Both the position numbers and the translations under genes were made by a program. Shown piece after piece: positions 1 to 39,630 of a stretch of DNA of 39,630 nucleotides. The notes beneath the pieces are model-generated. The model saw only the letters and a list, made by a program, of their open reading frames with translations, was not told where the DNA came from and made no database searches. The stretch is from Gilliamella mensalis (GTDB lineage: Bacteria > Pseudomonadota > Gammaproteobacteria > Enterobacterales > Orbaceae), in assembly GCF_900103085.1 (NCBI RefSeq), contig NZ_FMWR01000017.1:128040-167669 (forward strand). The letters run 5' to 3'. How positions within the stretch are numbered: position 1 is the first letter of the stretch; every line of letters begins with the position of its first letter.

Positions 1-511
1 TCATATCAATCGTAAATTGTTTCGCTTTTTGGAAATCAATATCAAAAATAGCCACATCAGTTAGTGGACGAACAGTTAACATTGCTTCTAATTGGGATAC
101 TGCTTGTCCGCCTGTACCTATCAACACAGCTCGACTGGCATCTTTACGAGCCAATAAATCAGTTGCCGCGCCTTGAACAGCGCCTGTACGGAGCTGAGTG
201 ACAAAGGTACCATCTAACATTGCACAAACTTCACCTGTTTGTGGATCTAACATTAAAACTTGAGCGGGTACTGATGGTTTACCCAATTTAGGGTTGTTAG
301 GAAATACTGAGACAATTTTGATACCCACAATATCGCTACCTTTAATATGTGCCGGCATAAACAGACATTGACCTTTTTGCATATCAAAGTTGATTCGTAA
401 TGGCACGTCACTATTTCCTTGAGTATAGATTTTCAAAGCTTGTTTATCCGCAGCTATCGCGGCTTTCATGGTATAACACTTTTCAATATCTTTGGCAGTT
501 AAAATAAGCAT
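1..511 (-). CDS. Ornithine cyclodeaminase/mu-crystallin family protein, 5' part only
   Basis: The gene reads leftwards and runs off the window edge; about 170 N-terminal residues are visible. The start MLILTAKDIEKCYTMKAAI and the stretch GTFVTQLRTGAVQGAATDLL are typical of the ornithine cyclodeaminase/mu-crystallin/alanine dehydrogenase-like family. The Rossmann motif GTGGQAVSQLEAM (about residues 138-150) should bind NAD(P)H. Family members deaminate L-ornithine to proline, reduce cyclic imines or act as amino-acid dehydrogenases, so the substrate cannot be fixed from this part. The start is supported by an AAGGAA Shine-Dalgarno (SD) six bases before the ATG. It is divergent from aas with about 190 bp between them. 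Ornithine is also the likely theme of the cluster at 11.5-18.7 kb, but no link is visible. Confidence 0.85.
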   Translation of the reverse strand, partial: MLILTAKDIEKCYTMKAAIAADKQALKIYTQGNSDVPLRINFDMQKGQCLFMPAHIKGSDIVGIKIVSVFPNNPKLGKPSVPAQVLMLDPQTGEVCAMLDGTFVTQLRTGAVQGAATDLLARKDASRAVLIGTGGQAVSQLEAMLTVRPLTDVAIFDIDFQKAKQFTIDM

Positions 512-702
512 TACTGTTCCTTATTATTAGTTTTCAAATTTATTTCATTTTTTAGTATCTATTATCTATTTTTTATATCAAGAATTATTATTGATTAAAT
601 TTCGATCATATGTTTTATATAATAAATTTACATTCCTTGTATATTCTATCTATTTTAACTATTATTACATGGTGCAATTTTGCCCGATAATTGAGAGATC
701 AA

Positions 703-2844
703 ATGTTATTTAAAATATTAAAATTTTTTTTAAAGGTTTTATTCCATGTCAAAATTCGCGGTAATCTTAACAATTTAAAACAAAACAAACTTCTTATTAC
801 ACCTAATCATGTTTCTTTCCTAGATGGAATTTTAATCGGTGTGTTTTTGCCAGTAAGACCCGTTTTTGCTATTTATACTGGTTATATCAATCATTGGTTA
901 GTCCGCTTAGCCAAACGCTATGTTGATTTTTTGCCAATGGATCCTCTTAGTCCAATGGCCATAAAGCGATTTGTTCGCGAAATTGAAAAAGGTCGTCCAA
1001 TAGTCATATTTCCTGAAGGAAGAATTACTGTCACAGGCTCATTAATGAAAATTTATGATGGTGCAGCTTTTGTGGCAGCTCGTTCTCAAGCCACAATTGT
1101 GCCTGTCTGGATTGAAGGGGCTGAATTTACATTAACCAGTCGCTTGAAAGGATTATTTAAACGTCGTTTATTTCCTAAAATCACCATTCATGTGCTTGAG
1201 CCAACATCTATTACAATGCCCAATGCATCTAAAACCAGTGACAAACGTTATAGTGCAGGAGAAAAACTTCATCAAATTATGATGAATGCGCGTATGGCAA
1301 GTCGCCCCAAATTAACGCTATTTGAAGCACTACTTGAAGCACAAGTCCGTTATGGCGTTAACTCAAGAATGGTGCAAGACCCAACAACTGACGAAGCATC
1401 TTATCGTAATTTGTTAAAACAAATCATAGGTGTTAGCTGTATTATTGCTAAATTCACTAAGAAAAAAGAACGTGTTGGCGTCTTACTGCCTAATGCAACT
1501 ATTACCGTTGCAACAATTTTTGGCTTATCGGTTAAAGACCGAATTCCAGCAATGTTAAATTATACAGCAGGCACAAATGGACTGACTTGTGCAATTATAG
1601 CTGCTGAAATTAAAACTATCATTACTTCACGCAAATTTATTCAAAAAGGAAAACTCGATTATCTTCTTGAAGAAATAAAAGATGTTAAATGGTGTTTTCT
1701 TGAAGATCTACGTAACAGTTTAACCTTTAAAGATAAACTTTATGTTGCAATTCATCAATATATCCCTCGTTTAGTTAAACGCTCTCAATCAAGTGATGAT
1801 GAGGCTCTAATCTTGTTCACGTCCGGTTCAGAAGGTAATCCTAAAGGTGTTGTCCATAGTCATGGTAGTTTGCTTGCTAATGTTGAGCAAATTCGAACTG
1901 TTATCGATCCAACTCCAGCTGACCGCTTTATGTCCGCATTACCATTATTCCATGCTTTTGGTATTACAGCGGGATTATTTTTACCGCTGTTTTCAGGTAG
2001 TCGCACATTTTTATACCCAAATCCTTTACATTATCGTATGGTGCCTGAAATTATTTATGATCAAAATTGTACCGTCTTATTTGGCACGCCAACTTTCTTG
2101 GCAAACTATGCTCATTATGCGCATCCATATGATTTTATGCGTTTACGCTATGTTGTTGCTGGAGCAGAAAAATTATCAGACACAGTACGCGAGCAATGGA
2201 AAGATAAATATGGCATCCGTATTTTAGAAGGTTACGGAGTTACTGAATGTGCGCCGGCAGTGGCACTTAATGTCCCAATGGCGTTTAAAATGGGTACAGT
2301 AGGTCGATTATTGCCAGGTATGACATCAAGATTAATTCACATTCCAGGTATTAGCGAGGGCGGTCAGTTACAAGTTAAAGGCCCTAATGTTATGAAAGGC
2401 TATTTACGTATTGAAAATCCAGGTAAACTCGAAAAACCAGTTACAGTCAATGAAAATGGGCAGTTCGAAAAAGGTTGGTATGATACTGGTGATATTGTTA
2501 CTATTGATAACGAAGGCTTTATAACAATCAAAGGACGCTTAAAACGATTTGCTAAAATTGCTGGCGAAATGGTTTCATTAGAAAGTGTTGAAACCTTAGC
2601 AAAAAAAATCGACGCTGATGCAATGCACGGTGCAACAGTTAAAACCGATGTAGCTAAAGGGGAAGCTATTGTCCTATTTACAACCTCAACAAAGTTAAAT
2701 CGACAACAACTTACCCAAACGTCTCAAGAACTCGGTATTCCGGCATTAGCTATTCCGCGTGATATTCGTGTAGTTACACAATTACCGCTATTAGGTACAG
2801 GTAAAATTGATTTTATTACTCTACGAAAAATGGCTGAAGAATAA
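703..2844 (+). CDS. aas: Bifunctional 2-acylglycerophosphoethanolamine acyltransferase / acyl-ACP synthetase Aas
   Basis: Aas re-acylates lysophosphatidylethanolamine at the inner membrane. Its C-terminal domain activates fatty acid onto ACP and its N-terminal domain transfers it to the lysolipid. The N-terminal acyltransferase shows the HX4D motif (His36-Asp41 in NHVSFLDG) and the FPEGRIT block. The adenylate-forming domain has [12 protein letters not shown] (about residues 368-382) and GWYDTGD (about 590). I place the start at the ATG at 703 (713 aa; E. coli Aas is 719) because it matches the E. coli start MLFSFF and has GAGA six bases upstream. A TTG at 691 would add four residues with no support. 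lplT follows after 15 bp. Confidence 0.95.
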
Positions 2845-2859
2845 AACAAAGGATGTCGC

Positions 2860-4047
2860 ATGAAACAACATTCACTGTTAAGCAAAGGCATGGTTGCTAC
2901 CATGCTAGCGCAGTTTTTTTCAGCATTCGCCGATAATGCAATCTTTTTTGCTATCTTAGCTTTCATCAAAAACCTACATTATCCAGCATGGAGCCAATCG
3001 GTATTACAGATAAGTTTTGTAGTGCCGTTTATCATCCTTTCCCCTTTTGTTGGTCAATTTGCTGACAGCATACCAAAAGGCAAAGCAATGATGATTTCAA
3101 ATAGTATAAAATTACTAGGCGCCGGTTGTATCTGTTTAAACATTAGTCCTTTTATTGGCTATTTTTTAATTGGCATAGGGGCAGCCGCATACTCTCCAGC
3201 TAAATACGGGATTTTAGGCGAACTCACTACGGGCGATAATTTGGTGAAAGCGAATGGTTTAATTGAAGCATCAACCATTGCAGCAATTTTACTTGGTTCG
3301 CTAGCTGGTGGTCATATCGCTGATCTTAATGTAAGCACTTCCTTACTCGCTTGCATATTAATGTATGGACTGGCCATTCTTGCTAATTTTTTTATTCCTA
3401 AATTACCTGTCGCACGACAAAACATTTCATGGCAATTTATGAGCATGATAAAAGATTTTGCTAATACAGTTAAATGCATCTTTACCGATAGGTATGTCTT
3501 ATTCACATTATTAGGTACCAGTTTGTTTTGGGGAGCGGGTATTACTTTACGTTTTCTGTTAATTAGTTGGGTTCCTGCTATTTTAGACATACACGACAAT
3601 GCAACGCCAACAAATCTAAACGCAATTGTCGCTATCGGCATTGTGATTGGAGCCGGACTAGCAAGTACATTTATTTCAATTAACAACACATTACGTTGCA
3701 TTCCGGCGGGGATACTGATGGGCATAGCAGTAATCGCTTTCACATTGCAAAGCAATATCATTTCATCTTATATTTTACTCATTGTTATTGGAATATTAGG
3801 TGGCTTTTTTTTGGTGCCCTTAAATGCTTTTATTCAAAAAATAGGTAAAGCTTTAGTCGGTACTGGCAGTATTATTTCGGTACAAAATTTAAGTGAATAT
3901 ACAGCAATGATGGTAATGCTCGGGCTTTATACGTTAGCTGTCTACCTGAATTTATCAGTAATTACTATAGGAGTTGGCTTTGGTAGTTTATTTGCTATAG
4001 TGATATTTTTGTTATGGCTAGGATTAAGAAAAAATGCAACAAATTAA
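2860..4047 (+). CDS. lplT: Lysophospholipid transporter LplT (MFS flippase)
   Basis: This 395-aa, 12-helix major facilitator protein matches E. coli LplT in length and in the signature [13 protein letters not shown] (about residues 108-120). LplT moves lysophosphatidylethanolamine from the outer to the inner leaflet of the cytoplasmic membrane, delivering the substrate of Aas, encoded just upstream. An AAAGGA SD precedes the ATG. In E. coli lplT lies before aas; here the order is reversed but the pair is intact. The last 14 bases overlap the start of murQ in another frame, suggesting translational coupling. Confidence 0.94.
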
Positions 4048-4945
4048 CCTATCAATGATGTTAACCGAAAGTCGTAATCCAAACAGTCAAAAAATTGATA
4101 GCTGTTCAACGCTAGAAATATTACAAATCATCAATCGTGAAGATAAAAAAGTCGCATTGGCAGTAGAAAAAGAACTATCTAATATTGCAAAAGCTGTTGA
4201 TGCAATTAGTTTAGCATGTTCAAATCAAGGTAGACTAATTTATATAGGAGCTGGTACTTCTGGCCGTCTGGGTATTTTAGATGCAAGTGAATGCCCACCG
4301 ACTTATGGCACACCAGCAGAGCAAGTCATTGGTTTAATTGCTGGGGGACAGCCTGCTATTTTTAAGGCGGTTGAAAACGCCGAAGATACCCCTGAATTGG
4401 CAATTAATGATCTTAAAAACATTAATTTTAGTTCAAACGATATTTTAGTTGGCATTGCTGCTAGTGGGCGCACACCTTATGTAATAGGCGGTATGCAATA
4501 TGCTAAATCAATCGAAGCAACGGTTATAAGCTTATGCTGTAACCCCAAAGCCCCAATGATTAATTTAGCTGATATTGCCATTACACCGATTGTTGGTGCT
4601 GAAGTGATTACCGGCTCATCAAGAATGAAGGCAGGCACGGCACAAAAATTAGTGCTCAACATGTTAACCACCGCCAGTATGATCAAACTTGGCAAAGTTT
4701 ATAGTAATTTAATGGTTGACGTAGAGGCTACCAATGCCAAGCTTATTGAACGACAAATATCCATTGTTATGCAAGCCACCGATTGCAGTCGAGCAAAAGC
4801 TGTTGCCACATTAGCCGAGAGTAACAGACACTGTAAAACCGCCATTTTGATGATCCTTACAGGTTTAAATGCAGAGCAAGCGAGAAAGAAACTAAAAAAA
4901 GAACATGGTTTTATTCGTCAAGCATTACAAACAAATTTACCTTGA
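4034..4945 (+). CDS. murQ: N-acetylmuramic acid 6-phosphate etherase
   Basis: MurQ cleaves the D-lactyl ether of MurNAc-6-phosphate to GlcNAc-6-phosphate in the cytoplasm, for cell-wall recycling. The SIS domain has GAGTSGRLG at residues 72-80, followed by [10 protein letters not shown] with Glu86 matching E. coli catalytic Glu83. [17 protein letters not shown] is the second phosphosugar-binding block, and the C-terminal helical part is complete (303 aa; family about 300). The chosen ATG overlaps the end of lplT; methionines at residues 8 and 9 are alternative starts. No murP PTS gene is next to it, so substrate supply from MurP or AnmK must lie elsewhere. An AT-only hairpin follows at 4952-4972. 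Confidence 0.95.
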
Positions 4946-4951
4946 TGTGTA

Positions 4952-4972
4952 ATAAAAAAATCGTTTTTTTAT
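4952..4972 (+). terminator. AT-only hairpin after murQ
   Basis: Nine-base arms ATAAAAAAA and TTTTTTTAT are separated by TCG, seven bases after the murQ stop. The stem has no GC pairs, so it would be a weak terminator at best, but the right arm itself supplies a U-tract. It separates murQ from the PTS operon. Confidence 0.35.
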
Positions 4973-5047
4973 CAAAATGTGATGAGTTCATATTTATCAT
5001 CTTATTTTGTGATATAAAATAACTCAGTATTTTTATTTGATAGACGT

Positions 5048-5080
5048 TATACTCTACAACTAAGATAAAAATAAGGAGGT
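5048..5080 (+). promoter_or_regulatory. Probable -10 box and perfect Shine-Dalgarno of the man PTS operon
   Basis: TATACT at 5048-5053 is a good -10 hexamer, although no convincing -35 sits 16-18 bases upstream. AAGGAGGT at 5073-5080 is a full eight-base complement to the 16S 3' end, seven bases before the manX ATG. It is the strongest SD noticed in this window, where most genes have weak ones. I saw no sigma54 -24/-12 motif upstream, so control by a ManR/LevR-type activator is not supported here. Confidence 0.5.
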
Positions 5081-5087
5081 AGTTGTC

Positions 5088-6062
5088 ATGGTTGGAATTA
5101 TCCTAGCAACTCATGGTGAGTTTGCAGAAGGTATTCTACAATCAGGAACGATGATATTTGGAGAGCAAGAAAATGTTAAAGCTGTTACCTTGCATCCAAG
5201 TGATAGTCCTGAAAGTTTAAAAGAACGAATGCTTGAAGCAATAGCAACATTTGATAATCAAGAAGAAGTACTTTTTTTAGTAGACTTATGGGGTGGCACA
5301 CCATTTAATCAGGCTAACAATTTATGTGGAGCACATGGTAATTGGGCTATTGTTGCTGGTTTAAACTTACCCATGTTAATTGAAGCTTATACTTCACGTT
5401 TTTCTCTGGAAACTGCGAAAGAAATTGCGGCAGCCGTTATAGAAACAAGTAAAGAAGGCATTCGAACAACTGTCGAAATACCTACACAATCCTCAGCGAA
5501 CGCTAAAAGCGCAAATAGCATCCCAGAAGGAACCGTGCTTGGTAATGGTAAAATGAAAATTGTGTTAGCTCGTGTCGATTCACGCCTATTACATGGACAA
5601 GTTGCAACAGCATGGACAAAATCAACTAACCCTAACCGTATTATTGTTGTTTCTGATTCAGTTGCAAAAGATGAATTAAGAAAAAAACTCATCCAAGAAG
5701 CTGCGCCTCCTGGCGTAAAAGCAAATGTTGTTCCAATTAAAAAAATTATTGAAGTTTCACGCGATCCTCGTTTTGGCAATACCAAAGCGTTACTTTTATT
5801 TGAAACCCCACAAGATGTACTGCGAACTATAGACGGTGGTGTCAATATCGGCATCCTTAATATTGGTTCAATGGCACATTCCGTTGGTAAAGTCATGGTT
5901 AATAAAGTTTTGTCAATGAATGCTGATGATGTTGAAACTTTTGAAAAATTAAAAGCCAAAAACGTGAAATTTGATGTTCGTAAAGTACCTAATGATTCTA
6001 ACAGCAATATGGATGAATTGTTAAAAAAAGCAAAAGAAGAGTTAGCTGAGCAAAAGAATTAG
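5088..6062 (+). CDS. manX: Mannose-family PTS EIIAB component (ManX/ManL)
   Basis: This cytoplasmic phosphocarrier takes phosphate from HPr and passes it to sugar entering through the IIC/IID channel. Residues 1-130 are the IIA domain with phospho-acceptor His9 in ILATHGEF. A Ser/Ala/Asn-rich linker covers about 133-150. The IIB domain follows with His169 in RVDSRLLHGQVATAW. At 324 aa it has the fused ManX length. The linker exit IPEGTVLGNGKMKI, the block FGNTKALLLFETPQD and the tail DVRKVPNDS read like ManL of streptococci and lactobacilli rather than E. coli ManX, from my memory of those sequences. It is first of three PTS genes plus DUF956. Confidence 0.95.
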   Translation: MVGIILATHGEFAEGILQSGTMIFGEQENVKAVTLHPSDSPESLKERMLEAIATFDNQEEVLFLVDLWGGTPFNQANNLCGAHGNWAIVAGLNLPMLIEAYTSRFSLETAKEIAAAVIETSKEGIRTTVEIPTQSSANAKSANSIPEGTVLGNGKMKIVLARVDSRLLHGQVATAWTKSTNPNRIIVVSDSVAKDELRKKLIQEAAPPGVKANVVPIKKIIEVSRDPRFGNTKALLLFETPQDVLRTIDGGVNIGILNIGSMAHSVGKVMVNKVLSMNADDVETFEKLKAKNVKFDVRKVPNDSNSNMDELLKKAKEELAEQKN

Positions 6063-6065
6063 TTT

Positions 6066-6097
6066 ATATTAAGGGGTTATATTAAGGGGTTATATTA
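6066..6097 (+). repeat. 13-bp tandem repeat duplicating the manY ribosome-binding site
   Basis: ATATTAAGGGGTT occurs at 6066-6078 and again at 6079-6091, followed by a third partial copy (ATATTA) that runs into the manY ATG at 6097. Each full copy carries AAGGGG; the second, at 6084-6089, lies seven bases before the start codon and is the functional SD. The first is an extra upstream ribosome landing site. See the findings for its possible effect on IIC level. Confidence 0.85.
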
Positions 6098-6897
6098 TGA
6101 CATTATCAATTATTTCCATCATGTTAGTAATAGTTATTTCTTTTCTAGCTGGAATGGAAGGTATTTTAGATCAGTTTCAGTTTCACCAACCTTTGGTTGC
6201 TTGCTCATTAATCGGGCTTGTAACCGGTAATTTAGAAGCTGGTGTTATACTAGGCGGCTCGTTACAAATGATTGCTTTAGGTTGGGCCAATATCGGCGCT
6301 GCGGTTGCACCTGATGCGGCACTGGCAGCGGTTGCTTCATCCATCATTTTAGTATTAGGTGGTCAAGGTGAAAATGGTGTATCGACCGCCATTGCTGTTG
6401 CCATTCCACTCGCTGTTGCTGGATTATTCTTAACTATGATTGTTCGAACCATTGCGGTTCCTTTAGTCCATATGATGGATGCTGCTGCAGAAGAAGGTAA
6501 TATTCGAAAAATTGAATGGCTACAAATTTTAGGTATCTGCTTACAAGGTCTACGTATTGCAATTCCCGCCACTGCTTTATTATTTATTCCTGCAGAAACG
6601 GTTAAGGGAATATTAAATTCAATGCCTGAATGGCTAACAACGGGTATGGCTATCGGTGGTGGTATGGTGGTTGCAGTCGGTTATGCCATGGTGATTAATA
6701 TGATGGCAAACCGCGAAGTATGGCCATTTTTCATTATTGGTTTTGTCGTTGCAGCGATATCACAATTAACACTGATTGCACTCGGGGCTTTAGGCATCGC
6801 ATTAGCACTCATTTACCTCAATCTTTCAGAACGTGGCAACTCATCCAATGGTGGTGGTAAAGGTGATCCACTTGATGATATTTTAAATGATTACTAG
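6097..6897 (+). CDS. manY: Mannose-family PTS EIIC component (ManY/ManM)
   Basis: This 266-aa polytopic membrane protein forms the sugar translocation channel with EIID. It opens with LSIISIMLVIVISFLAGMEG and contains the family hallmark GSLQMIALGWANIGAAVAPD (about residues 53-72), followed by alternating hydrophobic helices. Length and pattern fit ManY/ManM. It is cotranscribed with manX (34-bp gap) and stops 16 bp before the manZ start. The C-terminal tail is short and rich in Gly, Ser and Asp. The sugar (mannose, glucose, glucosamine or GlcNAc) cannot be decided from sequence alone. Confidence 0.94.
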   Translation: MTLSIISIMLVIVISFLAGMEGILDQFQFHQPLVACSLIGLVTGNLEAGVILGGSLQMIALGWANIGAAVAPDAALAAVASSIILVLGGQGENGVSTAIAVAIPLAVAGLFLTMIVRTIAVPLVHMMDAAAEEGNIRKIEWLQILGICLQGLRIAIPATALLFIPAETVKGILNSMPEWLTTGMAIGGGMVVAVGYAMVINMMANREVWPFFIIGFVVAAISQLTLIALGALGIALALIYLNLSERGNSSNGGGKGDPLDDILNDY

Positions 6898-6913
6898 AAA
6901 CTTGGAGAAAAAA

Positions 6914-7825
6914 ATGATTGATAAAATTCAATTAAGCAAAAAAGATCGTTTGGCGGTCGCTTGGCGTTCAACCTTTCTCCAAGGATCTTGGAACTATGAA
7001 CGAATGCAAAACGGCGGTTGGGTTTATGCAATGATCCCAGCTATAAAGAAATTATATTCTACTAAAGAAGATCGTTCTGCTGCGCTTAAACGTCATTTAG
7101 AGTTTTTTAATACTCACCCATATTTAGCTTCACCAGTACTTGGCGTTACACTTGCTTTAGAAGAAGAACGAGCAAATGGCGCCGCAGTCGATGATGTTGC
7201 CATTCAAGGGGTAAAAGTCGGTATGATGGGGCCATTGGCTGGTGTGGGTGATCCTGTATTTTGGTTTACCGTGCGCCCAATGCTCGGTGCGCTAGGCGCT
7301 TCACTTGCGCTTAGTGGCAACATTATGGGACCTATTTTATTCTTTTTATTATGGAATATTATTCGTTGGGGCTTTATGTGGTATACCCAAGAGTTTGGTT
7401 ACCGAACTGGTTCTAAAATCACGGATAATCTATCAGGGGGATTACTACAAAAAATCACTAAAGGAGCCTCTATTTTAGGGATGTTTGTTCTAGCAGCCTT
7501 AGTTCAAAGGTGGGTATCAATAAAATTCCAACCAGTTGTATCTACTGTCAAACTTGACAATGGTGCGTTTATTGATTGGAATAACTTACCAGTAGGTGCT
7601 GAAGGTATTCAAAAAGCACTCATTGATATGCAAAGTGGGCTATCACTTACTCAAGAAAAAGTCACTACTTTACAAAATAACTTAGATCAATTGATACCAG
7701 GTCTAATACCACTACTATTAACATTTTTCTGTATGTGGTTATTACGTAAAAAAGTATCACCAATTTTAATTATTCTTGGTTTATTTATAGTAGGCATTGT
7801 CGGACATGTTATTGGTCTTTTATAA
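6914..7825 (+). CDS. manZ: Mannose-family PTS EIID component (ManZ/ManN)
   Basis: EIID partners EIIC in the membrane channel. The motif FLQGSWNYERMQNGGW near the N terminus, the block HPYLASPVLGVTLALEEERANGAAVDD (given as two overlapping recognisable parts, HPYLASPVLGV and LALEEERANG) and GPLAGVGDPVFW are diagnostic. I start at ATG 6914 (303 aa) because GGAG lies six bases upstream; an ATG nine codons earlier would overlap manY. E. coli ManZ is about 283 aa. The extra length is an insertion of roughly 20 residues in the extracellular stretch before DQLIPGLIPLLLTF, as in Firmicutes ManN. The same complexes are receptors for class IIa bacteriocins in Gram-positives and for microcin E492 in E. 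coli. Confidence 0.94.
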   Translation: MIDKIQLSKKDRLAVAWRSTFLQGSWNYERMQNGGWVYAMIPAIKKLYSTKEDRSAALKRHLEFFNTHPYLASPVLGVTLALEEERANGAAVDDVAIQGVKVGMMGPLAGVGDPVFWFTVRPMLGALGASLALSGNIMGPILFFLLWNIIRWGFMWYTQEFGYRTGSKITDNLSGGLLQKITKGASILGMFVLAALVQRWVSIKFQPVVSTVKLDNGAFIDWNNLPVGAEGIQKALIDMQSGLSLTQEKVTTLQNNLDQLIPGLIPLLLTFFCMWLLRKKVSPILIILGLFIVGIVGHVIGLL

Positions 7826-7846
7826 TTGCAAACATTAAGTAAAATA

Positions 7847-7880
7847 GATAAGCGCATAATTTATAAATTATGCGCTTATC
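7847..7880 (+). terminator. 34-bp perfect palindrome between manZ and the DUF956 gene
   Basis: GATAAGCGCATAAT (7847-7860) pairs perfectly with ATTATGCGCTTATC (7867-7880), and the central TTATAA is also self-complementary, so all 34 bases are palindromic. It starts 21 bases after the manZ stop and is followed by an AT-rich tract with ATTTTT but no immediate U-run. It may be a partial terminator or an mRNA 3'-end stabiliser lowering expression of the next gene; a protein-binding palindrome is also possible. Confidence 0.65.
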
Positions 7881-7979
7881 ATTATTAATCATTTTTGAAA
7901 AATCAGTTAGCAACTTTATAACTTATCAAGCCATGATAAAAAATTATATTAGCCTTATTTTTATATGGAAGTCAGATAA

Positions 7980-8354
7980 ATGGTCCAATCATTAAACACA
8001 AAAATAGACCTGACAGTTAAAGCCACATCTTTTACCGCTTTTACCGAGTATGGACAAATTGTAATTGGCGACAAAGCATTTGAATTTTATCATGAATATG
8101 ACCCTCGCAAATATATCCAAATACCATGGAATGAGGTTGATTATGTGATAGCATCAGTCCTATTTAAAGGCAAATGGATACCGCGTTATTCCATCGAAAC
8201 TAAAAAAAATGGTACATTTACCTTTGCATCTAAAGAACCTAAAAAAGTGTTAAAAACGATTCGGATTTACGTTGACGGACAAAAAATGGTCAGGTCACTA
8301 GGTTTCTTTGACGTGCTAAAACGCGCTTTTTTTGCAAAAAAGAACAAAAAATAG
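7980..8354 (+). CDS. manO: DUF956 family protein (ManO-like), man PTS accessory
   Basis: A 124-aa cytoplasmic protein with no membrane segment. VQSLNTKIDLTVKATSFT, DYVIASVLFKGKWIPRYSI and TFASKEPKKVLKTIR are hallmarks of DUF956, the family called ManO in lactic acid bacteria, where it is the last gene of the manLMN operon. Its molecular role is not established; regulation or modulation of the mannose PTS has been proposed. The gene is 154 bp after manZ, beyond a strong palindrome. DUF956 is, to my knowledge, essentially a Firmicutes family, so finding it here beside Firmicutes-like PTS subunits supports acquisition of the whole block. GGAAG sits about 10 bases before the ATG. Confidence 0.9.
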   Translation: MVQSLNTKIDLTVKATSFTAFTEYGQIVIGDKAFEFYHEYDPRKYIQIPWNEVDYVIASVLFKGKWIPRYSIETKKNGTFTFASKEPKKVLKTIRIYVDGQKMVRSLGFFDVLKRAFFAKKNKK

Positions 8355-8527
8355 TATTGCCACAATAATGAATGCCAATAAATTAACCATAAAATAAAAC
8401 TTCCTGTTTTGTCATATCTATTGGTTTACGCTTAAATTAAATAAATCATAGTCGTATTATTTTATTCACTCTTTTTTAAATTAATATAAAGCAAGCAATA
8501 TCACGCCACATCATCAACAAACAGTCA

Positions 8528-8555
8528 TTGCACTTTTTGCTAGAAAGAGTATAAT
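8528..8555 (+). promoter_or_regulatory. Sigma70 promoter of the rpsP operon
   Basis: TTGCAC (8528-8533) and a perfect TATAAT (8550-8555) are separated by 16 bp. Transcription would start near 8562, leaving a leader of about 60 nt before rpsP. The rest of the 266-bp gap upstream (8355-8527) is plain AT-rich DNA in which I see nothing else. Confidence 0.75.
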
Positions 8556-8620
8556 TCTGGGGCTTTGATTTTGTCCATGTTGGGCAGAAAGAAGATTATT
8601 TTTTAATTTAAGAGGATGTT

Positions 8621-8869
8621 ATGGTAACTATTCGTTTAGCTCGTGGTGGCTCTAAAAAGCGCCCTTTTTATCAAGTAGTTGTCACTGATAGCCGTAACCC
8701 ACGTGATGGTCGTTTTATTGAGCGCGTTGGCTTTTTTAATCCAATTGCACAAGGTAAAGCAGAAGAATTACGTTTAGATCTTGATCGCGTAAATCATTGG
8801 GTTGGTTTAGGTGCAACTGTTTCTGATCGTGTTAATGCACTAATCAAACAAGCACAAAAAGCTGCTTAA
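8621..8869 (+). CDS. rpsP: 30S ribosomal protein S16
   Basis: The 82-aa protein begins [20 protein letters not shown], the universal S16 N terminus, and contains [15 protein letters not shown]16 is an early-binding protein of the small subunit body. AAGAGGATGTT upstream supplies the SD. It is the first gene of rpsP-rimM-trmD-rplS. Confidence 0.98.
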
Positions 8870-8892
8870 TTTAGTAATTAATAGTCACTGTA

Positions 8893-9423
8893 ATGATGAA
8901 TACTGAGAATCTAATCGTTGTTGGTAAACTTGGTTCAAGCTACGGCATTCGCGGGTGGCTCAGGATTTTTTCGTTTACAGAATGTCCAGATAGCATTTTT
9001 GATTACACACCTTGGTATATCCAGCGTGCTGGGCAATGGCAAGAAGTAATCGTAGAAAGCTTTAAACCACATAATCATGATATGATTGTGAAACTCAAAG
9101 GCATTGATGATCGTGATCAAGCAATTGCATTAACCAATATCGAGGTGTTTGTTGATGCAGAAAAATTACCAGAACTTAGTAATGGTGATTTTTATTGGAA
9201 GGATCTCATTGGCTGCCGAGTCAAAACAGTTAATGGTTATGATTTAGGTCAGGTGACTGATTTAATGGAAACCGGTTCTAATGATGTATTAGTGGTAAAA
9301 GCAAATCTAAAAGATGCATTTGGTGCAACAGAACGTTTAATTCCTTTTGTTGACAATCAATTTATCAAACAAGTTGATTTGACAACAAAAATGATTGTGG
9401 TCGATTGGGATCCAGCTTTTTAA
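8893..9423 (+). CDS. rimM: Ribosome maturation factor RimM
   Basis: RimM (176 aa; E. coli 182) assists assembly of the 30S head by binding S19. The N-terminal RimM barrel begins [20 protein letters not shown], and the C-terminal PRC-barrel includes [19 protein letters not shown] (here [14 protein letters not shown]) and [14 protein letters not shown]. Two consecutive ATG codons leave the first residue uncertain, and no clear SD is present, so translational coupling to rpsP 23 bp upstream is likely. Confidence 0.97.
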
Positions 9424-9439
9424 TTGGTAAGGTAAAACT

Positions 9440-10192
9440 ATGTGGATTGGCGTAATTAGCCTTTTTCCCGAAATGTTTCAAGCTATTACCTGTTATGGCG
9501 TAACTGGTCGAGCCGTTAAAAATGGGCTGTTAACAGTAGAATATTGGAACCCACGCGATTTTGCGCATGATAAGCATAAAACTGTCGATGATAGGCCTTA
9601 TGGTGGTGGTCCTGGCATGTTAATGATGGTACAACCACTTAAAGATGCAATTCATGCAGCAAAAGCAGTAGCAGGTAACAATACAAAAGTAATCTATCTT
9701 TCTCCACAAGGGCGCAAATTAAACCAGCAAGGTGTTTGCGAGTTATCACAAAATCAAAAATTAATTTTGATTTGTGGACGATACGAGGGCATAGATGAAC
9801 GCGTTATTCAAACCGAAATTGACGAAGAATGGTCAATTGGGGATTACGTGTTAAGTGGCGGTGAATTACCGGCGATGACCATGATTGATGCATTAGCAAG
9901 GTTTATTCCTGGCGTGCTAAATCACCAATCGTCAGCAAAAGAAGACTCTTTTGCTAACGGTTTACTTGACTGTCCACACTATACTCGACCTGAGGTGTTA
10001 GATGGAATGGCGGTGCCTGACGTGTTAATGTCTGGTCACCATGAAGCGATTCGTCGTTGGCGATTGAAACAATCACTAGGACGAACTTGGTTAAGAAGAG
10101 AAGATCTTCTTGCAAATCTAGCTCTGACTGATGAAGAGCAATGTTTACTCGCTGAATTCCAACAAGAATACAGTGACAAACTAAGCAATTAA
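9440..10192 (+). CDS. trmD: tRNA (guanine-37-N1)-methyltransferase TrmD
   Basis: TrmD methylates G37 next to the anticodon of tRNAs reading CNN codons, preventing +1 frameshifts. The 250-aa protein starts [16 protein letters not shown]. It has the SAM-binding trefoil-knot segments [13 protein letters not shown] and [16 protein letters not shown], and the C-terminal DNA/RNA-binding helix block. An AAGG SD precedes the ATG; the gap to rimM is 16 bp. Confidence 0.98.
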
Positions 10193-10223
10193 TATTTCAG
10201 TATAACTAGTAAGAGATAATATT

Positions 10224-10574
10224 ATGAAAAATGCAATTATTCAGCAATTAGAACAAGAACAAATGAAAAAAGACATCCCGTCTTTTCGTCCTGGTGACAC
10301 AGTTGAAGTAAAAGTATGGGTTGTTGAAGGTAACAAAAAACGTCTTCAAGCTTATGAAGGTGTTGTTATTGGAATTCGCAATCGTGGTTTACACTCTGCA
10401 TTTACAGTACGTAAAATTTCAAATGGCGAAGGTGTTGAACGAGTATTCCAAACTCACTCACCAATTGTTGATTCAATTACTGTGAAACGTCGTGGTCAAG
10501 TACGTCAAGCTAAACTTTACTACTTACGCGCACTTCGTGGTAAAGCGGCTCGTATCAAAGAGCGCCTTAACTAA
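10224..10574 (+). CDS. rplS: 50S ribosomal protein L19
   Basis: At 116 aa, with [35 protein letters not shown] and the C-terminal [19 protein letters not shown], this is unmistakably L19, at the 30S-50S interface. It is the last gene of the operon and is followed by two hairpins, of which the second is the better terminator. Confidence 0.98.
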
Positions 10575-10623
10575 ATTTTATTGGTTTAATAATTTAAAAC
10601 CAATTAACACATATCAGATTAAG

Positions 10624-10651
10624 CATGGTCACCTTTGTGGTGGCCGTTTTT
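10624..10651 (+). terminator. Rho-independent terminator of the rpsP-rplS operon
   Basis: GGTCACC (10627-10633) pairs with GGTGGCC (10639-10645) around a TTTGT loop (one G-U pair) and is followed by GTTTTTA. A weaker hairpin, ATTGGTTT with AAACCAAT, lies closer to the rplS stop. Confidence 0.85.
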
Positions 10652-10690
10652 ATGTCTGACAAAAATTATTCCCCTGCCAACTAGTTAAAG

Positions 10691-10718
10691 TTGACAAAAT
10701 TAAAGCGGATTTTATTGT
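10691..10718 (+). promoter_or_regulatory. Sigma70 promoter for the MarC-family gene
   Basis: A perfect TTGACA at 10691-10696 is followed after 16 bp by TATTGT at 10713-10718. The TTG of the -35 box is in frame with the downstream gene and could be misread as its start codon; as promoter DNA it cannot be translated. The ATG at 10739 is preferred. Confidence 0.6.
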
Positions 10719-10738
10719 ATTCTTTAAAAGGTAATGCT

Positions 10739-11341
10739 ATGGATGACTATCTTGTTAATATCCTTGCCACAACTGTAAAGCTGTTTGCATTAATGACACC
10801 ACCAGCGGTTTTAAGCGCATTTTTGAGCGGTACAAAACAGTATGATGAACAACTTAGGCGTAAAACAGCACTCAAAACATCTTGTGCCGTATTTATCATC
10901 GGTATTGTGCTATTCTTTTTTGGTAATACCATGTTTAGCGTTTTTGGTTTTACGCTTGATGCATTCCGAATTGGTTCGGGAGCATTACTGTTTATCACCG
11001 CAGTTTCGCTAATGAATGACTCACCAGAAAAAAATAAAATTAGTAGTGATGATGATATTAGTGTTGTCCCACTAGCAATCCCACTGTGTATGGGACCAGC
11101 ATCCATCGGTACCATCATCGTTATGGGAACAAGTTCAATTGGCATTATACCAAATATGGTTGGTGCGATTTCATTATTTATCGCATCAATGGGTATTTAT
11201 ATCATGCTATTATGCGCCAAAAGCATTGCAAAAGTACTCAAAAATACAGGGATTGCGATATTATCAAAACTAACCGGGTTACTAATATCAGCTATTGCTG
11301 CACAAGTAGTTTTTACGGGAGTATCTGCTTTTTTAAAATAA
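10739..11341 (+). CDS. MarC family integral membrane protein
   Basis: The 200-aa protein has six predicted hydrophobic helices and the MarC/UPF0056 pattern: an early ALMTPPAVLSAF loop, RIGSGALLFITAVSLM, then VPLAIPLCMGPASIGTIIV, the counterpart of the family's PLAxPLLAGPGAI-type re-entrant motif. Here it reads CMGPASI, slightly divergent. MarC, YchE and YhgN are of uncertain function; amino-acid or metabolite transport has been suggested and the older link to drug resistance was not upheld. I chose ATG 10739 because AAAGG lies eight bases upstream. It is probably monocistronic, convergent with the permease gene at 11508. Confidence 0.82.
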   Translation: MDDYLVNILATTVKLFALMTPPAVLSAFLSGTKQYDEQLRRKTALKTSCAVFIIGIVLFFFGNTMFSVFGFTLDAFRIGSGALLFITAVSLMNDSPEKNKISSDDDISVVPLAIPLCMGPASIGTIIVMGTSSIGIIPNMVGAISLFIASMGIYIMLLCAKSIAKVLKNTGIAILSKLTGLLISAIAAQVVFTGVSAFLK

Positions 11342-11454
11342 TGGGCATACATAATGGAAGGTATTTCATCATAATCATACAAAGCAAACACTCTCTTAAC
11401 TCGGAGAGTTAAAACCAACGTGAATGGAATATTAAAAGCATTAACATCGAATAT

Positions 11455-11483
11455 AATCACCTAAACTGATGCATTAGGTGATT
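11455..11483. terminator. Hairpin between convergent MarC and permease genes
   Basis: AATCACCTAA (11455-11464) pairs perfectly with TTAGGTGATT (11474-11483) across a nine-base loop. It lies 25 bases beyond the permease stop and 114 beyond the MarC stop. There is no U-run on either side, so bidirectional termination is plausible but unproven. A six-base hairpin (ACTCTC/GAGAGT, near 11390-11410) is nearer the MarC gene. Confidence 0.45.
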
Positions 11484-11507
11484 ACAAACTAATTTATGTC
11501 AATAAAG

Positions 11508-12914
11508 TTAATCTAATGTATTAGTTATTAAACAATTGCGTTTTTTATAGAAAACGTAAGAAGCTAAAATAATCATCACTAAAACTACTTCTGATAATAA
11601 AATAAAATAACCTGACTCACCAAACCAAACCCCAATAATAATCACAACATTAACAATGATAGAAATACCAGCAAGCCAAGGAAATAGCGGTGATTTAAAT
11701 TTTATCGTTTCTTTTGGATATTTGCCGCTATTTACACCCTTACGAAATTGATATTGACACCAAGCGATAATAATCCATGCAAAACAGCCTACTTGACCAG
11801 TGCCTGCTACTAAATAAATATATAATTTTTCAGCTGCAATATATTTCGAAAATAGTGAGACTAATGCAATAACTGCAATAAATAATATGCCTTTTGTTGG
11901 TACGCCTCTTTGATTGACTTGAGAAAAGTATTTTGGAGCTAAGTTATCTTGCGCCATAGACCACAGCATTCTTGAACTGGCATAAATGGCTGAATTCGTT
12001 GCTGATATCGCTGCACAAAAGATCACAAAAAGCATCGCATACGAAGCAAATGTAATTCCTGCTTTATTAAATACCCACACAAATGGACTAATTTCAGAAT
12101 GCACTGTTCCATATGGGTAAACGAGGGCTAATACAGCAATAGCTAGGATATAAAATAGAATAATGCGAAAAGCCACACCAGTAATAATTTTAGGTAACAC
12201 CGACTGTGGGGATTGCGCTTCGCCAGCTGCATTACCAATTAATTCAACCCCTTGAAATGAGTAAGTCACGATAGTCATACACACCAATATGGCTAAAAAG
12301 CCATTAGGAAACCATCCACTTTGGGTTTTGAATGTTGGTAAGATATCAGTTTGGGTATATTGATGATAAAGTAAATAAATTCCCACCCCAATAAAAGCAA
12401 TAATCGCGAGTACTTTAATGGTTGAAAACCAATACTCACTTTCACCAAAAGCACGAACAGAAGTTAAATGTACTGAAGTTATAACTGTTAAAATTAATAA
12501 ACAAAAAAGATAAATAGGAATCGAAGGGAAAACTTGGTGGGCAATCATTGAAGCAGCAGTTAAATCTGCAGCCATAGACAAAACCCAACTTAGCCAATAC
12601 AGCCAGCCTATGGTATAGCTCCAAATTGGATTTGGAATAAACATCAATGCATAGTGTTGAAATGAACCGGCATGAGGAAATGCACAAGAAAGTTCGCCTA
12701 AACATAGCATAGTTGAAAGCATTATGCTTCCGGCCATTAAATAAGCAATAATGGTGCCTAATGGACCCACAGTGCTCAGTGGAGCAGCAATACCAATAAA
12801 TAATCCGGTACCAATTGATCCGCCTAATGAAATCATCAACAAATGACGATTTTTTAAGTTTTTCTTTAAATTACTACTGGGATAAGGGCTTTCTTGTGAT
12901 TCAGATGTTGTCAT
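11508..12914 (-). CDS. LysP/AAT-type amino acid permease
   Basis: A 468-aa, 12-helix permease of the amino acid-polyamine-organocation superfamily. The helix 1 break GGSIGTGLFIG, VRAFGESEYWFSTIKV and YSFQGVELIGNAAGEAQSP are shared with LysP-like transporters of basic amino acids and the wider AAT family. It lies last in the leftward dok-like cluster, 54 bp after the racemase, but a good terminator sits in that gap, so it may be made at a lower level or separately. Likely role: uptake of lysine, ornithine or a related amino acid feeding the racemase and decarboxylase. Specificity is inferred from neighbours and family resemblance only. Confidence 0.8.
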   Translation of the reverse strand: MTTSESQESPYPSSNLKKNLKNRHLLMISLGGSIGTGLFIGIAAPLSTVGPLGTIIAYLMAGSIMLSTMLCLGELSCAFPHAGSFQHYALMFIPNPIWSYTIGWLYWLSWVLSMAADLTAASMIAHQVFPSIPIYLFCLLILTVITSVHLTSVRAFGESEYWFSTIKVLAIIAFIGVGIYLLYHQYTQTDILPTFKTQSGWFPNGFLAILVCMTIVTYSFQGVELIGNAAGEAQSPQSVLPKIITGVAFRIILFYILAIAVLALVYPYGTVHSEISPFVWVFNKAGITFASYAMLFVIFCAAISATNSAIYASSRMLWSMAQDNLAPKYFSQVNQRGVPTKGILFIAVIALVSLFSKYIAAEKLYIYLVAGTGQVGCFAWIIIAWCQYQFRKGVNSGKYPKETIKFKSPLFPWLAGISIIVNVVIIIGVWFGESGYFILLSEVVLVMIILASYVFYKKRNCLITNTLD

Positions 12915-12933
12915 ATAAACCGCCTAGTAATTA

Positions 12934-12958
12934 ATAAAAACTGCTGGTTACCCAGCAG
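12934..12958 (-). terminator. Terminator/attenuator between racemase and LysP-like permease
   Basis: On the minus strand CTGCTGG, loop GTAA, CCAGCAG is followed directly by TTTTTAT. This is a classical intrinsic terminator: a seven-pair GC-rich stem with a tetraloop and U-tract. It ends 19 bases before the permease ATG, so any transcript from the sigma54 promoter would meet it before the last gene. Confidence 0.85.
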
Positions 12959-12968
12959 CTAACATAAA

Positions 12969-14075
12969 TTAATAAATAAACCGTTTTTCTACACCATTAG
13001 TTTGACAAGCCATTAGCAAGGCAGTGTAATCGAGTTCAAATCCAATCATATCGCCAACCCGAAGAGTTTTAGCAACATCTTCAATGTCGACCAACGTATG
13101 ATCACTGGTTTGACCCAATACAGTAATATCATCATTGATAGGTATACAACTTTCAGCAGGCACATCTTGACGACCAAAAGCCAGCAAGGCTCGTTTACGT
13201 ATACCATGATCAACAAAGGTTTTACTATTTAAAAAAGCATCTACTCCTAACTCGCCAACAGGCACTGTCGGTTTACTATTGAGTTCAATGATTTGCGCAT
13301 ATAATTTATAAATATTACTACATGCCTTATCAACAGGTTTATTTGAATGATGAAATTCGTCAAGATATTTCATATCTACATATTCAATACCAAACTCGTG
13401 TAAACCACCAATTCTCAAATGATTCAATCCTTCTGGCCAAATACCTTTGTCCAATAAGTGGTAACTCGTACAATTACCGGCCGATAAATATTTTATCTTA
13501 ATATTACAAGATTGTTCTACTTTACGCGCTATTTCTAAAAAGTCTACTCCATTTTTAACTGTAGGTAGCACCGTACCATAGCAGTTAAAATTAGTGCCAA
13601 GCCCATAAAGCTCAACACCTGGTAAAGAAAGAATTAGTTTAACCGTATCTATAATTTCATCAATATGCTCAAACCAAATCCCTTCGCGTAAATCCCCCAT
13701 ATCGACCATTAATAAAACTTGATGAACTTTTTGTTGTTTAACCGCTTCATCAGAAAGTGCTTGAATTACTGCTTTTTCACTATTTAAGCTAATATCTGCA
13801 TACTTAACAACATCACTGATTTCGCTTAAACAAGGGCTACGTAATAAGCAGGTTTTACAACCTAAAGCATCTTTTAATTTCTTAAGATTATATGTTCTTG
13901 ACTCCGCAATCACATCAATACCGCCGTCAAGGACGGCTTTGGCCGTTTCAACGCAGCCATCGAAGACTTTATTAACAGCCATAACTTCAATGCCGTGTTT
14001 AGCTAACAGATCTTTTTCAACACGAGCATTGTTTTTTAATTTGCGTAAATCAATTTCTAATATAGGCTTGTACAT
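12969..14075 (-). CDS. Alanine/ornithine racemase family PLP enzyme
   Basis: A 368-aa fold-type III PLP enzyme. The N-terminal barrel has VMAVNKVFDG with Lys36 as the expected PLP-binding residue, then MVDMGDLREGIW, LSAGNCTSYHLL and LRIGGLHEFG, which fit the alanine/ornithine racemase group (Orr of Clostridium sticklandii type) rather than housekeeping Alr. In this context it probably interconverts L- and D-ornithine or L- and D-lysine, feeding the D-specific decarboxylase encoded upstream in the same operon. It follows the antiporter gene after 22 bp. Substrate is inferred from context; racemases of this group vary. Confidence 0.82.
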   Translation of the reverse strand: MYKPILEIDLRKLKNNARVEKDLLAKHGIEVMAVNKVFDGCVETAKAVLDGGIDVIAESRTYNLKKLKDALGCKTCLLRSPCLSEISDVVKYADISLNSEKAVIQALSDEAVKQQKVHQVLLMVDMGDLREGIWFEHIDEIIDTVKLILSLPGVELYGLGTNFNCYGTVLPTVKNGVDFLEIARKVEQSCNIKIKYLSAGNCTSYHLLDKGIWPEGLNHLRIGGLHEFGIEYVDMKYLDEFHHSNKPVDKACSNIYKLYAQIIELNSKPTVPVGELGVDAFLNSKTFVDHGIRKRALLAFGRQDVPAESCIPINDDITVLGQTSDHTLVDIEDVAKTLRVGDMIGFELDYTALLMACQTNGVEKRFIY

Positions 14076-14097
14076 ATTTTTACTCCTCTATATATTA

Positions 14098-15507
14098 TTA
14101 CTGCTGCAAACGATTACGTTTTTGTGCTCGGTAATAGATCCATTCAGCTAAACCAATAGCAAGCACGGCACCACCAACAATTTTAGCGATATACTCAACA
14201 TACCCCCCCATATCAATTTGGGCAGGAGGAATAAACACTAATATCACTGCAAATAGAGTAGATAAGAATCCAAGTGCTGGTAATACAACCGGCATCACTT
14301 TACCTGGAATTTTAAAGCTACGCGGTACATCAGGTTGAGTAATACGCAAACGATAATATGCAATAAACATCACTAAATATGGAATAAAGTAACAAATTGT
14401 CGTTAATGCAGTTAACATCCAATATGCCGCTGCAATGCTCGGTGATACAAAGGTTGAAAAACAAAGTACAGTTACAATAATGGCTTGAATAATGAGTGCA
14501 AAAGCCGGCGTTTTGTATACTGGGTGTAAACGACCAATACGTTCGCCAAGTAAATTATCTTCTTTTGATGCTTCTTGTAGCATATAGATAGGACCAACTA
14601 ACCATGAGTTGATTTGTCCTAATGCACCAAAAAATAAGCAAATTGCCATTATTGGTAATAACCAAGGCATATGTAACTCTTTGGCTGCTGCCTCCATTGC
14701 CTGCATAACACCCGCTACAATATCAGTATCAGCTGCCGGTAATAAAGTATTAATAGCCCATGTACCAACCATATAAATACCGACAATTACAACCGCTGAA
14801 ACCAACATCGCTTTAGGGAAGTCGCGTTGTGGATCTCGTGTACGCCCTGCAATCATTGGTGCAACTTCAAGACCTGCAAATGCAAACATCATACTAGATA
14901 AAAATACGATAGTATCCCAACTACTTAGATCAGGAAGCCAATCACTAGCATGACTATAGCTTGTTGCCATAGGGTGCCCCATTAATAACCACACAATAGC
15001 TAAGACAACAATAATAGCAGCAGGAATAAATACACCAAGCCATGCACTAACACTATTAATAATCTTAGTCCATTGCATCCCTTTAATATTCATCAGTGTC
15101 AAAATCCAGAATACAATCATAGAACCTACACCAATAAATACCTGATTCTGAGCTAGCTCGGCACTAAACATGTATCCAATTGCAGTAAAACCGAATTGCA
15201 ACATTAACGGGAAGAACAGCACACACGAGAATAGGAAACACACCACAACAATCCAACCAATGCGTTTACCAAAGGCCTCTTTAACCCATACAAAAATCCC
15301 ACCATCTTTTGGCCAGCCAGTTGAAAGTTCACCACAAACCATGGCTAATGGGAAGAATAGACAAAATGCAGCAAGTAGCCAAAGCACCATTGCTGACGCT
15401 CCGTATGGAGCAACATTAGGAATTTGACGTAAACTCAGTATCGCAATGACATTCATAAACACAATGTCTTTGATACCAAGTAAACTTGAATCTTTAGAAT
15501 CACTCAT
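14098..15507 (-). CDS. APC-family antiporter-like amino acid permease
   Basis: This 469-aa, 12-helix membrane protein begins LLGIKDIVFMNVIAILSLRQ and has GELSTGWPKDGGIFVWVKEAFG and FAFAGLEVAPMIAGRTRDP. These are typical of the glutamate:GABA antiporter/basic amino-acid antiporter branch of APC transporters, many of which exchange an amino acid for its decarboxylation product. Lying 54 bp after the decarboxylase, it may exchange ornithine or lysine for putrescine or cadaverine. Salmonella has a transporter gene at the same place beside dokD (from memory, STM2359). A 9-bp hairpin sits between the two genes. Confidence 0.82.
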   Translation of the reverse strand: MSDSKDSSLLGIKDIVFMNVIAILSLRQIPNVAPYGASAMVLWLLAAFCLFFPLAMVCGELSTGWPKDGGIFVWVKEAFGKRIGWIVVVCFLFSCVLFFPLMLQFGFTAIGYMFSAELAQNQVFIGVGSMIVFWILTLMNIKGMQWTKIINSVSAWLGVFIPAAIIVVLAIVWLLMGHPMATSYSHASDWLPDLSSWDTIVFLSSMMFAFAGLEVAPMIAGRTRDPQRDFPKAMLVSAVVIVGIYMVGTWAINTLLPAADTDIVAGVMQAMEAAAKELHMPWLLPIMAICLFFGALGQINSWLVGPIYMLQEASKEDNLLGERIGRLHPVYKTPAFALIIQAIIVTVLCFSTFVSPSIAAAYWMLTALTTICYFIPYLVMFIAYYRLRITQPDVPRSFKIPGKVMPVVLPALGFLSTLFAVILVFIPPAQIDMGGYVEYIAKIVGGAVLAIGLAEWIYYRAQKRNRLQQ

Positions 15508-15525
15508 AATAACCTCACATTATCA

Positions 15526-15553
15526 TATCTGGGGCATAAATTGCCCCCAGATA
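15526..15553 (-). other. Intercistronic hairpin between decarboxylase and antiporter genes
   Basis: TATCTGGGG (15526-15534) pairs with CCCCAGATA (15545-15553) with a ten-base loop. No U-tract follows on the minus strand, so processing, stabilisation of the upstream dokD mRNA or partial pausing is more likely than termination. Confidence 0.5.
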
Positions 15554-15561
15554 ATTGATGA

Positions 15562-16959
15562 TTAATATATGTCATATCCAACCATATCTTCGTAAGTATC
15601 TTCACGACGAATTAATCTATCTTTACCGTCTTTATCGATCATTACAACCGATGTACGAGGACGATTGTTATAGACTGTTTGGCTTTCAATGGTATAAGCA
15701 CCTGCATCAAGAAAAGCAACGATATCACCAACTTGTGTGTCTTTTGGCATTAAGAACTCTTCACCTTTCACACCGACATGGTAATAGTCACCACCATCAC
15801 ATAAAGGACCGGCTAATTTAATATATTCATCATGTGCTTCATTGATTTTTGAAGCGTTATAAACATAGAAGAACCAATCAAAATGCTGACTATCAGATAA
15901 AACGCTATAACCTGCATCAACAAATTTCCATTCAACATGCTCTTCAATGTTGCCGTCTAAATCGTAATTAGTTTTACGTTTTTCACAGGCAACTTCAGTT
16001 ACAAGCACGCCCGCTGAACCTGTTACTTTACGCCCAGGTTCAATACAAATTTCAACATCGGTGCGCCATTTGTGCACTTCGCTAATCACTGCATCAGCAA
16101 AGTCTTGTGCGGTTATGCCTGCATACATATTATCTTGCAATGGGTTACCATTTTCTTCGTCATATTTATATGGAACAGGAATACCACCACCAACATTGAT
16201 TAAATCAAATTTAATACCAAGTACTTCTTCTAAACGACGTGATTCATCAACTAATACTTTAGTTGCTTTTGCAAAAGGTTCTGCTTCAGGTACTTGATCC
16301 CCTACATGCATATGTAAACCACGTAAATGTACATAAGGCATATCCAAAATTCGACGACAAGTCTCTTCTGCTTGTTCTAAATCGATACCTGATTTAGCAT
16401 GATAAGCCGTTACTAGTTCTGCGTGAGTAGCAGATGGGACATTCGGTTCAACGCGCACACAAACATTTGCTACTTTTTTCAAACGTGTTGATATTTCATC
16501 AATAATATCAAGTTCATATAAACTATCGACATTGATGATATACAGATCATTTTGGATAGCAAATTCTAAATCCACCGGTTTTTTTACCACGCCGTTAAAC
16601 ACAATTTGACTACCACTAAAGCCGATTTCTAAGCATTTGCGTACTTCAAACATAGAATTCGCCTCAGCATAGATACCCGCATCTTTAATCGCTTTTAGCA
16701 CGCCCATAACAGAACAAGTTTTTGAAGCATAGAAAATTTTTGTATTCGCATGGGTCTTAAATGCATCTTTAATTTCTTGCACATTACGATCAATTTCCTT
16801 TTCAGAAAACACATAAAAAGGGGTAGGATATTTTTTTGCTAACTCTTCTAAATTAACGCCATCTAAACATAATTTACCGTTTTCGGCACTGAAACGGCGA
16901 TCTTTAGTTACAAGATCTGTGCGTAATTTGTTATAATTTGACATAATTGCGTCGGACAT
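15562..16959 (-). CDS. dokD: D-ornithine/D-lysine decarboxylase (DokD type, fold III PLP enzyme)
   Basis: A 465-aa member of the LysA/eukaryotic ornithine decarboxylase fold. [10 protein letters not shown] holds the PLP lysine (Lys80 by my count), GLHMHVGDQ and [10 protein letters not shown] bind the cofactor phosphate, CIEPGRKV is the C-terminal phosphate loop, and [12 protein letters not shown] carries the active-site cysteine at residue 387. Salmonella STM2360 (DokD), which decarboxylates D-ornithine and D-lysine with inversion, has the same length and, as I recall, the same cysteine number and neighbours. The racemase, transporter and sigma54 regulator here match that cluster, so DokD is preferred over diaminopimelate or L-lysine decarboxylase. 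GGAGG precedes the first ATG by four bases; Met6 is an alternative start. Confidence 0.83.
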
Positions 16960-17023
16960 ATGACCTCCAGTTAATTAGTGCATAAAAAGTACAAAAAAAT
17001 AAAAAATGGTTTCTCACATATAG

Positions 17024-17040
17024 TGCAATCAGCATGCCAA
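17024..17040 (-). promoter_or_regulatory. Sigma54 (-24/-12) promoter of the dokD operon
   Basis: The minus strand reads TTGGCATGCTGATTGCA. It matches the TGGCACG-N4-TTGCW consensus at all but one position, with exactly 10 bp between the invariant GG and GC. It points towards dokD, whose ATG is about 65 bases downstream. The divergent gene encodes a sigma54 activator, which makes a chance match unlikely. Confidence 0.9.
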
Positions 17041-17056
17041 CTTTAAAATTACAAAT

Positions 17057-17069
17057 AATCAATTTGTTA
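17057..17069 (-). promoter_or_regulatory. IHF-binding site in the dok control region
   Basis: AATCAATTTGTTA matches the IHF consensus WATCAANNNNTTR at every defined base. It lies between the sigma54 promoter and the palindromic activator site, as expected for DNA bending that brings the activator to the polymerase. Confidence 0.65.
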
Positions 17070-17120
17070 ATAAAAAAAGTATAAGTAAAGATTTAGTCAT
17101 TTAGTATAAAATATGTTTTT

Positions 17121-17138
17121 ATGACAAAAATTTGTCAT
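17121..17138. promoter_or_regulatory. Candidate upstream activator sequence for the divergent sigma54 regulator
   Basis: ATGACAAA, two central bases, TTTGTCAT: perfect eight-base inverted arms centred about 118 bp upstream of the inferred dokD transcription start and about 90 bp before the regulator's ATG. RocR-type activators bind eight-base inverted repeats of this kind. A second shorter palindrome, GCTAAATTTAGC, is at 17177-17188, inside the regulator's leader, and could mediate autoregulation. Confidence 0.6.
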
Positions 17139-17219
17139 TTTCATATGATGGTTGAAAGGAATGTAAATTAAATTTGGCTAAATTTAGCAAATAATCCAAA
17201 TATTGAAGGTACTAATATC

Positions 17220-18656
17220 ATGACCATTGATCCTGAATTATTACAAGCATTGGAAATATTTAAACATTTTTTCGATTTAATCCATCAGCCGATAGCTATT
17301 ATCGATAAAAATGGCAATTATATTTATTATAATCAGGAAAGCGCTGAACTGGATGGTTATCCTAAAGACCAAGCGATTGGCAAACCAATGCTTGAGGTTT
17401 ATCCTAATTTAAAAAAGGAAGATAGTACGATGTTGCAAGCCTTGCAACTCGGTAAAGAATATCAAGACAACTACCAATCTTATTATAACCATGTTGGTAA
17501 AGTGGTTGATTACTTGCATACCACCGTTCCACTTTATAATGATAAAAAAGATATCATTGGTGCTATTGAAATAGGCAGAAACCTATCAGCAGTTCGACAC
17601 CTACAAGATCAAGTTTTGAAATTAAACAGCAAATTATACCAAAATAAAGAACAGCCATTACCCGATATTGTTTTTGTATCAGAAAAAATGCAGAAAGTTA
17701 TCGATCAAACCAATATGTTAGGGCGCAATGATGTTCCAGTATTAATTGTGGGCGAAACCGGAACAGGTAAAGAGCTATTTGCTCGTTTAATACACAAAAC
17801 AAGCCAGCGCCGAGATAAAGCTTTCATCTCGCTTAATTGTGGTGCACTACCGACTACACTGATCGAAAGTACTTTATTTGGTACAGTAAAAGGTGCATTT
17901 ACAGGTGCTGAAAACCGTCAAGGTTACTTAGAACTCGCTAATGGGGGTACATTGTTTCTTGACGAATTAAACGCGATGCCACTTGAAATGCAAAGCAAAT
18001 TATTACGATTCCTTCAAGAAAAAACTTATTGGCAATTAGGTGGTAATAAAGAAATGCATTCTGATGTTCGTATTGTTGCTGCCATGAATGAATCACCAAC
18101 AGAACTATTGAAAACAGGAAAAATAAGAAGCGATTTATTTTATCGATTAAATGTCGGTTTAATAAAACTTCCCGCTTTACGTGACAGAACAGAAGATATT
18201 CCCGTTTTAGCACGCTATTTTATTGATAAACATAAAAACGATGTTAATGTCGTAATTAGTGGTATCAGTCAACAGGCTCTACAACAATTAATGACCGCCC
18301 CTTGGCCGGGTAATGTGCGTATGCTTGAAAATGCAATTGTCAGAAGCATGGTATTACAAAACAAATCAGGTGAATTACAGCATATTACTCTTGATGAAGA
18401 GCTCTTTGAACTTAACAGTTCATTTTTCCAAGACGATAAGATACATAAACCTGACAAAACACCTATCAATAAATCTACTCATGAAAACAACTTAACTGAA
18501 CAAGTTGAGAACTATGAACGGCAACTGATCATTGATGCATTAAATCAGGCCAATGGCAAAATTATCACGGCCGCAAAACAATTAAATATTTCGCGCACAA
18601 CGCTACAATATAAGGTCAAAAAATACAATATTCACATGGGTGTCATTGATGATTAA
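17220..18656 (+). CDS. PAS-AAA+-Fis sigma54-dependent activator (RocR/STM2361-like)
   Basis: A 478-aa enhancer-binding protein. Residues about 15-130 form a PAS sensor (DLIHQPIAIIDKNGNYIYYN). The AAA+ domain (about 150-385) has Walker A GETGTGKE at 178-185, the sigma54-contact loop GAFTGA at about 225-230 and Walker B GGTLFLDELN. A Fis-type helix-turn-helix ends the protein (NGKIITAAKQLNISRTTLQYKVKKY, recognised from ITAAKQLNISRTTLQYKVKK). The PAS half resembles B. subtilis RocR, whose family responds to ornithine or arginine catabolites. Divergent from dokD across a 260-bp control region with sigma54, IHF and activator sites; it most likely activates the decarboxylase operon. Confidence 0.92.
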   Translation: MTIDPELLQALEIFKHFFDLIHQPIAIIDKNGNYIYYNQESAELDGYPKDQAIGKPMLEVYPNLKKEDSTMLQALQLGKEYQDNYQSYYNHVGKVVDYLHTTVPLYNDKKDIIGAIEIGRNLSAVRHLQDQVLKLNSKLYQNKEQPLPDIVFVSEKMQKVIDQTNMLGRNDVPVLIVGETGTGKELFARLIHKTSQRRDKAFISLNCGALPTTLIESTLFGTVKGAFTGAENRQGYLELANGGTLFLDELNAMPLEMQSKLLRFLQEKTYWQLGGNKEMHSDVRIVAAMNESPTELLKTGKIRSDLFYRLNVGLIKLPALRDRTEDIPVLARYFIDKHKNDVNVVISGISQQALQQLMTAPWPGNVRMLENAIVRSMVLQNKSGELQHITLDEELFELNSSFFQDDKIHKPDKTPINKSTHENNLTEQVENYERQLIIDALNQANGKIITAAKQLNISRTTLQYKVKKYNIHMGVIDD

Positions 18657-18669
18657 TGCAATCATCAAT
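18645..18669. terminator. Hairpin spanning both stop codons of convergent genes
   Basis: ATTGATGATT (18645-18654) pairs perfectly with AATCATCAAT (18660-18669) around AATGC. The hairpin covers the last codons and stop codons of both the sigma54 regulator and the flavoprotein gene, which are only eight bases apart. No U-tract is present, so its value as a bidirectional terminator is uncertain. Confidence 0.4.
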
Positions 18670-19846
18670 TAAACGCTTGAGCACACGCAAATGCACTGCT
18701 CCATGCCCATTGGAAATTATAGCCTCCTAACCAGCCTGATACATCAACAACCTCACCAATAAAATAAAGGTTCGGGTATGTTTTAACAGCCATAGTTTTG
18801 GATGACAACGCATCAGTACTTACTCCCCCTAGAGTCACCTCGGCGGTACGATAACCTTCTGTACCATTTGGAGTAATGCTCCAGTGTGTTAATGTATTAT
18901 ACAAGTCTTGCTGTTGTTTAAGATCTAGCTGCTTAACTGTTATGTCCTTTATCAAATTCAGTTTTATTAATTCTTCAATAAGCCTTTTAGGTAAAATTTT
19001 TGCTAAGCAATTTTTTATAGTTTGATTACGATTTTGTGCTAATAATGGTTTAAACGATGAATCAAATGTTAAATCGGGTAATAAATTGATAGTAATTGAC
19101 TCACCTGCTTGCCAATAACTCGATATCTGCAAAATAGCAGGTCCTGAAAGCCCTCGATGGGTAAATAATAGATTTTCTTTAAAACTAATTCTTTTATTAG
19201 AAACTTCAACAGGAATTGCAATGCCTGACAAGGTTGATAACACATCCAGTAAAGGTTTATGTAATGTAAATGGAACTAGCCCTGCTCTTACCGGCACCAC
19301 TGGAATATCAAATTTTTCGGCAATTTTATAACCAATTGAAGTCATACCAAGAGCAGGCATAGATAAACCACCAGTTGCAATAATAAGATTTTCACAATCA
19401 ATCATGCCACGAGAAGTATGCAACTTAAATCCAAGCCCATCACTATCAATATCTTCAACTTGAGTTTGCATCATAAACTTAACATGCCCTTTTTGACACT
19501 CGTTTATGAACATATCAACAATATCTTGCGCTGAATTATCACAAAATAATTGCCCATGATCTTTTTCATGATAGGCAATATTATATTGATTCACTAATTG
19601 AATAAAATCCCACTGGGTAAAGCGTTTTAAAGCCGATTTACAAAAATGCGGGTTGCTAGAAATATAATTACTCGACTCCACTGTTAAGTTAGTAAAGTTA
19701 CATTTACCCCCACCAGACATTAAAATTTTACGTCCCAGCTTTTTACCATTATCAAACACAGTAACATCATATCCTTTTTGACCGAGTAAGCCCGCACAAA
19801 AAAGCCCAGCAGCGCCAGCACCTACAATTGTAATTTTAGTTTGCAT
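18665..19846 (-). CDS. yhiN: HI0933/YhiN-family FAD-dependent flavoprotein
   Basis: The 393-aa protein begins MQTKITIVGAGAAGLFCAG, an FAD Rossmann motif, followed by NGKKLGRKILMSGGGKCNFTN, THRGLSGPAILQISSYWQ and the C-terminal FIGEVVDVSGWLGGYNFQWAW. These closely match E. coli YhiN and the HI0933 family (BaiN/aminoacetone-oxidase-like annotation). The reaction is unknown. I chose the ATG at 19846, where the alignment with YhiN begins; a GTG 18 codons upstream would add a stretch unlike the family. No SD is apparent before the ATG. It is convergent with the dok regulator. Confidence 0.9.
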   Translation of the reverse strand: MQTKITIVGAGAAGLFCAGLLGQKGYDVTVFDNGKKLGRKILMSGGGKCNFTNLTVESSNYISSNPHFCKSALKRFTQWDFIQLVNQYNIAYHEKDHGQLFCDNSAQDIVDMFINECQKGHVKFMMQTQVEDIDSDGLGFKLHTSRGMIDCENLIIATGGLSMPALGMTSIGYKIAEKFDIPVVPVRAGLVPFTLHKPLLDVLSTLSGIAIPVEVSNKRISFKENLLFTHRGLSGPAILQISSYWQAGESITINLLPDLTFDSSFKPLLAQNRNQTIKNCLAKILPKRLIEELIKLNLIKDITVKQLDLKQQQDLYNTLTHWSITPNGTEGYRTAEVTLGGVSTDALSSKTMAVKTYPNLYFIGEVVDVSGWLGGYNFQWAWSSAFACAQAFN

Positions 19847-20463
19847 TATCGATAAATTTAGAATAAAAGATAACAAATTATAGCAGTATACAATTATCAC
19901 TCATAGTCATTGGATTAAACTGTGGATTTTATACTTAAACAAATACCTTCCTCAGACTTCTTAACAAGAAAGAAAAGGACTTATGTCTAACATATTTACG
20001 CTAATTGAGCATAGGTAGCTTTAACTTATAAAAAATTATTATGGCATGTACCATTATTAGCTTCATTAATAATGCCAATATAAGTTATTATAAGATTAAC
20101 TTATAAGTAATATTTATTTGACTAATATCCCTATGTTCTCTAATTTCTGATTCATTTAAGAAATGTGCAATTATGAGATGATTACATTGATAACCGCATG
20201 TTTACTTTTGTCGGTTTCAAGTGGCAAAGATGCTTAGCATCTTTGCCAAGTTCACACTCCTGCTGTTGATTCTGTTACTGTAAAAGCATCACGATCAAAT
20301 GGATCGAAATAAACTTTTACTTTTGTGAGTTTAACAATATAAAGGCTCGAATTAAGGATACTTATTAACTCATAGACTTTTACTGTAGGTACTAAATACT
20401 CATAATATCATAATAATCAGTTGCTTATAATTTTTAAAGTTTTTATAGTTTTCTATCTTTCTA
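19847..20463. other. 617-bp gene-poor stretch with repeat copy A, a hairpin and a coding remnant
   Basis: It holds repeat copy A (20050-20125) and a 12-bp-stem hairpin at 20222-20248 (TGGCAAAGATGC, loop TTA, GCATCTTTGCCA). On the minus strand it also holds a 51-codon open stretch without any start codon (20255-20407) reading ...YIVKLTKVKVYFDPFDRDAF... and ending TESTAGV. That stretch looks protein-like but I cannot assign it; it may be the 3' remnant of a deleted gene. Nothing else was recognised. Confidence 0.6.
20050..20125 (+). repeat. 76-bp direct repeat, copy A
   Basis: About 88% identical (9 differences in 76) to 22737-22812 in the same orientation. The shared core ends ACTTATAAGTAATATTTATT plus TGAC. 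Copy A also contains the inverted arms CATTATTA (20052-20059) and TAATAATG (20067-20074), and TTATAAG/CTTATAA further on. It lies downstream of the two-gene membrane cassette. Confidence 0.8.
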
Positions 20464-21078
20464 TCAACTCTTTTGTATTTTTGCTTTGTTAAAAAATAGA
20501 TAAGCAAGTATAGCAACAATAAAATTACCTAAAGCTGCAAATATCGTTACAACATTAAGAGTAAAATAGCTAAATAAAATAAATCCTGTTAAAGCTGCAC
20601 CAACTGCCGCACCAAAAGTATTAATAGAATAAAGATGTCCAGTGGTTTGACCTATATTTTTCCAAAATTGAGCAATATAAGTAATTAAAATTGGAAGTGT
20701 TGCCCCCATTAAAAGTGCCGGAACAAGCACCAATAAAAAATTAACAATCGCAACAACGATCAAACTATAAACAATAAAAATATCCCCAATAAATAAGATA
20801 AGTTGATAACTAATTAGCCCAAATAAACCAATGCCAAATTCACTAAAACAAAAAAACTGTAGTGCTTTATTAGGGTATTTATCGACAATTTTTCCGCCAC
20901 CAAGTGCACCTAAACCAAGGCCTAACATAAAGGCCGATACAATAATTGCAACAGAATCAACATCGGACCCAAACGCAGAATAAAGTGCCCGTTGCCAAGC
21001 AACTTGATAAGTTAATCCGCTCATTCCAGAAATAAAAAATAGAGTACTTAATAGTAGTAATTGTTTTTTGGTTAACAT
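20464..21078 (-). CDS. Membrane protein homologous to the TM half of spermidine-synthase-like fusions
   Basis: A 204-aa protein with about six hydrophobic helices and no soluble domain. GMSGLTYQVAWQRALYSAFG near the N terminus, FMLGLGLGALGGGKIVDKYP and GHLYSINTFGAAVGAALTGF are typical of the membrane half of fused MFS/spermidine-synthase proteins. The neighbour 9 bp upstream has equivalent segments (GLMSLGQEMLWFRIVSFMLG and VYFFNIVGSTLGSLLIGGIF), so the two are paralogous in the membrane and may pair. AAGGAA precedes the ATG. It could be a natural TM-only partner or a fusion protein that lost its C-terminal domain; the clean end favours the former. Function unknown. Confidence 0.72.
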   Translation of the reverse strand: MLTKKQLLLLSTLFFISGMSGLTYQVAWQRALYSAFGSDVDSVAIIVSAFMLGLGLGALGGGKIVDKYPNKALQFFCFSEFGIGLFGLISYQLILFIGDIFIVYSLIVVAIVNFLLVLVPALLMGATLPILITYIAQFWKNIGQTTGHLYSINTFGAAVGAALTGFILFSYFTLNVVTIFAALGNFIVAILAYLFFNKAKIQKS

Positions 21079-21087
21079 AAAGGTTCC

Positions 21088-22614
21088 TTATTTATTTCCA
21101 AAAATTCCGTATTTATATTCTGTTATCATATTGCTATCGGTAATAATTTCCGTTTCCCGCTCCAAATTATAAAGTTTTTCAACATCATCTAAACTTAATA
21201 ATTTTGTCACTAAGGTTTTCTTATAAGCACCGTTTGCAAGTTGTTTTGACTCTTCATTAAATAACGGTCTACCATCTAAAACTAGCTTATCAAGACGCTC
21301 TTTACCAACACTTTCATCAATTTTAATTATTGAATCAGAAGCATAAATAAAGCCAAGTGTGCCCCAATATGCATGGTTAAATACCGATTGGGCGGTTTTT
21401 AATGTATCAGGTGAACGAGTACTATTAAAAGCCAAAATACCATCAGGATTTAATGAATCATGTAATATTTTCATCATCTCTTGCGATAATAAATTAGTTG
21501 AACCTGAACGCCAATGATAAGTGGTATTCATAACGATTAAATCATATTTTTTGTCACTATTTCGTTTAAGCCAACGCCGACCGTCATCAATGTAGATATT
21601 AATTTTAGGATCATCTAATATTGGTGAGACAACCGCATATTGCTTAATAATATCTAGATAGCCTTTATTGATTTCAATAGCATCAATGGTTTCTAATGTT
21701 GGGAAACTTGATAATGCACGAGTCCATGCCCCACCACTCACTCCAATAACCAGCGCTTTTTTAGGGTTTGGGTGGATTGCCGCTAATAAGTAAAGTCGAT
21801 TTAGGTCATTTATATCAGTATCTGGATCTACATTTAAAATACCATCATACATCCTATTACCTAATATAATATTTTTTCTTCCGTAACTATCATCATCGAC
21901 GATATGAATTACACCATAACGATTTTCTATATAATAACTGATGGATGCCTCTTCTTTGAGCATATTTTTGAAAATATAATCAGTATGTTTATCCACTAAA
22001 TAAAAGCAACTACTACCAACTACAACAACACCAATAATAGAAAATATCGATTTTTTAATTATCATCAACCCGCCTAATAAGATACAAACGATACCGATTA
22101 GAATGAACATTGATGAAATAGAGATATAATCAAGAAAAATACCACCAATTAATAAGCTACCTAGCGTTGAGCCAACAATATTAAAGAAATAGACTTTAGA
22201 TACAGATGCACCTACTTTTCCATCGGCAATGCGCGTACCTAAATGGTGTACGAGGGGAAATAATATTGCCTTTAAAGCTGCAACGATAAATATTAAAATA
22301 CAACATATAGATAACCATAGTCCTAATGCGCTTACTTGAGTGGCGCATTGAATGATAAATGGCGTCAATATATCAATAAAACCCGCAAAGATTAAAACTA
22401 TCCCACCAGCCAATAATAGGTTTGAATAGCGTGTACAAATCGCCTTACCTCTATTTGCTCCAAAGGCAATACCTAATAGGAAAAAGAACAGCACGATTGC
22501 AAAAGCATAAGGTGCGCCTCCCAACATAAAACTAACTATTCTAAACCAGAGCATTTCTTGCCCTAAGCTCATAAGTCCAACTAAAAGCGAAATACACCAA
22601 GCAAAATATTTCAT
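21088..22614 (-). CDS. Membrane-anchored spermidine-synthase-like SAM-fold protein, catalytic motif altered
   Basis: A 508-aa protein with about seven helices in residues 1-215 and a soluble SAM-type Rossmann domain after about 230. ALVIGVSGGAWTRAL occupies the GGGDGG position of spermidine synthase, IDAIEINKGY the EID position and IYIDDGRRWL the DDG position. The catalytic block DSSDP is replaced by VMNTTYHWRSG, so the aspartate that deprotonates putrescine is absent. It probably binds SAM or a relative but should not be a normal aminopropyltransferase. First gene of a two-gene leftward unit. Related fusions exist in proteobacteria without known function. A polyamine connection to dokD is only suggestive. 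Confidence 0.72.
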   Translation of the reverse strand: MKYFAWCISLLVGLMSLGQEMLWFRIVSFMLGGAPYAFAIVLFFFLLGIAFGANRGKAICTRYSNLLLAGGIVLIFAGFIDILTPFIIQCATQVSALGLWLSICCILIFIVAALKAILFPLVHHLGTRIADGKVGASVSKVYFFNIVGSTLGSLLIGGIFLDYISISSMFILIGIVCILLGGLMIIKKSIFSIIGVVVVGSSCFYLVDKHTDYIFKNMLKEEASISYYIENRYGVIHIVDDDSYGRKNIILGNRMYDGILNVDPDTDINDLNRLYLLAAIHPNPKKALVIGVSGGAWTRALSSFPTLETIDAIEINKGYLDIIKQYAVVSPILDDPKINIYIDDGRRWLKRNSDKKYDLIVMNTTYHWRSGSTNLLSQEMMKILHDSLNPDGILAFNSTRSPDTLKTAQSVFNHAYWGTLGFIYASDSIIKIDESVGKERLDKLVLDGRPLFNEESKQLANGAYKKTLVTKLLSLDDVEKLYNLERETEIITDSNMITEYKYGIFGNK

Positions 22615-22736
22615 AGCGATTTTTCCAAAAGGATGCTTATTATTTATGCTGAATTATAGTTAATAAAGCAATTAATTGCTACTATTTTAACCGATTAATA
22701 GTTTACCTCTAATTATGAAATATGAACATAATACAA

Positions 22737-22812
22737 ACCACTATTAGCCTTATTAATAACACCAATATAAATTATTAGAAGATTGACTTATAAGTAATAT
22801 TTATTTGACCAA
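22737..22812 (+). repeat. 76-bp direct repeat, copy B
   Basis: Partner of 20050-20125. It lies in the 287-bp gap between the divergent membrane cassette and gltB, about 120 bp before the cassette's first ATG and ending 90 bp before the gltB ATG. A possible gltB -10 box, TATACT, is at 22858-22863; the matching -35 is unclear. I see nothing else in this gap. Confidence 0.8.
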
Positions 22813-22901
22813 AAACTGATTTTTAATTAACTTCACACCTAATATGGGATTAATGCCTATACTTTCTCAAATTATAAAAGCGATGAACTAGAGGCAATGA
22901 T

Positions 22902-28785
<5,884 letters not shown>

Positions 28786-28789
28786 CTTA

Positions 28790-28931
28790 TATACCATTTC
28801 AACTTAAGATAACACCCGCTTATTTTAAGCGGGTTTATTTTCTACATCCTACAGTAGATTTTACATAATAATAAAAAAATAACTGATAATTTAGCTATAA
28901 AAATAAAGCAATTTCAAGCTGAAACGGTATA
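28790..28931. mobile_element. Possible 142-bp MITE-like element around the gltD terminator
   Basis: TATACCATTTCAACTT (28790-28805) and AAGCTGAAACGGTATA (28916-28931) are imperfect inverted ends, 14 of 16 matching. They enclose 110 bp without coding capacity that includes the gltD terminator. Ends beginning TATACC and finishing GGTATA resemble those of a small non-autonomous element, but no transposase is in the window and no clear target duplication could be confirmed beyond a TA. Confidence 0.35.
28812..28842 (+). terminator. Rho-independent terminator of gltBD
   Basis: ACCCGCTTA (28814-28822) and TAAGCGGGT (28826-28834) form a perfect nine-pair stem with a TTT loop, followed by TTATTTTCT. 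Confidence 0.9.
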
Positions 28932-29290
28932 AAATCAAATATAACTTTATTTCACGTACATGTATCTTCGTATCACCAAACCTGAACTTTTTTGATTAAG
29001 CTTTTGATGAAAAATCCTCAAACCTTTTTTCAAAAACACTTGCCAAAAGCTTCAGGTAATTAAATAGTTGAACATAAAATAAGTTTTTGAGTTCTGTTGC
29101 GAGAGGTTTTCTTGTTTTTTACATTACGGAAAAGAACTTTTATTGTAAGTTAGCTATAAAAGCGTATTGATCACTAATTTTGTTAGTTCATTCCCATAAC
29201 GAGGGCAACTTTTCCTTAGTTGCTAAATCTTGATTACTTCTAATCCAGTTAGCAACATTAGCAACAAGACCAAAGAGCAAGTGCTAAAAT
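28932..29290. other. Gene-poor stretch with short coding-like remnants
   Basis: On the minus strand there are three short open stretches that read like protein but lack normal starts or are broken by stops. A 40-codon stretch at 28999-29118 includes LKNLFYVQLFNYLKLLASVF. A shifted continuation ends SSGLVIRRYMYVK. At 29188-29280 a 30-codon stretch reads LLFGLVANVANWIRSNQDLA and ends SLWE, then resumes in frame after the stop. They could be debris of one or more degraded genes, possibly mobile; I cannot identify the family. No functional gene is claimed. Confidence 0.35.
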
Positions 29291-30754
29291 TTAAGGATAA
29301 ACACATATCCCAGAGCGGAGGCTCGATGAATCTTCGCCGACAATAAAGCCCATATATGAGGAGACACCAAAGCTTTTACTCTTATTACTTATATCACTTG
29401 TCCAATAGATTACGTATTCAAATTCTGAATCAGGATAAGCATCCATCGCCCCCCATTCACTGAAAAAACCACCAGCTATTCGGCGATGGTAATTGTTACC
29501 TGATGATGACGGAGTGGCGCCAACTGATCCTTCGCAGGAAAGACCACTTGAATTATCACAAATCGCATTAGTAAGGTCTCTTACTTGTGTCAAACGATAT
29601 CCTAAGTTTGAACACCAAGTTGCAGTACCGGAAGCTGAATTGTATCGACTTCCGCTACTGACGAACCACTTATTTAATTCAAATCCATAAGTTAATATCA
29701 CTTTACCACTACTATCTTTACCAAGTAACTCAAATTTCTGTGGTAAGGCTGGTTTAACAATAGGACTAGAAGTTTGTTCTGCTACTGGGCCTGTTAAGGT
29801 AACTAGCACCCTGGAGCCTGTTGAATTTGGTTTTGTAGTGACTGTTATACCGCCCTTTGTGATAGTTGATGGCCAAGTCAGAGGACCAACACCTTCTATT
29901 TTCAAATAAAAATATAGACCATTCGCACCTGTGGTTGGAAAGTTAAGGTTGTAAGATTTAGGTGTAAAGGATTGAGGTATAAAACCCTCACTTGGTTCCC
30001 ACATGTAAGCAGGACCAGCGTAATTACCTAGGTCCTCCACTGAACCAGTTGCTAAGTAGCAAATTATAGGGGAAGGCTTTGGTGTGATATAATAAGTTAC
30101 TTTATTACCCCAAAAAGTTCGGCTATTAGGTATACCGTACTTCGTACTTAGACTACCAACAGAACTACTCAGCTCCACTTGGTAAGGTGCGTTACAAGTT
30201 CTTAACACATCATGACGTCCAACTGTGTGACCATATTTATCCGTGATATTAACCGTTAAAGTACCAGTTGCGGTTATTCCATCTACCTCTTGTCCATCAC
30301 CATCATCATCAGCAGCCCAGTAGTTATTTTGCGTGCCATCAATGAGTTGGTTGTACTCAATTGAATTAGTTGTTGTTGGTACAACCATACCAATAGTTGA
30401 AAAGTTATCCTTTAGATCGGGCAACTCTATTGGTTTTGTATGTGATGAAGGATTATTTTTTGGCGTAATAATTTGACCATCTGATAGAGTGATACTTAAT
30501 AAATCTTCCGTTGTACTAGCTTTAATTTTACCTCCATCAAGCATAAAATATGGTGCCGTACCTTGAATCGTGCTTGATGTATAAGCTGATAATGCCCGCG
30601 AACATGATGAATAAGGCAATAGAAACAAGAACATTAATGCTAAAGGGACTTTAGATGATAATAATAAGATTAGTGAAAATAATCGGCTAGAGTGATACCT
30701 TAAAACATAAAATACATAAGGTTGCCATTTCCAGTAGCTAACATAATACCTCAT
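29291..30754 (-). CDS. Secreted invasin/Ig-like surface protein with lectin-like C-terminal domain
   Basis: A 487-aa protein. An unusually long N-terminal leader has a hydrophobic core at about residues 24-50 (LFSLILLLSSK, LALMFLFLLP), ending near SRALS, which suggests Sec export. Around residue 150 an acidic DDDGDGQEVDG loop precedes GTLTVNITDKYGHTVGRHDV, an Ig-like/invasin-type strand pattern. From about 370, WCSNLGYRLTQVRDLTNAIC, the GNNYHRRIAGGFFSEWG block and YWTSD form a cysteine-containing C-type-lectin-like domain ending GICVYP exactly at the C terminus. This layout recalls enterobacterial invasin-like/Zir-type exoproteins. No beta-barrel gene is adjacent. AGGCGG precedes the ATG. Likely role, adhesion or host/microbe interaction, is inferred. 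Confidence 0.68.
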   Translation of the reverse strand: MRYYVSYWKWQPYVFYVLRYHSSRLFSLILLLSSKVPLALMFLFLLPYSSCSRALSAYTSSTIQGTAPYFMLDGGKIKASTTEDLLSITLSDGQIITPKNNPSSHTKPIELPDLKDNFSTIGMVVPTTTNSIEYNQLIDGTQNNYWAADDDGDGQEVDGITATGTLTVNITDKYGHTVGRHDVLRTCNAPYQVELSSSVGSLSTKYGIPNSRTFWGNKVTYYITPKPSPIICYLATGSVEDLGNYAGPAYMWEPSEGFIPQSFTPKSYNLNFPTTGANGLYFYLKIEGVGPLTWPSTITKGGITVTTKPNSTGSRVLVTLTGPVAEQTSSPIVKPALPQKFELLGKDSSGKVILTYGFELNKWFVSSGSRYNSASGTATWCSNLGYRLTQVRDLTNAICDNSSGLSCEGSVGATPSSSGNNYHRRIAGGFFSEWGAMDAYPDSEFEYVIYWTSDISNKSKSFGVSSYMGFIVGEDSSSLRSGICVYP

Positions 30755-31288
30755 AACATTCCGCCTATCAAGTAATCTCTTTTATTAAACTAACTTAGCT
30801 TTACAATTAATTAAGTATAGACGTTTCAAAAAAACTTGCCACTTTTTTGGTAAAAGAATTGTAAAGTTTTGTTAATCATATCTTAATTATACTTTTGCAT
30901 AAAATCTTAGAAACTTTATTAAAAATTTCCAAGTAGCACACACTTGAGTATAAAAATTAGTTTTTTATCGAGACGTTTTGTTTCAGCTGTTTTTGTTTTA
31001 GTGAAAGATTAAAATTTTCAGATGAACAAGAAGATGATAGATGCTATTTCAAGCATAAGATTGGTGCTAGTACATGTTTATTAATTTTAGTAATAATTCC
31101 TTTTGTAGTTTTATATTCATATTATCTTTCGTTAAGAACAAAATTCGTTTGATAAACGACTATTGATGAATAACTAATAATCATTGTTTAGATATGAATA
31201 ATATTGCTTTGTGTGTAAACTAATAACATAACCTCAAAAATTTGAGGCTATCACATGACTAATTCAGCAATATTTTAGAACCTGCTAC
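30755..31288. other. 534-bp AT-rich stretch without a recognisable gene
   Basis: Contains a ten-base inverted repeat, CTTTACAATT (30799-30808) and AATTGTAAAG (30857-30866), upstream of the surface-protein gene, possibly regulatory. A 63-codon plus-strand stretch (30961-31152) has no ATG, GTG or TTG. It reads ...SERLKFSDEQEDDRCYFKHK and then a hydrophobic segment CLLILVIIPFVVLYSYYLSL, like the end of a lost small membrane protein. Nothing else was recognised. Confidence 0.5.
31232..31247 (-). terminator. Weak hairpin after the GST gene
   Basis: CCTCAAA and TTTGAGG, two bases apart, lie 41 bases beyond the GST stop. On the minus strand the stem is followed by the T-rich TTATGTTATT. Short, but in the right place for termination. 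Confidence 0.4.
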
Positions 31289-31981
31289 TTATCTATGTAG
31301 ACGATAAGGTTGATCCATTACAATAAAGTCTTTTTCTTGCATTGCGCCATTTATCCATTCTTTAACGCTATTAGTTTGACAAATAGTGTCAATGTAGTTG
31401 GCTAACGTTGCCGATGTTTTAATACCAAAATTTTTGAGTCTTAAGCACATTGGCGCATAGAAAGCATCAGCAAGAGTAAACTCACCAAATAAGTAGTCAG
31501 ATTCAGATGAATTAAGATTTAAGAAAGAAGATAACAATTCATCAAGATGAGAAATTTCGTTTTTAACATCAGCATGATCACGTAAAATAATTTGCCCTAT
31601 TTCGAAAAACTCCGCTTCAATATTCATCGGTAAATGGTTTCGTATTGCTGGAAATCCTGAATGCATTTTAGCCACTAAACTTCGAGCTATAGCTCTTTTC
31701 TTAGTATCTGTCGGCCATAAAGCTAAGTTGGTATGTTTTTCAGCCAAGTATTCACAAATAGCCAAAGAATCAGATATAACCACATCATTATCAACTAAAA
31801 TGGGGACTGTTCCATATTTCGATATTGCAAATACGGTTGCTTTAAAAGTAGAATTATCGTCAAAGTTATCAAATCGAATAAGCTGTTCATCAAAAGGGAT
31901 GCAAAAATGCTTCATTGCAACCCAAGGTCGCATAGACCATGTTGAGTAGTTTTTATTGCCTATATAAAGTTTGTAATTCAT
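31289..31981 (-). CDS. Glutathione S-transferase family protein
   Basis: A 230-aa soluble enzyme. The thioredoxin-like N-terminal domain opens MNYKLYIGNKNYSTWSMRPW, with a serine in the position expected for glutathione activation in zeta/beefy-like bacterial GSTs. TVPILVD supplies the cis-proline, and ISDSLAICEYLAEKH holds the gamma-glutamyl contact residues. The helical C-terminal domain follows (FTLADAFYAPMCLRL). Substrate unknown; detoxification or a maleylacetoacetate-isomerase-like role are options. I chose ATG 31981 with GGAGA six bases upstream; a TTG two codons earlier is unlikely. It lies 71 bp beyond the small gene that follows mazG, so it could be transcribed with them. Confidence 0.88.
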   Translation of the reverse strand: MNYKLYIGNKNYSTWSMRPWVAMKHFCIPFDEQLIRFDNFDDNSTFKATVFAISKYGTVPILVDNDVVISDSLAICEYLAEKHTNLALWPTDTKKRAIARSLVAKMHSGFPAIRNHLPMNIEAEFFEIGQIILRDHADVKNEISHLDELLSSFLNLNSSESDYLFGEFTLADAFYAPMCLRLKNFGIKTSATLANYIDTICQTNSVKEWINGAMQEKDFIVMDQPYRLHR

Positions 31982-32052
31982 CCCCAATCTCCATTTAATT
32001 TAATAATATAATGGATAATTCATATTTATCTGTTTTCGTGGTTTTGTTTTTA

Positions 32053-32493
32053 TTACAAATAAACCACATGCTTACCTTTTTCTGGTTGGAAAGTCGCTTT
32101 GCCAAATTCATCTAAGAAATAGGCAATATGATCGGCTTTATCCCCCACTAAACGCCCTTTTACTTTGTTCCATGTCATAAGTACTATCATGGCATCAGGT
32201 TCACAGCAAATTAACATGGGTTGTTCAAACTCTTCGTTCCAATAAAACTCACCACCGTATAATTTATGGGCGGTGAGTAATAAATAACATCCGTATTCCT
32301 GCGATATCATGTTGAGTTGTTCTTCTGATATGCTGAAGTTCTTTTCAGCCAGTTCACTGATAATCATTTCAACGACAGAGATACTCTTTTCGGAATAATC
32401 GAGCTGATTAATACTCCAAGTTGGGCTGTTTAAAATGGCATTTTGTGCCCATGCTTCGATTTCTTGATACAGTTCGTTTTTTTGTTCAGTCAT
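32053..32493 (-). CDS. Uncharacterised 146-aa protein coupled to mazG
   Basis: I do not recognise the family. The protein is soluble, acidic, with no signal or membrane helix. It is helical in its first half (QEIEAWAQNAIL, VVEMIISELAEKN) and has aromatic/beta-like segments later (YGCYLLLTAHKLYGGEFYWN, MLICCEPDAMIVLMTWNKV), ending KGKHVVYL. Its start overlaps the last eight bases of mazG, implying translational coupling and real expression. The composition of the second half is vaguely like SMI1/KNR4-type or other immunity-like folds, but that is not good enough for a call. A house-cleaning role with MazG is only guilt by association. Confidence 0.75.
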   Translation of the reverse strand: MTEQKNELYQEIEAWAQNAILNSPTWSINQLDYSEKSISVVEMIISELAEKNFSISEEQLNMISQEYGCYLLLTAHKLYGGEFYWNEEFEQPMLICCEPDAMIVLMTWNKVKGRLVGDKADHIAYFLDEFGKATFQPEKGKHVVYL

Positions 32494-33325
32494 GATGAGT
32501 TACTTCACTATTAGGGTTAATTTGTTCTAGTTGTTTAACACTTTGCCACGCGTCTTCCATTTGTTCAAGCGTTGCATCAATTAAAGACAAATTTTTTTGT
32601 TTAAGTATCGATTCTACTTGCTGAAATCGCCGAGTAAATTTTTTATTAGCTTGCTGTAAACAAAGTTCTGATTTAACCCTTAAATGCCTAGCTAAATTGA
32701 CGGTAGCAAACAATAAATCACCTAACTCTTCTTCAATTTTTTGTGGATCTTGTTTGGTTCGTTCTAATTCTTGCTCAACTTCACCAATTTCCTCTTTTAC
32801 CTTATCAAGTACAGGTTTTATATCATGCCAATCAAAACCAACCGAGGCGCAACGCTTTTGAATTTTTTCAGCTTGCATTAAGGCGGGTATTGCTTGGGGA
32901 ATATCATCAAGCAATGAGTATTGTGCTTTTTGATCGCGCTCTTTTTGTTTAAGTTGTTCCCAGTTAGGTTTTTCAACCTTATTTTCGGTAAAAATATGGG
33001 GATGACGATAAACTAATTTATCAGCAACCGCTAAACAGACCTCATCTAAATCAAAGCTTCCTTGTTCTTGGGCTAAATCAGCATAAAAGACAATGTGAAA
33101 TAGTAAATCTCCAAGTTCTTTTTTTAATTCATCCATGTCTTGTTTATCAATGGCATCAAGTACTTCGTACGTTTCTTCTAATGTATATGATTTTAAAGAC
33201 GCAAAAGTTTGAACTCGATCCCATTCACAACCATTAACAGGATCACGAAGTTGTTTGATAATAGCTTGTAAACGCTGTAATCCGTTCAAAATATCCTCCA
33301 CAAATAAGTAATTGCTTAGTTTCAT
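32486..33325 (-). CDS. mazG: Nucleoside triphosphate pyrophosphohydrolase MazG
   Basis: MazG hydrolyses (d)NTPs, including damaged or non-canonical ones, to NMP and pyrophosphate. Two tandem all-alpha MazG domains are visible. The first has the Mg-binding EETYEVLDAID followed by ELGDLLFHIVFYADLAQ, the second has EEIGEVEQE followed by EEELGDLLFATVNLARHL. The middle AEKIQKRCASVGFDW is conserved with E. coli. At 279 aa it is about 15 longer than E. coli, mainly at the N terminus (MKLSNYLFVEDIL...), so a later start is possible, though no better ATG is near. Divergent from the OPT transporter gene (188 bp). Confidence 0.95.
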   Translation of the reverse strand: MKLSNYLFVEDILNGLQRLQAIIKQLRDPVNGCEWDRVQTFASLKSYTLEETYEVLDAIDKQDMDELKKELGDLLFHIVFYADLAQEQGSFDLDEVCLAVADKLVYRHPHIFTENKVEKPNWEQLKQKERDQKAQYSLLDDIPQAIPALMQAEKIQKRCASVGFDWHDIKPVLDKVKEEIGEVEQELERTKQDPQKIEEELGDLLFATVNLARHLRVKSELCLQQANKKFTRRFQQVESILKQKNLSLIDATLEQMEDAWQSVKQLEQINPNSEVTHHD

Positions 33326-33513
33326 TGTAAAGGTTTCATCGCAAAAAGGTTATTTTTTAAAGATTAATTTCAATATATTTTGATGTTATTGGTAATTATT
33401 TCACCAAAAATAGCGATAAAATCCACAAAAATACGTCTATTTACAGAACTTCTAGCCGATAAAAGCGAATTAAGTATATAATACCCCCCTATTAAATTGA
33501 CTTTATTAAAAAT

Positions 33514-35517
33514 ATGAATAATTTACGTGAACTTACTTTAAGAGGCACCATCCTTGGTGCCTTTATTACTGTCATTTTTACTGCATCGAATGTTTATCTT
33601 GGTTTAAAAGTGGGATTAACGTTTTCATCTGCAATTCCTGCTGCAGTGATTTCAATGGCAATATTGAAACTGTTTTCGGGATCAACTATTTTAGAAAATA
33701 ACATGGTGCAAACTCAGGCATCGGCAGCAGGCACATTATCTTCCATTATTTTTGTGCTTCCTGGTTTGTTAATGATTGGTTACTGGCAAAACTTTCCCTT
33801 TTGGCTAACCTTTGCAATATGTGCCGCTGGTGGAATGCTTGGGGTTTTATTTTCAATCCCATTGCGACATGTAATGGTCGTTAAAAGTAATTTGCCTTAT
33901 CCTGAGGGAGTGGCTGCCGCTGAAATTTTAAAGGCTGGTTCGAAATCCGATAATAACGAAGCTAATGATGGATTAAAGGATATCTTATTTGGTGGTGTTA
34001 TTGCCTCTATTGTTAGTCTATTTACTAATGGTTTTCGTCTTTTATCTGAAAGTACCGCTTATTGGTTTACTGCTGGCAAGTCCATTTTTCAACTACCTTT
34101 GGGATTTTCTTTAGCATTACTGAGCGCCGGTTATTTGATCGGGATTATGTCAGGAATTGCTATTTTAATTGGAACCATTATTGGTTGGGTATTTGGCGTT
34201 CCAATTTTAAGTGCAATTACCGATTATGATACCAGTCTGCCTTTATCTAAAGTTGCAATGGGATTTTGGGCAAAAGATATACGCTTTATTGGTGCGGGAG
34301 TGATTGCTATTGCAGCGGTTTGGACACTACTTACGTTAATAAAACCAATGATAGAAGGATTAAAAATCTCATTTAAAAGTATGCGTTCAGATGTATCAGG
34401 AAACGATATCGCACCAACCGAGCGAGATTTATCACCAAAAGCTATTTTATTAATCATGGGCAGTATGTTAGTCATTTTGCTAACAACATTTTATTCATTT
34501 ATTGCTGATAGTGGCTTATCGACAGGCGTGGCTTGGACATTAGTTTTTTGCGCAGTATTATTTGCTTTCATTATGGGCTTTTTAGTGGCTGCAGCTTGTG
34601 GGTACATGGCAGGGCTTGTTGGCTCATCAGCAAGCCCAATATCAGGAATAGCAATTGTTGCTGTAGTTGTCATTTCATTAATCTTATTGGGCTTAGGCGA
34701 AGCGAATGGTATGCTAGCTTCTATCGAAGGCTCCAACTTTGCAACAGCACTTGCACTCTTTACTACCAGCGCTGTATTAGCAATAGCTTGTATTTCAAAT
34801 GATAATCTACAAGACTTAAAAACAGGTTATTTAGTTAATGCTACACCATGGAAGCAACAAGTGGCATTATTACTTGGCTGTGTTGTTGGTGCCATTGTTA
34901 TTGCGCCTATTTTAGAAATTTTATATAACGCTTATGGCTTTACCGGCGCTTTACCTCGCGCTGAGATGGATGCAACTCAAGTTTTGGCTGCACCACAAGC
35001 AACGCTTATGACAACAATTGCTAAAGGTATTTTTGCCCATCAACTTGACTGGACTATGATTTTAATAGGACTTGCTTTAGGTGCTGGTATTATCGTTATT
35101 GATTTAATTCTTGCTAAAAATAAATTTAACTTTCGTATACCTGCGCTTGCTGTTGGTTTAGGTATTTATTTACCGCCAAGTATTACAACACCGATTATTA
35201 TCGGTACTTTATTATCATGGATAATTAAACGTAATACTTACAAAAAAGCTAAAGCACAAAATTTAGATCCACAAGAGCAATTCAAAAAGGCTGATCGAAA
35301 AGCGGCATTAATTGCATCTGGATTGATTGTTGGGGAAAGCTTAGTGGGCGTTCTATTAGCCATTGTAATTGTGATTAGCATTACCAATGGTGGAAACGAT
35401 GCCCCACTTGCAATACCTCTCGATTTAGGTATGTTACCTGATCTTTTAGGTCTCTTTGTTTTTGTTGGCATATGTACTTTTTTTATTCGCCGTGCTTTAT
35501 CAGCAGTAAAAAAATAG
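33514..35517 (+). CDS. OPT-family oligopeptide/metal-chelate transporter
   Basis: A 667-aa protein with about 15-16 hydrophobic helices. It begins ELTLRGTILGAFITVIFTAS and NVYLGLKVGLTFSSAIPAAV, the hallmark of the OPT superfamily's bacterial branch, and has NNMVQTQASAAGTLSSIIF and LPYPEGVAAAEILKAG. Eukaryotic OPT and YSL members carry small peptides, glutathione or metal-nicotianamine complexes; bacterial members are presumed proton-coupled peptide or siderophore-type importers. A -10-like TATAAT is at 33477-33482. No SD is visible before the ATG, so the exact start is slightly uncertain. Single gene with its own terminator. Confidence 0.92.
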   Translation: MNNLRELTLRGTILGAFITVIFTASNVYLGLKVGLTFSSAIPAAVISMAILKLFSGSTILENNMVQTQASAAGTLSSIIFVLPGLLMIGYWQNFPFWLTFAICAAGGMLGVLFSIPLRHVMVVKSNLPYPEGVAAAEILKAGSKSDNNEANDGLKDILFGGVIASIVSLFTNGFRLLSESTAYWFTAGKSIFQLPLGFSLALLSAGYLIGIMSGIAILIGTIIGWVFGVPILSAITDYDTSLPLSKVAMGFWAKDIRFIGAGVIAIAAVWTLLTLIKPMIEGLKISFKSMRSDVSGNDIAPTERDLSPKAILLIMGSMLVILLTTFYSFIADSGLSTGVAWTLVFCAVLFAFIMGFLVAAACGYMAGLVGSSASPISGIAIVAVVVISLILLGLGEANGMLASIEGSNFATALALFTTSAVLAIACISNDNLQDLKTGYLVNATPWKQQVALLLGCVVGAIVIAPILEILYNAYGFTGALPRAEMDATQVLAAPQATLMTTIAKGIFAHQLDWTMILIGLALGAGIIVIDLILAKNKFNFRIPALAVGLGIYLPPSITTPIIIGTLLSWIIKRNTYKKAKAQNLDPQEQFKKADRKAALIASGLIVGESLVGVLLAIVIVISITNGGNDAPLAIPLDLGMLPDLLGLFVFVGICTFFIRRALSAVKK

Positions 35518-35535
35518 TCCTGTGAATAATTAAAT

Positions 35536-35570
35536 TTAAGCCCTTTTTGTTTTAACAAAGGGCTTTTTTG
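35536..35570 (+). terminator. Rho-independent terminator of the OPT transporter gene
   Basis: AAGCCCTTT (35538-35546) and AAAGGGCTT (35557-35565) form a nine-pair stem followed by a T-run. The loop TTGTTTTAAC can itself partly pair. Confidence 0.9.
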
Positions 35571-35663
35571 TTTAAATTGATTGTTTTATAACGTTCCTAA
35601 TTTTGGATGATTAAAACAATTTTTTATTAACCTATTTTACTTTGAATAATAGACAAAAATACC

Positions 35664-37586
35664 ATGATAGTTTTTGATTCAATCCAAGTGCGCCGAGGCG
35701 TTAACTTACTTTTAGATAATGCTTCAGCAACCATTAATCCTCAACAAAAAGTGGGATTAGTAGGTAAAAATGGTTGCGGAAAATCGACACTCTTTTCACT
35801 AATTAAAGGTGAAATTCAAGCAGATGCTGGCACATTAAGTATACCATCGCAATGGCAACTTGCTTGGGTCAATCAAGAAACACCCGCATTAGATATCCCT
35901 GCGATTGAATATGCTATTGATGGCGATCGTGAATATCGTCAATTAGAAAAGCAGTTAAATATTGCCAATGAGCAAAATAATGGTCAACAAATTGCGGTCA
36001 TTCATGAAAAGCTTGATACCATTGATGCTTGGACAATTCGCGCTCGAGCGGCAACCTTACTACATGGTCTTGGTTTTTCTAATGAACAATTAATGTTACC
36101 GGTTAAGTCCTATTCCGGTGGTTGGCGAATGCGATTAAACTTAGCTCAAGCATTGATGTGTCGTTCTGATTTATTATTGCTTGATGAACCAACCAATCAT
36201 CTTGATTTAGATGCTGTCATTTGGCTTGAAAAGTGGTTAAATAGCTATCCGGGAACGTTGGTTTTAATCTCTCACGATCGTGATTTTTTGGATCCATTAG
36301 TTAACAAAATTATTCATATTGAACAAAAAAGTTTATTTGAATACACCGGTAACTACTCTTCATTTGAGATTCAACGATCTACTAAGTTAGCACAACAACA
36401 GTCTCTTTATGAAAGCCAACAACTAAAAGTTGCACACTTACAAAATTATATCGATCGCTTTAGAGCCAAAGCAACAAAAGCTAAACAGGCACAAAGCCGT
36501 ATAAAAATGTTAGAAAGAATGGAACTGATTGCACCTGCTCATGTTGATAATCCATTTCATTTTAATTTTAAGCCATCTGAATTCTTACCAAGTCCTTTGT
36601 TAATGATGGAAAAAGTTGTAGCGGGTTATGATGATAAAATTATACTAGAAAAAATTAAGCTTAATTTAGTCCCTGGTTCACGCATTGGCTTATTAGGGCG
36701 TAATGGTGCCGGGAAATCAACGCTTATTAAATTACTCGCCGGAGAACTTGCACCTAAAGAAGGACATATTAATCTCGCTAAAGGTGTTCAATTAGGCTAT
36801 TTTGCTCAACATCAATTAGAATATCTACGCCCCGATGAGTCACCGCTTTGGCATTTAACGCAACTTGCCGAACCGAAAAATACAGAGCAAGAATTGCGTA
36901 ATTATTTAGGTGGATTTGATTTTCAAGGCGATAAAGTCACCGAGCCAGTTAAAACTTTCTCAGGTGGTGAAAAGGCGCGACTTGTTTTAGCCTTAATTGT
37001 CTGGCAAAAACCGAATCTTCTTTTATTAGACGAACCAACTAACCATCTAGATTTAGATATGCGACAAGCGTTGACTGAAGCGCTAATTGATTTTGACGGT
37101 GCATTAGTTGTGGTGTCACATGATCGCCATTTACTACGTTCGACTACCGATGAATTCTATTTAGTCCATGATCATAAAGTTGAACCATTTGACGGCGATC
37201 TTGATGATTATCAAAAATGGTTAGCCGAAGCACAAAAAAATGATAACCAATCAAATGACGAAATAAATTCCCAAAAAAAAGAAAATACAAGTAATATATC
37301 AGCTCAAGATCGTAAAGAGCAAAAACGTAAACAAGCTGAATTACGTGCACAAATGCAGCCAATAAAAAAACAGTTACAAAAAGAAGAACAGATGCTTGAT
37401 AAATTAACCCATCAATTAAAGCAAATTGAAGAACAACTTTCTGATCCTACAATCTATGACGCGAGCAATAAAAACGAACTTACAACTTTGTTACTAGAGC
37501 AAAGCCAACTTAAAAATCAATTAGAAGAAACAGAACTACAATGGTTAGAATTACAACAACAGCTGGAATCGTTTAATTTAGATTAA
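35664..37586 (+). CDS. yheS: ABC-F family ATPase YheS
   Basis: A 640-aa soluble protein with two ABC cassettes. The first has Walker A GKNGCGKST (about 34-42), signature SGGWRMRLNLAQAL and Walker B LLLLDEPTNHLDLDAVIW. The second has GRNGAGKST, SGGEKARLVLALIVW and LLLLDEPTNHLDLDMRQAL. The linker IDRFRAKATKAKQAQSRIKM is the ABC-F P-site tRNA interaction motif, and a charged coiled-coil C-terminal tail covers roughly 540-640. Length and wording match E. coli YheS (637 aa), a ribosome-associated translation factor thought to relieve specific stalls. No membrane domains. Single gene downstream of the OPT terminator. Confidence 0.95.
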   Translation: MIVFDSIQVRRGVNLLLDNASATINPQQKVGLVGKNGCGKSTLFSLIKGEIQADAGTLSIPSQWQLAWVNQETPALDIPAIEYAIDGDREYRQLEKQLNIANEQNNGQQIAVIHEKLDTIDAWTIRARAATLLHGLGFSNEQLMLPVKSYSGGWRMRLNLAQALMCRSDLLLLDEPTNHLDLDAVIWLEKWLNSYPGTLVLISHDRDFLDPLVNKIIHIEQKSLFEYTGNYSSFEIQRSTKLAQQQSLYESQQLKVAHLQNYIDRFRAKATKAKQAQSRIKMLERMELIAPAHVDNPFHFNFKPSEFLPSPLLMMEKVVAGYDDKIILEKIKLNLVPGSRIGLLGRNGAGKSTLIKLLAGELAPKEGHINLAKGVQLGYFAQHQLEYLRPDESPLWHLTQLAEPKNTEQELRNYLGGFDFQGDKVTEPVKTFSGGEKARLVLALIVWQKPNLLLLDEPTNHLDLDMRQALTEALIDFDGALVVVSHDRHLLRSTTDEFYLVHDHKVEPFDGDLDDYQKWLAEAQKNDNQSNDEINSQKKENTSNISAQDRKEQKRKQAELRAQMQPIKKQLQKEEQMLDKLTHQLKQIEEQLSDPTIYDASNKNELTTLLLEQSQLKNQLEETELQWLELQQQLESFNLD

Positions 37587-37653
37587 ATTGATCATTTCGG
37601 TTAATAGGCTTGAGGTAATGGCTATCCATTGTCTATAAGCCAGCTATTTAAAT

Positions 37654-38095
37654 TCATAGGTTATCCTCGCCAATGTTATCGACGATATCATAGATATACA
37701 TTTTTGCCTGTTCAAAATCATATCCCTCAATACCAAAAACGGATGTGCAAGATATCATACCTTCAAGTATTAACATAATTAGGCAAGATGCTTGTTCACA
37801 TGACTTTGTGCCTCCTAGACATTCAAAAATCCTATCTTGAATCCACTTTTTATGTTCACTAACAATAGCGCATATTTCTTCGCTTTTATTGTTATATTCA
37901 GACTTGGCTCGTACAAACATACAACCACGGTAATTATCATTCTTAAACCATTTTATATGCCATGAAATAATTGCATTGATTTTGTCTTTTTTTTCAGAAA
38001 AAACAGCGATAACATCTGTAAGTGATTTTTTAAAAAAATCATTCCGCCTAAGTAACACTTTACTTACAAGCTATAGGTTCGGTTTTATTAGTCAT
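37654..38095 (-). pseudogene. TetR-family regulator lacking its DNA-binding domain
   Basis: The open part (37654-38058, GTG start, 134 aa) begins RRNDFFKKSLTDVIAVFSEK, the segment that normally follows the TetR helix-turn-helix (...F-x-S-K-x-D-F). It continues as a typical ligand-binding domain (NYRGCMFVRAKSEYNN, VSEHKKWIQDRI). Just upstream, in a different frame, an ATG at 38095 starts MTNKTEPIACK and stops at 38060-38062. This looks like the true N terminus of a TetR protein from which about 40 residues, the whole helix-turn-helix, have been deleted with a frameshift. The residual protein cannot bind DNA as a repressor; if translated it would be a lone dimerisation/ligand domain. Confidence 0.75.
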
Positions 38096-38217
38096 GGTTG
38101 CTTTAATAGTTAATAATATAGGAATCGAAGCACGCTGGCCTAACTATTGGTTGGGATATCACATTGATATGGGTAATTGATATGGGTAAAAGAATAAAAA
38201 AATCTAAAAAAGAATAG
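38094..38217 (+). pseudogene. Small ORF frameshifted by a 13-bp tandem duplication
   Basis: Starting at the ATG at 38094 the frame reads MVALIVNNIGIEARWPNYWL, GYHIDMGN and stops at 38178-38180, inside the second copy of a 13-bp duplication. If one copy is removed the frame continues as HIDMGKRIKKSKKE to a TAG at 38215-38217, giving 36 residues: a hydrophobic start, a Trp/Tyr-rich middle and a lysine-rich tail. It may be the end of a larger membrane protein, since the frame is open upstream to 38052 without another start. No SD is visible. Family not recognised. Confidence 0.4.
38163..38188 (+). repeat. 13-bp perfect tandem duplication
   Basis: ATTGATATGGGTA at 38163-38175 is repeated exactly at 38176-38188. 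Its length is not a multiple of three, so it shifts the reading frame of the small ORF around it. The lack of divergence suggests a recent event. Confidence 0.9.
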
Positions 38218-38354
38218 ATTGCCTATATTATATTAATAATAAACTAAATTATGATCCTATAGTGGTTTTATCTACCTTGGCGACTCACTTTAATAAAATA
38301 TATTAGATATAGAACTATTATTCTTAAATTCTCGAAAGGCATTATATTTATTTT

Positions 38355-38391
38355 ATAAAAGAAAAACCACAAGATAGACTCTTGTGGTTTT
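38355..38391 (-). terminator. Rho-independent terminator after nusG
   Basis: AAAACCACAAGA (38363-38374) and TCTTGTGGTTTT (38380-38391) form a perfect 12-pair stem. On the minus strand it is followed by TTCTTTTATAAAAT. It ends the secE-nusG transcript, or separates it from what follows to the left. Confidence 0.88.
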
Positions 38392-38433
38392 GTAAAAGAT
38401 ATTGCTAATTCAGTAAAAAGCTATATCAAAAGA

Positions 38434-38982
38434 TTAGCTCTTTTCAACTTGACTAAAATCTAGTTCTACAGGTGTCGAACGCCCAAAAATAGAAACGGAA
38501 ACTTTTAAGCGGCTTTTTTCGTAATCAACTTCTTCAACTACACCGTTAAAGTCAGCAAATGGACCTTCGTTAACACGAACAAGTTCACCCGGCTCAAATA
38601 ACGTTTTAGGACGCGGTTTATCACCAACTTGTTGTAAACGATTCATGATAGCATCAACTTCGCGTTGGCTAATTGGCGCAGGACGATCCGAAGTACCACC
38701 AATAAAGCCCATTGTTCTTGGTACGCTTTTTACTAAATGCCAAGTTGCATCATTCATCATCATTTCAACTAATACATAACCGGGGAAGAACTTACGTTCA
38801 CTTTTGCGACGTTGACCACTTTTCATTTCAACAACTTCTTCGGTTGGAACCAATACTTCACCGAATGCATCTTCCATATTATGTAATTTGATATATTCAC
38901 GTAATGATTGTGCAACACGTGCTTCGTAACCAGAATAAGCTTGAATAACATACCATCGTTTTTGTTGTTGTGTTTCACTCAT
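38434..38982 (-). CDS. nusG: Transcription termination/antitermination factor NusG
   Basis: A 182-aa protein (E. coli 181). The NGN domain is [20 protein letters not shown] through [16 protein letters not shown] and [11 protein letters not shown], and the C-terminal KOW domain is [20 protein letters not shown]. NusG binds the RNA polymerase clamp and links it to Rho or to ribosomal S10. It begins one base beyond the secE stop, in an operon. The usual rplKAJL genes would follow to the left in E. coli, but here nusG is followed by a terminator and unrelated genes. Confidence 0.98.
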
Positions 38983-38983
38983 A

Positions 38984-39385
38984 TTAACGCCCTATTGATG
39001 TTAAATAAAAGATTATTGAACGGAATAAAGAATCCATTCCCCAAAGCGCTAAACCAACAATAACTGTGATAGCTGCAATAAGTAAAGTTGTCTGTGTCGT
39101 TTCTTTACGAGTTGGCCATACAACCTTTCTTAACTCTTTTCTAGATTCTTGTAAAAATGACAAAAATGACTTACCTTTGTTTGTTGTGATCGCAATAAGC
39201 AAAGTTAACAGCGAAATCACAACAACCACAATAATCCGAACGATTGTATTAGGTTGATATATATCATTAGGTTCAGCAAAATAAAAATTTCCCCAAACAA
39301 CAAACGCAATCAATACTAGAACTAAACCCCATTTGAGTTTATCTAGAATAGTATTTGTATCTTGACTCTCGTTACTTACTAGCAT
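38984..39385 (-). CDS. secE: Preprotein translocase subunit SecE
   Basis: A 133-aa protein with three predicted helices (about 18-35, 46-66 and 98-125), the gammaproteobacterial long form. The conserved cytoplasmic amphipathic segment [20 protein letters not shown] lies before the last helix, which clamps SecY. It is located between tuf and nusG as in E. coli. Confidence 0.97.
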
Positions 39386-39474
39386 ATAAAACCTATGATT
39401 ATGTTATTTATAGTAATATCTATTTTCCAAAATGCTCTTTTTATAAAAGCATTTTGCTAAACAGACTAGATAAG

Positions 39475-39498
39475 AAAGGGCATCAAATGATACCCTTT
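39475..39498 (-). terminator. Hairpin after tuf
   Basis: On the minus strand AAAGGGTATCA and TGATGCCCTTT pair (one G-U) with a tight loop, followed by CTTATCT. It starts 27 bases after the tuf stop. A second inverted repeat, CAAAATGCT (39428-39436) and AGCATTTTG (39448-39456), lies between it and secE and may strengthen termination or mark an mRNA end. Confidence 0.6.
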
Positions 39499-39524
39499 TC
39501 TCTTGCCACGAAGGCTTAATCACA

Positions 39525-39630
39525 TTATTTGATAACTTTAGCAACAACACCTGCACCAACAGTACGACCACCTTCACGAATCGCAAAACGTAAACCTTCT
39601 GCCATCGCAATTGGGTGAATTAATGATACT
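39525..39630 (-). CDS. tuf: Elongation factor Tu, C-terminal end
   Basis: Only the last 34 codons are inside the window: the frame reads [20 protein letters not shown] and ends [10 protein letters not shown] before TAA, which is the EF-Tu C terminus (domain 3). EF-Tu delivers aminoacyl-tRNA to the ribosome. Position upstream of secE-nusG corresponds to tufB in E. coli. Confidence 0.95.

Follow-up and report, generated by a model that had tools for sequence, protein, structure and literature searches.

A dok operon of a known Salmonella type in Gilliamella mensalis, predicted to decarboxylate basic amino acids via their D-forms

Gilliamella mensalis carries a real and complete dok operon of an already known kind, that of Salmonella STM2361/STM2360-2356. 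We consider it probable that this sigma54-controlled operon, orthologous to STM2361/STM2360-2357, decarboxylates basic amino acids via their D-forms. The locus lies in the window, by which we mean the whole stretch of 39,630 nucleotides that was analysed (assembly GCF_900103085.1, contig NZ_FMWR01000017.1, positions 128,040 to 167,669 of the forward strand), in a genome of 2.28 Mb that is 99.99% complete. An earlier note on this DNA had claimed that a decarboxylase, a racemase, an antiporter and a sigma54 activator occur together here. Indeed, a check of the open reading frames of the window found all five dok-locus frames in place, and their order recurs in relatives. The fresh points are a candidate enhancer box, a strain that has lost the regulator, and the lack of canonical decarboxylases in Gilliamella. 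Titles and abstract openings of the literature on Gilliamella and diamine, polyamine or ornithine decarboxylases held no description of a dok operon. The features of the locus are as follows.

15562..16959, minus strand: dokD, predicted fold-III PLP D-ornithine/D-lysine decarboxylase, 465 aa (NF052544; 6n2h)
14098..15507, minus strand: APC-family antiporter, GadC-like, 469 aa (TIGR03813 below cut-off; 4dji; place kept in relatives)
12969..14075, minus strand: Orr-like PLP racemase, 368 aa (NF040742 below cut-off; alignment; AF2 model)
11508..12914, minus strand: APC-family amino-acid permease, LysP/MmuP-like, 468 aa (9eyd; orthologue in Salmonella diarizonae)
17220..18656, plus strand: divergent PAS-AAA(sigma54)-Fis HTH enhancer-binding regulator, 478 aa (PF08448, PF00158, PF02954)
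17025..17039, minus strand: predicted sigma54 (-24/-12) promoter of the dokD operon, TGGCATGCTGATTGC (pattern match and Salmonella parallel)
17121..17138, no strand: candidate enhancer (UAS), perfect inverted repeat ATGACAAA-TT-TTTGTCAT (conserved position in relatives)
12939..12960, minus strand: hairpin resembling a terminator, with a T-run, in the racemase-permease gap; possible attenuator
15529..15550, minus strand: hairpin without T-run between dokD and antiporter

According to the mechanism that we propose, the PAS-type enhancer-binding protein would sense a signal and bind the inverted repeat, which lies 5′ of the -24 element at a distance of about 98 bp. The bound regulator would then drive transcription of dokD, the antiporter gene and the racemase gene, with partial read-through into the permease gene. 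L-ornithine or L-lysine would be imported by the permease, the antiporter or both, and the Orr-like racemase would convert it to the D-isomer. DokD would decarboxylate the D-isomer to putrescine or cadaverine with the uptake of one proton, and the antiporter would export the diamine while taking in fresh substrate. The choice of ornithine or lysine as substrate is drawn from DokD and the gene context, since the antiporter, racemase and permease pass no substrate-specific cut-off.

The decarboxylase had been described as DokD-like from the outset, and this identity was upheld. The protein encoded at 15562-16959 scored 886.3 bits against the DokD model NF052544, above the curated cut-off of 700, and matched the solved Salmonella enzyme 6n2h over its full length (E 5.5e-270). 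Furthermore, it was 83% identical, again over the full length, to DokD of both Salmonella arizonae and Salmonella diarizonae. According to the accessible text of PMC13294871, D-ornithine and D-lysine are substrates of the Salmonella enzyme, the C387A mutant of which has about 1% activity. Both C387 and Y430 are conserved in the Gilliamella protein. A Y430F variant reportedly has altered stereospecificity, as the title of a study puts it.

The racemase matched the Orr model NF040742 over nearly its full length with 365.7 bits, below the cut-off of 480, which the Salmonella diarizonae orthologue also failed to reach (353.5 bits). Its N-terminal domain passed PF01168 (75.8 bits; cut-off 24.1), and Lys36 in the motif VNKV, invariant in an alignment of 18 sequences, is probably the PLP lysine. 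The best PDB folds for its AF2 model (pLDDT 81.1) were mostly alanine, serine and lysine racemases, with TM values of 0.66-0.75, next to some aldolases. At the family level the model is consistent with a PLP enzyme of the Orr/alanine-racemase type and alanine-racemase fold, a fold that fits aldolases too. The earlier reading as an ornithine/alanine racemase-like enzyme thus agrees with both the fold and the sub-threshold Orr score. The same holds for the antiporter-like permease, which is of the APC type and nearest to GadC, though below the cut-offs: it reached 321.2 bits with TIGR03813 (cut-off 650) and 301.2 bits with NF053662 (cut-off 640), and its best solved relative is GadC 4dji. This protein may exchange ornithine for putrescine or lysine for cadaverine. 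The second transporter, the permease, matched models of the S-methylmethionine, GABA and LysP type, all below cut-off, and its best PDB relative is a lysine-specific permease (9eyd; 5.2e-76). As for the regulator, its PAS, sigma54-activation and Fis-type HTH domains agree with its previous description as a sigma54 activator. The label RocR-like, however, found no support: no RocR model was among the 25 matches listed, and the best model, PrdR NF041552, gave 360.7 bits, short of its cut-off of 795.

Gene order was compared in 51 records, 25 of them from Gilliamella, which came from a DokD scan of genome contigs with exact peptide patterns and so do not represent a census. The order dokD-antiporter-racemase-permease was present in 24 of the 25 Gilliamella records, the remaining contig ending within dokD. 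Of the 24 Gilliamella records that cover the place of the divergent regulator, 23 had it. These loci are close kin rather than independent cases; the nearest named match in the scan was Gilliamella sp. Pas-s25, with a 100% identical DokD. Among the 26 other records, the five-gene order recurred in 11 (Mixta, Citrobacter, Kluyvera, Edwardsiella, Salmonella, Yokenella and two of Syntrophomonas type), one Kluyvera record (L035) being in broken frames. In three records (two Sutterella and Photobacterium) all four structural genes were present and the regulator lay downstream of them, and one from Veillonellaceae had antiporter-racemase-dokD. In the last 11 a dokD-like gene stood alone among the genes sought, and 8 of these, from Aquitalea and Oxalobacteraceae, form a group at 52-57%. 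The earlier note had regarded the LysP-like permease as an addition to the cluster. We dropped this idea, as Salmonella, Citrobacter, Kluyvera, Edwardsiella, Mixta and Yokenella likewise have the permease gene after that of the racemase, and in the Salmonella diarizonae record (L029; permease 59% identical) a UbiX-family gene lies directly 3′ of the permease gene. Since these relatives and the published STM2360-2356 operon place the permease there, it belongs to the shared set.

Between dokD and the regulator gene, TGGCATGCTGATTGC lies at 17039-17025, and its pattern occurs nowhere else in the window. The corresponding promoter of Salmonella STM2360 is given as TGGCATGCCTTTTGC, and the Salmonella operon is up-regulated in an rpoN-dependent manner (accessible text of PMC3844500). 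The G. mensalis genome contains rpoN. A loose -24/-12 pattern was present 5′ of dokD in all 37 loci with a regulator (23/23 Gilliamella and 14/14 others), and 35 of these had the 15-base form ending in TTGC, the exceptions being L034 and L041. Loci without a regulator had the loose pattern in 3 of 12 cases and the 15-base form in none.

The inverted repeat at 17138-17121, the 16-base core of which begins 98 bp upstream of the -24 element, is a candidate enhancer for the dok regulator. The consensus TGACRAATTTTYGTCA covers the box variants of Gilliamella, and in the 23 Gilliamella loci the spacing between box and promoter was 97-99 bp. All nine Enterobacterales loci with an adjacent regulator matched this consensus at 12-16 of 16 positions, 96-98 bp from the -24 element, and for seven of them at most 3 of 500 shuffles equalled the match. 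The two Edwardsiella boxes were weak (12 of 16, with 33 and 45 of 500 shuffles as good); nonetheless, their repeats are perfect palindromes. One Sutterella had a box of 14 of 16 at 112 bp, while matching with TGACRAATTTTYGTCA gave no convincing box in the other Sutterella, the two Syntrophomonas-type loci or Photobacterium. A search of the window for the box gave a single exact match. When up to 3 mismatches were allowed, 8 sites were found versus 3.56 expected, such box-like sites being common in this AT-rich window. A 2016 review gives both the binding site and the signal of STM2361 as 'NK' and calls the regulator uncharacterised (accessible text of PMC4987338). The candidate box, which the loci of Salmonella arizonae and diarizonae contain as well, offers a concrete site to test.

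One strain has lost the regulator. In Gilliamella sp. Choc4-2 (L022), it was down to a single remnant match of 65 columns and the sigma54 promoter was gone, with the four structural genes retained. The best box match in this locus was 13 of 16, the left arm being degraded. However, decay of the box is not clear-cut, because the promoter-bearing locus L024 also has just 13 of 16. The losses in L022 fit a dedicated regulator-promoter pair, as a single case.

The permease had also been placed beyond a terminator. The terminator scan detected a hairpin with a T-run in the racemase-permease gap (12960-12939), yet the scan by itself is no evidence, since its 5 sites in 11340-18700 are no excess over the shuffle mean of 5.0. 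A hairpin was present in the same gap in 5/5 other Gilliamella loci examined, with a clear T-run in four, and in 4/6 enteric loci, there without a T-run.

We investigated diamine-forming enzymes across the genus. DokD was over its cut-off in 31 of 35 Gilliamella genomes, and in 28 of the 30 that are at least 90% complete. Two genomes of 99% completeness (G026 and G027) had no DokD, G030 had it in two pieces on two contigs, and none was found in G031 (59% complete). Nine genomes from four other Orbaceae genera yielded no DokD over cut-off. PF01276, which covers fold-I basic amino acid decarboxylases, was over cut-off in 0/35 Gilliamella, 10 of which had sub-cut-off matches of about 18-21 bits, and in 3 of the 9 other Orbaceae, all of one genus. 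PF02784 gave at most two matches per Gilliamella genome, at the places of LysA and DokD, so that neither a SpeA nor a carboxynorspermidine decarboxylase came to light. Pyruvoyl arginine decarboxylase (PF01862, for which the search control was positive in three archaea only) and SpeD were each found in 0/35. Ornithine carbamoyltransferase was present in 33/35, so that ornithine is likely also made inside the cell. Among the families sought, DokD looks like the only recognisable diamine-forming enzyme of Gilliamella. It is conceivable, if somewhat doubtful, that Gilliamella forms diamines only via D-amino acids: the genus as a whole would lack the canonical decarboxylases for L-ornithine, L-lysine and arginine, and its sole source of putrescine or cadaverine would be the dok operon, which was not seen in any other Orbaceae genus sampled. 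If true, a core member of the bee gut would be a natural D-amino-acid-dependent diamine producer. This prediction is cheap to check, and one table in the accessible text of PMC11434166 gives lysine and ornithine decarboxylase tests as 'nd' for all six Gilliamella strains. Moreover, in a background without recognisable L-specific decarboxylases the role of the operon is testable by one deletion.

A large Gilliamella share in the diamines of the bee metabolome found no support in the accessible text of three studies: cadaverine was significantly lower only in bees lacking Bombilactobacillus (PMC13214017) or was ascribed to other bacteria (PMC13299595), and ornithine, cadaverine and lysine were not mentioned (PMC5726620). 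The origin of the locus was considered as well. Transfer from enterics is not proven by DokD identities of 83-85% versus 79-80% for TrmD (L029, L027 and L023) or of 77% versus 76% (L041), nor by the GC content of the five genes, which at 0.354-0.394 is like the 0.365 of the window. A clean empty site in G026 was dropped, with marC and baiN about 4.8 kb apart and unrelated frames between them, and marC was not found in G027 within the 19 kb taken. Gain versus loss of the dok locus is therefore not readable from these sites.

The main role of the operon is presumably pH or energy balance rather than the cell's own polyamine supply, a reading that we favour because of the antiporter and the dedicated sigma54 control. 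Such an activator together with an antiporter is usual in inducible catabolic systems, which speaks against an operon that mainly supplies putrescine or cadaverine for the cell itself in place of the missing usual enzymes. We regard such a supply function as unlikely, although the genus-wide counts would suit it, with PF01276 over cut-off and PF01862 both at 0/35 and PF02784 confined to LysA and DokD. G026 and G027 lack both DokD and PF01276 over cut-off; not every Gilliamella therefore need make diamines, and members of the genus can do without a diamine enzyme. In addition, the authors of PMC7857480, in its accessible text, consider it unlikely that D-ODC belongs to polyamine metabolism.

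Rather improbable is a scavenging operon, in which the permease would import D-ornithine or D-lysine that other bacteria of the gut release, DokD would decarboxylate it, and the racemase would work in reverse and feed L-ornithine or L-lysine to metabolism. The D-substrates of the Salmonella enzyme (accessible text of PMC13294871) agree with this, as does a match of the permease to the D-serine/D-alanine/glycine transporter model (252 bits; cut-off 732), whereas the best solved relative of the permease is lysine-specific.

That the enzyme is instead a second meso-diaminopimelate decarboxylase is very improbable: it exceeds the cut-off of the LysA model TIGR01048 by 2.5 bits (300.4 versus 297.9) and shares K80, C387 and Y430 with LysA, but the DokD model gives 886 bits, the genome has a separate LysA of its own, and the motif after C387 is CDGGD in DokD and CESSD in LysA. 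The tree likewise set the Salmonella-type DokDs apart (100/100) from the one LysA row that it contains, and the clustering with meso-DAP decarboxylases that the earlier note had named as counter-evidence was not seen. On the model scores, the alignment and the tree, we dropped the diaminopimelate reading. In the same tree, Gilliamella forms a clade (98/96) with its neighbours unplaced, 6 of the 21 inner branches being open. Lys80 and Cys387 are at the expected positions, as first observed, but they do not serve as marks of DokD. Across 19 DokD rows, 176 of 465 positions were invariant, and 71 of these, including K80, C387 and Y430, are common to the genome's own LysA; because LysA has all three, none is diagnostic.

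The parallel with Salmonella STM2358-2361 drawn earlier extends to all five genes, their order and their orientation, as in STM2361/STM2360-2356, along with a divergent enhancer-binding protein and the same sigma54 promoter type (accessible text of PMC3844500). Identities to Salmonella diarizonae and arizonae are 83% for DokD, 81% for the antiporter, 75-76% for the racemase, 57% for the regulator (57% to the diarizonae orthologue) and 58-59% for the permease, and the same box lies 97 bp from the -24 element there. Unlike Salmonella, where the published operon STM2360-2356 ends with ubiX (accessible text of PMC3844500), the Gilliamella window has no ubiX after the permease, the next gene being a convergent one for a MarC-family membrane protein. 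Gilliamella also differs in the hairpin with T-run before the permease and in the chromosomal site of the locus, which is beside marC and rplS. Compared with Orr (NF040742), the racemase matches over nearly the full length and has a racemase-type fold, yet it is below the curated cut-off and is partnered with a decarboxylase; the clostridial Orr serves the oxidative ornithine pathway. The acid-resistance pairs CadAB, SpeF-PotE, AdiAC and GadBC consist of a decarboxylase beside an APC-type antiporter, and the Gilliamella locus is alike in this outline. In contrast to these pairs, it combines a fold-III, predicted D-specific decarboxylase with a racemase, an antiporter that is nearest to GadC yet under all cut-offs, and predicted sigma54 control.

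Between dokD and the antiporter gene of the dok operon, the window carries the following element:

15529-15550, hairpin without a T-run in the dokD-antiporter gap

Other hairpins occupy this gap in several enteric loci and in both Syntrophomonas-type loci, and a perfect hairpin was not found there in three Gilliamella loci (L003, L015 and L022) or in loci L027 and L041. Locus L022 (region 8404-9000), from Gilliamella sp. Choc4-2, retains all four dok structural genes, while the dok regulator is gone, leaving only a remnant match, and the sigma54 promoter of the operon is also missing.

The interval between marC and baiN, where the dok operon lies in other Gilliamella, holds repeated frames in G026 (L071:4726-8364), a Gilliamella genome lacking DokD. 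By eye, we would guess that these frames resemble surface proteins.

The window additionally contains a frame pair with matches in five Gilliamella loci (L003, L004, L009, L011 and L013):

20464-22614, minus strand, two neighbouring frames, one encoding an MFS-like membrane piece, the other a Spermine_synth-domain protein (PF01564)

Since the genus Gilliamella lacks SpeD, the PF01564 protein is perhaps not a true spermidine synthase.

A DokD-like group, 52-57% identical, was observed in Aquitalea and Oxalobacteraceae (L043, L044, L046 and L048-L052). The available stretch around these genes gave no match to the antiporter, racemase, permease or regulator, and the group possibly acts on another substrate.

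Within the Orbaceae, three of the four genomes of genus g3 (G037, G038 and G039) encode a fold-I basic amino acid decarboxylase, and no DokD over the cut-off was found in this genus, which displays the opposite of the Gilliamella pattern.
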